From Fluctibacter halophilus (lineage in GTDB: Bacteria; Pseudomonadota; Gammaproteobacteria; Enterobacterales; Alteromonadaceae), in NCBI RefSeq assembly GCF_020687825.1, contig NZ_JAJEWP010000004.1:124001-188000 (forward strand): a DNA stretch of 64,000 nt, given 5' to 3'. The position numbers and the translations under genes are program-made. Below, one piece after another: positions 1-64,000 of this stretch (position 1 is its first letter; every line of letters begins with the position of its first letter). The notes below the pieces were generated by a model. It saw nothing but the letters and a program-made list of their open reading frames with translations, ran no database searches and was not told the DNA's origin.

Positions 1-2
1 AC

Positions 3-2741
3 ATTGAACAGCAACGCTACCAACACTGGGAATCAAACGGCTATTTCAAAGCCTCCGGTGAAGGTGACCCGTATTGTATTTTGTTGCCACCACCCAATGT
101 GACCGGCAGCCTGCATATGGGACATGCGTTCCAGCACACCATTATGGATGCCCTGACACGTTATCATCGCATGCAAGGTGACAACACCCTGTGGCAATGC
201 GGCACCGATCACGCCGGTATCGCGACGCAAATGGTGGTTGAGCGCCAGCTCAATGCCCAGGGTAAAACCCGTCACGATTTGGGCCGTGAGGCGTTCGTGG
301 ATAAAATCTGGGAATGGAAGGAACACTCCGGTGGCACCATTACCCAACAAATGCGTCGTTTGGGTACATCACCTGACTGGGAGCGTGAAGCGTTCACCAT
401 GGACGATGACCTGTCTGACGCTGTGCGTGAAGTGTTTGTTAAGCTGCATGAAGATGGTCTAATTTATCGCGGTAAGCGTCTGGTCAACTGGGATCCGGTG
501 CTGCACACCGCGGTCTCCGACCTGGAAGTACTGAACGAAGAAGAAGACGGTCACATGTGGCACATGCGCTATCCGCTGGCGGATGGTTCTGGTGAGCTGA
601 TCGTTGCGACCACCCGACCCGAAACCATGTTGGGTGATACTGCGGTGGCTGTGCATCCCGATGATGAACGTTATCAACACCTGATTGGTCAGCAAATCAA
701 ACTGCCGCTAACCGGCCGCTTGATCGACATCATTGCCGATGACTATGTTGATCCGGAATTTGGTACCGGGTGTGTGAAGATCACCCCAGCACACGATTTC
801 AACGATTATGACATTGGCAAGCGTCACAACCTGGACATGATCAACGTGTTCACGGCGGATGCCAAACTCAACGACTCAGTGCCTGAAGCCTACCGTGGCA
901 TGGACCGTTTCGATGCCCGTAAACAAATCGTTGCCGATCTCGATGCACAGGGTCTGCTGGTTAAAGTGGATGCCCACAAGCTCAAAGTTCCCCGCGGCGA
1001 TCGCACCGGCGCGGTGATTGAGCCTTACCTGACCAACCAATGGTACGTGGCTGTCGAATCACTGGCTAAACCGGCCATCGAGGCAGTCGAAAGTGGTGAA
1101 ATTCGCTTTGTGCCGGAAAACTGGAGCAAAACCTACTACCAGTGGATGTACAACATTCAGGATTGGTGTATTTCCCGTCAGCTGTGGTGGGGACACCGTA
1201 TCCCCGCATGGTACGACGATCAGGAAAACGTTTACGTAGGGCGTGATGAGGCCGAGGTACGCAACAAATACAACCTGGCCGACGACATTGCCTTGCGCCA
1301 GGATGAAGACGTGCTGGATACCTGGTTCTCATCGGCACTGTGGCCTTTTGCGACCATGGGGTGGCCGAAGCAAACCCCGGAGCTGGAAACCTTTGTGCCC
1401 AGTTCAGTACTGGTAACGGGTTTTGACATCATCTTCTTCTGGGTCGCACGTATGATCATGATGACCAAGAAGTTCACCGGCAAAATTCCGTTCAAGGAAA
1501 TCTACATCACCGGCCTTATCCGTGATGAGCAGGGCGACAAGATGTCGAAGTCCAAAGGAAACGTACTGGACCCTATCGATCTGATTGACGGTATAGAATT
1601 GGACGCCCTGGTTGAAAAGCGCACCGGCGGTATGATGCAGCCCCAATTGGCGGAAAAGATCGCCAAACGCACGCGCAAGCAGTTCCCCGATGGCATTGCT
1701 GCCTATGGCACTGACGCTTTGCGTTTTACGTTTACGGCCATGGCATCCACCAGTCGTGACATCAATTTCGACATGAACCGGGTTGAGGGTTACCGCAACT
1801 TCTGTAACAAGCTGTGGAATGCATCACGGTTTGTGCTGATGAACACCGAACAGCAAGATACCGGTGCCAACGGTGGAGACATGACCCTGAGTCTGGCTGA
1901 CCGCTGGATTTGGGCGGAGTTTCAGAACACCCTGGAACAGGTTGAACAAGCCATTAACACCTATCGATTCGACCTGGCCGCCCAGGCAATGTATGAATTT
2001 ACCTGGAACCAGTTCTGTGACTGGTACCTGGAACTGAGCAAACCGGTGCTGAACGCTGAAACCAGCACAGACGCTGAAAAACGCGGTACACGACACACCC
2101 TGGTCAATGTACTGGAAAGTCTGTTACGCCTGATGCACCCGTTCATGCCGTTTATCACTGAAGAGATTTGGCAACGGGTTGCTCCGCTGTGTGGTATCGA
2201 TGCAGACAGTATTATGGTTCAGTCCTACCCGGTGGTCGACAATCAGTACAAAGACGCCGCCGTGCGCAGCGACATGGAGTGGGTCAAGAGCTTCATCGTC
2301 GGAATTCGCAACATTCGTGGCGAAATGGACATTTCACCCAACAAACCGTTGTCGGTGATGCTGCGCAATGTATCGAATGAGGACACACGTCGTCTCACAC
2401 TGAGTGAAGCGTTCCTGGCCAAACTGGCTAAAGTGGAAGACATCAAGGTTCTCGGCAGTGACGAACAGGCCCCCGCGAGCGCAACCGCGTTGGTGGGCGA
2501 AATGGAAATACTGATCCCAATGGCCGGCTTGATCGACAAAGACGCGGAACTGGCTCGGATCCGTAAAGCGCTGGAAAAGGTCGAAAAAGATTTCGCCCGC
2601 ACCGAAGGAAAACTCAACAATGAGAACTTCGTCAGCAAAGCCCCTGCCGACGTCATTGACAAGGAAAAGGCTAAGCTTGACGATTTCCGTATCCAGATGG
2701 AAAAACTGCGCGCTCAGCAGCAAACCATTGAGGATTTGTAA
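3..2741 (+). CDS. valS: Valine--tRNA ligase (5' end outside window)
   Basis: Charges tRNA-Val with valine in the cytoplasm. The reading frame is open from the window edge, so the true start lies upstream; the first in-frame TTG at 81 is internal, because the codons before it already encode the conserved family N-terminus leading into PPPNVTGS. The class I signature HMGH lies at nt 114-125 and the KMSKS loop at about nt 1539-1553. The CP1 editing region, with the conserved [11 protein letters not shown] stretch, is around nt 610-650. The C-terminus has the ValRS coiled-coil arm rich in Lys and Glu. Match to E. coli ValS is continuous to the last residues. A strong terminator follows directly. 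Confidence 0.98.
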
Positions 2742-2757
2742 CTGACGTCAGGTTCAT

Positions 2758-2788
2758 AATGCCGCCACTGTTGGCGGCATTTTCGTTT
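2758..2788 (+). terminator. Rho-independent terminator of valS
   Basis: A perfect 10-bp stem (2758-2767 with 2772-2781, arms AATGCCGCCA and TGGCGGCATT) with a 4-nt loop is followed by a T-rich tract. It starts 17 nt after the valS stop. Confidence 0.9.
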
Positions 2789-2865
2789 TAAAATTAGACG
2801 TTTGTCGGCTTGTTCAATAGTGGCTGTTGGGCAATACTCAGTGCACGGTCACAAAAAGCATCCCC

Positions 2866-4395
2866 ATGAATCGTCGTCTGTGCACATGGCAAAGCCACCT
2901 GATCATTGCGCTGCTCAGCCTGCTATCGCTGGCGAGTCTGGCGCAACAATCCTCTCCTGCGCCGGTGCGGATGATTTTTGCTGCCAGCCTGCCCTTGGTA
3001 CATCAACCCAAACAAGGGGACTACGCCAACCTCGCCAGTGCCGTGAATCAGATGCGCAACGACAGCCAGGTCGCCAATTTTTTTATTTTCGGCGGTGGCA
3101 GCCTCGGTCCCTCGCCCATGTCGGCATTTGACAGAGGCTCACACATCATCGACGTACTGAATAGCCTGGAGCCGGATGCCATGGGCATTTCCAAACGGGA
3201 ATTCAGTTACTTTGAAGAAGAATTGTCATTACGTGCCTATGAAGCCGCGTTTCCCCTGGTAGCAAGCAACATTATTGACAATGCCACCGGTGACAGCCTG
3301 GCCGGGCTGAATCCCGTTGTGGTCATTACCAAGCAGGACGTGACCATAGGTGTGCTCTCCGTCATCGACCCGAATGTCAAAGAAGAATACTTGTTGTCGC
3401 GGGTTGACGTGTTGCCACCGGAGCAACAAATCACGCACCTCGCCAAGCAACTGCGCGACAAGGTCGACATCCTGGTATTGCTCTACACCGACTATTATGC
3501 CTTTGTTCCCTCTCTGATTGAGCAGGGTTTGGTGGATCTTGCCCTGTTAATCGACTCCGATTTCGACTTTGAAACCCAGGCGGAAGAAGTGTTTCATCCC
3601 AACGTGGTGTACTTTGACCAACCGGCACAACTGGCCGATATTACCGTGCATCTCGACAGTGAAAAGCGTCGGCCCCCCAACGTTAACTGGCGTACTTTCC
3701 CCCTTTCAGACTTCACGCCGGCACCGGACGTTGAGGAGCAGACTCTGGCCTACGCCCATCGCATCGACAGGCTACTCAACCAGGCGATCGGCGTGCTGAT
3801 GTCGGACATGGACACCCAACGGGATCATGTCAGAAGTACCGAAAATGGGTTTGCCAACTACATCACTGATACCATGCGGGACTACAGCAATGCCGATATT
3901 GCCCTGATCAATGGTGGGGTTATCCGCAGTGACAATGTATTGCCCGCTGGGCACACACTGGTCCGCCGCGACATTCTCAATGCATTGCCGTTCAGAAGCC
4001 GGTTGCGCACGCTGCAGGTCTCCGGTCAGCAACTGTTACAAGCGCTGGAATCGGGTTTATCAGAAGTCGAAGATCTGAAGGGCCGGTTTCCCCATACCTC
4101 AGGGCTTACCATACGCTATGACAGTCAAAGAGCACCGTTCGAACGTCTGGTCAGTGTTACTCATCAAGGCCAGCCGATTGTCGCAGATCGTCAGTACAAA
4201 TTGGTCACAACAGACTACATCGCCAACGGTGGGGACGGCTTTGACATGTTGCAAACCGCCTCGTCGCTGGACAATCCGACCCGTCTGTCGCCCCTTCTGT
4301 CACAACTGATCATCAATGCCATTCGCAGTCAGAAGTCTGTTCGATTCAACAAGCAGCAACGTGTTTTGGATTTGCATGGGGTTGCTGATGAGTGA
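2866..4395 (+). CDS. 5'-nucleotidase-like periplasmic protein with degenerate metallophosphatase domain
   Basis: A 509-aa UshA-type protein with a signal peptide (residues 1-26, ending LASLAQ). The start is ATG 2866; the in-frame ATG at 2827 would put a polar stretch before the signal. The N-terminal calcineurin-like domain keeps its framework but has lost every motif that binds the two metals. The DxH position reads ASLPLVH (40-46), the GGD position reads FGGGS (75-79), GNHEF reads ISKREF (108-113), and the later THxGH and GGHS motifs read LLYTDYY and LLIDSDF. The C-terminal 5'-nucleotidase domain is preserved, with INGGVIRSD, NALPF and NGGDGFD in the places where this family binds the nucleoside. 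It therefore looks like a nucleotide-binding pseudoenzyme rather than a phosphatase. It overlaps the downstream diguanylate cyclase gene by 8 nt, so the two are probably translated together. Confidence 0.85.
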   Translation: MNRRLCTWQSHLIIALLSLLSLASLAQQSSPAPVRMIFAASLPLVHQPKQGDYANLASAVNQMRNDSQVANFFIFGGGSLGPSPMSAFDRGSHIIDVLNSLEPDAMGISKREFSYFEEELSLRAYEAAFPLVASNIIDNATGDSLAGLNPVVVITKQDVTIGVLSVIDPNVKEEYLLSRVDVLPPEQQITHLAKQLRDKVDILVLLYTDYYAFVPSLIEQGLVDLALLIDSDFDFETQAEEVFHPNVVYFDQPAQLADITVHLDSEKRRPPNVNWRTFPLSDFTPAPDVEEQTLAYAHRIDRLLNQAIGVLMSDMDTQRDHVRSTENGFANYITDTMRDYSNADIALINGGVIRSDNVLPAGHTLVRRDILNALPFRSRLRTLQVSGQQLLQALESGLSEVEDLKGRFPHTSGLTIRYDSQRAPFERLVSVTHQGQPIVADRQYKLVTTDYIANGGDGFDMLQTASSLDNPTRLSPLLSQLIINAIRSQKSVRFNKQQRVLDLHGVADE

Positions 4396-6037
4396 GACAA
4401 ATAACACCGCACGAAAACAGGCCCGGCTGCCGTTAAGCCGCATTCTGACCGGATCCTTTCTGGCCATCCTTGCCCTGTTTTTGTTGATCATTCTGTTAGC
4501 GTTCTCTCGCTTGTTTGATTTCAGGGATCTGCTGACGCGTATTTCCCAGGATTCTATTCCCGCCGTCACACTGACCAGTCAGATATACAGTGAGGTCAAT
4601 ACCCTGACCTACTTATCGGAAGCCATGGCCAATGCCGACACCGACGTTGCCAGAAAGTTGTCGTGGCGACAGATCAATCAGCAGCTTGAGCAACTGCATG
4701 TGTTAGCCAATGCAGAAAGAGCCGATCCTTTCCTGCGCACCCAACTGGCCGCACTGACACTGGAATTGAGTGAACTCAACAGTCTGGTCGAGCGGCGATT
4801 GGACATGGCCAATCGGTTACAGGAACGGCTTCACTCACTCAGCGAAACCGAAGATGAACTGGTTGAATTACTCAGCCAAGAAACCGCATTAACCAATGCG
4901 GAGTTGCGCTGGTCACTGTCGTTAATGACCCTGCTGGAGGACATCCAGCGACTGGAAGATTTCAAGCGCTTGTTGCCACTGCGGCAACTGTCAGAGCAGA
5001 TCAGTGTGCAAGCCCAGCAGATGAGAGAGCAACAGGCCATCTTGTCGCCACGTTGGCGCGAACTGACAATGAATTTTCTGCTCACTGCAGAACAGGAAAT
5101 GAACAGCGACACCGGCGTTATCGGACTGCGCATCGAGCAACTCAAACTCAACGGACGCACCACCGGTCGCGGCAATTTTGTCCGCAACCTTATTCTGGAT
5201 TACGTCGGCCTGGCAGAATTCCAATCAGAGCAGACCAACCGCTCAATCGTACAACAATCGGCGTACGCGCAGACTCAGGTTAAAGAACAAATTCAGCGCG
5301 TCGGCATCATCGCCATCGTCGCCATCGTACTCATGCTCGGATTGTTGTATTACCTCCAGGTACAGGTCGTTGACAGATTACGCACCCTGAATCGTCGAGT
5401 GACGGTTCGCATGGATGGCAGGGGGCGGGAAACACAATTGTCGGGCAACGATGAGATCACTGACATCGATGCGACCTTTGAACAATTTGCCCGCACCATC
5501 GAATCTCAAAACCGGATCCTGGAAGAACTGTCCTTGTCAGACAGCCTGACCGGCCTTGCCAATCGCCGTGCGTTTAACAACCAGTTTGCCCATACCCTGG
5601 AGTTGGCTCGCCGTCACAATTGGGCGGTCACGATCCTGGCCATGGACGTTGACTATTTCAAAGCTTATAACGATCATTTTGGTCACTTGCAGGGAGATGA
5701 GTGCCTGAAGAAACTGGCCACTATCATGCGGGCACACCTGCAACGGGGATCTGACTTTGTGGCCCGCATTGGCGGCGAAGAATTTGTTGCTATATTACCG
5801 GATACCGACGCTGATGGCGGCTATCGCAGGGCCGAGGAAGTGCGTGCCAGCGTGGAACAGGCGCACATCCCTCACCCCAAAAGCACCATCAACGATGCTG
5901 TCACCATGAGCATCGGAGTCATCACCTACCGCTTTACCGGGCTTGACACTGTCACCCCAGCTGAGCTAATAAAACAAGCCGATGACGCGCTGTATCTGGC
6001 CAAGCAGGAAGGCCGCAATCGCGTCGTAAAATGCTAA
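4388..6037 (+). CDS. Membrane-anchored diguanylate cyclase (GGDEF)
   Basis: A 549-aa protein that should make cyclic di-GMP from two GTP. The start is ATG 4388, preceded by GGGG at suitable spacing and overlapping the upstream stop; ATG 4376 is an alternative. TM1 is at residues 19-39. A long, mostly helical periplasmic region (about 40-300) looks like the four-helix sensor domains of TorS-type receptors. TM2 is at about 303-325, followed by a HAMP-like linker. The GGDEF domain has an intact GGEEF active site (462-466) and an RxxD product-inhibition site (RGSD, from 453), so it should be active and feedback-inhibited. Tight coupling to the nucleotidase-like gene suggests that protein feeds the periplasmic sensor region. 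Confidence 0.92.
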   Translation: MSETNNTARKQARLPLSRILTGSFLAILALFLLIILLAFSRLFDFRDLLTRISQDSIPAVTLTSQIYSEVNTLTYLSEAMANADTDVARKLSWRQINQQLEQLHVLANAERADPFLRTQLAALTLELSELNSLVERRLDMANRLQERLHSLSETEDELVELLSQETALTNAELRWSLSLMTLLEDIQRLEDFKRLLPLRQLSEQISVQAQQMREQQAILSPRWRELTMNFLLTAEQEMNSDTGVIGLRIEQLKLNGRTTGRGNFVRNLILDYVGLAEFQSEQTNRSIVQQSAYAQTQVKEQIQRVGIIAIVAIVLMLGLLYYLQVQVVDRLRTLNRRVTVRMDGRGRETQLSGNDEITDIDATFEQFARTIESQNRILEELSLSDSLTGLANRRAFNNQFAHTLELARRHNWAVTILAMDVDYFKAYNDHFGHLQGDECLKKLATIMRAHLQRGSDFVARIGGEEFVAILPDTDADGGYRRAEEVRASVEQAHIPHPKSTINDAVTMSIGVITYRFTGLDTVTPAELIKQADDALYLAKQEGRNRVVKC

Positions 6038-6078
6038 GCAGCTGCCGTCTTCGCGGTTGATTAAATCGGTCAAAGGGT

Positions 6079-6104
6079 AAAAAAAAGGGAGGCCAAAGCC
6101 CCCC
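6079..6104 (-). terminator. Rho-independent terminator (leftward)
   Basis: On the minus strand a GC-rich hairpin (arms at 6088-6094 and 6098-6104, one G-T pair) is followed by eight T residues (A run at 6079-6086). It ends the leftward gene that stops at 6110 and probably also limits read-through from the rightward cyclase gene. Confidence 0.75.
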
Positions 6105-6109
6105 AATAC

Positions 6110-6790
6110 TCACGCCCGGCGCTTCACCCGTCTCATTAGTAAAGGCACCATTAACAGCGTCAGTAAACCCGCGGCTCCGCCATGTTCGGTAACGATCACA
6201 ACCTGCTCGGTTTTTTCATAGCTCTGCGCTTCCAGCGGCAGGTAGGTCAAATCCACATCGCTGTAACCGTCATAAATGGCCACCAGTGAATCGTCATACG
6301 CATCGTACAGTTCGATCAACAGTTCATAGTCATCGGGAGAGAACCCGGTGATCAAGTCACTCTCAACGATCAGCGTGTCATCGCTGCTCTCGCCATACAA
6401 AGAAAACACACTGGTGGTGTGGTATTCCTCAAACACATCGCCACGACTGAGGTACAGCCGCGCGTAGACATCCGCGTGTGAAAAATAGGTGTCGGCATCA
6501 AACTCCAACGCAAAGGTCGAGTAATAGCCGTCGGCATCACTATCACGCTGGAGTGTCACCCAGGCGTCATAGATCCAAAAATCGACATTGGTATCGTCCC
6601 GTTGCTCGCGGGGAATGGAAGCCGCCGAGCGAGCGCCGGCTTGCCCCTGCTTGGGTCGTGCATCTGATGTCTTGGTTTTGGCACTGCCCAGAGTCACGTC
6701 CCCTTGACGTTCACTGGACTGGGAAACGCGCTCTTGTGCCAGTGCACTGAAACTCATGAGCAGTAATGCCCCAACTATCCATGCTCTCAT
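6110..6790 (-). CDS. GlyGly-CTERM-like secreted protein, choice-of-anchor H type
   Basis: The likely start is ATG 6790, which has GGAG at good spacing and leads straight into a signal peptide (MRAWIVGALLLMSFSALAQ); ATG 6802 is in frame but has no ribosome site. The mature part has a low-complexity linker, then an acidic, aromatic beta-rich domain with conserved DFWIYDA and RDSDADGYY stretches. The tail is EHGG, a hydrophobic helix and RRVKRRA. That is the layout of GlyGly-CTERM sorting signals processed by rhombosortase, and the core resembles the choice-of-anchor H family of Shewanella and Vibrio. Function unknown; probably surface-attached or released through type II secretion. No rhombosortase gene is in this window. 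Confidence 0.7.
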   Translation of the reverse strand: MRAWIVGALLLMSFSALAQERVSQSSERQGDVTLGSAKTKTSDARPKQGQAGARSAASIPREQRDDTNVDFWIYDAWVTLQRDSDADGYYSTFALEFDADTYFSHADVYARLYLSRGDVFEEYHTTSVFSLYGESSDDTLIVESDLITGFSPDDYELLIELYDAYDDSLVAIYDGYSDVDLTYLPLEAQSYEKTEQVVIVTEHGGAAGLLTLLMVPLLMRRVKRRA

Positions 6791-6882
6791 CGGCTTCTCC
6801 ATTACTTACTATTGACTGTGATCACAGTATTGGAGGGCGCAGATGAATCTATCCTGAAGGCAACCTAAATGTAATTGCGGGC

Positions 6883-7401
6883 CTAACTACCATGCCACGC
6901 CAGTGACAGGGCCTCATGGCGTGCGATAAAGTCCTCCTTGAGCGCCTGATACAGCGAGGAGCGGCCATTGCTCTGAAGCACAGCAGCGTGCTTCACCTGT
7001 GCATACTCGGCCATTACCTTGGGGTGGGCTATCAGATAATCGCGAAAGCGCCGGTGACGCAATAAGTGATTGTCGCCCCGGGCATAGGCATGCAAGTGAT
7101 GGGTTCGCTGAGCACCGCCTTTGCAAAAGTAGCGTCGCCCGGGAATGCCATATTCGCCCCTCGCCTCGTATCCCAGAGCTTGCAGTGCCGGGGTGGATTG
7201 ATCCAGCGCGTCAAGATCAGTCACTTCCACCAGCATATCAATCACCGGCTTGGCAATCAGTCCGGGGACCGAGGTACTGCCGATGTGATCAATGCGCAGC
7301 GCATTGCTACCGATGCAGGCCAGTAAACGTTGTTGCTCCTGCGCAAATGTAACCACCCACTGGGGGTCATAGGGCACCACCTGAATCTGTCGACCTGACA
7401 T
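6883..7401 (-). CDS. GrpB family protein (UPF0157)
   Basis: A 172-aa protein of the GrpB/UPF0157 family, which has a nucleotidyltransferase-like fold. Visible family features are the start VVPYDPQW, the central IDHIGSTSVPGLIAKPVIDMLV block carrying the GS and the acidic residues, and RRYFCKG followed by HHLHAY. The start has GGAG six nt upstream. It is monocistronic and divergent from the esterase gene. The biological role of the family is unclear. Confidence 0.88.
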   Translation of the reverse strand: MSGRQIQVVPYDPQWVVTFAQEQQRLLACIGSNALRIDHIGSTSVPGLIAKPVIDMLVEVTDLDALDQSTPALQALGYEARGEYGIPGRRYFCKGGAQRTHHLHAYARGDNHLLRHRRFRDYLIAHPKVMAEYAQVKHAAVLQSNGRSSLYQALKEDFIARHEALSLAWHGS

Positions 7402-7495
7402 TGACGCTCCTGTTCGCAGTGTTTGCAGCTTGACGCTACGGTTTGTCGGATTATGCTGAATACTCCACGAGTACTATGTTGGCAAAGAGAACATC

Positions 7496-8443
7496 ATGAA
7501 ACACCGGCGCTGGTTCCCTGCCCTTTTTCTATGCGCTGCCATAGGCGCAGTTTCGGCGAGCACATTACCGCACGTCAGTAGCGGGCGACTGGTACGCCAC
7601 AACGATGTTCCTGCGCACGGCGTCCCAGAGCGAACGATTGATGTCTGGCTACCGTCAACGTACGACGGAAAACGTCAACACGATGTACTGATCATGCATG
7701 ATGGCGACATGCTGTTTGACGCCCGGCTAACCTGGAACAACCAGGAATGGCAGGTCGATGAGGTGGCCGGTCAGCTGATTGACGCAGGCCACGTCAGACC
7801 GTTCATTGTCGTCGCGGTCCCCAATGCAGGCGCTGCCCGACACGCGGAGTACTTTCCCCAGCAACCCTTTATGAGCCTGACCGTCGACACCCAACAGGCC
7901 TTGTACGACGTGCAACGGGACGAAAACGTGCCGTTGTTTGCGCAGCCGGTGTATTCGGACGCTTATGCAACCTATCTGGTTAAGGATGTGCTGCCTTACA
8001 TTGAGCAACATTATGCCGTCAATACTGCACCTTCGTCGCGCATTTTGGCCGGTTCCAGCATGGGGGGATTGATCAGCTGGTATACCCTGACCCGCTATCC
8101 GGATAGCTTTGGCGGTGCCATTTGCATGTCGACCCACTGGCCAGGCGCAATGCAGCCACAACACCCGGCCTTTGACGCGTTCTATACCTATCTGCAGGCA
8201 CATCTGCCAACACTCAAAGATAAGCGCCTTTACTTTGATTATGGTGACGAGACCATAGATGCCTGGTATCCGCCTTTGCAACAACGCATCGATAACCTGC
8301 TGCAGGCAAATGACATCCCTGCCACCCAGTGGACCAGCCGATATTTTGCAGGGGCAAATCACAGTGAGCAGGCCTGGGCAGCCCGATTGGATGTCCCGTT
8401 ACGCTGGATGTTTGCGAGCGCAGAAGCGAGCGCTACTCGATAA
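7496..8443 (+). CDS. Secreted esterase, alpha/beta hydrolase (esterase D/PF00756 type)
   Basis: A 315-aa protein with a signal peptide (about residues 1-22) and an alpha/beta hydrolase domain. The nucleophile elbow is GSSMGGL, with Ser as nucleophile. Upstream are the typical VLIMHDGDML strand-turn and a VVAVPNAG segment; the catalytic His is probably in GANHSEQAW near the C-terminus. The family includes enterochelin esterase-like and feruloyl esterase-like enzymes, so the natural ester is not predictable. Its 3' end overlaps the convergent rraB by 11 nt. Confidence 0.85.
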   Translation: MKHRRWFPALFLCAAIGAVSASTLPHVSSGRLVRHNDVPAHGVPERTIDVWLPSTYDGKRQHDVLIMHDGDMLFDARLTWNNQEWQVDEVAGQLIDAGHVRPFIVVAVPNAGAARHAEYFPQQPFMSLTVDTQQALYDVQRDENVPLFAQPVYSDAYATYLVKDVLPYIEQHYAVNTAPSSRILAGSSMGGLISWYTLTRYPDSFGGAICMSTHWPGAMQPQHPAFDAFYTYLQAHLPTLKDKRLYFDYGDETIDAWYPPLQQRIDNLLQANDIPATQWTSRYFAGANHSEQAWAARLDVPLRWMFASAEASATR

Positions 8444-8786
8444 AGTAGGTGCCCCAGCCATCGTAATGCACGCCATGCTTGTTCGCGATGGCCAGCAATT
8501 TGTCGGTGTCCTGGTTGATCAGGCTGACATCCAGTTTACGTTCGGCGATGGCATCGAAACAAAAAATAGTGCCACCGTCATCGAGGATCAACTCTTCGGC
8601 GTCCGTTACTTCAAACCCGGCTTTAAACGCATCCACAGCGGCCTTTTCGAGCAGGTCAAAGTCTTGTCCGGCAAAGTGATACTCGATGGTATGCGCGGCT
8701 TCCGGGTTGCTGCCATCACTGTGCAGCGCCTCAACGGTTTCCAGATTAAATCCGTACCACTCCTGCAATTCTTGCTGTGCACTCAT
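8433..8786 (-). CDS. rraB: Regulator of ribonuclease E activity B
   Basis: A 117-aa acidic cytoplasmic protein. It matches E. coli RraB through the middle and C-terminus: DGSNPEAAHTIEYHF, LEKAAVDAFKAGFEVTDAEEL and the ending YDGWGTYF. RraB binds the C-terminal scaffold of RNase E and changes which RNAs are degraded. It is shorter than the E. coli protein because the acidic tail is absent. Its ATG overlaps the plsC stop in an ATGA junction, so it is translationally coupled to plsC. Confidence 0.93.
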   Translation of the reverse strand: MSAQQELQEWYGFNLETVEALHSDGSNPEAAHTIEYHFAGQDFDLLEKAAVDAFKAGFEVTDAEELILDDGGTIFCFDAIAERKLDVSLINQDTDKLLAIANKHGVHYDGWGTYFIE

Positions 8787-9532
8787 TTTTGTTCCTCTGT
8801 AGCACGCAGCAGGCTGACATCATGCTGCGCGACTTCTTTGTCCAGTTGTTCAATGGTCTGTTTCATTTGCTCACGAAACCACTGAGCCCATTCTTTGGTT
8901 GAACGGCTGTCATCCAGGGTAACGGGATCACTCAGCGAGATGATCAACGTACCATTGTCCCAACGATTCAGCTTAATTTTATTGTGCAGGTTGCTTGCGC
9001 AGACCATCACGACCGGCTCGTTAGTGCTCTTGGCAAGGCGGAATGCGCCGGTTTTAAACGGTAGCAATCCGCGCCCATAGCTGCGGGTCCCTTCAGGAAA
9101 CAGCCACACAGATAGACGGCGTTTACGCACCTTGGCCGCTGCAGCAAGTATAGTATCCCGGGCACGACCGGTATTATTGCGGTCAATCAGGATATTGCCA
9201 GACAGCCAGTAAACCCAACCAAACACCGGGATCCAAATCAAACTTTTCTTACCAACCGTCACAGTACCCGGCTGAGCAGCCCCGCAGACTGTGATGAGAT
9301 CAAAACTGTTCTGGTGATTACCCACATAAATAAACGGCCCTTGCCGTTTAACGGATGTCGGCACACGAATATCCAGCTTTAATCCGAAAATACGCGACAT
9401 TGAAGAATACAGTTTGCCAGCAAGGTGGACATTATTACGATGAAAAGGCCGCGCCACACAGACCAACAACACCAATACATTGATGAACAAAAAATACGGC
9501 AAAAGAACCAACAGCCGAACACATGCAATCAA
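8783..9532 (-). CDS. plsC: 1-acyl-sn-glycerol-3-phosphate acyltransferase
   Basis: A 249-aa membrane enzyme that transfers an acyl chain to lysophosphatidic acid to give phosphatidic acid in phospholipid synthesis. An N-terminal hydrophobic segment (residues about 5-27) anchors it. The acyltransferase motif I is NHQNSFD, and motif III FPEGTRS lies in LFPEGTRSYGRG. It forms an operon with rraB through a 4-nt overlap. Confidence 0.94.
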   Translation of the reverse strand: MIACVRLLVLLPYFLFINVLVLLVCVARPFHRNNVHLAGKLYSSMSRIFGLKLDIRVPTSVKRQGPFIYVGNHQNSFDLITVCGAAQPGTVTVGKKSLIWIPVFGWVYWLSGNILIDRNNTGRARDTILAAAAKVRKRRLSVWLFPEGTRSYGRGLLPFKTGAFRLAKSTNEPVVMVCASNLHNKIKLNRWDNGTLIISLSDPVTLDDSRSTKEWAQWFREQMKQTIEQLDKEVAQHDVSLLRATEEQK

Positions 9533-9828
9533 GACTTACACTTCCATTTGGGCACAATTAAAGGTCGCGAGTATACCGTCTTTGGCGCGAAAGCGCAGGT
9601 CTTCTGCAGACTCGTCAGAGGACTGCACAGGCAAGCATGAAGTGGCAACCGTGAATCTCTCCCCCAAGGTGTTCTGCTGACTATACTAAACTAGGAAATT
9701 GACCTTGCGGCTATGGTCAATATTCGCGTTCCATGCTGTACTTAACGAAGACAACAAGGTAGTGGCGTTGACGGATTTTTTGCCGATACCCCTACTATTG
9801 ACAGACCATACCGAGGCACATTGACCCG
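9533..9828. other. Divergent intergenic region, no gene
   Basis: About 300 nt between the divergent plsC and Hpt-HD-GYP genes. It must carry both promoters. I see no convincing sigma-70 pair, RNA gene or repeat; the short open frames here lack ribosome sites. Confidence 0.6.
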
Positions 9829-10986
9829 ATGCAGACATTTCGACACGAAGATCTTGATGACGATATCCTCAACGACCTGCTGGAAGAAATCAACGAACTC
9901 TATGAAGCCAGTGAACAGACCCTGATAGAACTTGAACTACGCCCTCAGGACAATGAATTGCAGCGTGCTTTGTTCCGCTCGGTCCACACCATTAAGGGCG
10001 ATTTGGGATTGGTCAGTTTCACGCCGATGATCCCGTTACTGCAGCATGTCGAGGACTTGCTCGACTTCCTGCGTAAAGGGCAGATCCAGTATACCAGCAC
10101 CATGAGTGACTTAGTGTTACTGACCATGGACAGGGTCAAACTGTTTGTTGAGAGCTGCATTAAGTCGGGCGAAGCCCAGTATGATGAAGCACTGTACACC
10201 CAATTGGTTACGCACATCTCACGGATCACGCCGGAGAATGTCAGCCAGCATGAAAAACTGCTCGCTGAAGCAGTACTATTGCTGGATCCGAAATTGGATC
10301 AGACCCCTCAGGCTTCCGCCCAAGACATCGTCGCCGATGCCAAAGCATCACGCACGGTGACCCTGGCGAATACCGGTATCCCCAAGGGGATCAGCAAAGA
10401 GAAACAAATTGATGTGCTGTTTTTTCGTGAACTGATGAAGCCCATCGAGCGTCGCTCTATGTACTGGGAAGGCCGGGGAGATAGGATTGCCAAATTGGCG
10501 TTCTACATCAATCAACTGGCGGGTTCACCCATTGATGAAGACCAGCTCGCTGTTGCCTGCTATGTGCATGATTTTGGCATGGCATTTATGCCCCTCAAAG
10601 TCCTGCACAAGCGCGGTAAGCTTGACGATCAGGAATTCAACCTGATGCGTTCCCATGTGTATAAGAGCGCGCGGCTACTGGAACATCTGGACCAATGGAA
10701 TGATGCAAGAAAAATCGTCATGCAGCATCACGAGCGCATTGATGGTTCAGGCTATCCGCTGGGGCTGAAAGATGCTGATATTTGTGACGGTGCCAAATTG
10801 CTGGCGATTCTGGACACCTTTGACGCACTGACCCATGAACGGGCACACACCGGTCATGTGAAGCGACCGAAAAAACGCGCAGTAGTAGAAATTAACAAGG
10901 TTGCAGAGGGGCAGTTCTGTCCGCAATGGATGCGCCACTTTAATCACGGCATGGCCGCGTTATTAACGGCAGGCCCGCAATCCTGA
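9829..10986 (+). CDS. Hpt domain - HD-GYP domain protein
   Basis: A 385-aa cytoplasmic protein. Residues about 1-110 form a histidine phosphotransfer domain with the phospho-acceptor motif SVHTIKGDLGL. Residues about 200-380 form an HD-GYP phosphodiesterase domain with CYVHDFG, HHERIDGSGYP and ILDTFDALTHER. The HD, HH and Asp metal ligands are present, but the usual Lys of the HDxGK motif is Met here (HDFGM). It has no receiver domain. The natural reading is that a phosphorelay controls c-di-GMP breakdown through the Hpt histidine; no kinase is adjacent. It is monocistronic. Confidence 0.88.
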   Translation: MQTFRHEDLDDDILNDLLEEINELYEASEQTLIELELRPQDNELQRALFRSVHTIKGDLGLVSFTPMIPLLQHVEDLLDFLRKGQIQYTSTMSDLVLLTMDRVKLFVESCIKSGEAQYDEALYTQLVTHISRITPENVSQHEKLLAEAVLLLDPKLDQTPQASAQDIVADAKASRTVTLANTGIPKGISKEKQIDVLFFRELMKPIERRSMYWEGRGDRIAKLAFYINQLAGSPIDEDQLAVACYVHDFGMAFMPLKVLHKRGKLDDQEFNLMRSHVYKSARLLEHLDQWNDARKIVMQHHERIDGSGYPLGLKDADICDGAKLLAILDTFDALTHERAHTGHVKRPKKRAVVEINKVAEGQFCPQWMRHFNHGMAALLTAGPQS

Positions 10987-11014
10987 TACGCTGGGTAATA
11001 CGGCGCAAAACAGA

Positions 11015-11048
11015 AGTGGGCGTCAATAGGTTACATCAGACGCCCACT
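11015..11048. terminator. Inverted repeat between convergent genes
   Basis: A perfect 10-bp inverted repeat (11015-11024 and 11039-11048, arms AGTGGGCGTC and GACGCCCACT) with a 14-nt loop lies between the convergent HD-GYP and DUF3718 genes. It has no T tract on either side, so its role as a terminator is only likely. Confidence 0.5.
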
Positions 11049-11064
11049 CGCGTTACCGGCACAG

Positions 11065-11388
11065 TTACGCGCCTGCTTTTTCAATAAACGCAGCGACCTG
11101 CATTGCATTACGCTGGTTACTGAAGTCCTTCAGACCTTCACCGGCACAGGTCACACTGTTGTTTTCCAGAACTCGCTGCAGTACATCTTTCTGGCTGCCA
11201 CCCAAGGTACCAACAAAACGATTGATTGCCCGTTTGAACAGCACCACGTTGTCGGTCACGACCGCTTTGCAGAAACCGGCATAGTGCGTATCGCCAACGT
11301 ATTTTATGTTATTGTCTTGGACACTTGCCTGAACGCTTAGTGTCAAACCCAGTGCCAGCATTGCAGTAGGAAGCATTACCTTTTTCAT
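11065..11388 (-). CDS. DUF3718-like small secreted protein
   Basis: A 107-aa protein. The start ATG 11388 follows GAGGTG at good spacing, and the longer frame to 11439 adds a non-signal-like extension. Residues 1-21 are a signal peptide (ending SVQAS). The mature part has two cysteines in FCKAVV and VTCAGEG, which could form a disulfide. It resembles the DUF3718 family of Shewanella and Alteromonas, which has no known function. Confidence 0.7.
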   Translation of the reverse strand: MKKVMLPTAMLALGLTLSVQASVQDNNIKYVGDTHYAGFCKAVVTDNVVLFKRAINRFVGTLGGSQKDVLQRVLENNSVTCAGEGLKDFSNQRNAMQVAAFIEKAGA

Positions 11389-11763
11389 ATTACACCTCAT
11401 GTAGTGAACACAGTTATGTTGACCAATCATCAACAGCACAAAGTGTAATTTTATTTCATAATAAATGTTGTTTTATTACTGAAAACAAGAATTGAACAGA
11501 ACGTTAATAGCGCATTCAGCATCTCTGAAAATAATTCAAGTTATTGTATTTAATACACTTTAAGAGTTTATGATATTCAATGCAGGAATAAAGATATAAA
11601 TTATAACTCTATACATGACGTAGTATTATTACAAAATGGGTTGTTTATTTATCCGTCAAAAGTGCATTTGTTAACGGATTGCTATCACTGATCAGCAAAT
11701 TGGCAACCCTAGCGACAAAGAAATGCAGCAAAGGGGCTACTACAGCCCCTTCATTTTGGAATG
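11389..11763. other. AT-rich intergenic region
   Basis: About 375 nt, clearly richer in A+T than its surroundings, between the DUF3718 gene and the end of ilvH. It holds the promoter of the DUF3718 gene and the ilvIH terminator. I see no other gene or repeat. Confidence 0.6.
11731..11751 (-). terminator. Probable terminator of ilvIH
   Basis: An 8-bp perfect stem (11731-11738 with 11744-11751, AAGGGGCT/AGCCCCTT) lies 13 nt after the ilvH stop. On the minus strand it is followed by an interrupted T-rich tract. Confidence 0.65.
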
Positions 11764-12261
11764 TTAAGGGCGCAACGCTTTTTCACCACGGGCAAGACCA
11801 CAAACCCCGGTGCGTGAAGATTCGATGATATCGGTATATTGCGCGATGGTACTGGAAAAGGCATCCAGTTTGTCGCTGGCACCGGTCAGTTGGATGGTAT
11901 AGTTGTTGGCGTGCACATCGACCACCTGCCCCCGGAAAATGTCCACATTGCGCTTCACTTCTGCCCGCGCCTGTTCGGTACGGGTAGCCACTTTTATCAA
12001 CATCAGTTCACGTTCTACATGCTGACCTTCGGTCAGATCAGTGACACGCAAGACGTCGACCAGTTTATTCACCTGCTTGGTAATTTGTTCAATCACCTTG
12101 TCGTCGCCGTGGCTGACAATTGTCAATCGCGACAGGCTAGCATCATCGGTTGGCGCCACGCACAAGGAGTCCACATTGAATCCCCGTTGCGAAAACAAGC
12201 CAACAATCCGTGACAAAGCCCCTGGTTCATTTTCCATCAATACTGAAATAATACGTCTCAT
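11764..12261 (-). CDS. ilvH: Acetolactate synthase III, regulatory small subunit
   Basis: A 165-aa regulatory subunit that binds valine and activates the large subunit IlvI. It has the N-terminal ACT domain (RRIISVLMENEPGALSRIVGLFSQRGFN) and the C-terminal domain typical of IlvH. Its length equals E. coli IlvH (163 aa) within a few residues. The ATG shares one base with the ilvI stop (TGATG), so translation is coupled. Confidence 0.97.
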   Translation of the reverse strand: MRRIISVLMENEPGALSRIVGLFSQRGFNVDSLCVAPTDDASLSRLTIVSHGDDKVIEQITKQVNKLVDVLRVTDLTEGQHVERELMLIKVATRTEQARAEVKRNVDIFRGQVVDVHANNYTIQLTGASDKLDAFSSTIAQYTDIIESSRTGVCGLARGEKALRP

Positions 12262-13979
12262 CAGGTACGCTCCGTCTTGCTCAATCTCATGTCATCCATC
12301 GCCCCATACTTAATTTGCATCGGGTACACGTGCTCATTCTGGTCAATCGCAATGTCCATAAACACCAGGCGGTCTTTATGTTCAAAACAACGCTTCATTG
12401 CTTCATCAAGCTGATCGGGATGTTCAACTTTGATCCCAACGTGACCATAGGCTTCTGCCAGTTTGACAAAATCCGGCATGGAATCCATGTAGGAGTGGGA
12501 ATGGCGTCCTTTATAAATCATATCCTGCCATTGGCGCACCATACCCAACGCACGGTTATTCAGAGAAATGACTTTGATCGGTAAATCATATTGTAAGCAG
12601 GTTGAGAGCTCCTGAATGTTCATCTGGATGCTGCCGTCTCCGGTCACCACCACGGATGTTGCATCAGGGTGAGCAAACTGCACGCCCATCGCAGCCGGCA
12701 AGCCGAAGCCCATGGTGCCCAGACCACCGGAGTTGATCCAGCGGCGAGGCTTGGCAAAGGGGTAATACAGCGCGGCAAACATCTGATGTTGACCAACGTC
12801 CGAGCTGACAAATGCATCCCCATTGGTGTGTTTGTAGAGTGCTTCGATGACCTGTTGAGGTTTAATCTGCTCACTGTCTTTCTGATACGACAAACATTGG
12901 CGTCCACGCCATTGCTCGATCTGTTTCCACCAATCCGCCAGCAATTCCTGTTGCCGGGAAAGATCCTCATTGCGCAGATGTTCGATGACTTGGGTCACCA
13001 CGGTATCAACGCTGCCGACAACCGGCACGTGGGCGTTGACCGTTTTGGAAATTGACGCCGGATCAATATCCACATGCACAATGGTGGCATGAGGGCAAAA
13101 CTTTTCGACATTGTTGGTCACCCGATCGTCAAAGCGGGCGCCCAGCGCCAGAATGCAATCGGCGTTGTGCATGGTTTTATTGGCTTCCAGCGTACCATGC
13201 ATGCCCAGCATGCCGACAAACTGTGGATGAACACCGGAAAAAGCGCCTAATCCCATTAATGTGCAGGTGACCGGTGCATTTAACATTTCAGCCAACTCGG
13301 TCACCAGACCATCTGCACCACTGGCTATGGCCCCACCACCAACATACAACACAGGACGTTTGGCCTTGGCCAGCAAAGCCACCGCTTTGCGGATCTGTTT
13401 TCCATGGCCTTTAACGGTCGGATTATAGGAGCGCATATGAATGTGCTCAGGGTAATGATAGGGATGGCTTTCCTGAATATTGACGATGTCTTTGGGCAGA
13501 TCCACCACCACCGGACCCGGTCGTCCGCTGTTAGCAATGTAGTAGGCCTTGGCAATCGCGGTTGGAATGTCTTCCGCCCGTTTGACCAGGAAACTGTGCT
13601 TTACGATGGGTCGGGAACAACCCACCATATCGGTTTCCTGAAAGGCATCCTCACCAATGTGCATGGAAGGCACCTGGCCTGACAAAATCACCATCGGGAT
13701 AGAGTCCATGTAGGCCGTCGCAATACCGGTCAGGGTATTGGTTGCACCTGGCCCTGATGTCACCAGTACCGTACCGGTTTTGCCGGTTGAGCGCGCGTAA
13801 CCGTCAGCCATGTGTGCAGCAGCCTGCTCATGACGCACGAGCACGTGTTTGACATCATCCTGGGCAAAAAGCGCATCATATATATCCAAAACGGCTCCAC
13901 CCGGATAGCCGAACACATGTTCAACTCCCGCATCTTTGAGCGCACGCACTACCATGGCTGCACCTGACATCATTTCCAC
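12261..13979 (-). CDS. ilvI: Acetolactate synthase III, catalytic large subunit
   Basis: A 572-aa thiamine diphosphate enzyme for the first common step of valine, leucine and isoleucine synthesis. It starts [14 protein letters not shown] like E. coli IlvI. The ThDP-activating Glu lies in [16 protein letters not shown] and the ThDP/Mg motif in [12 protein letters not shown]. An AGGAGG is present upstream but 13 nt from the ATG; a GTGGAA is closer. It forms an operon with ilvH. Confidence 0.97.
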
Positions 13980-14080
13980 GAACCTGCCTCCTTCGGTATA
14001 AATGGGTGAGAAAATCGACGATGAGCCCCGACTATAACTGAGGGATTAGGAAGATAAAACAGCAAAAACGGGGAAAGTGA

Positions 14081-14120
14081 GATATATATCCTCATATATA
14101 ATATTTTTAGGATATACATC
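14081..14120. promoter_or_regulatory. AT-rich inverted repeat upstream of ilvIH
   Basis: Arms GATATATATCC (14081-14091) and GGATATACATC (14110-14120) match as an inverted repeat in 10 of 11 positions, separated by 18 AT-rich nt. It lies about 100 nt upstream of ilvI. In E. coli, Lrp binds several AT-rich sites at this position; whether Lrp binds here is inference. Confidence 0.4.
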
Positions 14121-14248
14121 ACACAATGGAACGAAATATGGCCGCAAAATAGGACAATTTACATTCCATTAACACCCTGCTGGGTGCATGGCGAAACCCG
14201 GTTACGAGCCGAACACCAATGCTCCGCCAAACAGGCAATCTCAGCACA

Positions 14249-14623
14249 CTAATCGTCGTCAAGGGACAGTTCAAGATCACTGCTGGAATCGGTGTCATCA
14301 CTGTCCACATCCAACTCTGCCGGTCGACTGCCATGAATGCTACCGAGCTTAGGTCGATTGATGCGCTGCTGGTATTTCACCCAGGCTTTTTCGGCCGGAC
14401 TCTGCGGTTCTCGCTGACCAAACGCGGCCTCGATAAAGCCCTTGTCTTCGTCAGTCTGAGGGGCAATGACCCCGTCGACTAACGCGGCAATCAAGCAGCC
14501 GTACTGACTCAAGGCTTTACTTTCGTTGATGGAAAAATCGCCCGAGCGCGAAAATCCATAAGGATAATGCTTGGGATCACTAAACAATCGCTTGACCAGC
14601 GATTCCCGGGTAACCGTCGCCAT
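14249..14623 (-). CDS. maoP: Macrodomain Ori organisation protein MaoP (DUF413)
   Basis: A 124-aa protein of the YifE/MaoP family. The diagnostic stretch is DPKHYPYGFSRSGDFSI, followed by REPQSPAEKAWVKY and INRPK, in the same order as E. coli YifE. The C-terminus is a very acidic Asp/Ser tail. In E. coli, MaoP acts with the DNA site maoS to organise the Ori macrodomain. It is monocistronic, upstream of ilvIH and in the same direction. Confidence 0.85.
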   Translation of the reverse strand: MATVTRESLVKRLFSDPKHYPYGFSRSGDFSINESKALSQYGCLIAALVDGVIAPQTDEDKGFIEAAFGQREPQSPAEKAWVKYQQRINRPKLGSIHGSRPAELDVDSDDTDSSSDLELSLDDD

Positions 14624-14740
14624 GCCACCGCTCTCTCATTCATCCTTGCATGCCCATCACGCAAGGTTTACGAATGTAATAGAAGCTAATTGCAACACTG
14701 TCAAACCAAAAACGATGACAATTGTAAGACGGTTAAAAAC

Positions 14741-15229
14741 TTACCGTTTGGGTACCCAGGCCCAGATCATTTCCGCTTTGACCGGCTCAATATTGGCCGC
14801 GTCAGTTATGGTCACGGCAACACTCACATCCCCTTTGTCCTGTGACTGCATCAGGGCAATCTGTTCATCGGTCAACGATGCGGTAACGGTAATATCACCG
14901 GTCGCACGCTTGATGTAATCGAGATGCATGGTTTTGATCAGCGGCAGTTTGTCGCCGGGCAGGTTTATGCCAACAATGAAGCCACTGGCGGACTCGGCCA
15001 GTAGCGCAGTAGCTGCGGCATGCACACCACCAATGTGGTTCTGCGCTTTTTTGATATTGCGCTGCCGATAAGTGACTTGCTTGCCATCGGTGCCCAGAAT
15101 GTCGAGACTGACGGTGCCGGCCAATTTGACCTTATGACGAAACATCCAGGTGATTAAGCGGCGGCTGAGCCAATCCGGGTAGGTATTGACCTTGTCAACA
15201 AACGCGCGCAAGGGATTCTTATTGGCCAT
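14741..15229 (-). CDS. DUF4442 hotdog-fold thioesterase-like protein
   Basis: A 162-aa protein; ATG 15229 is preferred because GGAG sits nine nt upstream. The pattern fits the DUF4442/PaaI-like hotdog fold: a central helix segment HIGGVHAAATALLAESASG, then strands KTMHLDYIKRATGDITVTASL. These proteins are thought to act on acyl-CoA thioesters, but the substrate is unknown. It stands alone between the receptor gene and maoP. Confidence 0.75.
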   Translation of the reverse strand: MANKNPLRAFVDKVNTYPDWLSRRLITWMFRHKVKLAGTVSLDILGTDGKQVTYRQRNIKKAQNHIGGVHAAATALLAESASGFIVGINLPGDKLPLIKTMHLDYIKRATGDITVTASLTDEQIALMQSQDKGDVSVAVTITDAANIEPVKAEMIWAWVPKR

Positions 15230-15301
15230 GTGAGTGATCTCCATCTGGTATGACCAGCTGAGTGTGCCAAGCTCACTGGCAAAGCACAAGGTTTTTAAAC
15301 A

Positions 15302-15329
15302 ACAAAGCCCGGACCAGGCCGGGCTTTGT
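15302..15329. terminator. Terminator hairpin downstream of the TonB receptor
   Basis: An 11-bp perfect stem (15302-15312 with 15319-15329, ACAAAGCCCGG/CCGGGCTTTGT) with a 6-nt loop lies 14 nt after the receptor stop. Short T runs on both sides would allow it to work in both directions. Confidence 0.8.
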
Positions 15330-15343
15330 GAGGGTTTTGCCCA

Positions 15344-18300
15344 TTACATCCGGACGTTAAAGCCCATAAACACGTAACGCCCCCGGGCACTGACCGGATA
15401 GGCATAGTTGGTGATAAAGGGCTCTTCGTCGGTGACATTGTTGATACCACCGTAGACTTCCAGATTATCATCCAGCACATAGCGGGCATTCAGGTCGTGG
15501 ATCCACATGTCATCCATGAACACGGCATCACCGTAGAGCGCCTGTGCAGTTTCAATCTCTACATAGGCCAACAGCATTTCATCCACATACTGCCCTTGCC
15601 AACCCACCGTCAGGTTTTCATATTGCCATTGCAAGGTCACATTGCCGGCCAACTCGGGGCGACGTATCTCACCCAACTCCGGGTCAACATCGGTCAAATC
15701 CAGTGGATTGTTAAAGTCATTCAGTTCATCCACTTTGGTCCCGGCAATGCCAAACTCGAAGCGATGTTTATCGACCTCGAACTGATAATCCAGGGTAAAG
15801 TCATAACCACTGGTCTCCCGTTTGGCAAAGTTGATGGAGGTTGACTTCATAAAGTTAAAGCCACCGTAAAAGATCGAGTCAGGATCGCTGTTTCTCGCCA
15901 ACAATTCGCAGAACTGTGGATTCAGACTGTTGCCCTGATAACAGCCATCGGCAATGTTCTGGTCACTTATTGCATTAACCGCATCGTCCAGTTGGATGTC
16001 CCAGTAGTCAACACTGATGCTTAACCCTTCTACAAATTCAGGGGTATACACAAACCCGATGGTGGTGGTTTCAGCGGTTTCTTCCTGCAAATCAGGGTTA
16101 CCGCCGGTCAGGCCACCAAACGCCGCAGACAACGGGTCACTGAAGGCATAATTGCCCTCATCATCAAACGGGTCCAGTCCAATGGTGGCAAAATCAGCCA
16201 CACAATTAGCCTGTGTATTGTTGGCGAGCTCCACCAGACCATTTTCACGCAGAGCCTGAATCTGTGCGGCATCGCAAGGGTCCGCTGGCCGGAAGGTGGT
16301 GCCCACTTCCGGACCAAACAGCTCGGTCACGTTAGGCGCGCGCACTGCCTCGGAAATGTTGGCGCGAATGCGCAAGTCTTCAAACGGTGCCCACACCACT
16401 TTGGCAAGCCACGTGGTGGTGGTGCCGATGGTCGTGTAGTCCGAGTAGCGCGCCGCCAAATCCAATGTCAGTTCTGATGCCAGCGGCGCATCGTAGAGCA
16501 GCGGAATCGACACTTCGCCGAACACTTCGGTCACTTCATAGCCGCCCCTTTCATTACGTGTGGTGGTCATTGGCCGGAAGGTCAGTTTGGTATTGCCAGA
16601 ATAGTCGGCCACATTGGTACCGGCGGTAAAGGCAGAACCTTCGGGTAACACACCGCGCTGCCAGGGATCAAAAGTGGCGGTTGATTCTTCTTTGCGGTAT
16701 TCCCCGCCCATCGCGAACGCGATGGGGCCCGCGGGCAACTCAAAATACTCGGACAAATCACCCGCCAGAGTAGCCGACAAGACAGTCTGTTCCAGGGTCA
16801 ATTGATCCCGTTCGGTGACGGTCACCCAGTCTACCGCCTCCTGGGTGATGCCGGTTCTGCCGGCCCAGATATTCAGCGGTACACACTGCCCTGCCCCGGG
16901 GGTAAAGGTGAAATAACCAGGGTCATAATCTGGAATGTTGAACGGCGTGCCCATGGCCGGCGCGTTTGGATCAACGTCAGCACGACAGGCCGGATTGCCG
17001 GTGGCCGGATCGATCACCGCATCAATTGCCGCCATAAAGCGGTCCACAACCACCGAATTGTAACGGGTGGATTCGCGCTTAAACTTGCCGTAAACGGCAC
17101 TAAGCTCGTAGTTCCAACCGTTTTCCATATAACCACGGATGCCACCAACGATGCGCAAGGTGTCACGCTCGGTTTTGGTGTTCCCTTCGCCGATACCGAT
17201 AGGATCGATGGTGATCCCGACACCGCCGGTCTGCTCAGCCACCGGACGAATAAAGTCCGGCAGGAAGGGGTTATCCGGCGCGCCCAACAACAGATCCCAG
17301 AAAGACGTGGGTTGAAAGCCATTTTCGACTTCCTGCATGGCATATTTGAGCTCACCGTAGAGGGTCACATCGTCGGTCAAATCGTAACGGCTCAACAGGT
17401 TAATGTTGATTTTTTCTTCCGGGATCAACAGCCAGCTGTCCTGCTGCTGAATGGTATTGAATGAGTCACCGTAAAAACCCTGAAAGCCATTGGCCACCAA
17501 GCCATCCTGTACCGGACGATAGTTACCATCTTCAGTGACATTCCAGCATCCACCCAGGGCGCCAAACGCATCTGCAGCAAACGACGAGTTGTATCCGGTG
17601 AAAGAGTCGTAACAATCCGGCACACCGTTATTGTCCAAATCAATTGGGGTGGCGGCGTCAAACCCGGCGAAGGTAAAGGCGTTGCCGGGCACAATGTAAC
17701 CGTATCCCGAAGTGAACGGGAAGGTCCGTCCTGGCAGCACAGCACGTTGAGGTGCGGCCGCAGCGGCGGCAATATAACTCAATTCAGATTGGGTCAGGTT
17801 TGGCGCACTGCCAAACGCTTCTTGGTATAAACTGACAAATTCTTCGGCACTGCCGGGGACCGCCAGTCCGAAGCTGACCCGATCATTGGCCGGACTGTAG
17901 TAGTTGGCAAAATTGGGCATATCACCGGAGATATCCCCCTGTTGAAAACGTTTCGCAGGGTTAACCCAGTCCCGCCCGGAGCCAATGAACACGCCGCCAT
18001 CCCGCTGTGAGGCTCTTAAGCCATCGTCTTTGGCATACTCGATACTGATGGCAACATTACCGCGATCATTATCGAAGTTTTCTCCAAAGGTGGTAGCCAA
18101 CACAAATTGCTGGGCATCTCCCTCACTGGATTGGCCAACACGGGCATCAAACTCAAAGCCCTCGTAACTGTCTTCCAGTATGAAGTTAACCACGCCGGTC
18201 ACTGCATCAGCACCGTAAACCGCGGATGCACCGCCGGTCAGCACTTCAACACTCTTGATCAATTGCGACGGAATTGAACCGATATCCACCGCCGACGAAC

Positions 18301-18715
18301 CTTGGGCACCGCCCACATGGCGCTTACCATTGACCAGCACCAACGTCCGGTTGGCGCCCAAACCACGCAGACTGAGAATGTTCGCACCTGCGGCAAACGC
18401 TTCGCCGTTGTTGGCATTGGCGGAACCGGTGGTGGTTGAAGAAAACAGTGCCGGAACATCGTTCATCACATCAACGATGTTGAACTCACCGGAGGACTTA
18501 ATTTCCTCCGTTGACACCGATTGGATCGGCGAACTTGATGCCAGATTCACATCCCTTGCAATGCGTGAACCGGTGATCACCACCCGTTCTACGTCTTGGG
18601 TCGGGGTGTCTGTTTGTGCCGCTTCCTGCGCGTACGTCATCCCACTGAAAGTCGCTGCTGCCAAGGCAATCGCAATTGCAGAGTGGCGCAGCACATTGTG
18701 TTTTTGTGCTGTCAT
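15344..18715 (-). CDS. TonB-dependent outer-membrane receptor
   Basis: A 1123-aa protein with a signal peptide (residues 1-29, ending SGMTYA). The plug domain contains VERVVITGSRIARD, LRGLGANRTLVLVNGKRHVGG and SAVYGADAVTGVVNFI. A 22-strand barrel follows, ending in VFMGFNVRM with an aromatic close to the C-terminus. It belongs to the large receptor type common in Alteromonadales and Caulobacter, which usually imports peptides, glycans or other large nutrients rather than ferric siderophores. No transport or degradation partner is beside it, so the ligand cannot be named. It is divergent from the RND operon. Confidence 0.93.
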   Translation of the reverse strand: MTAQKHNVLRHSAIAIALAAATFSGMTYAQEAAQTDTPTQDVERVVITGSRIARDVNLASSSPIQSVSTEEIKSSGEFNIVDVMNDVPALFSSTTTGSANANNGEAFAAGANILSLRGLGANRTLVLVNGKRHVGGAQGSSAVDIGSIPSQLIKSVEVLTGGASAVYGADAVTGVVNFILEDSYEGFEFDARVGQSSEGDAQQFVLATTFGENFDNDRGNVAISIEYAKDDGLRASQRDGGVFIGSGRDWVNPAKRFQQGDISGDMPNFANYYSPANDRVSFGLAVPGSAEEFVSLYQEAFGSAPNLTQSELSYIAAAAAAPQRAVLPGRTFPFTSGYGYIVPGNAFTFAGFDAATPIDLDNNGVPDCYDSFTGYNSSFAADAFGALGGCWNVTEDGNYRPVQDGLVANGFQGFYGDSFNTIQQQDSWLLIPEEKININLLSRYDLTDDVTLYGELKYAMQEVENGFQPTSFWDLLLGAPDNPFLPDFIRPVAEQTGGVGITIDPIGIGEGNTKTERDTLRIVGGIRGYMENGWNYELSAVYGKFKRESTRYNSVVVDRFMAAIDAVIDPATGNPACRADVDPNAPAMGTPFNIPDYDPGYFTFTPGAGQCVPLNIWAGRTGITQEAVDWVTVTERDQLTLEQTVLSATLAGDLSEYFELPAGPIAFAMGGEYRKEESTATFDPWQRGVLPEGSAFTAGTNVADYSGNTKLTFRPMTTTRNERGGYEVTEVFGEVSIPLLYDAPLASELTLDLAARYSDYTTIGTTTTWLAKVVWAPFEDLRIRANISEAVRAPNVTELFGPEVGTTFRPADPCDAAQIQALRENGLVELANNTQANCVADFATIGLDPFDDEGNYAFSDPLSAAFGGLTGGNPDLQEETAETTTIGFVYTPEFVEGLSISVDYWDIQLDDAVNAISDQNIADGCYQGNSLNPQFCELLARNSDPDSIFYGGFNFMKSTSINFAKRETSGYDFTLDYQFEVDKHRFEFGIAGTKVDELNDFNNPLDLTDVDPELGEIRRPELAGNVTLQWQYENLTVGWQGQYVDEMLLAYVEIETAQALYGDAVFMDDMWIHDLNARYVLDDNLEVYGGINNVTDEEPFITNYAYPVSARGRYVFMGFNVRM

Positions 18716-19212
18716 GTGTGTCTCCAGTAAGTGGGTGAAGCCATTGGCCCACTACTAATAACAGCATAAAACGTGCCCTTATCAAGGTTTAACTCCCTGA
18801 AAATATTCGGCTTTTCAGTCAGCATCTGCATATTTATGCACTATTTCCACCTTCAGCCAGCCGTTAGCAAGCCCGGTAACGGACTAAAGCACCAACATTG
18901 TGCAACTGGCTACCTCCTGGAACACAGCGCATACGGGCTTGTACGACGAATGCCCGGCACAGGTCAGTGTTTGCACAACAATCGTACAAATTCTGGGCAT
19001 GAATGATTATTCATGGGCTTAACACCGGTAAAATTGGCCTGAAATTGGTCGACATTTTTATGGAATGCATCTTATTCGCATTTAACGTCACAAAAATTGC
19101 TGACATGCTATGGCGCTTTTACCCTTGTACCGGGAGTGCTACTCCCATAATGACAGTGATCAAATTCAACAAACATCACGTACCCAGATGTTGGACACAA
19201 AGAGGTTAGCCC
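18716..19212. other. Divergent intergenic region with palindromes
   Basis: About 500 nt between the receptor and RND operon starts. No gene is seen. It contains a 14-nt perfect palindrome (18827-18840, TGCATATTTATGCA) about 112 nt upstream of the receptor ATG and an 18-nt palindrome at 18998-19015 listed separately. Confidence 0.6.
18998..19015. promoter_or_regulatory. Perfect 18-bp palindrome matching the ArgR box
   Basis: CATGAAT-GATT-ATTCATG. The core TGAAT-N4-ATTCA fits the E. coli ARG box consensus in both half-sites. It lies about 200 nt upstream of the RND adaptor gene and about 280 nt upstream of the receptor gene. A single box is weak for ArgR, so a TetR-type operator is an alternative. 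Confidence 0.45.
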
Positions 19213-20238
19213 ATGTCGCGACGACCATTGACTGCAATGTTTATGTTATGCCTGATGGCATCTTCCCATGCCCAACAGCGAGGTGCTTCTGCCACTGCTG
19301 TGGTCACCCAGCCGGTTGCCTTTGAATCAGCATTGCAAACCACTCAGATTGTCGGTAACGCTGAAGCATTGCGCAGTGTTGCCCTTTACCCGGCAGTCGC
19401 TGATCGCGTGGTCGCAGTGAACTTCAAGCCCGGTCAGTGGGTGAAGCAAGGTGATGTACTGCTGGCGTTGGACGCCCGCCGACAAGAAGTTGCGGTGAGT
19501 CGCGCAGAGATACGCCTCAAAGATGCTGAGCGCAGAGTACAGCGCCTACTGGACAGTAAAAAGCAGGGCGCTGTGGCGCAAAGCGACCTGGATGACGCCA
19601 TCACGGTTCGGGATCTGGCCGCTGTTGATTTGCGTGAAGCCCGAATTGCACTGGCGGATCGCTCCGTTATCGCGCCGTTCGACGGCGTGGTCGGACTGAC
19701 CGACATTGAAGTTGGCGACCGCATCAACGAACAAACCCTGATCACCACCATTGATGATCGCCATCAGCTGTACATCAATTTCGAAGCACCGGAAAGCGCC
19801 GCAGCCCTGCTGAATCAGCAAACCAATGTGGCACTGCAACCCTGGACCGACAGACAGCAAACACTGGTTGCGACACTGGCGCAAATTGACAGCCGTGTCA
19901 GTGCCGATGACCGCACCCTCAAAGCACGGGCCCTACTCGACAACCCCGAGGATGTTTATCGTCCGGGCATGAGCTTCAGGGTTACTCTGCAAACCACAGG
20001 GCAGAACTATGCGGTTGTACCTGAAGCAAGCCTTGCCTGGGGAGCGACGGGTGCCTACGTTTGGCTGAATGCCGAGAGTAAAGCCAAACGGGTCGATGTG
20101 GAAATTGTCCAGCGTCTGCAGGGCCGTATCCTGGTCAAAGGGGACATCCCTGCTGATGGCATATTGATTGTCGAAGGGATCCAACGTTTGCGCCCCGGAC
20201 AGGCGGTTGTAGATACGGCCGTCGCGGAGGTACGCTGA
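19213..20238 (+). CDS. RND efflux periplasmic adaptor subunit
   Basis: A 341-aa membrane fusion protein with an N-terminal signal (ending MASSHAQ). The biotinyl-lipoyl halves lie at PAVADRVVAVNFKPGQWVKQGDVLLALD and IAPFDGVVGLTDIEVGDRI, flanking a short helical hairpin; a beta-barrel domain follows. It bridges the inner-membrane pump to an outer-membrane channel. AGAGG precedes the ATG. Its last codon overlaps the pump ATG (TGATG), so the two are coupled. No TolC-like gene is in the operon. Confidence 0.92.
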   Translation: MSRRPLTAMFMLCLMASSHAQQRGASATAVVTQPVAFESALQTTQIVGNAEALRSVALYPAVADRVVAVNFKPGQWVKQGDVLLALDARRQEVAVSRAEIRLKDAERRVQRLLDSKKQGAVAQSDLDDAITVRDLAAVDLREARIALADRSVIAPFDGVVGLTDIEVGDRINEQTLITTIDDRHQLYINFEAPESAAALLNQQTNVALQPWTDRQQTLVATLAQIDSRVSADDRTLKARALLDNPEDVYRPGMSFRVTLQTTGQNYAVVPEASLAWGATGAYVWLNAESKAKRVDVEIVQRLQGRILVKGDIPADGILIVEGIQRLRPGQAVVDTAVAEVR

Positions 20239-23200
20239 TGCAATCCCCCCTGTCTACAGACAACAACGACCTGCCGTCGCTGTCGATCCGCCGCCCTGTC
20301 CTGATCGTCGTGCTCAACCTGCTGATCATCATCGCCGGCATTGCGGCGATTTTTGGTCTCGAAGTGCGTGAACTTCCTGATGTGGACCGCCCCATTGTCA
20401 CCGTTACCGCCCGCTTCGTCGGCGGCTCACCGGAAACCGTTGATACAGAAGTTACCAGTAAGCTGGAAGGTGCCGTGGCGCGGGTCAGTGGGGTCAAATC
20501 CATTCGCGCCCAGAGTGAGGAAGGCTTTTCACGCATCGTGGTGGAATTCAGACCCGATATCGACCTGGAAAATGCCGCCAATGAGACCCGCGAATCGGTC
20601 AGCCGCATACAGCGGGAGTTGCCCGATCAAGTTGAACAACTTGCCATCATCAAAGCCGACAATGATGCCCAGTCCGTGGTCAGTCTGGCGGTGTCCAGTG
20701 ACACACTGAACCTGGAAACCGTCACAGAAATTGTTGAAACGGATCTGGCCCCTTTATTCCTCAGTATTCCGGGCGTCGCTGATGTACGCCTGAACGGCGA
20801 CCGGGAACGAGTACTCCGGGTCACCCTCGACCCGCTGCGCCTGACCAGTTTCGGCTTATCGGTCACAGACGTTGCGGCAGCACTGCGACTGGCACCGTTT
20901 GATGTGCCGGCGGGCAGCATCCGCAGCAGTGACCAACAACTGATCGTGCGCGCTGATGCCACCTCGGTCACCACCCAACAGGTCGAAGACATTGTGGTAC
21001 AGGGTAATACCCGAATTGGTGATGTGGCGAACGTGTACTTCGGCCCCGCCGATGCACAAAGCCTGGTCAGGCTGGATGGCAAACCGGTCGTGGGTCTGGG
21101 CATTATCCGCCAGGCCGGCTCCAACACCATTGAGATATCCGACGAAGTGCTGGCGATGGTCGAGCGTCTGGGTGACCGTTTTGCCGATCTGGACATCGTC
21201 GTCACGTCGGATGACGCTCTGTTCATCCGCAGCTCCGTTGAAGAAGTGATCCAGTCGCTTCTGCTCACCATTGCTCTGGTCATCATCACCCTGTGGGTCT
21301 TTATTGGTTCCGGCAGAACCACCATCGTTCCGGCGCTGGCCATTCCGGTTTCCCTCGTGGGTGTGTTGTCCATCATGTGGGCACTGGGCTTCTCCATCAA
21401 CATCCTGACCTTGTTGGCGCTGGTGCTTGCCACCGGCCTGATCGTCGATGATGCCATTGTGGTATCGGAAAACATTCAACGGCGACGGAACATGGGGCTG
21501 GGACCGCGTGCTGCCGCAGTGATAGGATCCCGGGAAGTGTTCTTCGCCGTCGTCGCCACCACGGCTGTGTTAGCGGCCGTGTTCATCCCTATCGCCTTTT
21601 TACCCAGCACCGCCGGGCGGCTGTTCCGGGAATTCGGCGGCGTATTGGCCGGTGCCGTGATCATATCGTCGTTTGTGGCCTTGTCACTGGTGCCCGCTCT
21701 GACCGCCCGTCTGCCCCTCAAAGCGTCCCGGGAAACCTTCCTGACCCGGTTTGGCCTGTTACTGGTCAGTGTCTACGACCGGTCACTGCAATGGGCGTTG
21801 CGACACAGCATCGTGGTGGTATCAGCCAGTCTGTTGTGTGCGCTGGGCGCAGGTTATCTGTACCAGCAACTGGATAACGAACTGCTGCCTCCTGAAGACC
21901 GCGGGAACGTGCGCATCTTTGCCCGCGGTCCGGACGGTGTAGGGATCAACTTTATGGATCGTCAGGCGCACAAAATGGAAGAGGCGCTGATGCCGTTTGT
22001 CGAAAACGGTGATATCGCATCGATCTACACCATCGTCGGGCGTTGGGATCCAAACATCGTGTTTATCACCGCGCCATTGCATCCCTGGCAGGAACGGGAG
22101 CAATCTCAGCAACAAATCATCAATGACCTGCGACCGGCGCTCGGCGACATTCCCGGTGCACCGGCACGGGCTTTCGGTGCCAACAGTCTTAACCTGCGGG
22201 GACAGGGAGGCGGTCTGGAATTTGCCCTGACCGGTAACCGTTATGAAGACATTTACCAGGCCGCTCTGGCCTTCGCTGCCGAGATTGAGCAGCGTATGCC
22301 GGCATTGGGCAAAGCGGATATCTCCTATCAGCCAACGCAGCCCCAGTTGCGGGTTAACATTGACCGGCGCCGCGCGGAAGAGCTGGGCGTATCCTTCACC
22401 GACATTGCCACAACCTTGCGGGCGGCCATCAACGGTGATGACGTGGCCGACCTCAACGTCGGCGATCAATCCATTCCGATCATGCTACAGGCGTCCCGGC
22501 AACAGCTCAGGAACCCGTCGGATCTGACCAACCTGTACGTGCAGGGTCGCAACGGTCTGGTGCCGATGTCGAGCATTGCTTACATCACCGAAGAAGGGGT
22601 TGCTGCGGAGCTTGAGCGCCACGCCCAACGTCGGGCCATCGAAATGGAACTGGAATTGCCGGCAGATGTACCGTTAAAACAGGCGGTAGAGAGTGTCCGT
22701 TCGCTGGCCCATGAGACATTGCCAGATGGCACCGGATTAGTGTTTCTGGGCGAGGCCCGGACGTTTGAAGAAACCAGTCAGCAAGTCACCATCACCTACA
22801 TCCTGGCGTTCGTGATTGTCCTGCTGGTACTGGCCGCACAGTTTGAAAGTATCAACAGTGCGGTGGTGGTGATGCTGACCGTGCCATTTGGCTTGGCCGC
22901 TGCGATTGCGGCACTGTTCCTGACCGGCACGTCGGTCAACGTCTATTCGCAGATTGGTCTGGTCATGCTGATTGGTCTGTTGGCCAAAAACGCCATCTTG
23001 CTGGTTGAGTTTGCCGACCAGTTGCGCGACAGAGGCCATTCGGTCAAACAGGCGATCATTGAAGCTGGACATGTCAGATTGCGCCCCATTGCCATGACAT
23101 TGCTGTCGACCCTGTTGGGTGGCTTGCCCCTCATCTTATCCAGTGGTGCGGGCGCAGAGGCCCGCAATGCGATTGGCTGGGTCGTGTTTGGTGGCTTGGG

Positions 23201-23363
23201 ATTGGCAGTGCTGTTTACCCTCTACCTGACCCCGGTGTTCTACTACTGGCTGGCTCGGTTTACCCGTCCCAGAGCCGACGAGAGTCAGCGCCTGAGCACA
23301 GAGTTAGCCAGTGCCGATCAGGCGATTGGCAGGAGCACGGCCTCAGACCCCCAGAGAACGTAA
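20238..23363 (+). CDS. RND efflux pump, inner-membrane transporter (HAE1 type)
   Basis: A 1041-aa AcrB-family proton antiporter: TM1 near residue 20, a large periplasmic domain, TM2-6, a second periplasmic domain and TM8-12. The proton relay is intact: Asp-Asp in GLIVDDAIV (TM4) and Lys in GLLAKNAIL (TM10). The substrate range cannot be read from sequence; the group is closer to MexF/VexF-like pumps with a single adaptor than to metal pumps. It probably uses an outer-membrane channel encoded elsewhere. The 3' end overlaps a small opposite-strand gene by 21 nt. Confidence 0.93.
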   Translation: MQSPLSTDNNDLPSLSIRRPVLIVVLNLLIIIAGIAAIFGLEVRELPDVDRPIVTVTARFVGGSPETVDTEVTSKLEGAVARVSGVKSIRAQSEEGFSRIVVEFRPDIDLENAANETRESVSRIQRELPDQVEQLAIIKADNDAQSVVSLAVSSDTLNLETVTEIVETDLAPLFLSIPGVADVRLNGDRERVLRVTLDPLRLTSFGLSVTDVAAALRLAPFDVPAGSIRSSDQQLIVRADATSVTTQQVEDIVVQGNTRIGDVANVYFGPADAQSLVRLDGKPVVGLGIIRQAGSNTIEISDEVLAMVERLGDRFADLDIVVTSDDALFIRSSVEEVIQSLLLTIALVIITLWVFIGSGRTTIVPALAIPVSLVGVLSIMWALGFSINILTLLALVLATGLIVDDAIVVSENIQRRRNMGLGPRAAAVIGSREVFFAVVATTAVLAAVFIPIAFLPSTAGRLFREFGGVLAGAVIISSFVALSLVPALTARLPLKASRETFLTRFGLLLVSVYDRSLQWALRHSIVVVSASLLCALGAGYLYQQLDNELLPPEDRGNVRIFARGPDGVGINFMDRQAHKMEEALMPFVENGDIASIYTIVGRWDPNIVFITAPLHPWQEREQSQQQIINDLRPALGDIPGAPARAFGANSLNLRGQGGGLEFALTGNRYEDIYQAALAFAAEIEQRMPALGKADISYQPTQPQLRVNIDRRRAEELGVSFTDIATTLRAAINGDDVADLNVGDQSIPIMLQASRQQLRNPSDLTNLYVQGRNGLVPMSSIAYITEEGVAAELERHAQRRAIEMELELPADVPLKQAVESVRSLAHETLPDGTGLVFLGEARTFEETSQQVTITYILAFVIVLLVLAAQFESINSAVVVMLTVPFGLAAAIAALFLTGTSVNVYSQIGLVMLIGLLAKNAILLVEFADQLRDRGHSVKQAIIEAGHVRLRPIAMTLLSTLLGGLPLILSSGAGAEARNAIGWVVFGGLGLAVLFTLYLTPVFYYWLARFTRPRADESQRLSTELASADQAIGRSTASDPQRT

Positions 23364-23615
23364 GTTTTTGCGCGCTTCGATCAGCACCTCATCGTGGGTC
23401 ACGAACAGGTCAAGGAAGCACGGGCGTCGTGTGAACGTATGCACGGCGCCTTGGGGCGCGATTTGCAGGTACAGCAATGCCGGTTCATCGTCGTCGCTGT
23501 CACACTCAACTTCGACCACTTCGTTCATGTAGCGCTGAACCAGAACATTGCGTAATTCGCGCAACGAGCTCACGGTTAGGCTCGGCTCCCACATATGTCG
23601 AATCGTATACACCAC
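23343..23615 (-). CDS. Small conserved-looking protein of unknown function
   Basis: A 90-aa acidic protein with an all-soluble mix of short helices and strands: SLRELRNVLVQRYMNEVVEVECDSDDDEPALLYLQ, then FTRRPCFLDLFVTHDEVL. I do not recognise the family. The start is one of two adjacent GTG codons (23615 or 23612) preceded by GAGGG. It lies just downstream of the two tRNA-Gly genes in the same direction and may be read from their promoter. Confidence 0.55.
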   Translation of the reverse strand: MVYTIRHMWEPSLTVSSLRELRNVLVQRYMNEVVEVECDSDDDEPALLYLQIAPQGAVHTFTRRPCFLDLFVTHDEVLIEARKNLRSLGV

Positions 23616-23727
23616 TTACCCTCAGAGAATAATAACCAGGGCATTTTAGGCATTACGTAGACACAGACAATTAGACCAATGGCGAGTTTTTCATCACCTG
23701 AACGGACATGTATGAAAGAGGAGAAAT

Positions 23728-23803
<76 letters not shown>

Positions 23804-23843
23804 ATTTTGGTGCTGCGATGTGCAGACAGATTTTGACAATGTT

Positions 23844-23919
<76 letters not shown>

Positions 23920-23957
23920 GTCACATTGTGCGCGCTTCAGTACCGAAGCGGGTGCGC

Positions 23958-23985
23958 ATTTTACAAAAATGCCACTAAGACGCAA
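23958..23985 (-). promoter_or_regulatory. Sigma-70 promoter of the tRNA-Gly pair
   Basis: On the minus strand, TTGCGT (23985-23980) and TAAAAT (23963-23958) are 16 nt apart. The -10 is followed by a GC-rich discriminator (GCGCACCCGC), typical of stringently controlled stable-RNA promoters. Confidence 0.6.
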
Positions 23986-24022
23986 GCGTTATTTTTAACT
24001 CCGCCGCGCAAGTGGCGTTTTT

Positions 24023-24568
24023 TTAAACGCTGAAGACCTTTTCGCGGTAAAAACGCAGTTCAGCAATGGATTCCCGAATGTCGTCCAGAGCCAGGTGGGT
24101 TCCCTGCTTGGTAAAACCATTGAGGATATCCGGCTGCCAGCGACGCACCAATTCTTTGATGGTGCTGACATCGATACTGCGATAATGAAAATAATCTTCC
24201 AGTTCAGGCATGTACTTGACCATAAAGCGACGATCCTGGCCGATGGTATTGCCGCACAGCGGCGACTTGCCTTTTGGTACGTGCTGTTGCAGAAACGCAA
24301 TGGTCTGTACTGCGGCATCGGTCACGCTGACATTACTGGCACGACAACGGGCGGTGAGGCCAGACTTACCGTGGGTTTCCACGCACCAGGGGTCCATATT
24401 GTCCAGCACATCATCAGGCTGATGGACAGCCAGTACCGGCCCTTCAGCCACCACATTGAGCTGAGAATCGGTGACGATGGTGGCAATCTCCAACACCACA
24501 TCCGTTTCCGGATCCAGTCCGGTCATTTCCATATCAATCCAAACCAGATTGTTTTCGTCAGCAGCCAT
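24023..24568 (-). CDS. orn: Oligoribonuclease
   Basis: A 181-aa 3'-5' exoribonuclease that degrades 2-5 nt RNAs and the linear dinucleotide pGpG from c-di-GMP turnover. The DEDDh residues are visible: D and E in [12 protein letters not shown] in [10 protein letters not shown], and H and D in [13 protein letters not shown]. The start is ATG 24568, giving exactly the E. coli length; the frame stays open to 24985 but that extension is not Orn-like and crosses the rsgA start. It is divergent from rsgA, as in many gammaproteobacteria. Confidence 0.97.
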
Positions 24569-24682
24569 GGTCAGTGTCAATCTCCAAAAAATACCTGCAT
24601 CACGGACAGGAAAAAGTACCAATAACGGGGTCGTGAAGGTACCATGTATGCCCATTGAAGACCAATAGAGTATGACATTCCG

Positions 24683-25714
24683 GTGGCAAAAAGACCAAAA
24701 CTGACCCATCGACAAAAACGTCAGGTTTCTGCCAACCGACGCAAACGAATGAGCCAGGCTGACACGCCAGTGAGTGACGAGCATCTGGGGCCACTGCAAT
24801 CCGGTCTGGTCACCGGGCGCTTTGGTAAACACGCCGATGTCGAAGCCAGCGATGGCACCGTGTGGCGCTGTCACATTCGCCGTACCATCGACAGCGTGGT
24901 GTGTGGTGACAAGGTACAGTTCCGTCCCGGTCAGGACAGCAGTGATGTCATCAGTGGCGTGATAGAGCTGGTAGAAGATCGTCACTCGGTACTCAAACGC
25001 CCGGATTACTACGACGGCGAAAAGCCGGTTGCGGCCAACATTGATCAGATCATCATTGTCAGTGCCGTGCTACCCACCCTGTCGACCAACATCATCGACC
25101 GCTACCTGGTTGCCGCTGAGGACGTTGGCATCCCACCGCTGATCCTGCTCAACAAAGTGGAGTTGCTCGACGACGCGCAACGCCAGGCGGTGGAACAGCA
25201 ATTGACTGTCTATCGCGATATCGGCTACCCCCTGCTGTACACCAGCTGCAAATCCGGTGAAGGGCTCGACACCCTGAAGCAGACCCTGATCGACAAGGTC
25301 AGTGTGTTTGTCGGCCAATCCGGGGTGGGGAAATCCAGTCTGGTCAATCAATTGCTGCCCAAAGCCAATGAGGCCATCGGCGCACTATCGGACACCTCCG
25401 GGCTGGGCCAACACACCACCACCGCAGCCAAGTTGCTGCACTTCCCCGATGGCGGTGACCTGATTGACTCTCCCGGCGTGCGAGAGTTCGCGCTGTGGCA
25501 TTTGCCCACCGAGCGGGTCACCTGGGGGTTCCGTGAGTTCCGCGACTACCTTGGCGGCTGTAAATTCCGGGATTGTAAGCATCAGGACGATCCGGGTTGT
25601 TTGCTGCGCAGTGCGGTTGAGGATGGCCATATCAGTCCTGAGCGCTTTGCCAGCTATCACAAAATTTTGCAGACCATGCAGGACCAGCGCCCTACCCGGC
25701 ATATTCCGCTGTAA
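24683..25714 (+). CDS. rsgA: Ribosome small-subunit-dependent GTPase A
   Basis: A 343-aa circularly permuted GTPase that checks late 30S subunit maturation. It has a basic N-terminus ([22 protein letters not shown]) starting at GTG, then an OB fold. The motifs follow in permuted order G4 NKVE, G1 GQSGVGKS and G3 DSPG. The zinc finger includes CKFRDCKH and DPGC. It is followed by psd, as in E. coli. Confidence 0.97.
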
Positions 25715-25815
25715 GCAAACCCGCTGTTTTCGAATGACTTAGACCCACTGGATCTCACGTTGCCGGGCAAGTTGGTGTACAATCCGCGGCGTCATCATTT
25801 TATGGAGTAGATCCG

Positions 25816-26676
25816 TTGATTAATTGGTTGAAAGTTCGGTTGCAGTATGTGCTGCCCAAACATCTGTTGTCCCGTCTGGTTGGGACACTGGCAGCGGCAA
25901 AAGCCGGACGCCTGACAACGGCGTTAATCAAAGCCTTTATCAAACAATACCGTGTGGACATGTCTGAGGCGGTCTTGTCAGATCCTGAAGACTACGCCAC
26001 CTTCAACGACTTTTTCACCCGCGAACTGCGTCCCGGCCTGCGTCCGTTTGTCGAAGACGACAAGCAGCTGGGCTATCCGGTCGACGGTACCGTCAGCCAG
26101 CTGGGTCCGATTGATCAGGATCGGGTGTTTCAGGCCAAAGGCCATGACTACAGCCTGACCACCCTGCTGGGTGGAAATCCGGATATCGCAGCGCCTTTTA
26201 TCGGCGGTGAATTCGCCACCATTTACCTGTCACCCCGTGACTATCACCGTATTCATATGCCCATGGATGCCGTGCTCACTGACATGCTGTATGTCCCCGG
26301 TGAACTGTTCTCGGTTAACCCTCTGACCACAGAAAATGTGCCCGGCTTATTCGCCCGCAATGAGCGGGTCGTGTGTGTGTTTGATACCGCGCACGGCAAG
26401 ATGGCGATGGTATTGGTCGGAGCCACCATTGTGGCCAGTATCGAAACCGTGTGGGCCGGTACCGTAACCCCGCCGGCAGGTCAGAATGTTCAGCATTGGC
26501 GTTACCCTACCGAAGGCGAGCATGCCATTCGTCTGAACAAGGGCGACGAAATGGGCCGCTTTAAACTCGGCTCCACCGTCGTTGCCTGTTTTGCCCCTGA
26601 CATGCTGGCGTTCGATGGCCAACAAGCCGGGGATGTGACCCGTTTGGGTGAATTGTTTGCGACCTTGAAAGCCTGA
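25816..26676 (+). CDS. psd: Phosphatidylserine decarboxylase proenzyme
   Basis: A 286-aa inner-membrane enzyme that makes phosphatidylethanolamine. It starts at TTG after a GGAG-type site and matches E. coli Psd throughout ([38 protein letters not shown]). The self-cleavage motif is LGST, with Ser253 becoming the pyruvoyl group of the alpha chain. The 34-residue C-terminal chain is of normal size. Confidence 0.97.
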
Positions 26677-26680
26677 TCCT

Positions 26681-27541
26681 GTGGATCCGGTTAAGAAGAG
26701 CCTGTGGTCGTTGCACCTGACAGTGATCCTGTTAGGTGCGACAGCCTTGTTCTCCAAGCTCATTCCACTCAGTGCCACCGATATCACCTTCGGTCGCTCG
26801 CTGGTCGCGTTTGTGGTGCTTGCCGCGCTGGTCAAGCTGACCGGCAACAGCCTGAAGCTGCAATCAGCAAAATGTTATGCCATCGCGCTGTTACTCGGCG
26901 TATTGATGGCCGCCCATTGGGTGACTTACTTTGCCGCCATGCAGTACGCCAGCGTGTCGGTGGGCATGATTGCCCTGTTTACCTTCCCGGTCATTGCCGT
27001 ATTGCTGGAGCCGCTGTTCGAGCGAAACCGGTTGCACTGGCAGGATGTCGTCAGTGCCCTGGTCGTGTTGGGCGGTATTGCGCTGATTGTGCCGGAGACG
27101 GATCTGGCCAATGAGACGACCCTCGGTATTGGTATTGGCATCCTGTCAGCCGTGCTGTATGCGTTCAGGAACCTTATCCACCGTAAACACTTTTCCCACT
27201 ACAGCGGCGCCCACGCCATGGCCTATCAGACCCTGATCATTTTCCTGTGTCTGATTGGTTTTGCGTCTGATCAGGTTTATCAGGCATCCCTACACACCTA
27301 CGGCTTGTTGCTGGTGCTGGGGGTGTTTTTAACCGCCCTTCCCCATGCCCTGATCGCCACCAGCCTCAAACACCTGCGGGTCAAAACCTTCTCGTTGGTG
27401 GCTTGTATGCAGCCGTTTTATGGCGTCATCCTGGCCATCGTTATTCTGGGTGAAACCCCTACCTGGCAAACATTTGTGGGTGGCATTTTGGTCATCTCTG
27501 CGGCAATCTACGAAACCATCAATGCCCAGAAACGTCAGTAA
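26681..27541 (+). CDS. EamA/DMT family permease
   Basis: A 286-aa protein with ten predicted membrane segments arranged as two EamA repeats (conserved Glu-Pro in LLEPLFER and LGETPT in the second half). Start is GTG, 5 nt after psd. It belongs to the drug/metabolite transporter superfamily; the substrate is not predictable. It probably shares a transcript with psd and the following gene. Confidence 0.88.
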   Translation: MDPVKKSLWSLHLTVILLGATALFSKLIPLSATDITFGRSLVAFVVLAALVKLTGNSLKLQSAKCYAIALLLGVLMAAHWVTYFAAMQYASVSVGMIALFTFPVIAVLLEPLFERNRLHWQDVVSALVVLGGIALIVPETDLANETTLGIGIGILSAVLYAFRNLIHRKHFSHYSGAHAMAYQTLIIFLCLIGFASDQVYQASLHTYGLLLVLGVFLTALPHALIATSLKHLRVKTFSLVACMQPFYGVILAIVILGETPTWQTFVGGILVISAAIYETINAQKRQ

Positions 27542-27550
27542 CGGATCACC

Positions 27551-28249
27551 ATGCAGATATTCGCCCATCGCGGTGCCAGTGCCCACGCGCCTGAAAACAC
27601 CCTGTTAGCGTTTGAGATTGCCGTTGAACAAGGTGCCGATGGCATCGAAATTGACGTACACGAGCACAACGGCGAATTCTGGGTGCTGCACGATCGCTGG
27701 CTGCACCGCACCACCAGTGGCAGTGGTCGCCTGCAGGATCATGCCAGTGACGTGATCGAACAGCTCGATGCCGGTCAGCGACAGAGCATCCCCACCCTTG
27801 CGCAGGCAATGAACCTGATTGGCGGGCGTTGTGAGCTGAACATTGAAATGAAAGGCATTGTTCATCCACACCTGTTACTCGACTATGTTGACAATGCCTG
27901 TCAACACACCGGTTTTACTCACCCGCAATTGCTGTTTTCATCCTTTGATCACCATCTGCTCAAGGCACTTTCAGACTTAGCGCCAACCTTTCGCCTGGGC
28001 GGTCTGGTGGCCGGCAAACCCATCGACTATGCCGCCTTTGCCCAGTCGCTGGGATGCTGGTCGGTACATTGTGATGTGGGGTTCGTCGACAAGGCCTTTG
28101 TGGATGATGCCCACCAACGGGGTTTGAAAATACTCGTTTATACCGTGGATGAAAAAGAAGACTTGCTGCAACTGGCCGACTGGGGCGTTGATGGTGTGTT
28201 CAGTAACAGTCCGGTGCATGCCCGGGAGCTATTGCAGTTCAGGGGCTAA
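27551..28249 (+). CDS. ugpQ: Glycerophosphodiester phosphodiesterase
   Basis: A 232-aa cytoplasmic enzyme that splits glycerophosphodiesters to glycerol-3-phosphate and an alcohol. The GDPD signature is clear: HRGASAHAPENT, GIEIDVHE and VLHD carry the catalytic His pair and metal-binding Glu/Asp. There is no signal peptide, which fits UgpQ rather than periplasmic GlpQ. It follows the EamA gene by 9 nt; the role fits phospholipid turnover alongside psd. Confidence 0.9.
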   Translation: MQIFAHRGASAHAPENTLLAFEIAVEQGADGIEIDVHEHNGEFWVLHDRWLHRTTSGSGRLQDHASDVIEQLDAGQRQSIPTLAQAMNLIGGRCELNIEMKGIVHPHLLLDYVDNACQHTGFTHPQLLFSSFDHHLLKALSDLAPTFRLGGLVAGKPIDYAAFAQSLGCWSVHCDVGFVDKAFVDDAHQRGLKILVYTVDEKEDLLQLADWGVDGVFSNSPVHARELLQFRG

Positions 28250-28264
28250 CAGGGGTCGTGATGA

Positions 28265-28660
28265 CTAATTCGATTCGCAGTGGTTGCAGGTGTTGCAGCT
28301 CTGACAAAGACGGATGTTCGCCACATGGGCCACCACAATCAGCAACGCACCGGTGGCAATGGTGAAGGGCTCATAGGCCTCACCAAACATGTCTTTGTTC
28401 CAGTAAATCAGGCCGCCAAGCAACAGGCTGTACAACGGGTACAGTTGGCGATGGTAGCGATAGAATCCGGACAGCAATGCCCAGAAACCAATCATCATCG
28501 ACAGCGACAGAATGGTTTTTTCAAACCAGTCCTGGGCAAAGAAGCTCGCACTGACGTAGGGTAACACGGGGATCAGTATCGGCAGCAACAGACAATGCAG
28601 GGCACACAGGCTCGACGCCCAGATACCGACTTTGTCTTTGATTGAAGATTTTGCTGACAC
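28265..28660 (-). CDS. MerC-like membrane protein
   Basis: A 131-aa protein with four membrane segments. The first carries SSLCALHCLLLPI, the Cys-x-x-His-Cys motif of MerC-type proteins; the C-terminus has a cysteine cluster (CQSCNTCNHC). MerC proteins of mer operons import mercuric ions, but chromosomal members like this one lie outside mer operons and may handle other metals. No mer genes are near. It is convergent with ugpQ. Confidence 0.8.
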   Translation of the reverse strand: MSAKSSIKDKVGIWASSLCALHCLLLPILIPVLPYVSASFFAQDWFEKTILSLSMMIGFWALLSGFYRYHRQLYPLYSLLLGGLIYWNKDMFGEAYEPFTIATGALLIVVAHVANIRLCQSCNTCNHCESN

Positions 28661-28751
28661 CGTAAAGCACCCAATTGCTCTGAAAAGAAACGTTATAGTA
28701 TAACATTTCCATAAAAATGCAATGGTTGTGGTTTAAAAAAGCCGCTGTGTT

Positions 28752-29693
28752 TTAGGTGTCTGACTTGCCCCGTAAGCGACCAATACCCAACACGAGCAGC
28801 GCAATAAAGGCGCCAATCAATACACCAACCAGACCTTCCAGTACGATGCCGCTGACACCGTGCAGCCAGGCCGGCAGACCTTGTTGGAGCGGTGCAAGCA
28901 CGCTGTCGACCAAATGGTGCAGCACCTCAATGTTGTGTACCAGCAAGCCACCACCGACCAGAAACATGGCGGCGGTACCGATCACGGTCAGACTTTTCAT
29001 CAGCGCCGGGGCCGTCATCAGCAATCCCCGACCCAGTGCACGTTGCAATGGATTAAAATCACCGCTCAGTGACTTGCGCAATAAATACAGGCCCATGTCG
29101 TCCAGTTTGACGATAGCCGCCACCAGTCCGTACACGCCCACCGTAAATGCCAGTGCCAGCCCCGCCAGTACCGATATCTGAGTAGCAAAATCAGCGTCCT
29201 GAACGGAACCGAGTACAATGACAATGATTTCCGCAGACAGAATAAAGTCGGTGCGAATGGCCCCTTTGATCTTGTCTTTTTCCAGCGCGACCAGGTCGAT
29301 AGCCGGGTCCTGTAGCGCTTTGAGTTTCTCACCGTGCAACGGATCGTCCTGCTGGCTGTGCAGCCAGCGATGGAGCAGTTTTTCAGCCCCCTCGAAGCAC
29401 AGATAGGCGCCGCCAATGACCATCAGTACCGCAATCAACACCGGCACAAAAGCACTGATCAGCAGCGCGCTGGGCACCAGGATCACTTTGTTCCAGAACG
29501 AGCCCTTGGCCACCGCCCATACCACCGGCAATTCCCGTTCGGCACGAATACCGGACACTTGCTCGGCATTCAGGGCTAAATCATCCCCCAACACACCGGC
29601 GGTTTTCTTGGCCGCCACTTTGGATAACACTGCCACATCGTCGAGCATGGTTGCGATGTCATCGAGTAGCGCGAGTAAGTTAGCCGCAGCCAT
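28752..29693 (-). CDS. DUF808 (YedI) family membrane protein
   Basis: A 313-aa protein with about six membrane segments. The N-terminus LLALLDDIATMLDDVAVLSKVAAKKTAGVLGDDLALNA is the DUF808 signature, and YLCFEGAEKLLHRW follows the second segment. The function is unknown. It is 11 nt downstream of yibQ and is probably the last gene of the gpmI-envC-yibQ unit. Confidence 0.88.
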   Translation of the reverse strand: MAAANLLALLDDIATMLDDVAVLSKVAAKKTAGVLGDDLALNAEQVSGIRAERELPVVWAVAKGSFWNKVILVPSALLISAFVPVLIAVLMVIGGAYLCFEGAEKLLHRWLHSQQDDPLHGEKLKALQDPAIDLVALEKDKIKGAIRTDFILSAEIIVIVLGSVQDADFATQISVLAGLALAFTVGVYGLVAAIVKLDDMGLYLLRKSLSGDFNPLQRALGRGLLMTAPALMKSLTVIGTAAMFLVGGGLLVHNIEVLHHLVDSVLAPLQQGLPAWLHGVSGIVLEGLVGVLIGAFIALLVLGIGRLRGKSDT

Positions 29694-29704
29694 AGTGAGT
29701 TTCC

Positions 29705-30592
29705 TTATTCAAACAGGCCAGCCTGTGCATCAGCCGATGACTTGCTATAGCGGCCGGCGCTGTCATCACCGTTGCGACCAGGCATTGACGTGTCGTCATT
29801 CTCTCGACGGGCCAGTTGCTGTGTTTGCAGTACTGTGCTCAGTGGCACCAGTTCAATGCCCTGCACCTCAAGACGGGGCAAGGTGTTGAGCAGGTAATCC
29901 AGTGTCTCGGTATGTGGATGGGCAATCCCCACCGCCGAACCATAGCGCTGTGAGATGCGGATCAAACGACGAAATTGCGCGGCGATATCTTTGTGCGCCA
30001 ACGAGTGATCCAGAAACACATTGCGTTTGGTGTAATCCAGTCCGAACTGATGGGCAATCGATTCCGCTTTGCTGTAGCGGGTGGTGCGACTGTCGACGAA
30101 AAACAGTTGTTGTTCGCGCAGGTATTGCATAGTCGTGCGCATGGGTAAGGTCAACTGGGTCAGCTTGCTGCCCATGTGGTTGTTGACCCCGATGGCATCC
30201 GGCACCGTGGCCAGTGCCGCGCTCAGGCGCGCTTCAATATCACTGGGATACAACTCTGCGGTCAACGCGCCGGGGCCGAGTCGATTGTGACCCAGCGCTT
30301 CCATCGGCATGTGCAGGATCACTTCCCGCTGTTGCCCGCGGGCCTGCTGAGAGAAGGTGGTTGAAAGCGACGTGTGTGGCAGGATTGCAAATGCCACATG
30401 GGTGGGCAGCTTAAAGGCCCGGCGATCATGCACACTGTTGCCCATGTCATCGATGATCAAGGCAATTTGCGGCTGCCGGGCGATGGCAGTCGAAGCACAA
30501 ACCAACAGTGTTAAAACAAACAGTAAACGGAAATGCACGGCCAACTTAACGGTTGTTGTTATTGTATCCCTGTGCAACGAGTATACGGACAA
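29705..30592 (-). CDS. yibQ: Divergent polysaccharide deacetylase YibQ
   Basis: A 295-aa exported protein with a hydrophobic signal (residues about 20-38). Deacetylase fold motifs are visible: LIIDDMG, ILHMPME, NNHMGS, FFVDSRTT and HPHTETLDYL. The family is called divergent polysaccharide deacetylase and sits after envC in many gammaproteobacteria. The substrate is unproven and is presumably cell-wall related. A polar Ser/Asp-rich tail extends past the domain. Confidence 0.88.
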   Translation of the reverse strand: MSVYSLHRDTITTTVKLAVHFRLLFVLTLLVCASTAIARQPQIALIIDDMGNSVHDRRAFKLPTHVAFAILPHTSLSTTFSQQARGQQREVILHMPMEALGHNRLGPGALTAELYPSDIEARLSAALATVPDAIGVNNHMGSKLTQLTLPMRTTMQYLREQQLFFVDSRTTRYSKAESIAHQFGLDYTKRNVFLDHSLAHKDIAAQFRRLIRISQRYGSAVGIAHPHTETLDYLLNTLPRLEVQGIELVPLSTVLQTQQLARRENDDTSMPGRNGDDSAGRYSKSSADAQAGLFE

Positions 30593-30629
30593 ATTCGCAG
30601 CAGGTCATCCTTTGTGCCTGCCACGCGGA

Positions 30630-31781
30630 TCAGCGCTTGCGTAACCACTGGCCGGGGTTCACGGCAGTGCCCTTATGGCGGATTTCAAAGTACAGATTGG
30701 GTGCCGTCTGACCACCGCTTTGCCCGACCAGGGCGATGGTCTCACCCGCCGATACACCGTCGCCAGCTTGCTTAAGCAGCGCCTGATTGTGCCCGTACAA
30801 GCTCATGTACCCGTCGCCGTGATCAATCACCGTCACCAGGCCAAACCCTCGAAGCCAGTCAGAAAACAGCACTTTGCCGTCATGAATGGCGCGCACCGGA
30901 GCGCCGCCACTGCCTTCAAACAGCGCGCCCTTCCAGCGCACCTGGCCCTGACGACGGGTGCCAAACAAGTTGCGCATTCGCCCCTCTGCCGGGCGTTGCA
31001 GTTTTCCTTTCAGCTTGGCCAGGCCGGACAAGGTTGTGGGTCGCTGCCTCGACGCTCGCTCTGCCTCGGCAATGGCTTTAAGCAATGCCTGCTCGTTGAT
31101 TTGCAATTGTTCAATCCGGGCCGCTTCATCATCAATCGCCCGTTCCAGTTTATCGAGGGTTTGCTGACGGGTTGCCTGACGGGCAGCAAGGGTCTGGCGC
31201 TGAGCCTTCTGTTCCTGTTGCAAGGCGGCCAGCTCAGCCTGACGGGTCTGCAGTGACGCTTCGACATCACGCAGTTCCGCCACCAGCGTGCGGAAGGTCT
31301 CAATCTGCTCCTGACGCGCTGTATTGAGGTAGTTGTAGTACGTCAGCATGCGCTCCAGCTTGCCGGCATTCTGCTGATTGAGCAGCATTTTGGCGTAATC
31401 ATGATTACCGGTCATGTAGGCACTGCGCAGTTGCTTGGCCAGCAATGACTGGTGTTCATCCAGTTGCGTCAGCAACTCGGTTTTACGTTTGTTGAGGGCC
31501 TGTTGCTCGTGGCGGTTGTTTTCCAGGCTGATCTGGGTCTGATTAAGCGCCCGTGCCGTTTCAGCGATGCGCAGCTCCTCGGCTTTGAGGGTATCCTGCA
31601 GCGCTTTGGCTTCTTTCAACCGGGTGTCCAGCGCTGCCTGGCGGGCCTTAATTTGGTCCTGCAAGGCTTCCAGCTCATCGCTTTGCTGGGCTAATGCCGG
31701 CGCAATCCCCACCCACCAACACAGACAAAGCCCGCACAGTGCGCGGGCCAGAGACAATGAAGGTTGGTGGTAACGGCGCAT
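30630..31781 (-). CDS. envC: Murein hydrolase activator EnvC
   Basis: A 383-aa periplasmic protein that recruits and activates the amidases AmiA and AmiB at the division site. It has a signal peptide (residues 1-31), a long coiled coil (about 35-250) and a C-terminal LytM domain. The LytM zinc site is degenerate as in E. coli EnvC: the first His/Asp pair is absent (APVRAIHDGKVLF), and only YGHN and FEIRHKG remain. It is therefore an activator and not a hydrolase. It starts directly after gpmI. Confidence 0.95.
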   Translation of the reverse strand: MRRYHQPSLSLARALCGLCLCWWVGIAPALAQQSDELEALQDQIKARQAALDTRLKEAKALQDTLKAEELRIAETARALNQTQISLENNRHEQQALNKRKTELLTQLDEHQSLLAKQLRSAYMTGNHDYAKMLLNQQNAGKLERMLTYYNYLNTARQEQIETFRTLVAELRDVEASLQTRQAELAALQQEQKAQRQTLAARQATRQQTLDKLERAIDDEAARIEQLQINEQALLKAIAEAERASRQRPTTLSGLAKLKGKLQRPAEGRMRNLFGTRRQGQVRWKGALFEGSGGAPVRAIHDGKVLFSDWLRGFGLVTVIDHGDGYMSLYGHNQALLKQAGDGVSAGETIALVGQSGGQTAPNLYFEIRHKGTAVNPGQWLRKR

Positions 31782-33314
31782 TTACTTCAGCGTCACAATG
31801 GGCGTGCCGGTCATCTCGTCCGGCTGCGGCATCCCCATCAGGTGCAACATGGTCGGCGCTACATCACTGAGGGTTCCGCCCTCCCGGGTGGTTGCGTCGC
31901 GCCCCACATAGATAAAGGGTACCAACTCACTGGTGTGCGCGGTGTGAGCCTGACCGGTCTGTTCGTTAAGCATCTCTTCGGCGTTACCGTGGTCAGCAGT
32001 GATCAAACACTCGCCGCCGTGTTCCTGCAATGCGTTGACCACCCGTCCCAGACAATGGTCAACGGCTTCTGCCGCTTTCACCGCCGCGTCGTAATCACCG
32101 GTATGGCCGACCATGTCACCGTTCGGGTAGTTACACACAATCACATCAAACTTGCCCGACGCAATGGCGTCCACCAGCTTGTCGGTCAGCTCTTCAGAAT
32201 TCATTTCCGGCTGCAAATCGTAGGTCGCCACTTTGGGGGAAGGCACCAGAATGCGTTCTTCGCCCGGATACAGTTCTTCCCGCCCGCCGCTGTAGAAAAA
32301 CGTCACGTGGGCATATTTCTCCGTCTCGGAGATGCGCAATTGGGTCTTGTTGTGCTGGGCCAGCCAATCCCCCATCACATTGTTCAGGGTTTCCGGTGGA
32401 AACGCACTCGGCGCATCGATATTGGCGGCATACTCGGTCAGCATCACGAAGGCACTTAGTTGAGGACGGCTGGCACGTTCAAACCCATTGAAGTCCTGAT
32501 CCACAAACGCACGGCTGATTTCCCGTGCCCGGTCAGCGCGGAAGTTCATGAAAATCAGCGCATCACCATCATTCATCGGCACTGCATCGCCAATCACGGT
32601 GGGTTTAACAAACTCGTCGTTCTCGCCCCGCTCGTAAGCCCCCTGCAGGCCTTCAACGGCACTGTCAGCGTGGAATTCGCCCTTACCCTGGGTCAGCAGA
32701 TTGTACGCCGCCTCGACACGATCCCAGCGTTCATCCCGATCCATGGCGTAGTAACGCCCCACTAACGTGGCGGTTTTGCCCACCCCGAGGGACTGAAACA
32801 CGGCATCGGCTTTTTCCAGCGACGCCTGGGCACTGCGCGGCGGTGTATCACGACCATCCAGAAACGCATGCAAATAGACCTTGCTGGCGCCCCGCTCAAC
32901 CGCCATTTTGATCATCGCGAAAATGTGATCTTCATGGCTGTGAACGCCACCCGGCGACATCAGCCCCATCAGGTGCACGGCTTTGTCAGCCTTGACGGCA
33001 TTGTCGATAGCCTCAACCAACACCGGATTATGATTGAATTCCCCGTCCGCAATCGCTTTACTGATACGGGTGAAATCCTGATAAACCACACGACCCGCGC
33101 CCAGATTAACGTGACCCACTTCTGAATTGCCCATCTGGCCTTCAGGTAACCCCACGTCCAGCCCGGAGCCGGAGATCAGGGTATTGGGGTAGCGCGCGCA
33201 GAGATCGTCTAACACCGGGGTGTTTGCATTGGCAATGGCGTTGTTGGCCGTTTCCTCACGATGGCCCCAGCCATCCAGAATGATCAGCGCCAATGTTTTC
33301 TTTGCGTCGCTCAT
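31782..33314 (-). CDS. gpmI: 2,3-bisphosphoglycerate-independent phosphoglycerate mutase
   Basis: A 510-aa manganese enzyme converting 3- to 2-phosphoglycerate in glycolysis. The start is ATG 33314, preceded by AGGAGG at 7 nt; the frame stays open to 33527 but that extension is not conserved. The catalytic Ser lies in [15 protein letters not shown], with metal sites in [28 protein letters not shown] and ADHGNAEEM. It is first in the gpmI-envC-yibQ cluster, divergent from yibN as in E. coli. Confidence 0.97.
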
Positions 33315-33542
33315 GAAAGTCCTCCTGCGTGGGCTACCCGTGGTCTGCCCGATAAAAACCGTAATTTTATTACAGTTTATCGCGGCTGTGGTCCCTGCGC
33401 TAGGGGCAAATGACCGGCAAAACTTATCCCTTAACAATAAGTTATTCCCGGCCCCTGACAGATTGCCAAATAGGGGGTGGTTTCTGGGGCCTATTTCTAT
33501 ATACTTTGCACTCTTTTTTTGGGTCAATGAGGCACGGTTGTA

Positions 33543-33968
33543 ATGGACCAGCTGTTAGAATTTGTGGGCAACCACACCATACTTGCCGGTATCTGGGTCG
33601 CGCTGGTAGCGATTCTGATTTACTCGAGCATTGCCGGCGTACTGTCAAAAGTGAAAGAGATCGGTACCCACGACGCCACCATGATGATGAACAAACATGA
33701 TGCCGTGGTACTGGATATCCGTCCTGCGGCAGAGTTTAAGAAAGGTCACATCCTGGGGGCCAAGCAACTGAAGCCCGAACAGGTAAACCAAGGTGACTTC
33801 AGCGCCCTTGAAAAAAGTAAAAACAAACCCATCATTGTTGTTTGCGCCATGGGCATGACCGCCAAGCGCACCGCTGCTCAACTGTCGAAGCAGGGCTTCG
33901 AACAGGTCAGCGTGTTGAAAGGCGGCATGAACGCCTGGCAAACGGCCAACCTGCCGGTTGCCAAGTAA
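33543..33968 (+). CDS. yibN: Membrane-anchored rhodanese-like protein YibN
   Basis: A 141-aa protein with one N-terminal membrane segment (about residues 10-33) and a cytoplasmic rhodanese domain. The active-site loop is [11 protein letters not shown], with Cys present, so sulfur transfer is possible. It is the first gene of the yibN-grxC-secB-gpsA cluster, conserved from E. coli. Confidence 0.92.
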
Positions 33969-33991
33969 CACCACGACATCAGGAGTTGTAC

Positions 33992-34249
33992 ATGAGTCGC
34001 GTCGAAATCTACACCAAAGGCTACTGCCCTTACTGTCACCGCGCCAAGGCACTGCTGACACAAAAAGGCGTCGCTTATGACGAGATCAAGATTGATGAGC
34101 AGCCCGAACTGCGTGATGTGATGATTGAACGGGCCAACGGTGGCTACACCGTGCCGCAGATCTTCATCAACGATCAGCACATCGGTGGCTGCGATGACAT
34201 GTACGCCCTCGAAGCAAAACAACAATTGGATGCACTTCTTTCGGCCTGA
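33992..34249 (+). CDS. grxC: Glutaredoxin 3
   Basis: An 85-aa glutathione-dependent dithiol oxidoreductase with the CPYC active site near the N-terminus, TVPQIF with the cis-Pro, and GGCDD for glutathione binding. The start is ATG 33992 after AGGAG; the longer upstream frame overlaps yibN and is not conserved. Confidence 0.97.
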
Positions 34250-34284
34250 CAGGGCCGTCATCAAACACAGAAATAGGAAAGATA

Positions 34285-34800
34285 ATGGCTGAAGAAAATC
34301 AAGCAGCAGACCAGGCGCAAGCAGGCGACCAGGGACAACAGGCAAAATTCGCTATCCAACGCATTTATGTCAAAGACATTTCTTTCGAAGCGCCGAATTC
34401 ACCGGCCATCTTCAGCAAAGAGTGGAAGCCTGAAATCAAACTGGACATCGACACCCGCTCTGCGGCGCTGGGCGATGATCTGTATGAAGTGGTACTGGCG
34501 GTGACAGTTACTGCGACCATGGGCGAAGAAACAGGCTTCCTGTGTGAAGTACATCAAGCCGGTGTGTTCACCATTGCCGACATGCCGGATCAGAACAAAG
34601 CCCACACCATCGGCTCTTTCTGCCCCAACGTGCTGTTCCCTTACGCCCGCGAGTGCATCTCCAACCTGGTTAACCGTGGAACTTTCCCGGCACTTAACCT
34701 GGCACCGGTGAACTTTGATGCTATCTTTGCACAATACCTGCAAAAAATGGCTGCACAGCAACAACAACAGGCTGAGCAAGCACCCAAACTGGATGCTTAA
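34285..34800 (+). CDS. secB: Protein-export chaperone SecB
   Basis: A 171-aa tetrameric cytoplasmic chaperone that delivers precursors to SecA. It has [19 protein letters not shown], the conserved [13 protein letters not shown] strand region, and [18 protein letters not shown]. An AGGAAAG site precedes the ATG. A Gln/Ala-rich tail is slightly longer than in E. coli. Confidence 0.98.
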
Positions 34801-34806
34801 ACACCG

Positions 34807-35805
34807 ATGAAAGACAGTGTAACTGTATTGGGGGCGGGGTCGTATGGCACCGCCCTCGCTTTTTGTCTGGCCCGCAATCAGGTACCCACCTACCTGTGGG
34901 GCCGGGACGAAGCACAAATGACGGCAATGGCAGCCAGCCGCTGCAATGCCCGTTATCTGCCGGATGCTATATTCCCAGAGGCGCTGCACGTCGATGCCGA
35001 TCTTGCCCACGCGGTGAATCGCAGCCGCGATATTCTGGTGGTAACCCCCAGCCATGCTTTTGCTGACATGCTGCGCACCATTGCGCCGATGTTACGTGAT
35101 GACCAGCGCGTGATCTGGGCCACCAAAGGTCTGGAACCGGGCAGCGGACGCCTGCTGCATGACGTCGCACGGGACATCCTGGGCGATAACCGGGCCCTGG
35201 CGGTATTGTCCGGCCCGACCTTTGCCAAAGAAATGGTCGCCGGCCTGCCCACCGCCATTTCCCTGTCGAGCACCGACGATGTGCTGGCCGATGAATTCGC
35301 ACAGAAACTGCATTGCGCCAAATCCTTCCGGGTGTACAAAAATACCGACTTTATCGGTGTGCAACTGGGTGGTGCAGTGAAGAACGTGATTGCCATTGGT
35401 GCCGGACTGGCCGACGGGCTGGGCTTTGGTGCCAATGCCCGAACCGCATTGATCACCCGTGGTCTGGCCGAGATGTCACGTCTGGGCGCCAAGCTGGGTG
35501 CCAAGCCGGAAACCTTTATGGGCATGGCTGGCCTCGGTGATCTTATCCTGACCTGTACCGACAACCAGTCCCGTAACCGTCGCTTCGGTCTGGCGCTGGG
35601 TCAGGGCAAAGGGGTTGAACAGGCCATGACCGACATCGGTCAGGTGGTCGAAGGTTATCGCAACACCGAAGAAGTGCATATTCTGGCCGAAAAACAGGGT
35701 GTGGAAATGCCCATCTGTGAGCAAATCTATCAGGTGCTGTACCACGGAAAATCCCCCAAAGATGCCGCCCTGGCACTGTTGGGCCGTGATTTAAAGCACG
35801 AATAA
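34807..35805 (+). CDS. gpsA: Glycerol-3-phosphate dehydrogenase [NAD(P)+]
   Basis: A 332-aa cytoplasmic enzyme making sn-glycerol-3-phosphate for phospholipids. It has the Rossmann motif [20 protein letters not shown], the catalytic Lys region [13 protein letters not shown], and [10 protein letters not shown]. It starts 6 nt after secB with only a weak ribosome site, which suggests coupling. Confidence 0.97.
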
Positions 35806-35811
35806 ATCCCG

Positions 35812-36276
35812 CTATACGGCGCCGGCAAAATCCAGCTGGCGCCACGCTTCATACACAAACACCGACACGGCATTGGACAGGTTCATGCTGCGACTGTCCG
35901 CCAGCATGGGAATGCGCAGTCGTTGCTCGGGCGCAAAGCGCGCCAGCATGTCATCGGGCAGACCACGGGTTTCCGGCCCGAACACCAGCGCGTCACCAGC
36001 CTTAAACGAAGCATTGGTATGCCAGCCACTGCCTTTGGTGGTGCAGGCGTAAACGGTTTTCGGCTGCGCGTGTGCCAGGTAGGCATCGAAGTCCTGATGA
36101 CGCTGGACATTGGCAAACTCGTGATAATCCAGCCCAGCCCGGCGCACCCGCTTGTCATCCCACTCGAACCCCAATGGCTCGATCAGGTGCAGGGAAAAAC
36201 CGCTATTGGCACACAAACGGATAATGTTACCGGTATTGGGCGGAATTTCAGGTTGGTATAAAACGATGTCGAGCAT
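35812..36276 (-). CDS. trmL: tRNA (cytidine/uridine-2'-O-)-methyltransferase TrmL
   Basis: A 154-aa SPOUT methyltransferase that 2'-O-methylates the wobble base of tRNA-Leu isoacceptors. It matches E. coli TrmL throughout: [21 protein letters not shown] at the start, FGPETRGLP, and [19 protein letters not shown], which form the knot. ATG 36276 is the conserved start; the TTG at 36294 is unlikely. It is convergent with gpsA, 6 nt apart. Confidence 0.96.
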
Positions 36277-36443
36277 ATCCGGACTCAGCAGCAAAAACAG
36301 GCGCGCAGTATAGCATTGTTTGCCGGTAACACAGCGCTGTGAAAATTGCAGGCGACAGCATTTTTGGTCGCTGATACCCTACGCATAGCACACATATTAC
36401 TTATCATTGGATGTCTGCGTGGTCGTGGTGTAGGAGAATCCCA

Positions 36444-36668
36444 TTGAAACTGACTATTTTTGGCCGTGACGTCGATATTATGCGCCGCCCCCACGGGTGG
36501 GAGGCAGTGTATGTCGGCAACGACGGCAAGAAACGTCGCGCCGAAGACATCCTGATCCCCAGCCATTTGGCGGAGCAGGACATCATTGGGTATGTGAGCG
36601 ACGTGTGCCATGAATGGGCCAGTGCACGCTACCCCCGGGTGGAACGGCGGGACACCAAAACCCGCTAA
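36444..36668 (+). CDS. Small DUF7661-like protein started at TTG
   Basis: A 74-aa protein: KLTIFGRDVDIMRRPHGW, then FYVG-like EAVYVGNDGKKRRAEDILIP. It resembles the small DUF7661-type family, which has no known function. The start is decided by the ribosome site: AGGAG lies 8 nt before TTG 36444, while the in-frame ATG 36411 has no site and would translate through that AGGAG. It is monocistronic and marks the last ordinary gene before the low-GC segment. Confidence 0.65.
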   Translation: MKLTIFGRDVDIMRRPHGWEAVYVGNDGKKRRAEDILIPSHLAEQDIIGYVSDVCHEWASARYPRVERRDTKTR

Positions 36669-36852
36669 CTGACATCGAGTGGACCACCGTCCAGCGTCGG
36701 TTTTGAGCGAATAGCGGACGTTGGTTTGTTCGGTTTCGGCGGTCTTCTAAAGACAAGAAGCAGACGCACAATTATGTGCCCTCTTACTTCTGACTTTGGT
36801 AAGAAGGGAACATCAGTAACGCTTAGTGAAGATGCAAAGCACGTACGCCTTA
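36669..36852. other. Intergenic region with imperfect hairpin
   Basis: No gene is seen. Arms at 36683-36692 and 36716-36725 (ACCACCGTCC and GGACGTTGGT, one mismatch) could fold into a hairpin after the small TTG-started gene. There is no T tract, so it may be a repeat remnant rather than a terminator. Confidence 0.4.
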
Positions 36853-37760
36853 TTAACTCCTTTTGTGCAGTATGCCATCAACGACGTAATGACAATTTTT
36901 ATGAGCAAAAAATCTCTTGGCTCCTTGTTCTGTTCCATGGCTATCTTGCCAGTCTCCTTCCCAATCTACGACTTTTGGCAACGGATCATCATAGTTTTCT
37001 GAGAATTTCAAAAAGTTATAAATGGCTATTACTGATTTCTGTGATAAATGCCTTAATTCTGGTTCGGGGAGGTTCTTGCCAATTACTACACAATGAGCTT
37101 CAATTTTGTTGCTGCTGATTATAGCTACCTCATCTAAGGACTCTTCGGTTTCCCAAGCTTCAATGCCGTAGAAGAACTGTGGCGGCAATGGTTGACGATT
37201 GCAGTAGTTGTCAGCTTTTACTGAAAGAGCACGATAAAGCTCTGTTCTTAGCCGTTCCTCTGCCAAGGAATAGGATTTTGTAATGTCGGAGGTTTGATGT
37301 CATTTTTTAAAGCCAATATTTGTAGCAACAGCCTAGATGCTCTAACCCAAATTATTCTGTAGTTATTTTTATCCTTTAATAAATCATAAACTTAATCAAA
37401 TGAATCTCTAGCCAAATTTAGGTAAATTTCGTCGCTTTTCTTCTGACGATCTGAGCCCTGAGAGCTCGTGTCGCGGAGGTAGGTAATAGATGCAATCAAA
37501 ACACCTTAGCTAATGACTATTGCAGGGAGTGTAACCATTTTACTTTGCGCAATAATAAATTCCGATATCAGACCGAATGGATTACCTATCGCTGTAGCCG
37601 TCGTCCCAATGGAAATAGCGATTGAAATTATGACCAAGATATTCACTCTGACTCTATGTCCTTGTATGGCTAGCGCCTCAATCAAAGGAAAAATCAGTTG
37701 GTTAAAATTGACGACGAAGGATAGAAAACCAAGATTTCCGCGCCCTACTTGAGCAATTTG
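36853..37760 (-). pseudogene. Decayed gene for a two-TM protein (two stops, one frameshift)
   Basis: Reading leftward from the stop of the preceding gene, one frame gives coherent protein sequence interrupted by TAA at 37506-37508 (IVIS*GVLIAS) and TAA at 37392-37394 (ARDSFD*VYDLLKDKN). Around 37275-37285, in an A/T run, the sense shifts to another frame and continues as SLAEERLRTELYRALS to the stop at 36853. Put together, the ancestral protein had two hydrophobic segments (VNILVIISIAISIGTTATAIG; LPAIVIS-GVLIASITYL) and a soluble C-terminal part with FFYGIEAW and VVDWEGDW. Both stops could each be one base change from a Glu or Gln codon. I do not recognise the family. The intact 137-codon C-terminal frame starts at TTG 37266 without a ribosome site, so it is probably not expressed as a separate protein. 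Confidence 0.7.
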
Positions 37761-38351
37761 TTAGCTATTGCACACCCTAGAACTATTAGTTTTTAGGTCT
37801 ATGGCTGAACGATTTTCTAACAATTGACCATTACTAAACTCGGCATCTATGGCAACCATGATGTAGTCGAGAACTTTTTCTCCATTGACATAATCCTGAG
37901 CTGTAACCACGAAACTTGCTTCGAAAGAATCACCCGGCTTAATTAACTTATTTAGGTGCTTAAATGATTCTAAAGGATATTCTGGAGTTGTTTTTAGTAG
38001 ATTAAATATCATTTTAGGGGAATGGAGTTTTCCTTCAAATATATGAAGCTTGTAGTTGACATTGACTTCTTCGACGATTTCTTGGTTTTTAAGAAAAATT
38101 AGGGAGGGTACATTATCAGCAGGTATAAAACGCTCTAATGAAACAGCCCTTTTCCCTGAGTTGTGGAAACTTACAGGAATAGAGACAAGCGTTTGGCAAT
38201 CACCTACTTTATAGGGAAGAACCAATGCTCTGTCTCCGCCTTTTACAATATATCCATCATTCGATTGGTAACTTTGCCAAAGGGCAACTGCACTCACACC
38301 TAATGCAAAAATTGCAACCAAATCAATTTCTTTTTTTATACTAATGTTCAA
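37761..38351 (-). CDS. Membrane-anchored protein of unknown function
   Basis: A 196-aa protein with a single N-terminal membrane helix (IDLVAIFALGVSAVALWQS) and a soluble, beta-rich domain, probably outside the cytoplasm (YKVGDCQTLVSIPVSFHNSGKRAVSLERF resembles an Ig-like fold). No family was recognised. It starts at TTG with AGGA six nt upstream. It lies 42 nt after the nuclease-like gene in the same direction and shares its low GC, so the two look like one transferred unit. Confidence 0.65.
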   Translation of the reverse strand: MNISIKKEIDLVAIFALGVSAVALWQSYQSNDGYIVKGGDRALVLPYKVGDCQTLVSIPVSFHNSGKRAVSLERFIPADNVPSLIFLKNQEIVEEVNVNYKLHIFEGKLHSPKMIFNLLKTTPEYPLESFKHLNKLIKPGDSFEASFVVTAQDYVNGEKVLDYIMVAIDAEFSNGQLLENRSAIDLKTNSSRVCNS

Positions 38352-38393
38352 AATATATCCTAAACAGCTAACCTTTAAATCAGCGCGAAGCCA

Positions 38394-39308
38394 CTAGCGG
38401 GGAGGCTGAATTTTCTTGTCAAATGACTTATCACCAACACCAAAATATAAACTTGTTCCAGTGACAAACTTGAATGCTGACAGCCTATACAGATTGCGCA
38501 ATAACTTTGGTGCTTTTTGTTGATGAAAATCTAGATCGCCAACGATCTTATTGTAAAGATCTCGATATTTCTCTTGCGGTTCCAATGCTCTTTCAATTAT
38601 TTTACAACTATTTAAAACAAATTCTGAATTCTTTAAATTATGCTTGGTTTCGGATTGAGATAATCTTACTAGTTCATTTATGAGGTGTTTGCTTTCAACC
38701 TCTTCAGGTTTCGAGTGTGCAATACCATTTGTGCCAGGTGAGATATAAGTATAGGCCCTGTGCCCTTTCAATTTACTCGGCTGGCAAAAATTGGAATTTT
38801 GGATAAACGACTGAGACTTGTGTACGCCCCAGAATTCTTGATTTGTGTGAAACGCAGGGCTGGCATAAGTAACAACACCTTGATTACCTACACTCGCCTC
38901 TAAATTTTCGAGAGTTGATTGCTGATGGTCTAAAACTCTATACCTGTAGTATTCTTGATTCCATGAACCCCATTCCGCCGCAGTATTTTTAATCATTTTT
39001 TCTGGGCGCTTGTGCTGTATAAATGCATTAAATTTAAACTGAGGGAAGTCATTATTGAACGCATACTCTAAATCAAATGCATCCTTAGGAAAGTGCATAC
39101 CATTAAGGTAAAATCTAAAAAAACGCCTATACCAAGGATAGCTACCAAGAAAGTGGCGCCAAAAATTTTTATTTCTCGTAAAAAGAGCGGCATCGAAGCC
39201 CAGCACATTTTCCAAGTGCTGCCCAGGAGGGAAAATCAAATTACTTCCTTGGAGCAACTCATTGTTTAGATGCTGCTCATATTGTTTTTCTTCAAACTCG
39301 GATAACAA
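38394..39308 (-). CDS. Possible PD-(D/E)xK-like nuclease-fold protein, uncharacterised
   Basis: A 304-aa soluble protein without a recognised family. It starts at TTG after a strong AAGGAG (8 nt). Residues 4-43 (EFEEKQYEQHLNNELL, then PPGQHLENVLGFDAALF) and 93-103 (FNAFIQHKRPE) give Glu33, Asp39, Gln98 and Lys100 in the order E - D - QxK. That is the arrangement of the Mrr-like branch of PD-(D/E)xK nucleases. A further conserved-looking region is EWGSWNQEYYRYRVLDHQQ followed by VVTYASPAFH. GC content is well below that of the flanking core genes. Nuclease activity is inference; a role in defence would fit the context but is unproven. Confidence 0.6.
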   Translation of the reverse strand: MLSEFEEKQYEQHLNNELLQGSNLIFPPGQHLENVLGFDAALFTRNKNFWRHFLGSYPWYRRFFRFYLNGMHFPKDAFDLEYAFNNDFPQFKFNAFIQHKRPEKMIKNTAAEWGSWNQEYYRYRVLDHQQSTLENLEASVGNQGVVTYASPAFHTNQEFWGVHKSQSFIQNSNFCQPSKLKGHRAYTYISPGTNGIAHSKPEEVESKHLINELVRLSQSETKHNLKNSEFVLNSCKIIERALEPQEKYRDLYNKIVGDLDFHQQKAPKLLRNLYRLSAFKFVTGTSLYFGVGDKSFDKKIQPPR

Positions 39309-39535
39309 CTCCGATACTCCTTGTTTAACAGCTTATTTTCAGAGACTTCATAGTAACACCCGTTTCCAATGAAAAACCATGTTCTGTGTTTTCATGGGAA
39401 GGGTTGAATGTCTGCTTCATGTACTAAGCCGTCATTCAAACTTCCAATCACACTACTGGCACTGAGCCAACGCTCATCAACACTGCATATTCAGAGCCGT
39501 ACTGCCCGCTCTAGCGACGTTCAGCAGACGCTACT

Positions 39536-39562
39536 GTCATTGCGGCGGAGGCCGCAATCTCC
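39536..39562. repeat. Short palindromic intergenic element 1
   Basis: It begins GTCAT and ends CTCC, with a perfect inner inverted repeat ATTGCGGC/GCCGCAAT (39539-39546 and 39551-39558). It has the layout of the GTCATTCC...GGAATCC family of bacterial intergenic palindromes. Confidence 0.5.
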
Positions 39563-39616
39563 TTCGGGTTGATGACTAACCAAAACAGTGTTGATTCGGG
39601 TGAGTCAGGTAATCAG

Positions 39617-39690
39617 GGAGGTCCTCGCCTCGGCTTTGTCTCCTGAGTCGCTCTACCTCCTGCATCCATGCAGTCGTGCGCGAGGATGAC
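39617..39690 (-). repeat. Longer palindromic intergenic element 2
   Basis: On the minus strand it begins GTCATCCTCGCG and ends CGAGGACCTCC, so its ends pair imperfectly and match the GTCAT...CTCC ends of element 1. It contains an internal small palindrome (TGCATCCATGCA, 39661-39672). Confidence 0.45.
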
Positions 39691-39780
39691 GATTCTTCGT
39701 AGTCAACTTACGTGTGCCACCGTCCACTACTGGCACTATGCCGCCTCACAATTCACTGTTGCGGAAAGCACCAGCGTCTC

Positions 39781-39811
39781 TAAAAACGCAACAGGTGCCA
39801 GAGCACCTGCT
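39781..39811 (-). terminator. Terminator of the aspartyl protease gene
   Basis: On the minus strand, arms at 39803-39810 and 39791-39798 (GCAGGTGC/GCACCTGT, with one G-T pair) make a stem, followed shortly by a T-rich run (A run at 39782-39786). It lies 17 nt after the stop. Confidence 0.7.
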
Positions 39812-39827
39812 GGTTTAAACAGGCTCC

Positions 39828-41105
39828 TTAAATCCGATCAAACAACGGCACACGGGCACAGCGTTGCTCCGTCGCTGCCGACCAGCATAATTTGACCGCA
39901 TCGCGAGCAGTGTCGCGCAGCCGGCTGAGCAATGGATCAAAGGTGTCGCGGGTAACCCGCTTGTCATCGATATGGGTCACCACACTGTCCAGCGGTATGC
40001 CTCGCGCTTCTTCGCTGGCACTGGCGGCGATGTCTTTGACAATCGCGCCCTGGCGATGAGGTAGCAGCCGCAAACCCGAACGGTCGGCGGTAGCCGGTGT
40101 TTGCAACATCCCTGTTGGTTGCAACCACAACGTAGCGGCACTGAAATCAAACACCTGGTTAAAGCGTTTCAGCACCCGGTTGCCCAGCACGCCATCGCTG
40201 CCACTTTGCGGGTTACTGCCCGAGGTGCGGAAGTAGATGGGCAAACTGTCGAATTGCTGCTCGCCGATGTGCAGGCGCGGTAACCAGCCAACCTGATTTT
40301 GCGAGTCGCCGCTGATCCCGCTGGACCGTGCTGCGTAGGTATTTGGTGGCACGCTGATCTGCCCACCTTGGCCGGCAAACAGCGTCAGCGTGCCGGTCGA
40401 GCCGGTATCCAGCATCACTTTTACTGTTTTGGTGCCACTGCCATCGTCAACAGACGTGGTCAGATACGGCGTATCGCCCTCGACCTCCATATCCAGCTTT
40501 TGCCAGCCAGCCTGTTGGTAGCGCTGTAGCGTTTCAGCGCCACGGGGTTGCAGGTAGACCCTTTGTTCGTCGTGATTAATTTCCACCACGCAGCAGTTGA
40601 AAAAGTCGGCCCCCAGCACACCGTCAAAGTAGGTTTCATCCCGCGATCCAAACGGCATCGCCTCCTGTGGCGCATAGATGACTGCCATATTGCGGATAAA
40701 CAGGGGTCCTGCGTCGATGCGGGTATCGGGCACGACGTAGGCAACCGGATCACCATCGTCGCCAGCCCCCGAGATGGTCAGCGTCTGTGTGCGCGGCAAC
40801 GCCAGCGCGTCGGTTGCATCGGTTTCGAGCAGCACCGTGGCGGCGGCACCGGAATCGAGCACAAAATTCAGCGGCGCACTGCCATTCACCCGCGCCTGCA
40901 CAATGATGTGGTTGTTATACAGCGTAAAAGGGAGGCCCTCACGCAGCGGCTGTTGGGAAGACGGCGCCGTCCAGCCAACCTGGGCGTCGGCATTTTGCCA
41001 TTGAAAACTGGCCAGCTCCCACAACTGGCAGCCCGACAAACTGACGGACAACAACAGCGCGGTGATGATCTGGACGCCTGTGCGCCCTGCTCTTTGTTCA
41101 AACAT
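39828..41105 (-). CDS. Lipoprotein with two retropepsin-like aspartyl protease domains
   Basis: A 425-aa predicted lipoprotein (lipobox LSGC, mature N-terminus at Cys about 26). Two aspartyl protease halves follow, with catalytic motifs FVLDSGAAATVL and VMLDTGSTGTL, each with a later hydrophobic-Gly motif (DGVLGADFF and DGVLGNRVL). Both Asp are kept, so an intramolecular dimer like pepsin is possible. Residues about 340-425 look PDZ-like (GAIVKDIAASASEEARGIPLDSVVTHIDDKRV). It is probably envelope-located; the substrate is unknown. Confidence 0.8.
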   Translation of the reverse strand: MFEQRAGRTGVQIITALLLSVSLSGCQLWELASFQWQNADAQVGWTAPSSQQPLREGLPFTLYNNHIIVQARVNGSAPLNFVLDSGAAATVLLETDATDALALPRTQTLTISGAGDDGDPVAYVVPDTRIDAGPLFIRNMAVIYAPQEAMPFGSRDETYFDGVLGADFFNCCVVEINHDEQRVYLQPRGAETLQRYQQAGWQKLDMEVEGDTPYLTTSVDDGSGTKTVKVMLDTGSTGTLTLFAGQGGQISVPPNTYAARSSGISGDSQNQVGWLPRLHIGEQQFDSLPIYFRTSGSNPQSGSDGVLGNRVLKRFNQVFDFSAATLWLQPTGMLQTPATADRSGLRLLPHRQGAIVKDIAASASEEARGIPLDSVVTHIDDKRVTRDTFDPLLSRLRDTARDAVKLCWSAATEQRCARVPLFDRI

Positions 41106-41251
41106 AATATTCTCCTGATCGGTTACAGGAACAATATAACAACAATTAATTATTGTTTTACGATAATTTATTGTTAATTTGAAACAAATTGTAAGGTTGA
41201 ATCGATACGCTTATCGATTACAATGGATGCCCCTTTTACGGAGAAACCGTC

Positions 41252-41758
41252 ATGACCTCATTGGATAACCTCCGGCGCATCAGCCAGCGCATCCGCATCA
41301 GCCTGTTTTGTGTGTTGGGGTTGTGCCTCGCCTTTGCGCTGTACGGTTATGCCGTGTCTGGCACCTGGTGGGTGTCTATCGGCGATGGCCAGTTTGACCG
41401 GCTGTGGGCTTCTCATCCGGCCCTGCACACCCAACTGGCATTGATCATGGTGCCGCAATTGCTGATTGTCGCCGTGGGCATCTATCGCCTGCAGCGGCTG
41501 TTGCAATTGTTCGCGCAAGGTCACTTTTTCGCCCAGGCCAGCATGGCAAACCTGAAGTGGCTGGCATGGTTGGCGGTACTCGGCGCCTGCTACGGGATGT
41601 TGTGGCCGCTGCTGGTTTATCCGTTGCTGGATAGCGGCGATGAGCTGGTCATCGACATTGCCCCACTGACACTGCTGATGTTGTTGTGTCTGCCGGTACT
41701 GGTGCATTTACTCAGTGCGGCGGGGGCACTGAACCGCGACAACAACGAGTTTGTCTGA
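41252..41758 (+). CDS. DUF2975-like four-TM membrane protein
   Basis: A 168-aa protein with four hydrophobic segments (about 18-38, 60-82, 100-122, 133-152). The layout, and an XRE regulator overlapping its stop, match the DUF2975 membrane protein/XRE pairs found in many bacteria. Function unknown. GGAG precedes the ATG. Confidence 0.7.
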   Translation: MTSLDNLRRISQRIRISLFCVLGLCLAFALYGYAVSGTWWVSIGDGQFDRLWASHPALHTQLALIMVPQLLIVAVGIYRLQRLLQLFAQGHFFAQASMANLKWLAWLAVLGACYGMLWPLLVYPLLDSGDELVIDIAPLTLLMLLCLPVLVHLLSAAGALNRDNNEFV

Positions 41759-41988
41759 TGCCGGTTATCGTGAATCTGGATGTGATGATGGCCAAACGCA
41801 AGGTCAGTTCCAAGGCCCTCGCAGCCGCGATCGGCATCACCGAAGCGAATTTGTCACTGCTCAAGCGTGGAAAGGTCAAAGGGGTGCGCTTTGCCACCCT
41901 GGAAGCGATCTGTCAGCACCTGCGCTGTCAGCCGGGCGATATTCTGATCTACGAGGAAGGGCAACAAGAAGCAATGGGCGACGAGTGA
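41758..41988 (+). CDS. XRE-family transcriptional regulator (YozG-like)
   Basis: A 76-aa helix-turn-helix protein (VNLDVMMAKRKVSSKALAAAIGITEANLSLLKRGKVKGVRFATLEAICQHLRCQPGDIL is one Cro/CI-type domain covering nearly the whole protein). It is of the short YozG type. The ATG overlaps the stop of the membrane protein (TGATG). It probably controls its own operon. Confidence 0.88.
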   Translation: MPVIVNLDVMMAKRKVSSKALAAAIGITEANLSLLKRGKVKGVRFATLEAICQHLRCQPGDILIYEEGQQEAMGDE

Positions 41989-42018
41989 TCTGATGCCCCA
42001 GGACGTTACCCCACCCCG

Positions 42019-42492
42019 TCATTGTGTCAGTGATATTCGCTGGTACAGCCAATAGCCTGGATACCCAATGACGCCACAGGCAATAACAACCGGAATTGCC
42101 ACAAACGGGGCGATGATAAAATCCAGCGCATAGGTAGACGAGGTGTGCTGACCAGTAAACAGTGTCCGTTGTGCCATCCAGTAACTCGCACCAATAAACA
42201 CCGTCACCCCGACCAACCACGTGGCGGTAACGCTATGAAAAGCGCGGGACGGAATGTGTTTTTGCACATACGTTGAAAACGCCATCCCGCAGACATACGG
42301 CACAACGCGAAACCCAAGGGAAAACACGTACGTCTGCAACGTGTGGGCATTGGACAAAGCGTCAACGCTGGGCAGCAATCCGTGCCCAGCAACAAAGACC
42401 GATAACAGCAACCAAATCAGTGCCTCAGAGACCAACAGGCACAAGATGAGTGCGACCAGGATATATCCCTTCATGAGCAATGCACGATGCAT
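42019..42492 (-). CDS. Four-TM membrane protein of unknown function
   Basis: A 157-aa hydrophobic protein with four predicted membrane segments (ILVALILCLLVSEALIWLLLSV; VFSLGFRVVPYVCGMAF; TATWLVGVTVFIGASYW; FIIAPFVAIPVVIACGVIGY). No family was recognised. ATG 42492 has a purine-rich GGGG upstream; ATG 42474 is an alternative. It stands alone, convergent with the XRE gene. Confidence 0.6.
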   Translation of the reverse strand: MHRALLMKGYILVALILCLLVSEALIWLLLSVFVAGHGLLPSVDALSNAHTLQTYVFSLGFRVVPYVCGMAFSTYVQKHIPSRAFHSVTATWLVGVTVFIGASYWMAQRTLFTGQHTSSTYALDFIIAPFVAIPVVIACGVIGYPGYWLYQRISLTQ

Positions 42493-42543
42493 ACCCCATC
42501 TTCGCTGCGATTTGCAGCAGCTCAGTGGGGCTGGTCACGAAAC

Positions 42544-42939
42544 CTACCCTTCTGAATGCTCGCCGTACATATCCTGCAGGCGCTGGCATTCCGCGGTATC
42601 GGCGTGGCCGGCTTCGATTTCCTCACAACTGAGGGCCGAGATACTTTTCATACAGGCCACGGCGGGCGCGTACAACTGGTGCTGCGCACCAAATCCGGGA
42701 ATATCGTCTGTCCCCGGCATCGACTCACACATGCCATCGAGGGTTTGTTCGATCATTTGGCGAAATTCGGCCGGCACATCGGCCAACTGCTGGCGCGCAC
42801 AGGTACGCATGTGATCGCAGGCCTTCTGGGCTTCTTCACCATAGTTGTCGGCCTGTGACGTCGTGGCAAAAACGCACAACAGGACGAGGGCCAGGGAATG
42901 ACGGGCCGCGGGCTGGGTCAGATGTCGAATCAATGTCAT
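42544..42939 (-). CDS. Small secreted six-cysteine protein
   Basis: A 131-aa protein with a signal peptide (residues about 1-30, ending TSQA). The mature part has six cysteines (CDHMRTC, MCESM, VACMK, LSCEE, AECQR), which could form three disulfides, and is acidic and helical. ATG 42939 follows AAGGA; ATG 42969 is less likely. The family is not recognised. Confidence 0.6.
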   Translation of the reverse strand: MTLIRHLTQPAARHSLALVLLCVFATTSQADNYGEEAQKACDHMRTCARQQLADVPAEFRQMIEQTLDGMCESMPGTDDIPGFGAQHQLYAPAVACMKSISALSCEEIEAGHADTAECQRLQDMYGEHSEG

Positions 42940-43097
42940 GATGCTTTCCTTGTAGTGATCGTTATGCACAGCGTCAGTCTGATTGACAGCCCATGCACAA
43001 ACAGCGTTGAGTGGTTGTCCTTTGGCTCAACAATGGCGTTTGTCGTTCAGTGAAACCAGTGACAGATTTCTCTCACAGCCTACGGCAGATGCACAAA

Positions 43098-44099
43098 TTA
43101 TTCATCAAAAAAAGCATAAATTGCCCGCAAGCTCTGGTCGCGGTAATAATCGGCCTCCATCAACAACTCGTGGCGGGCGCCGTGGATAGTGATTTTCCTG
43201 GCGCGGGGGAAGCGTCTGGACACCGCATTCTGGGCCTGATTGTCGACGATTTTTTCTTCCCCGGCCTGCATGATCAACGCCGGGATGGGAAAGGTTCGCG
43301 AGTAACGGGCGATGTGGCTCATGGCGCGCACCGCTGCCAGTAACCATCGCCCGGTAACGCCGCCCAACTGAATGTTGGGGTTTTTCAGGTATTCTTCACG
43401 GAAGATCTGGTACCGCACTTCGCAGTGGGTGAGGATGTTCTTCTCGAACGGCTCGGCTTCATAGTCCATTTGCCCCCAGAAATACCAGGGCGACTTACCA
43501 AACCATTGATTCACCAGGTGATGGGTACCAACCACCAGGTGCATCAACCAACGGGGCAATGCCGGTTGAATGCCAAACATCGGCGCACTGAAGGCCACAC
43601 GCTGAAAATCTTCCGGATACGCGAGCACATACTGGGCACCGATGGCGCCGCCCATTGAGTGGCACAACAGAAAGCGGTTTTCGCGGTCACTGTTAGGTGC
43701 CACGATACTGTCGTAGAAACGTTTAAAGTCAATCACATAGTCGCGAAAATCGTCGACATACCCCTGATGAGGATTGTCGGTTAATCGACCGGACAAGCCC
43801 TGTCCGCGGTGATCATGAATAAACACCGAGTAACCGCGGTGGTACAGGTTGAAGACCAATTCTTTGTATTTCAGCAGCGATTCTATCCGCCCGCTGGAAA
43901 TCACCACGCTGCCACGGGCTTCAGGGTTTACGACATAGGCGTACGCAATCGGTACATTTTGTGCGCCGGGGAACACGCCCTGCACCACCTGTCGTTTCCA
44001 GAAAGGGATGACGCGGCTGGTATAGCGGGACAGGATCACCTGTGCATCGGGCAATTCGTTATTCTCATCCACAGCGGTCTGGGTCGGCATCACGGTCAT
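43098..44099 (-). CDS. pldB: Lysophospholipase / monoacylglycerol lipase-like hydrolase
   Basis: A 333-aa alpha/beta hydrolase of the PldB (serine aminopeptidase S33/Hydrolase_4) group. The nucleophile Ser is in LCHSMGGA, the Asp in EKIVDNQ and the His in GARHELL. HDHRGQGLSGR is the usual oxyanion-side motif. There is no signal peptide; E. coli PldB is inner-membrane associated. It lies 3 nt after cpxA in the same direction, so it may be read with cpxRA. Confidence 0.85.
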   Translation of the reverse strand: MTVMPTQTAVDENNELPDAQVILSRYTSRVIPFWKRQVVQGVFPGAQNVPIAYAYVVNPEARGSVVISSGRIESLLKYKELVFNLYHRGYSVFIHDHRGQGLSGRLTDNPHQGYVDDFRDYVIDFKRFYDSIVAPNSDRENRFLLCHSMGGAIGAQYVLAYPEDFQRVAFSAPMFGIQPALPRWLMHLVVGTHHLVNQWFGKSPWYFWGQMDYEAEPFEKNILTHCEVRYQIFREEYLKNPNIQLGGVTGRWLLAAVRAMSHIARYSRTFPIPALIMQAGEEKIVDNQAQNAVSRRFPRARKITIHGARHELLMEADYYRDQSLRAIYAFFDE

Positions 44100-44102
44100 G
44101 AA

Positions 44103-45509
44103 TTAACGCTCAACGGGTCGGCGTGGCAAACGGATATCAATACACAATCCGCCATCGGCTACATTTGTCGCAGTCACGCTACCGCCATGCAGCAACACGG
44201 CCTGGTGCACAATGGCAAGCCCCAGTCCCACCCCACCGGTTTCCCGCTGGCGAGACGCACTCATGCGATAAAAGGGGGTAAAAATCTGCTTCAACGCTTC
44301 CTCCGCTATACCGGGACCATCGTCCTGGATCCTGATCTCCAGTGTATGTGGTGTGGTGGTGCATTGCACTTGTACTTTAGTAGAAGCGTAGCGCACAGCA
44401 TTGCCCAGCACATTATTAAATACGCGGGTCAGCAATTCCCGATCACCCTGCCAATGCAACGCACAATCCGGCGAATAGAATACCTGTTTTCCCTGGGCCA
44501 CCGCCTGGAAGCGTGCATCCTCGACACAAGACCCCAGCAACGCTGACACATCCAGCGTCTCCGGGTGCATTGGCATCTGGGTAGCTTCCATACGCGCCAG
44601 CACCAACAATTGCGCTAACATCTGTTCAATCTGCTGGGCCTCTTTTTCAATCCTCGCCAAACCTTCGGTCAATCCGGGAGTATTATTGCCTTCGCTACTC
44701 TGTTCAGTGATACCAATGGCCAGTTGAAGGCGCGCCAGTGGCGAACGCAGCTCATGGGAAATGTCAGCCAGTAAGCGCTTCTGCCCGTCCACGAGCTGTT
44801 CAAGCTGGCTGGCCATGGCATTGAAATCATGCCCCAACTGGCCCAGCTCATTGTTGCCCAGCCACTGTGCATCGACCCGGCTCTTCAGATCACCTTTGGC
44901 CATCTGATTGACCGCCAATCGCAGATGACGCACCGGCCGCAGCAATCGCCACGCCAATAAGCCACACAAACTGGCGCTGATCACCAAGACCACCGAAATC
45001 AATAATATGGGATGGCGTTGATGCACTCGTCGCACCAGATTGGGAGGCAGCGGTTTGCCCACAAACACCGCGTACTGCTGATCCCGCCAGGTAACCGCTA
45101 CCGGTCCGAAATAACGCGCCTGAGAGGTTTTGATGGTCATCGGCTGGAGCTGATTGGCCAGCTCAAGAAACACGTCTGTATTGCCCCGAAAAGGCCCTGG
45201 CGCCCCCGACAGCACCTGCTCATTGAGCACATCAACGGCCACCACCAGACGACGATGATGGCGGGCATAGCGGTTAACGACCTCTGCAACCGGTTGATCG
45301 GCGAAGCGCATCATACTGTCATCCAGGCGGGCAACTTCATTGCGCAGAATACTGCTACCCGGTGCGGGTAAGGGTTGCATGCTGACATCATCGGACACTT
45401 GTCGGGAGATCCACAGCACCGCCATCACAATCACAAAACTGCCCAGCCAGAACCACAGAAACAGTTGGATCCCCAGATGACGCAACGGGTTTAGCCGCGA
45501 CCCGATCAT
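44103..45509 (-). CDS. cpxA: Envelope-stress sensor histidine kinase, CpxA-like
   Basis: A 468-aa inner-membrane kinase. TM1 is at about residues 15-35, a periplasmic domain at 36-160, and TM2 at about 162-184, followed by HAMP. The phospho-accepting His is in DISHELRSPLARLQL. N box NVLGNAVRYA, G1 DDGPGI and G2 GGVGLGLAI are all present. It starts MIGS like E. coli CpxA and overlaps cpxR by 4 nt. Confidence 0.9.
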   Translation of the reverse strand: MIGSRLNPLRHLGIQLFLWFWLGSFVIVMAVLWISRQVSDDVSMQPLPAPGSSILRNEVARLDDSMMRFADQPVAEVVNRYARHHRRLVVAVDVLNEQVLSGAPGPFRGNTDVFLELANQLQPMTIKTSQARYFGPVAVTWRDQQYAVFVGKPLPPNLVRRVHQRHPILLISVVLVISASLCGLLAWRLLRPVRHLRLAVNQMAKGDLKSRVDAQWLGNNELGQLGHDFNAMASQLEQLVDGQKRLLADISHELRSPLARLQLAIGITEQSSEGNNTPGLTEGLARIEKEAQQIEQMLAQLLVLARMEATQMPMHPETLDVSALLGSCVEDARFQAVAQGKQVFYSPDCALHWQGDRELLTRVFNNVLGNAVRYASTKVQVQCTTTPHTLEIRIQDDGPGIAEEALKQIFTPFYRMSASRQRETGGVGLGLAIVHQAVLLHGGSVTATNVADGGLCIDIRLPRRPVER

Positions 45510-46198
45510 GACGCCGGGTCCACCAGCATGTAACCACTGCCGCGCAGGGTCTTGATGACTTGTTCACTGCCATTGGCATCGAGTTTTTTACGCACATTGC
45601 TCAGGTGCATGTCGATACTGCGATCAAAGGCCTGCAGCGGGCGCCCCAGCACCTGCATGCTGATCTCTTCTTTGCTCAATACGGCACCGTGATTGACCAT
45701 CAACAGGTGCAACAGGGCATATTCGGTGGCGGTCATGCTGACCTCTTCGCCGCGGATAGTGACGGTCTGACGGGCGGGGTTAACCGCCAAGTCACCCACC
45801 GTGATGGCCTGCTGACGGCGGGCCTGGGGTATGTCCGCCAGGCGACGGCAAATGGCTTTGATCCGTGCAGACAGTTCTCGGTGATTGAAAGGTTTGGGCA
45901 GGTAATCGTCGGCGCCCAGCTCCAGCCCAAGAATGCGATCATAATCATCGCCCCGTGCGGTTAACATCAGTACCGGGGTCAGGTGAGTGCGACGCAATTG
46001 CTTGAGCACCTCGAAGCCATCCAACTTGGGCATCATCACATCCAGCAGGATAACGTCAAAGTGGCGCTGACTGGTGGCCAGTCGCAATCCTTCTTCACCG
46101 TCATTGGCGACAGTGATGTGGTAACCCTGCGACGACAGGTATTGGTCAAGTAGCTGGGTCAGTTCATTATCATCGTCAATGATCAGTACGGCATGCAT
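45506..46198 (-). CDS. cpxR: Envelope-stress response regulator, CpxR-like
   Basis: A 230-aa OmpR-family regulator. The receiver domain has DDD near the N-terminus, phospho-acceptor Asp in LLDVMMPKLDG, Thr in MLTARG and Lys in PKPF; the winged helix ends KTLRGSGYMLV. VLGRPLQAFDRSIDMHLSNVRKKL is close to the matching CpxR stretch. A CpxR-type box and a CpxP-like gene lie immediately upstream and divergent, as in E. coli. Confidence 0.92.
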   Translation of the reverse strand: MHAVLIIDDDNELTQLLDQYLSSQGYHITVANDGEEGLRLATSQRHFDVILLDVMMPKLDGFEVLKQLRRTHLTPVLMLTARGDDYDRILGLELGADDYLPKPFNHRELSARIKAICRRLADIPQARRQQAITVGDLAVNPARQTVTIRGEEVSMTATEYALLHLLMVNHGAVLSKEEISMQVLGRPLQAFDRSIDMHLSNVRKKLDANGSEQVIKTLRGSGYMLVDPAS

Positions 46199-46269
46199 GG
46201 ACGGTACTCCAAAACGTTTTGTGTATGGTACAAAGTCAATTTCCCGATGGCGAGCCTGCCAACCGCACC

Positions 46270-46285
46270 TTTACGCAACCTTTAC
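46270..46285 (-). promoter_or_regulatory. CpxR-type binding box
   Basis: On the minus strand GTAAA-N6-GTAAA, the CpxR direct-repeat pattern (usual spacing N5). It lies in the divergent space between cpxR and the cpxP-like gene, about 70 nt from each start, so it could control both. Confidence 0.6.
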
Positions 46286-46355
46286 ACTGGCCTGACGTTT
46301 CTTTGCAACCGGGTGCATACACTACACACTCATGTTCAACACAGGAGATTGCCAC

Positions 46356-47135
46356 ATGAAACCTTCAAGCCTGTTTTTTACCCTGAGTGTTGTATCCAGC
46401 ACTGTCTTCTCAGCCATTGCCTTTGCCCACGGCCCTGACCGCGGTGAACACGGCCCGTTGGCGGCCCTCAAACAGCTCGACCTATCCGCCAATCAACGGG
46501 CTGATGTGCGCCAACTGGTACGCGAAGCCCGCGCCGACAGCCGCGACAGCAAAGACGACATGCGCCTGCTCCGTGAGCAGCTGCGCGACACCGTTCAGAC
46601 CAGTGACTGGGACGCCGACACGGTCACCGCCTTACTGTCTCAGCAGCAAACACTGATGGACAGTATCGCATTGCAAAAGGCCATCACCGGTCAACAGATC
46701 TGGGCGCTTCTGACTGACGCACAGCAACAACAATGGCTGGCCGACATGCCGGAGGCAAATGAACCGCGCCAGCGGGATCATGATCGCCTGCTCGACAAGT
46801 TGAATGTCAGCGACGCACAGCGGGAAGCTCTTGAGCCGCTGTTGTCTGCCCTTGACCAGCAACGTCAATCACTCATCCAGGCCCGGCAAAACTGGCACAG
46901 CAGTGAACGAGCGCTGATCCAACAGGACAGCTTTGATCAATCCGCCTGGACAGCGGCCCGCGCACAGAGCAATGCCGTCATCCTGCCCCAGCTACAGGAA
47001 CAACTCCACCTGCGTCAGCAAGTGTGGCAGCAACTGAGCAGCGAGCAACAGGATCAACTGGCGCAAATGATGCGCCGCCACGGTGACAAGGGCCCTCGTG
47101 GTCGCCATCACTCAACCCGACGGGACGGTGTCTGA
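46356..47135 (+). CDS. CpxP/Spy-like periplasmic protein with duplicated domain
   Basis: A 259-aa periplasmic protein; ATG 46356 follows AGGAG and opens the signal peptide (cut after AIAFA). Instead of the two LTxxQ motifs of a normal CpxP or Spy there are four: LSANQ, LTDAQ, VSDAQ and LSSEQ, spread over two similar helical halves (about 30-140 and 145-245). The gene has thus an internal duplication, about 260 aa against about 160. The C-terminus is rich in His and Arg. CpxP-type proteins bind CpxA and act as chaperones; the position opposite cpxRA supports this role. Confidence 0.85.
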   Translation: MKPSSLFFTLSVVSSTVFSAIAFAHGPDRGEHGPLAALKQLDLSANQRADVRQLVREARADSRDSKDDMRLLREQLRDTVQTSDWDADTVTALLSQQQTLMDSIALQKAITGQQIWALLTDAQQQQWLADMPEANEPRQRDHDRLLDKLNVSDAQREALEPLLSALDQQRQSLIQARQNWHSSERALIQQDSFDQSAWTAARAQSNAVILPQLQEQLHLRQQVWQQLSSEQQDQLAQMMRRHGDKGPRGRHHSTRRDGV

Positions 47136-47154
47136 CACCGCCCCGACCGGCAGC

Positions 47155-47574
47155 CTATCGATCGAACTGGGGCACTTTGCGCTGATAATCCGGATGGGTG
47201 AAGCGCGGTGATGTGATCAATAAGTCAGCGGTCGATACATTACACGCGACCGGTACGTTCCACACCGAACACAGCCTCAGCAACGCTTTAACATCGGGGT
47301 CATGGGGCGCCGGATTTAACGGATCCCAAAAAAAGATCAGCAGGTCGAGCTGCCCTTCGGCGATCAAGGCGCCGATTTGCTGATCGCCCCCTAACGGGCC
47401 ACTTTTATAGCGATGAATGGTCAGTCCCAGCTCATCCTGCAGTAACCCTCCCGTGGTGCCGGTCGCGACCAGACGATGGGGCACCAGCTGCTCCCGGTGC
47501 GCACCGGCCCACGCCAATAATTCGGCCTTCTTATGATCGTGCGCCACCAGGGCCAAGGTTTTTTGCTGACTCAT
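47155..47574 (-). CDS. mgsA: Methylglyoxal synthase
   Basis: A 139-aa enzyme that turns dihydroxyacetone phosphate into methylglyoxal and phosphate. It has [17 protein letters not shown] for phosphate binding, [14 protein letters not shown] with the catalytic Asp, FFWDPL and [11 protein letters not shown]. The ATG overlaps the kelch stop by 4 nt, so it is coupled to that gene. Confidence 0.96.
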
Positions 47575-48659
47575 TGTTTATCCTGTTGGTTGTGCCTCGG
47601 TGAAAATCCGAGCGCGGTAAGATCCAGTTGGGTGACATCCCGTCGCACCTGCTGATGGCGATCCATACCGCCGGGGATCACCAGTTGATCACCGATGATG
47701 GCCATGCCGCGGTGATCCATGCTGCGCTGTTGTGTTTTCACCACGCGCCAATGCTCTTTGTCCATGTCCAGTGCCCACAGGGCGTTGTCCGGTAATGCCG
47801 GACTGCCGTTGTAACCAATACCGTTGAAGTTGTAGGCCGTCGTGCTACCACCAAAGAAGAACACCTGCCCATAACGGGGGCTACCGGCCGCCGCCATTCG
47901 ATAGCGCGCAATGCCGGTTGGATGCGCCAGCAGTCGCCAGTTAATACGGCGGGGATCATCCACATCAATGTCGCCCAGCAAACACCCCGGCGCGGGTAAG
48001 AAGGTGCGACGTCCTTTGACCACAGGTTGCACTTTAACCCCATCACAGACCACCATCTTGTTGCCCACGATACCACCGGCGTGTCCAAACACCGCCCGAT
48101 TGGGTAGCGGGCTGGCCTGATGCCAGGTCAGGTTGCGGGTATCCAGCATCTGCACCAAATTGACGTTGCCGTCGTTGTGCCAGCCGCTGACGAGGTAGAT
48201 ATAGCGTTGCTGATACACCAGAGCAATCGCATCATCCACCGCCACCGGCATGGCGGGAACCTGTGCATATTGCTGGGTCACCGTATCGAACACAAAATTT
48301 TCCGGTGATGACACTTCGTGACCGTCCACGTCCACCGAATAGCCACCAAACAGGTACACACTGCGTCCGACACCGGCCGCGACTGACGCGAGCCGCCCGC
48401 GGGGATAGTGTCGGGTAGGTACGTCTTTGATCGGCTGCCAGGCACGATTTCCCGAAGCCCATCGCCATGCGCGATGATGCACATCCCCATAGCCTTTGCC
48501 TCTGGCCAGCCCCATGAACGAGTACAATTGCACCGCGCCCCGCACCTCAACCATGGCCAGCGCATTGTTGGTCACCGGCTCAGGTAATGGCGGCACGATG
48601 TGCTGTGCCAACGCCTGCAATGACCAGCACAGACCCAGAGCGACAACCGCTATGCGCAT
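47571..48659 (-). CDS. Kelch-repeat beta-propeller protein, secreted
   Basis: A 362-aa protein with a signal peptide (residues 1-18, ending QALA). Repeated kelch blades are visible ([63 protein letters not shown]). It resembles NanM-type and galactose-oxidase-like propellers, but no catalytic residues can be assigned. It overlaps argE by 10 nt and mgsA by 4 nt, which places it in the middle of a coupled argE-kelch-mgsA unit. Confidence 0.8.
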
Positions 48660-49795
48660 ACGTGTTTCACCATGTTGCGCAACAGGGTCACGGTCGGGTC
48701 CACGTAATGCAGATCAATAAACTCATCCGGTTGGTGTGCCTGTTCGATACTGCCAGGCCCCAGGATCAGGGTGTCACAGCCCAGTTGGTTGATAAACGGC
48801 CCTTCAGTGGCATAGTTTGCCGAACCGACCGGCTGCCCGGTGAGTTGCTCTGCCAATTCCACCAGGCCATGTTCATTACGACAGGCAAAAGCCGGTGCGG
48901 TCGGGTACATCAACGCTCGACTCAGACGTCCCGGATAATGACTGTGGACCGGTTTAAGGGCTTCATCAATCAGACGAATAGCATCCTCGTCCGGCAACGC
49001 CGGAACCGGACGTAAATCGAAACTCAGCTGGCAGTGGCCACAAATACGGTTTTCGCCGTCGCCACCGTGGATGTGGCCGAGATTCAATGTCGCATACGGT
49101 ACACTGAAGTCATCATCCCGATACTGATCGTGGAGTTGTTGCTTGAGGGTCAGCAACTGTCCAATCGCCTGATGCAGTATCTCAATCGCGTTAACCCCTC
49201 TGGCCGGGTCGCTGGAATGGCCCGCCTGTCCTTCGGCGGTTAGGGTATGTGCCATGTGCCCTTTGTGGCGTGAAATGGCTTTCAGTTCGGTCGGTTCCCC
49301 AATGATCGCCATGTCCGGTTTGATCAGTTGCTGTTGGGCAAAAAAGCGCGCACCGGCCATGGAGGTTTCTTCATCGGCGGTGGCCAGCACATACAACGGC
49401 TTTTTGAGCTGCTTGAGCGGGATTGTCTGTAAGGCTTCCAGAATGAAGGCAAAAAAGCCTTTCATGTCGCAGGTGCCAAGCCCGTACAGACGCTCGTCTG
49501 CCTGGCGCAACACAAAAGGGTCCTGGGTCCAGCGTCCTTCATCAAAGGGCACCGTATCACTGTGTCCGGCCAGCAACAGTCCCCCTTCACCCGAGCCGAA
49601 TTTGGCCAGCATGTTGTATTTGTTGCGTGCACCGGGGACATTTTGAATACTTATGTCAAAACCAAAATCACTCAGGCGGGTCGCCAGATAGTCGATCAGC
49701 GGACGGTTGGTCATGTCCCACTTTTCGTCGAAAGCACTTATAGTTGGAAACTCAATGATATCCCGGTAGGTATCCAGGAATGTGATTTGTGGCAT
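48650..49795 (-). CDS. argE: Acetylornithine deacetylase
   Basis: A 381-aa zinc enzyme of the M20 family that releases ornithine from N2-acetylornithine. It has LLLAGHSDTVPFD, LYGLGTCDMKGF, TADEETSMAGA and IGEPTELK. Presence of argE together with argA means the linear, not the cyclic, ornithine pathway. It is divergent from argC across an ArgR-type operator, which overlaps its ribosome site region. Confidence 0.95.
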   Translation of the reverse strand: MPQITFLDTYRDIIEFPTISAFDEKWDMTNRPLIDYLATRLSDFGFDISIQNVPGARNKYNMLAKFGSGEGGLLLAGHSDTVPFDEGRWTQDPFVLRQADERLYGLGTCDMKGFFAFILEALQTIPLKQLKKPLYVLATADEETSMAGARFFAQQQLIKPDMAIIGEPTELKAISRHKGHMAHTLTAEGQAGHSSDPARGVNAIEILHQAIGQLLTLKQQLHDQYRDDDFSVPYATLNLGHIHGGDGENRICGHCQLSFDLRPVPALPDEDAIRLIDEALKPVHSHYPGRLSRALMYPTAPAFACRNEHGLVELAEQLTGQPVGSANYATEGPFINQLGCDTLILGPGSIEQAHQPDEFIDLHYVDPTVTLLRNMVKHVCA

Positions 49796-49804
49796 ATCTT
49801 ATCT

Positions 49805-49843
49805 CAAATATATTTATTCACTTTTATTGCATAATTATATTTT
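49805..49843. promoter_or_regulatory. Pair of ArgR boxes between argE and argC
   Basis: Two 18-bp imperfect boxes (49805-49822 and 49826-49843) are separated by exactly 3 bp, the spacing of ArgR operators in E. coli. The best halves are ATTCA at 49816-49820 and TGCAT at 49828-49832; the remaining halves are degenerate but AT-rich. The position, between the divergent argE and arg operon, is that of the E. coli argE/argCBH operator. Confidence 0.55.
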
Positions 49844-49881
49844 TAATGGCAGACTTTCCAACAACTTTTTACGAAAAATCC

Positions 49882-49901
49882 GAGAACACCCGGGAGTTCT
49901 C
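49882..49901 (+). promoter_or_regulatory. Hairpin holding the leader-peptide ribosome site
   Basis: GAGAAC (49882-49887) pairs with GTTCTC (49896-49901); the loop contains GGGA of the Shine-Dalgarno for the leader frame at 49905. It may modulate leader translation. Confidence 0.4.
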
Positions 49902-49904
49902 TTT

Positions 49905-49991
49905 ATGCAACAACACACTATAGGTATGACACACATTGATGCACAAGTTTTTTCCCTGCCTTGCTATGCACTGACGGTCGGTCGACGATAA
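49905..49991 (+). CDS. Putative arginine leader peptide (28 aa, ends Arg-Arg)
   Basis: A short frame starting ATG 49905 with GGGAG eight nt upstream. It ends ALTVGRR-stop; the last two codons are both CGA, the rarest and most slowly read Arg codon in many gammaproteobacteria. It lies between the ArgR boxes and a strong terminator that precedes argC. The product itself (MQQHTIGMTHIDAQVF at the start) looks like no known protein, as expected for a regulatory leader. Inference: ribosome stalling at the Arg codons reports low arginyl-tRNA. Confidence 0.5.
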   Translation: MQQHTIGMTHIDAQVFSLPCYALTVGRR

Positions 49992-50013
49992 TTACACTGG
50001 GTATTGCATAGCA
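49962..50013 (+). promoter_or_regulatory. Hairpin P1 overlapping leader peptide end
   Basis: TGCTATGCA (49962-49970) and TGCATAGCA (50005-50013) are perfectly complementary over 9 bp. The first arm lies inside the leader coding sequence, just before the Arg codons; the second arm touches the terminator stem at base 50013. Confidence 0.5.
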
Positions 50014-50066
50014 CGCTTTTTGCCTTTGCGATGAGGTCGTGCGCAAAGGCAAAAAGCGTTTTTTTT
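50013..50066 (+). terminator. Strong intrinsic terminator in the argC leader
   Basis: A perfect 18-bp stem (50013-50030 with 50042-50059, starting ACGCTTTTTGCC), 11-nt loop, followed by eight T. It lies 54 nt upstream of the argC ATG, downstream of the leader frame. At this strength it would stop most transcripts unless prevented. Confidence 0.88.
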
Positions 50067-50120
50067 CATTTCTACTAGTTTTACTGACACAGGTTTATTG
50101 AAGGAAGGAACTGTACCGTT

Positions 50121-51146
50121 ATGTTGCGTTGCTGCGTAGTAGGCGCGAGTGGCTACACAGGCTCTGAGCTCGTCCGTTTATTGGCCAAACACCCCAACTT
50201 TGATCTGAGTGATTGCTTTGTTTCCGCCGGCAGTCAGGATGCCCATCGCCCGATCACGGCGCTGTATCCGGGTCTGCAGGGTCACGTTGATTTGACCTTG
50301 CAACCACTGGACGATCAACGTCTGGCGTTGCTGGCCCAACAATTTGATGCCATTTTTCTGGCCACCCCCCATGAAGCCAGTCATGACTGGATGCCCGCCC
50401 TCACCGCAGGTAACGCCAGAGTGTTTGACCTGTCCGGTGCATTTCGTTTACCCGACACTGACGTGTTTGCCCAACACTACGGCTTTGCCCACCAGCACCG
50501 GGCGCTGCTCGACACCGCGGTGTATGGTCTGGCAGAGTGGCATGCGCCGCGTATCGCAGACAGTCAGTTGATTGCCGTGCCGGGGTGCTACCCGACAGCG
50601 TCGCTGCTGGCGCTCAAGCCACTGGCCGAAGCCAACCTGCTGTCGGCTGAGCAATGGCCGGTGATCAATGCGGTTTCCGGGGTCAGCGGCGCGGGTCGCA
50701 AAGCCAGCCTCAACACCAGTGTGTGCGAAGTCAGTTTGCAGGCCTACGGCGTACTGGGCCATCGCCATCAACCGGAAATCGCCCAGTATCTGGGTCAGCC
50801 GGTGTTGTTCACCCCACACCTGGGTAACTTCAAACGGGGCATCCTGGCCACCATCGCGGTCAAACTGGCCAGCGGCGTCACTGCACAACAGGTCAGTGAT
50901 GCTTATCAACAACGCTATGCTGACAGTCCTGTGGTACGTCTGTTGGATCACTTCCCACGCCTCGATGATGTGGTCAACACACCACACTGTGATCTGCACT
51001 GGAAAGTGGATGAAGCGTCCGGTCATGCTGTCCTGGGCAGCGCGATTGACAACCTGCTCAAAGGGGCGGCCAGCCAGGCGGTGCAATGCGCCAATCTGGC
51101 GTTCCAGCTGGCGCCAACGGCAGGCCTGTTGGAGGTGCGCCCATGA
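50121..51146 (+). CDS. argC: N-acetyl-gamma-glutamyl-phosphate reductase
   Basis: A 341-aa NADPH enzyme of arginine synthesis. It has the nucleotide-binding VVGASGYTGSELVRLL and the catalytic Cys in VPGCYPTA. The ATG has a GGAAGGAA site. It is the first gene of argCBFGH-argA; the stop overlaps the argB start (ATGA). Confidence 0.97.
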   Translation: MLRCCVVGASGYTGSELVRLLAKHPNFDLSDCFVSAGSQDAHRPITALYPGLQGHVDLTLQPLDDQRLALLAQQFDAIFLATPHEASHDWMPALTAGNARVFDLSGAFRLPDTDVFAQHYGFAHQHRALLDTAVYGLAEWHAPRIADSQLIAVPGCYPTASLLALKPLAEANLLSAEQWPVINAVSGVSGAGRKASLNTSVCEVSLQAYGVLGHRHQPEIAQYLGQPVLFTPHLGNFKRGILATIAVKLASGVTAQQVSDAYQQRYADSPVVRLLDHFPRLDDVVNTPHCDLHWKVDEASGHAVLGSAIDNLLKGAASQAVQCANLAFQLAPTAGLLEVRP

Positions 51147-51943
51147 GCACCTCTGCATTGGTGGTAAAAGTTGGCGGTGCCTTGATCGACGCGCCGACCA
51201 GCGCCAAAGCCCTGCTGCAAGCGCTGAATACGCTGCAACAGCAGCGGCCCGTCGTGTTGGTGCACGGCGGTGGTGCGGGTGTGGAGCGTCTGCTTAGCCA
51301 GTTGGGCCTTAGCAGTCACAAGCATCAGGGGTTGCGGGTCACCCCCGACGATCAAATCGACTACGTGGTCGGCGCATTGGCAGGTACTGCCAATAAACAG
51401 CTCTGTGCACTGGCGATCAGTGTCGGCGTTACGCCCGTAGGGCTGAGCCTGGCCGATGGCGGGCTGGTCAACTGCCGCGTTTTAGACCCTGCCCTGGGCC
51501 ATGTCGGTAAAGCCTCTCCGGGCAACCCCGATTTGCTGCAACGTTGTTGCGCAGACGGTTTTTTACCGGTCGTCAGCTCTATCGGTGCCGATCCCGAAGG
51601 CAACCTGCTCAATGTCAATGCCGATCAGGCAGCCACCGCCATCGCCGCCACGCTGGCAGCTGATTTGTTGTTGCTATCGGATGTGCCCGGTGTGCTGGAT
51701 GGCAACAAGCAACTGATAAAGCACCTGGAACAACAAGACGTTGAAACCCTGATCAACGATAACATCATCACCGATGGCATGATTGTCAAAGTGCGCGCCG
51801 CGCAACAGGCAGCCACCGCGCTGGGGCGTCCGGTCTGTATTGCCAGCTGGCAACAGACAGATGCCCTGCTGGCACTCAGCGAAGACCATTTCCCGGGCAC
51901 CCTGATTGCCCCCGTCGTAGCAAGGAATACCCATGAAACATGA
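51143..51943 (+). CDS. argB: Acetylglutamate kinase
   Basis: A 266-aa amino-acid kinase fold enzyme that phosphorylates N-acetylglutamate. It has VKVGGALID, LVHGGGAGVERLL and the later DGMIVKVRAAQQA with the ATP-binding Lys. ATG 51143 sits in the ATGA overlap with argC and has GGAGGTG upstream. The length fits the unregulated E. coli type (258 aa). Confidence 0.96.
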   Translation: MSTSALVVKVGGALIDAPTSAKALLQALNTLQQQRPVVLVHGGGAGVERLLSQLGLSSHKHQGLRVTPDDQIDYVVGALAGTANKQLCALAISVGVTPVGLSLADGGLVNCRVLDPALGHVGKASPGNPDLLQRCCADGFLPVVSSIGADPEGNLLNVNADQAATAIAATLAADLLLLSDVPGVLDGNKQLIKHLEQQDVETLINDNIITDGMIVKVRAAQQAATALGRPVCIASWQQTDALLALSEDHFPGTLIAPVVARNTHET

Positions 51944-52862
51944 TTTACTGACGTTTGCCGACTGGCAGCCGGGCCCTCTGACCTCCCTGCTGGCGTTGGC
52001 CGGCCGGATAAAAGCCCATCCCCATGACTATCAGCAAGTGCTGGCCGGAAAATCGGTGGTTGCGCTGTTTGAAAAGCCCTCGTTACGCACCCGGGTCAGT
52101 TTCGACATTGGCATCAACAAGCTGGGCGGACACATGGTGTATCTGGACAGTCAGGCCGGCAAACTGGCTGGACGGGAAGATGCCAAAGACATGGGTGCCA
52201 ACCTGTCCTGCTGGGCAGATGCCATTGTGGCCCGGGTGTTTGATCACAATACCCTTGAGCAATTGGCCGATGCTGCCAGTGTGTCGGTGATCAATGCCCT
52301 GTGTGACCGCTACCACCCTTGTCAGGCACTGGCTGATTACCTGACCCTAACCGAAGTGTTTGGTGACATTAAAGGCCGTACACTGGCCTATGTGGGTGAC
52401 GGCAACAATGTCACCCACTCTTTGCTGATCGTCGGTGCGCTATTGGGAGTGAATGTCACCGTCGTCACACCGCCCAGTCACGAGGTCGAGCCGGACATCT
52501 GGCAACACTGTCAGTCGCTGGCCGCAACCAGCGGTGCTCAACTACGCAGCGGGCATGGGTTGGATTTGCTCGAAGGCGCGGATGTGCTATACACGGATAC
52601 ATGGTTATCCATGGGCGACGATACCCCTCTGGCAACCATCAAGGAACGCTTTGTCCCTTATCAGGTTAATCAGGCGATGCTGGACAGCAGCGGTGCGCGT
52701 TACGTCATGCACTGCCAGCCAGCCCATCGCGATTTAGAAATTACCAGCGATGTTATCGATGGTCCGGCGTCGTTGCTGATGCAGCAGGCGGAAAACCGGA
52801 TGCACGGTCAGAACGCGATTCTGGCAACCTTGCTCGGTGGCATTGAATTAGACAGGAGTTAA
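51933..52862 (+). CDS. argF: Ornithine carbamoyltransferase
   Basis: A 309-aa enzyme making citrulline from ornithine and carbamoyl phosphate. The phosphate loop is [11 protein letters not shown], and the ornithine-side motif is [10 protein letters not shown]. The C-terminal motif reads MHCQPAHRD where most family members have HCLPA, so one conserved Leu is Gln. The SMG motif supports ornithine rather than acetylornithine as substrate. It overlaps argB by 11 nt. Confidence 0.94.
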
Positions 52863-52863
52863 C

Positions 52864-54081
52864 ATGACACGTGCCAATGTCAAAAAAGTGGTTCTGGCCT
52901 ACTCAGGCGGACTGGACACCTCAGCCATTATCCCTTGGCTGAAAGAAAACTATGACTGTGAGGTGGTTGCCTTTGCGGCCGATGTCGGTCAGGGCGATGA
53001 AGAGCTGGAAGGACTGCACGAAAAGGCCCTGCGTTCCGGTGCCAGTGAGTGTCATATCGTTGATCTAAAAGAAGCCTTTATTGCCGATTATGTGTTCCCG
53101 ACCATCACCACCGGCGCGGTTTATGAAGGCGAGTATCTGCTCGGTACCTCGATGGCGCGCCCCATCATTGCCAAGGCACAGGTTGAACTGGCGCGCAAAG
53201 TCGGTGCCGATGCACTGTGTCATGGCTGCACCGGCAAAGGCAACGATCAGGTGCGCTTTGAAGGCACGTTTGCGGCACTGGCCCCTGACCTCACTGTGAT
53301 TGCACCCTGGCGGGAGTGGGACATGGTGTCCAGGGAAGACTTGCTGGCCTATCTGGCCGAGCGTGACATTCCGACCACCGCTTCTGCGACCAAGATTTAC
53401 AGCCGCGACGCCAACGCCTGGCACATTTCCCACGAAGGGGGTGAGCTGGAAGATCCCTGGTGTGAACCCAGCAAGCAGGTTTGGACCATGACCGTCGACC
53501 CGGAAGATGCACCGAATGAGGCCGAACGGGTGATGCTGAGTTTCCATAAAGGTCGCCTCACCGCGGTCAACGGCGAAACCCTGAGTCCGTATCAGTCACT
53601 GGTCAGGCTCAACGCACTGGCGGCTGCCCATGGTGTAGGACGCATCGACATTGTCGAGAACCGTCTGGTAGGTATGAAATCCAGAGGCTGCTATGAAACC
53701 CCCGGCGGTACCGTGCTAATGGCGGCCTATAAAGCCCTGGAAACGCTGGTGCTGGACAAGGCAGCCCTCAAACACCGCGAATCGCTGGGATTGGAATTCT
53801 CCCACGTGATGTACGACGGTCGCTGGTTTACGCCGTTGTGTCAGTCTTTGTTAGCCGGTGCAGCAGTGTTCGCCGAGTTGGTCACCGGCGACATCGTAGT
53901 CAAACTCTACAAGGGTCAGGCCACCGTAGTGCAGCGCCGCTCTGAAAACAGTTTGTATTCAGAAGATTTCGCCACCTTTGGTGCCGATGACGTGTACGAT
54001 CAGAAACACGCCGAAGGCTTTATCCGTCTGTACAGCTTGTCCAGCCGTATCGCTGCGCTACACAAAGGAAAAACCTCATGA
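52864..54081 (+). CDS. argG: Argininosuccinate synthase
   Basis: A 405-aa ATP-dependent enzyme joining citrulline and aspartate. P-loop-like [29 protein letters not shown], and the C-terminal YKGQATV are all present. It starts 1 nt after the argF stop and overlaps argH by 4 nt. Confidence 0.97.
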
Positions 54082-55460
54082 GTTTGTGGGGGGGCCGCTT
54101 TGTTGGCGGCAGCAGCAATATGTTCCGGCGGGTCAATGACTCGCTGCCCTTCGATCAGGTACTGGCCAGCCAGGATATTCGCGGCTCTATCGCCTGGTCC
54201 CGGGCTATCTGTCAGGCCGGTGTGATCACCGACGCCGAACAGCAGCAGCTGCAAGATGCCCTGCAGGCGTTGCTCAAACAAGCCGAACAAGGCAGTCTGG
54301 ATTTCGCCGCCAGCGGCGAAGAAGACATCCACAGTTTTGTAGAAGCGGCACTGATTGAGCAACTGGGCGATCTGGGCCGCAAGCTGCACACCGGCCGCAG
54401 CCGTAATGATCAGGTCGCAACGGATTTCCGGCTGTGGTGCAAAGAGCATGTGACGCTACTGCGCACCGATTTGAAACAGGTCATCGAGGCGCTGGTCAAT
54501 GCCGCCGAGCGCCACAGTACGGCCATATTACCCGGCTACACCCACCTTCAGCGCGCCCAGCCGGTTCGGTTCCCGCACTGGTGTCTGGCCTACGTTGAAA
54601 TGCTCAAACGGGATGCCAGCCGCCTGGCGGATCTCAGTCAGCGTATGGATCAGAGCCCGCTGGGCTGTGGTGCCCTTGCCGGCACCACCTATGCCATCGA
54701 TCGTCAGGCCATCGCGGATGAACTGGGTTTTGCGTCGCCCTGCCTCAACAGCCTGGATGCGGTATCCGATCGGGATTATGTACTGGAGCTGCTGTTCGCC
54801 GCCAGCACCAGCATGATGCACCTGTCCCGCATGGCTGAAGACCTGATTTTCTTCAACTCCGGTGAAGCCGGGTTTATCCGTCTGGGGGACTCGGTGACCT
54901 CCGGCTCATCGCTGATGCCACAAAAGAAAAACCCCGATGCACTGGAATTGATGCGGGGCAAATGTGGCCGTGTGTTCGGCAGTCTGCAGGCACTACTGGT
55001 AACCATGAAAGGCCTGCCGCTGGCGTACAACAAAGACATGCAAGAGGACAAAGAAGGGGCTTTCGATGCCGTCAATCAATGGCACATCTGCCTGTGCATC
55101 GGTGCCGAAGTGCTCGACAGCCTGACCCTTGACGAACAACGTTGTGCCCAGGCCGCCCGCGAAGGCTACGCCAACGCCACCGAGCTGGCTGACTATCTGG
55201 TCGGCAAAGGGATCCCCTTTCGCACCGCCCACGATATCTCCGGTCAGGTGGTATTGCATGCGCTGGAACAGCAGTGTGCGATTGAAGATTTGCCCCTGTC
55301 TGCGCTGCAGGCAATTTGTCCCGACATTGGTGAGGATGTCTATCCGGTGCTGCAACTGGAGTACCTGGTGGACAAACGCAACATCTTGGGTGGCACCGGC
55401 AAAGCGCCGGTTGCCGCAGCATTGAAACACGCAAAACGGTATTTACAGGAGTTTGTCTGA
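54078..55460 (+). CDS. argH: Argininosuccinate lyase
   Basis: A 460-aa enzyme of the fumarase/aspartase superfamily releasing arginine and fumarate. It has [11 protein letters not shown] at the start, [13 protein letters not shown], and the flexible catalytic loop [12 protein letters not shown]. The frame ends with a normal ArgH C-terminus at a TGA; it is not fused to the downstream argA. Confidence 0.97.
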
Positions 55461-55462
55461 GC

Positions 55463-56779
55463 ATGGTCGTTTCCCACCACGACAGCGTAAAGCTGTTTCG
55501 TAATTCACTGCCGTACATCAACGCCCACCGGGGTAAGACCTTTGTGCTTATGTTTGGTGGTGAAGCGGTGGAAAACGACAACTTTGCCAACATCATCCAT
55601 GACATTGCGCTGCTTGCCAGCCTGGGGGTCCGGTTGGTGTTGGTACACGGCGCCCGGCCGCAGATTGATCAGCGTATCGCACTGCGGGGCCTTGAAAAGC
55701 GCTTTGCCAATACCATTCGACTGACCGACAAGGAGACCCTCGAGTCGGTCAAAGATGCGGCCGGCTCGGTACGCTCCCAAATCGAAGCGTTGCTGACCAT
55801 GGGGCTGGCTAATTCGCCCATGCACGGCGCCCAGATCCGGGTGTGCTCCGGCAACCTGGTGGTGGCCATGCCAATGGGTGTCCGAGATGGTGTCGACTAT
55901 GAGCACACTGGCTTGGTACGTCGTATCGACGTCAACGGCATCAACGATCACCTGGATGATGGCTCGATAGTGTTGTTATCGCCGATGGGCTATTCCTCCA
56001 CCGGCGAAGTGTTCAACCTGTCCCATGAGGATGTCGCTACCCAGGCAGCGATTACCCTCAATGCCGACAAACTGATCATCCTGTGTGATCAGGACGGCAT
56101 TCTGGATGAAACCGGTAAATTGCTGCGCAACATCGACTTCACCCGTCTGACTGACCTGCAAAAGGCGCCACACCTGGACAGCAAGCGCAGTATGCTGCAG
56201 GCCATCGCCACCAGCCTGGAGTCGGGTATCAGCCGTTGCCACTGCGTGAGTTACCAAAAAGACGGGGCGTTGTTGCAGGAACTGTTTACCCGGGACGGCG
56301 CGGGTTCGTTGATTTCAGAGCGCTATTACGAGCAGTTGCGGGATGGCACCATCGATGATGTGGGTGGGATCCTGAATCTGATCAATCCGCTGGAACAGCA
56401 GGGGGTATTGGTCAAACGCAGCCGCGAACTGCTGGAACAGGAAATCGAGCAGTTCACTGTGATAGAGCGTGACGGCATGATCATCGCCTGTGCCGCATTC
56501 TACCCTTACCCCAGCGACGGCTGTGGTGAGCTGGCCTGTGTCGCAACACACCCGGATTACCGCGGTAAGAACCGCGCCGAGCGATTGCTGGAGGCAATCA
56601 AGAAAAAGGCCCTGGATCAGGGCCTGCACAGCATCTTTGTATTAACCACCGTGACGGCGCACTGGTTCCGAGAGCAGGGCTTCGAACCGTCCAGCCCGGT
56701 TGCACTGCCAGACGGCAAGAAACAACTGTATAACTACCAGCGCAATTCCAAGGTCTTCACCCTGTCGCTGACCAGCTAG
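55463..56779 (+). CDS. argA: N-acetylglutamate synthase (ArgA)
   Basis: A 438-aa two-domain enzyme that makes N-acetylglutamate, the first step of ornithine synthesis. The N-terminal kinase-like domain (FRNSLPYINAHRGKTFVLMFGG, VHGARPQID) carries the arginine feedback site; the C-terminal GNAT domain contains LACVATHPDYRGKNRAERLL for acetyl-CoA. The length equals E. coli ArgA (443 aa). It starts 2 nt after the argH stop, the position where several marine relatives have an argH-argA fusion. Confidence 0.96.
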   Translation: MVVSHHDSVKLFRNSLPYINAHRGKTFVLMFGGEAVENDNFANIIHDIALLASLGVRLVLVHGARPQIDQRIALRGLEKRFANTIRLTDKETLESVKDAAGSVRSQIEALLTMGLANSPMHGAQIRVCSGNLVVAMPMGVRDGVDYEHTGLVRRIDVNGINDHLDDGSIVLLSPMGYSSTGEVFNLSHEDVATQAAITLNADKLIILCDQDGILDETGKLLRNIDFTRLTDLQKAPHLDSKRSMLQAIATSLESGISRCHCVSYQKDGALLQELFTRDGAGSLISERYYEQLRDGTIDDVGGILNLINPLEQQGVLVKRSRELLEQEIEQFTVIERDGMIIACAAFYPYPSDGCGELACVATHPDYRGKNRAERLLEAIKKKALDQGLHSIFVLTTVTAHWFREQGFEPSSPVALPDGKKQLYNYQRNSKVFTLSLTS

Positions 56780-56780
56780 C

Positions 56781-58469
56781 TTAGATACTGACCCGTTTGT
56801 AAGGGCGGTATTCGGCTTTCCAGAAATTGCGCTCGATGGCGTCCTGCAGGGCTTCATCGCTCATTTCCAGCGCCAAACCTTCAGCCATGGCCACTTTGGC
56901 CACAGCAAACGCAATCTCTTTGCTCAAATCGGCAATTTTGCTCAGCGGTGGCAGTAATTCGCCCTGACCGCTGCTCGCCAATGGCGACGCCTGTGCCAAT
57001 GCCTCACTGGCCGCCATCAACATGGCGTCACTGATCAAACTGGACTTGCTGGCAATCACGCCCAGGCCGATGCCTGGGAAGATGTAGCTGTTGTTACACT
57101 GGGCAACGGGATACACCTTGCCGTTATATTCGACCGGCTTGAACGGACTGCCGGTGGCAATGATCACCTCTCCGTCGGTCCACTCGATGACCTGCTCAGG
57201 ACGGGCCTCAACCTGACGGGATGGATTGCTCAACGGGAAGATGATCGGCAACGCACAGTTACGCTTCATGCTGCGGATCACATCTTCGGTAAACAAGCCT
57301 GGTTGACCGGACACACCGATCAGAATATCCGGCTGGGCGCAGTTCACCACGTCCAGCAGCGAGGCATATTCGCCACTGTAAGACCAATCTGCCAACGCAG
57401 ATACCGGTTGCACCAGCTTCTGCTGAAAATCACGCAAATCCGCCATGCCGTCGGTCAGTAGCCCGAACCGGTCGACCATAAACACCTGACGCCGGGCTTG
57501 CTCGTCACTCAGGCCTTCTTTGACCATCTGACTGATCAGCATTTCGGCGATACCACACCCCGCCGAGCCAGCCCCTACAAACACCACCTTCTGATCTTTC
57601 AGCGCGACCTTTTTGACTTTACAGGCGGCCAGTATTGAGCCGAGGGTGACCGCTGCCGTGCCCTGAATGTCATCGTTGAAGCAGCACACTTCATTGCGAT
57701 AACGCTCCAGCAAAGGCATGGCATTAGGCTGGGCGAAATCCTCAAACTGGATCATGACGCCCGGCCAGCGACGTTGGGCAGCTTTAATGAACAGATCCAC
57801 AAAATGATTGTATTCATCTTGTTCGATGCGTTTGTGCCGCGCACCCATGTACATGGGATCGTTGAGCAACTTTTCGTTGTTGGTACCCACATCCAGCATC
57901 ACCGGCAAGGTATACGCCGGGCTGATGCCGCCACACGCGGTGTACAATGACAATTTACCAATTGGGATCCCCATCCCGCCAATCCCCTGGTCACCAAGAC
58001 CCAGGATCCGCTCCCCGTCGGTGACCACAATCACCTTGACCTTGCGCTTGGTGGCGTTGCGCAGAATGTCGTCCATCTGATGGCGTTCGGAGTAGGATAG
58101 AAACAGACCACGGGAACTGCGGTAAATATCGGAAAACTGTTCGCAGGCATCCCCCACCGTCGGGGTATAGATGATTGGCATCATCTCGTCGATGTGGGAC
58201 TGGATCAGGCGATAAAACAGCGTTTCATTGTTGTCCTGAATAGCGCGCAGATAAATGTGCTTGTTGATCGGTGCACTAAAGCTGTTGTATTGCATGTAGG
58301 CCCGTTCCACCTGCTCCTCAATCGACTCATAGCGAGGGGGCAGCAGTCCGGTCAGATTGAACATTTGCCGCTCCTGCGCGCTGAACGCACTGCCTTTATT
58401 CAGCAAAGGCGTCTCCAGTAACTGTGGACCGGCGTGAGGAATGTACAAAGGATTCAAAGGGTGGCTCAT
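56781..58469 (-). CDS. maeA: NAD-dependent malic enzyme
   Basis: A 562-aa enzyme that decarboxylates malate to pyruvate. It matches E. coli MaeA (565 aa) in full: [53 protein letters not shown] and the NAD site [14 protein letters not shown]. It lies downstream of mrcA, separated by a terminator, and is convergent with argA (1 nt apart). Confidence 0.97.
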
Positions 58470-58527
58470 ATCAACAGATTTCCCAATAGCAAAGGATCAA
58501 TGGTTAAACAGTGTAGACTGCGCTGAC

Positions 58528-58560
58528 AAAAAGGCGGCAAGTGTACCGAACACGCCGCCT
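58528..58560 (-). terminator. Rho-independent terminator of mrcA
   Basis: On the minus strand the arms AGGCGGC (58560-58554) and GCCGCCT (58538-58532), extended inward by a 4-bp stem after a small bulge, are followed by a T run (58532-58528). Confidence 0.85.
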
Positions 58561-58583
58561 GTTGCTGGTCTGATTAGCTTGGC

Positions 58584-61256
58584 TCAGAAGATTTCGTCTT
58601 CGGCCGGACTGCGACGGGGCGTATCATCCTCAACAAACGGATCCACAGGTTCATCCGGCTGGGCGTACACCGTCGGCTCGGTGCCCTCGATAAAATACTC
58701 AAACAGTGCGGTGCGATCAGTACGATTGGTCAGTTTACCGGTGTCCCGATCAATCCTCACCGTGATGATACCATCCGGCACAGGCTTGGCCTCTTCCGGC
58801 ACGCCGTCCAGTGCAACCTGCATAAAGCGGATCCAGGCCGGCTGTGCGGCCTTGGCACCATCTTCAGCACCAATCATCGCATTGCCTATCCAGTTGAACC
58901 GGCTGGGATTGGCATTGATCAGGTTCTGGTTACGACTGGCCCGGCCCAGGGTGCGGCTCATGTCATCGAACCCAACCCAGGTGGTTGCCACCAGATGGGG
59001 AGAAAAGCCACTGAACCAGGCATCTTTAGAATCGTTGGTGGTACCGGTTTTACCGGCCAAATCGGTTCGCTGCAGCAAATTGCGCGCACGCCAACCGGTA
59101 CCCACCCAATAGGTATTCTGTTCAGGATCTTCACTGTAACGACCGTTTCCGCGCACCGCGGTGCGCATCATTTCTTTGACCAGAAACGCGTTTTGCGCCG
59201 AGATCACTCGGGGTGCCTGGCGCACTTCACGGTCCGGGGTTCGGCTTTGGGTCGTGTCGAGCAGTCCGAACTCCGCCGCCAGCCGCGCCTCAATATCGTC
59301 TTTGGCCACGTCAGTCTGGGCAGTCAATGCACAGTCATCACACGCCACGGAGGGATTGGCCACCCACAAAGTGTCTCCCATCTCGTTGGCAATCCGCTCA
59401 ATAAAATAGGGTTGCACGGCAAACCCACCATTGGCGATGGTTGCCATCCCGGTCACGACCTCCAGTGGCGTGTGGGAACCCGACCCCAACGACAGGGTTT
59501 CATCCCGCGGGATCTCTTCTCGCACAAAACCAAACTTGGTCAGGTGCTCAACCGCCGCGTCGATACCGATAGCCCGCAACAGACGAATTGACACCACGTT
59601 TTTCGACTTGCCCAGCGCGATACGCATGCGAATGGGTCCATCGTAGATCGCGGGCGAGTTTTGTGGCCGCCAGGCAACACCGGTACGCGCGTCCCATTGA
59701 TTGATCGGGGCGTCGTTGATCACGCTGGCCAGGGTGTAGCCGTTTTCCAGTGCCGCGGAATAGATAAACGGTTTAATGTTCGAACCCACCTGACGTTTGG
59801 CCTGGGTTGCGCGGTTGAATTGACTCTCATAAAAACTGTAGCCACCGACCACGGCTTTGGCGGCGCCATCAAAGGGGTCCAGCGCCACCAGCGCGCCACT
59901 GGCACGGGGAAACTGGGACAACTGCCAGATCTGATCATCCTGACGTTGACGGATCCATACCAAGGCCCCTTCCGTGACAATGTCACTGGCGGTTTTGGGT
60001 TCTTCGCCCTGATGACTGTCATCGATGTAGGGGCGCGCCCACATCAACCCATCCCAGTCGATGAGACGATAGGACGCCTGGTTGTCAAACACCATAATGC
60101 TTTGTTCGCTGACCCGCGTCACAACTGCGGGACGCAGACTGCCGATTGGCTGCACCTGTGCCATACGGTCCAGCATCTGCGACTCATTCCAGGCAGGATT
60201 GTCCAGGCTGTGAGTGACCAAGTCCGGATCCTGCCCTTCCTCTGCATCCAACGGTGTCCACAGCTGGTCAATCGGCCCCCGATAGCCATGCCGTTCATCG
60301 TAATCGTGCAGGTTGCGCACTACCGCCTGCTGAGCGGCTTTCTGCATGCGACTTGGCACCGTGGCATAGACCTGATAGCCACCGGTTTCAGCCTCTTCTT
60401 TGCCGTATAACTCGACCATTTCGTTGTAGATCAGATCCGCCAGATAAGGGGCATCGAGCTCAATTTCAGCACCGTGCTTTTTGGCCGTAACCGGCGCGTT
60501 GGCTGCGGCTTCAAATTCAGCCGGGGAGATATAGCGTTCATCCAGCATACGCAGCAACACCACTTTACGTCGTTCCAGTGAACGCTCAGGGTTGCTGATG
60601 GGGTTGAGGGTAGAAGGCGCTTTGGGCAAACCGGCAATGGTGGCGATTTGTGCCAGCGTTAGTTCGCTGACGTCTTTACCGTAATACACCTGAGCTGCGG
60701 CACCAAAACCGAACGCACGATGGCCCAGTTCAATTTTATTCAGGTATAGCGCCAGGATCTCGTCCTTGGTCAGCACCTGTTCCATATGCCAGGCAATAAA
60801 GATTTCTTTCAGCTTACGAATGTAGGTTTTTTCACGGGTCAGGAAGAAGCCTCGGGCCAGCTGCATCGTGAGGGTACTTCCGCCTTGCCCTTTTTCGCCG
60901 GTCAGAACCAGATTCACCACCGCCCGTGCCATACCGATAGGGTCAATGCCCGGATGCTCGTAAAAACGGCTGTCTTCTGTCGCCAGTACGGCATGAATAA
61001 GCGTGTCAGGCACATCGTCCAGTGACAGTGGAATACGTCGCTTCACCCCAAACTGAGAAATCAGCAGACCGTCCTGGGAATAGATTTTCATCGGGGTCTG
61101 TAGACGGACATCTTTGAGCACCGATACACTGGGTAACTCGGGCTTGATGTAAAAATACAAACTGGTCAGCGCCAGTAGGCCGAATACGCCCCCGGCGAGC
61201 AAGGTCAGTAACAAGGGTTTTAGAAACTTCACGACGTTGTTGATACCTGCAATCAC
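58584..61256 (-). CDS. mrcA: Penicillin-binding protein 1A
   Basis: An 890-aa bifunctional peptidoglycan synthase. A membrane anchor (LLLTLLAGGVFGLLALTSLYFY) is at about residues 14-36. The transglycosylase domain has the catalytic Glu in ATEDSRFYEHPGID and KGQGGSTLTMQLARGFFL. An OB-like insert follows, then the transpeptidase with SxxK in GSNIKPF, SxN in SKN and KTG in AGKTGTTND. The C-terminus is acidic. It is divergent from pilMN as in Pseudomonas and Vibrio. Confidence 0.97.
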   Translation of the reverse strand: MIAGINNVVKFLKPLLLTLLAGGVFGLLALTSLYFYIKPELPSVSVLKDVRLQTPMKIYSQDGLLISQFGVKRRIPLSLDDVPDTLIHAVLATEDSRFYEHPGIDPIGMARAVVNLVLTGEKGQGGSTLTMQLARGFFLTREKTYIRKLKEIFIAWHMEQVLTKDEILALYLNKIELGHRAFGFGAAAQVYYGKDVSELTLAQIATIAGLPKAPSTLNPISNPERSLERRKVVLLRMLDERYISPAEFEAAANAPVTAKKHGAEIELDAPYLADLIYNEMVELYGKEEAETGGYQVYATVPSRMQKAAQQAVVRNLHDYDERHGYRGPIDQLWTPLDAEEGQDPDLVTHSLDNPAWNESQMLDRMAQVQPIGSLRPAVVTRVSEQSIMVFDNQASYRLIDWDGLMWARPYIDDSHQGEEPKTASDIVTEGALVWIRQRQDDQIWQLSQFPRASGALVALDPFDGAAKAVVGGYSFYESQFNRATQAKRQVGSNIKPFIYSAALENGYTLASVINDAPINQWDARTGVAWRPQNSPAIYDGPIRMRIALGKSKNVVSIRLLRAIGIDAAVEHLTKFGFVREEIPRDETLSLGSGSHTPLEVVTGMATIANGGFAVQPYFIERIANEMGDTLWVANPSVACDDCALTAQTDVAKDDIEARLAAEFGLLDTTQSRTPDREVRQAPRVISAQNAFLVKEMMRTAVRGNGRYSEDPEQNTYWVGTGWRARNLLQRTDLAGKTGTTNDSKDAWFSGFSPHLVATTWVGFDDMSRTLGRASRNQNLINANPSRFNWIGNAMIGAEDGAKAAQPAWIRFMQVALDGVPEEAKPVPDGIITVRIDRDTGKLTNRTDRTALFEYFIEGTEPTVYAQPDEPVDPFVEDDTPRRSPAEDEIF

Positions 61257-61391
61257 TATCCCAAAAGATGAACGGCGAACGGTGATTTGTTACGTTGCGC
61301 CTCAAACGTCACCATTCTAGCAAGTAAATCCCATCCAATCAGCCACTATTCGGTGTATCGGCCGTATTCGACGTCATACCGGGGGATTGCA

Positions 61392-61763
61392 TCAGGCCTG
61401 TTCAAAAACGGCAAAGGCCTGAGCCAGGTCATCCACAATATCGACCTGCCAACCGCTGGCGGAAACCCGTTGCTGATAAAGCAGAGCGCGGGTTTTATTG
61501 GCAGGGTCCTGTGGCACGATGACAATGTGTACGTTGTCCTGCAGGTTGGAAATCACCGCCGCCAGTCCGGCGAGTTGTTTCACACCTTCCTCATCAATCT
61601 GAATACTCTGTGCACCGCTGTAGTCGTAGATGATCCGGCCACTCGCTTCGACACCGTCCAGAAATGCCGCTTCATTGTGCACCTCGAGCAGATCCAGCGT
61701 GTGTACCTTTGCGGTCAGTTGCACCAACACGATGCCACGGACAACCTTGACGGTGTAACTCAT
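61392..61763 (-). CDS. STAS/SpoIIAA-like small protein
   Basis: A 123-aa soluble protein with alternating strands and helices (VKVVRGIVLVQLTAKVHTLDL, RIIYDYSGAQSIQIDEEGVKQLAGLAAV, VHIVIVPQDPANKTRALLYQQ). The layout suggests a STAS or SpoIIAA-like fold; I cannot name the function. It is 129 nt upstream of mrcA in the same direction. Confidence 0.55.
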   Translation of the reverse strand: MSYTVKVVRGIVLVQLTAKVHTLDLLEVHNEAAFLDGVEASGRIIYDYSGAQSIQIDEEGVKQLAGLAAVISNLQDNVHIVIVPQDPANKTRALLYQQRVSASGWQVDIVDDLAQAFAVFEQA

Positions 61764-62368
61764 GAGGTTAATTTTCTTTCCGGTTCATAGGGGCAAGCCT
61801 ACAGTAGCAAATCCATGCAACCTGCAACAAGACCGCTAACCCACCGTTTTGAACCGGTTGCTGTCAGCCGCACAGAGAATTTCAGTTGTGTATCTGGACG
61901 TGAAAAATTCTGTTTCTCTGCCATACTTTGCCAATGCCCTATGGATAAGCAAAGGCTCTAAGCGGTTGATTGCGTCGATGATTTTACGGCCAATGTCGTA
62001 AAAAGTGGTGATTGTAGTGAGCTGAGACTATAAAACGCCAGAAAGTCACAGCGACTAAACGCAATGAATGGGTCATAAACCGGCCTTACTTATCCTCATT
62101 CATACCTAAACCTATGGGCGAGAACGACAAAATTTGAATTGCAGTCAGGAACCATTTGGCGCGGGAAAATGTGTTTTTCAGCGGTTAGAAAGATACGTTG
62201 AGGCTGACTTAAGTTAGCCAAAAATCAAAGAGTTAGTGTATTGTGTCTGGGAAAGTTTAAAGTAATACTAACTTTTTTATACGTATGTACCGTTATTAGA
62301 ACCATACAACCGAAAATTTTACGTAATAATGGGTCATCGGAAATGATACCCAAGGTTTGGATGCTAGC
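61764..62368. other. Long intergenic region upstream of pilM
   Basis: About 600 nt without a convincing gene. The sequence ATGGGTCAT occurs twice (62068-62076 and 62329-62337), the second 32 nt before the pilM start. The part next to pilM is AT-rich. Promoters of the pil operon must lie here, but I see no clear sigma-54 or sigma-70 pair. Confidence 0.5.
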
Positions 62369-63436
62369 GTGTTAAACAACTTGTTTAGAAAAAAGCACCC
62401 GCCATTGATCGGGCTTGATATCGGCACTCGCTTTGTCAAAGCGGTGTTGCTTGATACAGACGGCGATCAGTACAAGCTGGTGCAATTTGCTGTCGAGCCC
62501 ATCGCGGGCAACGCCTTTTCTGACCGGGAAATCAAAGATTTTGACCCGGTGAACAATGCGTTACGCAAAGTGAAGATCGCGTTGAAATCGAAAGTAAAAG
62601 ACGTCGCTGTGGCCGTTTCGGGCTCCTCGGTGATCAACAAGATCGTGTACATGGATCCGGATCAATCCGACTTCGAGCTCGAGGGACAAATCGAGATCGA
62701 AGCAGACAGCCTGATCCCCTACCCCCTTGAAGAAGTGTATCTGGACTTTGAAGAACTGGGTGAGAGCAAAACCCATGTGGGCAAAGTTGACGTCTTACTC
62801 AGTGCTGCTCACCGCGACCTGATCGACAGCCGCATTACCCTGCTCAGAGAAGTCCAGTACGAACCGAAAGTCATGGACGTTGAAACCTACGCGCTGGGCA
62901 ATGCGTTGGGGCATTTTGGCGACGTCGCTGAAGAAGGGAATACCGTGCTGGTATCCATCGGGGCGGCACAACTGCAAGTGTGCGTGTTGCGCGGTGGCCG
63001 GGTGCTGTACAGCAAAGAGCACGGTTTCGGCGTCAACAGCCTGATCCAGGACCTGAGTTTGGTCCACACCCTCGAGCCGCAGGAAACCGAACGTCAGCTA
63101 TTGAATGACGAATTACCCGGTAGCTGGCGTGAAAACACCTATCCGATTTTTCTGTCAAACCTACAGAACAACATTGCCCGAGCCATGCAGGCATATATCA
63201 GTACAACACATGCAGAGCGCCCCACGGTGATCCACCTGTGTGGCGGTGGTGCAGCCATCCCCGGTATTGATAAAGACCTTGAGTCTGAATTGGCGGTGGA
63301 AGTGAAACTGTTTAACCCGTTTGAAAACATGAAGGTGAGTGACAAGGTTGCCCCTGAGCTGTTGGCACAACACGCACCTCAATTGGCAATTGCGGCGGGG
63401 TTAGCGAGCAGGAGTTTTAGTCCATGGCACATATAA
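62369..63436 (+). CDS. pilM: Type IV pilus assembly protein PilM
   Basis: A 355-aa actin-like ATPase of the inner-membrane pilus alignment complex; it binds the cytoplasmic tail of PilN. It has LIGLDIGTRFVKAVLL and the late HLCGGGAAIPGID nucleotide-binding elements. GTG 62369 (VLNNLFRKKHPPLIG) matches the family start and gives the usual length; TTG 62357 is an in-frame alternative. Confidence 0.93.
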   Translation: MLNNLFRKKHPPLIGLDIGTRFVKAVLLDTDGDQYKLVQFAVEPIAGNAFSDREIKDFDPVNNALRKVKIALKSKVKDVAVAVSGSSVINKIVYMDPDQSDFELEGQIEIEADSLIPYPLEEVYLDFEELGESKTHVGKVDVLLSAAHRDLIDSRITLLREVQYEPKVMDVETYALGNALGHFGDVAEEGNTVLVSIGAAQLQVCVLRGGRVLYSKEHGFGVNSLIQDLSLVHTLEPQETERQLLNDELPGSWRENTYPIFLSNLQNNIARAMQAYISTTHAERPTVIHLCGGGAAIPGIDKDLESELAVEVKLFNPFENMKVSDKVAPELLAQHAPQLAIAAGLASRSFSPWHI

Positions 63437-64000
63437 ACCTGATGCCGTGGCGGGAAAGCCTGCGGCAGAAACAGAAACAACAATACCTGACCATCCTGGT
63501 TGGCATTGCGCTGGTTGTTTTCGCGCTGGTGTATTTCATCGGCTCGGTGGTCGACAACCTGATTGGCAACCAGAACCTGCGCAATCAGTATATGGAACAA
63601 CAGATTGCGCTGCTGGATAATCAAATTGCCCAGATCCGCGACATTAAAGACAGCAAGCAGGCCATTGAGCAACGTATGGCGCTGATCGAACAATTGCAAA
63701 CCAGCCGCAATGTCGCTCCGATCATTCTGGATGAGTTGGCCAACATTGTCCCACCCGGCATCTCGTTCCGCAGCATGTCTCGCAGTGGCAACAGCCTGCT
63801 GATCATGGGTGTTAGCGAATCCAACAACCGTTTGTCCGACTTCATGCGCAATGTTGAGAATTCTGACGTGTTTATCAACGGTGAGTTGTCGTCGATTGTT
63901 GCCGATACCTCAGCCAGCAACGCAGTCAGCGAATTCAAATTGACATTCAGCATCAGTCCCCAGGTCGCTCCCGACTTCTCAACTGCTGAGAAGGACACCA
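63424..64000 (+). CDS. pilN: Type IV pilus assembly protein PilN (3' end outside window)
   Basis: The visible 192 residues start MAHINLMPWRESLRQKQK, the classical PilN tail that inserts in the PilM groove (INLxPWR). One membrane helix follows (YLTILVGIALVVFALVYFIGSV), then a coiled coil (about 45-85) and the start of the periplasmic ferredoxin-like domain. It overlaps pilM by 13 nt. The frame is open to the window edge. Confidence 0.94.
   Translation, partial: MAHINLMPWRESLRQKQKQQYLTILVGIALVVFALVYFIGSVVDNLIGNQNLRNQYMEQQIALLDNQIAQIRDIKDSKQAIEQRMALIEQLQTSRNVAPIILDELANIVPPGISFRSMSRSGNSLLIMGVSESNNRLSDFMRNVENSDVFINGELSSIVADTSASNAVSEFKLTFSISPQVAPDFSTAEKDT

Follow-up and report, generated by a model that had tools for sequence, protein, structure and literature searches.

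Results

The argE-argC spacer

In the 64,000-nucleotide stretch of DNA analysed here (the window), argE on the minus strand is followed by argC, argB, argF, argG, argH and argA, as assigned by NCBIfam. argC, the first gene of argCBFGH-argA, lies on the plus strand at 50121-51146, with its ATG at 50121. The genes to the left of the argE-argC spacer, i.e. argE and two frames beyond it, are all on the minus strand, and we therefore infer that a terminator in the spacer should act only on transcripts started before argC.

All features of the spacer described here are on the plus strand unless stated otherwise. A putative leader peptide ORF of 28 codons (MQQHTIGMTHIDAQVFSLPCYALTVGRR; 49905-49991) runs from an ATG at 49905 to a TAA at 49989-49991 and has a Shine-Dalgarno sequence, GGGAG, at 49892-49896, 8 nt 5' of its ATG; a shorter leader starting at the ATG at 49926 is also possible. 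Its last two codons, directly before the TAA, are CGA-CGA (49983-49985 and 49986-49988, i.e. 49983-49988), which we consider the sensor codons based on the in-frame conservation described below. CGA is a rare codon, accounting for 5/160 Arg codons in eight genes of the window. These codons are enclosed by a hairpin, P1, with a 5' arm at 49962-49970 and a 3' arm at 50005-50013, 9 nt each and 100% complementary. P1 adjoins an intrinsic terminator at 50013-50066 with an 18-bp stem, an 11-nt loop and eight T; the 18-nt arms (50013-50030/50042-50059) are 100% complementary, and 54 nt separate the T run (50059-50066) from the ATG of argC. Thus, the 28-codon frame with a ribosome site and a CGA-CGA-stop end, the 9-bp hairpin with its first arm just before the Arg codons, and the adjoining perfect terminator with eight T ahead of argC, on which the initial annotation was built, are all present.

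The ArgR-type boxes also reported upstream fared less well. By eye, two 14-nt stretches 7 nt apart (49807-49820 and 49828-49841, without assigned strand) resemble such boxes, but each has three mismatches to TGMATWWWWATKCA, and a scan of the window with up to two mismatches found no ArgR box near argC; because they are not recovered at this threshold, we grade them as weak. Across the window, the box scan did not return more ARG-box-like matches than expected by chance. By eye, two ARG-box-like palindromes, TGCATATTTATGCA and TGAATGATTATTCA, lie at 18827-18840 and 19000-19013 in the interval between two genes, one TonB-receptor-like and one efflux-like. A search of 49500-50500 against Rfam 15 with E-values up to 5 gave three matches, all far below gathering, i.e. 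no known riboswitch or leader family.

The terminator folds with -31.7 kcal/mol (z -6.68) and none of 200 shuffles was as good; for 49870-50120 as a whole, z is -2.74 and one of 200 shuffles was as good. A generic terminator scan did not list 50013-50066 because its loop limit of 8 nt is below the 11 nt found here. P1 alone is not exceptional in energy (z -0.71) and its support is therefore comparative.

The CGA-CGA leader among relatives

Of 295 family genomes searched for ArgC, 286 had a match, as did 120 of 138 genomes of the order. In both cases the genomes were sampled from a larger group, and in the family the ArgC positions were taken among the matches listed. The resulting set of relatives includes 57 named loci, and after removal of identical upstream regions, 166 distinct regions remained. 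The initial annotation staked its reading on relatives keeping a short frame with Arg codons and on covariation in both hairpins. Many relatives do keep the frame, i.e. an in-frame CGA-CGA in a short ATG frame is present in 109 of the 166 distinct argC upstream regions, including 68/75 regions of the closest set, and the hairpins covary (see below), but the in-frame codon pair is absent from 57 of the 166 regions, with many of the more distant relatives lacking the frame. By genus, at least one sampled member carries the leader in 18 of the 33 sampled genera of the family, while in the other 15/33 no sampled member has an in-frame CGA-CGA. Named hosts are Alteromonas, Paraglaciecola, Aliiglaciecola, Bowmanella, Aestuariibacter, Marisediminitalea and Salinivibrio socompensis. 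Among 16 other sampled families of the order, the leader is present in five (f16, 5/5 regions; f12, 4/4; f6, 7/7; f15, 4/4; f25, 4/5) and was not found in f2, f3, f8, f9, f10, f11, f14, f18, f20, f21 and f26, from which only one or two regions each were sampled. This sampling is biased to leader-positive families, as all but one of the second-round regions came from the five positives. Overall, this type of leader is probably widespread.

The codon pair is kept in frame to an extent not expected by chance. CGACGA occurs in 111 regions, and in 109 of these it is in phase with an ATG-initiated frame 5-50 codons long, compared to a mean of 26.8 and a maximum of 36 in 100 rounds with shuffled flanks, and it fits the other two frames in only 9 and 6 regions. 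In the two exceptions, L121 and L166, a TTG lies in frame instead. CGA-CGA is also the commonest codon pair in frame, present in 23 of 50 units, each a genus or family (the runner-up reaches 11), and the first member of the unit carries it in 23/50 units compared to a mean of 0.155 and a maximum of 2 in 200 shuffles. One genus was entered twice among the 50 units, and the corrected count is 22/49. Other adjacent Arg pairs in such short frames are few and mostly extensions of a CGA-CGA run; in L160 (CGA-CGG) and L167 (CGA-CGT), CGACGA is lost yet Arg-Arg is retained. With this, the frame test supports a leader ORF, while its translation is inferred and the ribosome sites of the relatives were not scored.

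Ten distinct leaders in genus g7 (L061, L063, L068, L069, L071, L077 (Opacimonas), L119, L150, L151 and L156) lack the Arg codon pair and keep P1- or terminator-like parts. L119, L150 and L156 have TGACGA in place of CGACGA. All ten have ACACTC and a TCCCT(G/A)C box; six have GAGTGTG, which is complementary to ACACTC, further on, and in four, the stretch before the TCCCT(G/A)C box lacks an ATG. In the window, a box, TCCCTGCC, precedes P1 at 49953-49960. It is kept in many near relatives and is exact in 37 of 175 regions, duplicates included. Because a variant of this box persists in g7, often without a leader frame, the box seems to be an RNA or DNA element and not coding sequence; no pairing partner was found for it when the terminator, the loop and the argC Shine-Dalgarno sequence were considered by eye.

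Covariation of P1 and the terminator

In the window and 10 relatives, seven pairs of P1 are paired in 77/77 cells, compared to at most 46.8% in slid versions. One of the pairs has a C-G to U-A exchange; the paired share and score were reached by 22/500 shuffles and the count of exchanged pairs by 174/500. Among 19 Alteromonas sequences, five pairs of P1 are changed on both sides (0/500 shuffles), and 89.3% of cells are paired compared to 50.6% at best in slid versions. Of 17 terminator pairs in the window group, 12 are changed on both sides, which none of 500 shuffles matched, with 90.9% of cells paired compared to at most 53.5% in slid versions; in Alteromonas, the terminator is nearly invariant and, thus, says little by itself. 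In other words, the expected covariation of both hairpins was found, strongly for the terminator and more modestly for P1.

A model comprising P1 and the terminator (R1) matched 47 of the 295 family genomes in nine genera, one of which is g7, with one match each. By their coordinates, all 47 matches are on the strand of argC and end 15-64 nt before the argC match. In the genome of the window, the sole other match (E 0.16) is at the end of a katG-like gene, so named from its sequence without a search. The terminator arm CTTTTT(A/G)CCTTTG (50016-50028 in the window) and near variants recur in leaders from Alteromonas, Aliiglaciecola, g7 and g12; this recurrence exceeds the needs of the stem and could be explained by double use in an antiterminator.

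More broadly, a scan for terminator-like stems, in which the arms of eight leaders were corrected by hand, found one in 70 of 86 CGACGA leaders and none in 16. In four of the five f16 leaders, the Arg codons lie within a hairpin followed by CTTTT, a short T run, and in g47 (L032) they lie within a hairpin followed by eight T. Because the codons are part of the hairpin in these leaders, we infer that a stalled ribosome would block termination directly. In f15 (L149, L217, L218 and L219) and f25 (L143, L214, L215 and L216), the CGA-CGA leader is followed by GC-rich hairpins without a T run, which in f15 are apparently mutually exclusive; in these two families, Rho or translation may take the place of an intrinsic terminator.

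In f6 as in f25, the hairpins lack a T run, and in the window the fold pairs 49946-49955 with 50103-50112, the region of the argC Shine-Dalgarno sequence. Both observations would fit a leader that works mainly via Rho or by gating the argC ribosome site, and in which the intrinsic terminator plays a secondary part. However, no other pairing in the window and its near relatives is as well supported as the terminator, and L004, the only relative inspected by eye for pairing of this kind, shows no such Shine-Dalgarno sequence. We consider such a mode of action improbable, while not dismissing it entirely.

Search for an antiterminator

For attenuation by a stalled ribosome, an RNA structure that competes with the terminator would be expected in the ribosome-free stretch. 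The initial annotation noted no clear antiterminator arm, and this doubt is borne out because none better than chance was found in the window. We folded 60 leaders, five of which were added by hand, in six sets, with the ribosome edge assumed to be 13 nt past the first CGA base. For the window, the ribosome-free stretch folded to the end of the terminator loop gave z +0.51, and in its ten Aliiglaciecola-like nearest relatives the antiterminator is no better than chance (mean z +0.11). Mean z in the other sets is -1.59 for Paraglaciecola (n=11), -0.03 for Alteromonas (n=19), -0.74 for the Marisediminitalea-like set (n=10) and -0.19 for the remaining leaders (n=9). Because some stretches within sets are identical, n overstates independence. 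A candidate hairpin in the window (50011-50023 with 50028-50042, i.e. 50011-50042) draws on the 5' arm of the terminator and the last 3 nt of P1 and folds with -11.8 kcal/mol (z -2.26); this stretch was chosen after the fact, z for 49996-50043 is -0.84, and the candidate is weak. To regard it as the antiterminator of the window is a guess.

In a few relatives, a competing structure is visible. In six Paraglaciecola leaders with four distinct stretches, AGGUCUG in the 3' arm of P1 can pair with CAGACCU in the 5' arm of the terminator. z is -3.40, -3.83 and -3.53 for L023, L024 and L029, which share an identical stretch, and -3.40, -2.56 and -1.42 for the other three, while in the five remaining Paraglaciecola leaders z lies between -0.91 and +0.73. 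L060 (Marisediminitalea aggregata) and L052 (a MAG) again share an identical stretch, and in both CAGGUCGCCGA pairs with the loop (-25.9 kcal/mol, z -2.72 and -2.89); for the eight others of this set, z lies between -1.20 and +0.43. The Alteromonas leaders have a looser pairing whose covariation score is 0.205 versus 0.117 (0/500), but there is no excess of pairs with double changes (171/500 shuffles reach the number), 68.9% of cells are paired, and the mean z of -0.03 (n=19) gives no excess stability. Thus, a P1-competing antiterminator, as the proposal that a stalled ribosome opens P1 and alters downstream folding would imply, stands out in one type of Paraglaciecola leader and in L052 and L060, is partial in Alteromonas and is not above chance in the window.

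A duplex of the post-ribosome stretch with the 5' arm and loop of the terminator was rejected as a general solution, with no support in 57 leaders (mean z 0.04). This test treats both stretches as separate strands and omitted 13 of the 70 leaders as duplicates or because their terminators were unclear, overlapping or atypical.

The stability of the terminator, the lack of an antiterminator that stands out in the window, and the ArgR-like boxes, albeit weak, by eye and absent at two mismatches, leave room for the alternative of a constitutive terminator, or of one that forms the end of a small RNA derived from the leader, with fixed read-through and ArgR as the sole regulator. Such an arrangement would explain neither why CGA-CGA is retained in frame nor why P1 encloses these codons and covaries, and we regard it as very unlikely.

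The codons and the leader peptide

We compared the rest of the leader peptide, i.e. the peptide without the Arg codons, in seven groups using gapless alignments anchored on CGACGA and only pairs with at least 70% identity. pN/pS is 1.07 and 0.97 in the two Alteromonas-type groups and 0.53, 0.73, 0.64, 0.45 and 0.74 in the five others, and changes at codon positions 1/2/3 number 512/533/538. In these groups, there is little or no purifying selection on the leader peptide outside of the Arg codons. Judged from these sequence comparisons, the codons count for more than the peptide.

Leader peptides such as SpeFL and TnaC act as sensors by nascent-peptide arrest. We give very little weight to the idea that here, too, the peptide in the tunnel senses arginine or ornithine and stalls the ribosome at the end of the frame independently of tRNA supply, because, even if Arg-Arg often lies at the stop (no codon between them in 27/111 and one codon in 27/111) and an SLPCYA stretch recurs among the nearest relatives of the window, the upstream residues evolve freely, Arg-Arg alone is common to the leader peptides across families, and in f15 Arg-Arg is at residues 6-8, where, as we infer, the chain is probably too short for tunnel sensing. 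The drift of the leader peptide favors charged tRNA-Arg as the signal over a peptide sensor.

Discussion

Based on the comparisons reported here, we consider it highly likely that the argE-argC spacer contains an arginine-specific ribosome-mediated transcription attenuator. The attenuation by an Arg leader peptide proposed in the initial annotation is supported by conservation of the frame and covariation of the hairpins; its dependence on arginine is inferred and there are no expression data. The reading rests on codons kept in frame, P1, the terminator, and their siting before argC and nowhere else found, all of which were established by comparison.

In this model, transcripts from the argC promoter would begin with a leader peptide ending in two rare CGA codons. 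With ample charged tRNA-Arg, the ribosome would finish the leader and leave, P1 would form beside the terminator, and RNA polymerase would stop before argC. When charged tRNA-Arg is scarce, the ribosome would stall at CGA-CGA and cover part of the 5' arm of P1. The freed 3' arm of P1 could then form an alternative hairpin with the 5' arm or the loop of the terminator, resulting in read-through into argCBFGH-argA. The step from stalling to read-through is established for known attenuators. Here, translation of the leader, stalling on uncharged tRNA, the direction of control and an antiterminator in the genome of the window are inferred. Similarly, that P1 is the hairpin opened by a stalled ribosome (1:2) is supported as to its pairing, while the opening by the ribosome is an inference. 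With the arginine dependence inferred, the leader very probably switches on the arginine genes in arginine shortage.

CGA is decoded slowly via inosine wobble. In a more speculative reading, the fixation of this rare codon would suggest that the leader senses charging of one slowly decoded tRNA and not arginine in general. In this reading, the attenuator may be ancient, with only the CGA-CGA sensor, which is read by one tRNA-Arg, having been kept while the downstream switch was repeatedly rebuilt: the Alteromonadaceae would have a 1:2/2:3/3:4 type of folding, and f16 and g47 a minimal form, with the Arg codons themselves serving as the 5' arm of the terminator and the stalled ribosome as the antiterminator. 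This is a possibility that we keep open without, at present, favoring it.

If correct, the attenuator would explain why a strong terminator precedes a six-gene biosynthetic operon and would add a tRNA-charge signal to the free-arginine signal of ArgR. Also, these leaders would represent a natural series of attenuators with one sensor and different switches, and the conserved leader offers a way to ask why CGA and not one of the common Arg codons is used. In textbooks, attenuation is described for his, trp, phe, thr, leu and ilv, while arg is under ArgR repression; this gap would be filled by a conserved arginine leader that spans at least six families within the order, its own and five others. 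In the literature, we found no earlier report of an arg biosynthesis operon with an arginine attenuator; most subscription papers were outside the scope of this search and the absence is not proof.

The design principles proposed here are overall similar to those of the enteric leaders trpL, hisL, pheL, thrL and ilvL. Like these, the spacer has a short leader ORF that contains end-product codons, a hairpin around or just before these codons and an intrinsic terminator before the first biosynthetic gene. However, the amino acid is arginine, there are two or three such codons, with CGA-CGA as their core, and the antiterminator varies between genera and is not demonstrable in the window.

Arginine codons in leaders have been described in other contexts. 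The speF leader orf34 of Salmonella is similar in that it is a short upstream ORF with two Arg codons in a row, at which the ribosome pauses at low arginine (PMC6386406). In contrast to the leader described here, orf34 regulates ornithine decarboxylase through Rho, RNase G and translation, has a conserved peptide domain and does not precede an arginine biosynthesis operon (PMC6386406). In Staphylococcus aureus, rare Arg codons in the rbfL leader peptide likewise sense arginine restriction; rbfL differs in that it blocks translation initiation of a biofilm regulator without acting on a terminator (PMC13009471). Finally, in Pseudomonas carAB, the stem-loop is tied to pyrimidine control and the arginine control to ArgR, unlike what we propose for argC; however, a leader, with a leader peptide mentioned for P. 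aeruginosa, and a terminator-like hairpin are similarly found ahead of an arginine-related operon (PMC4997734).
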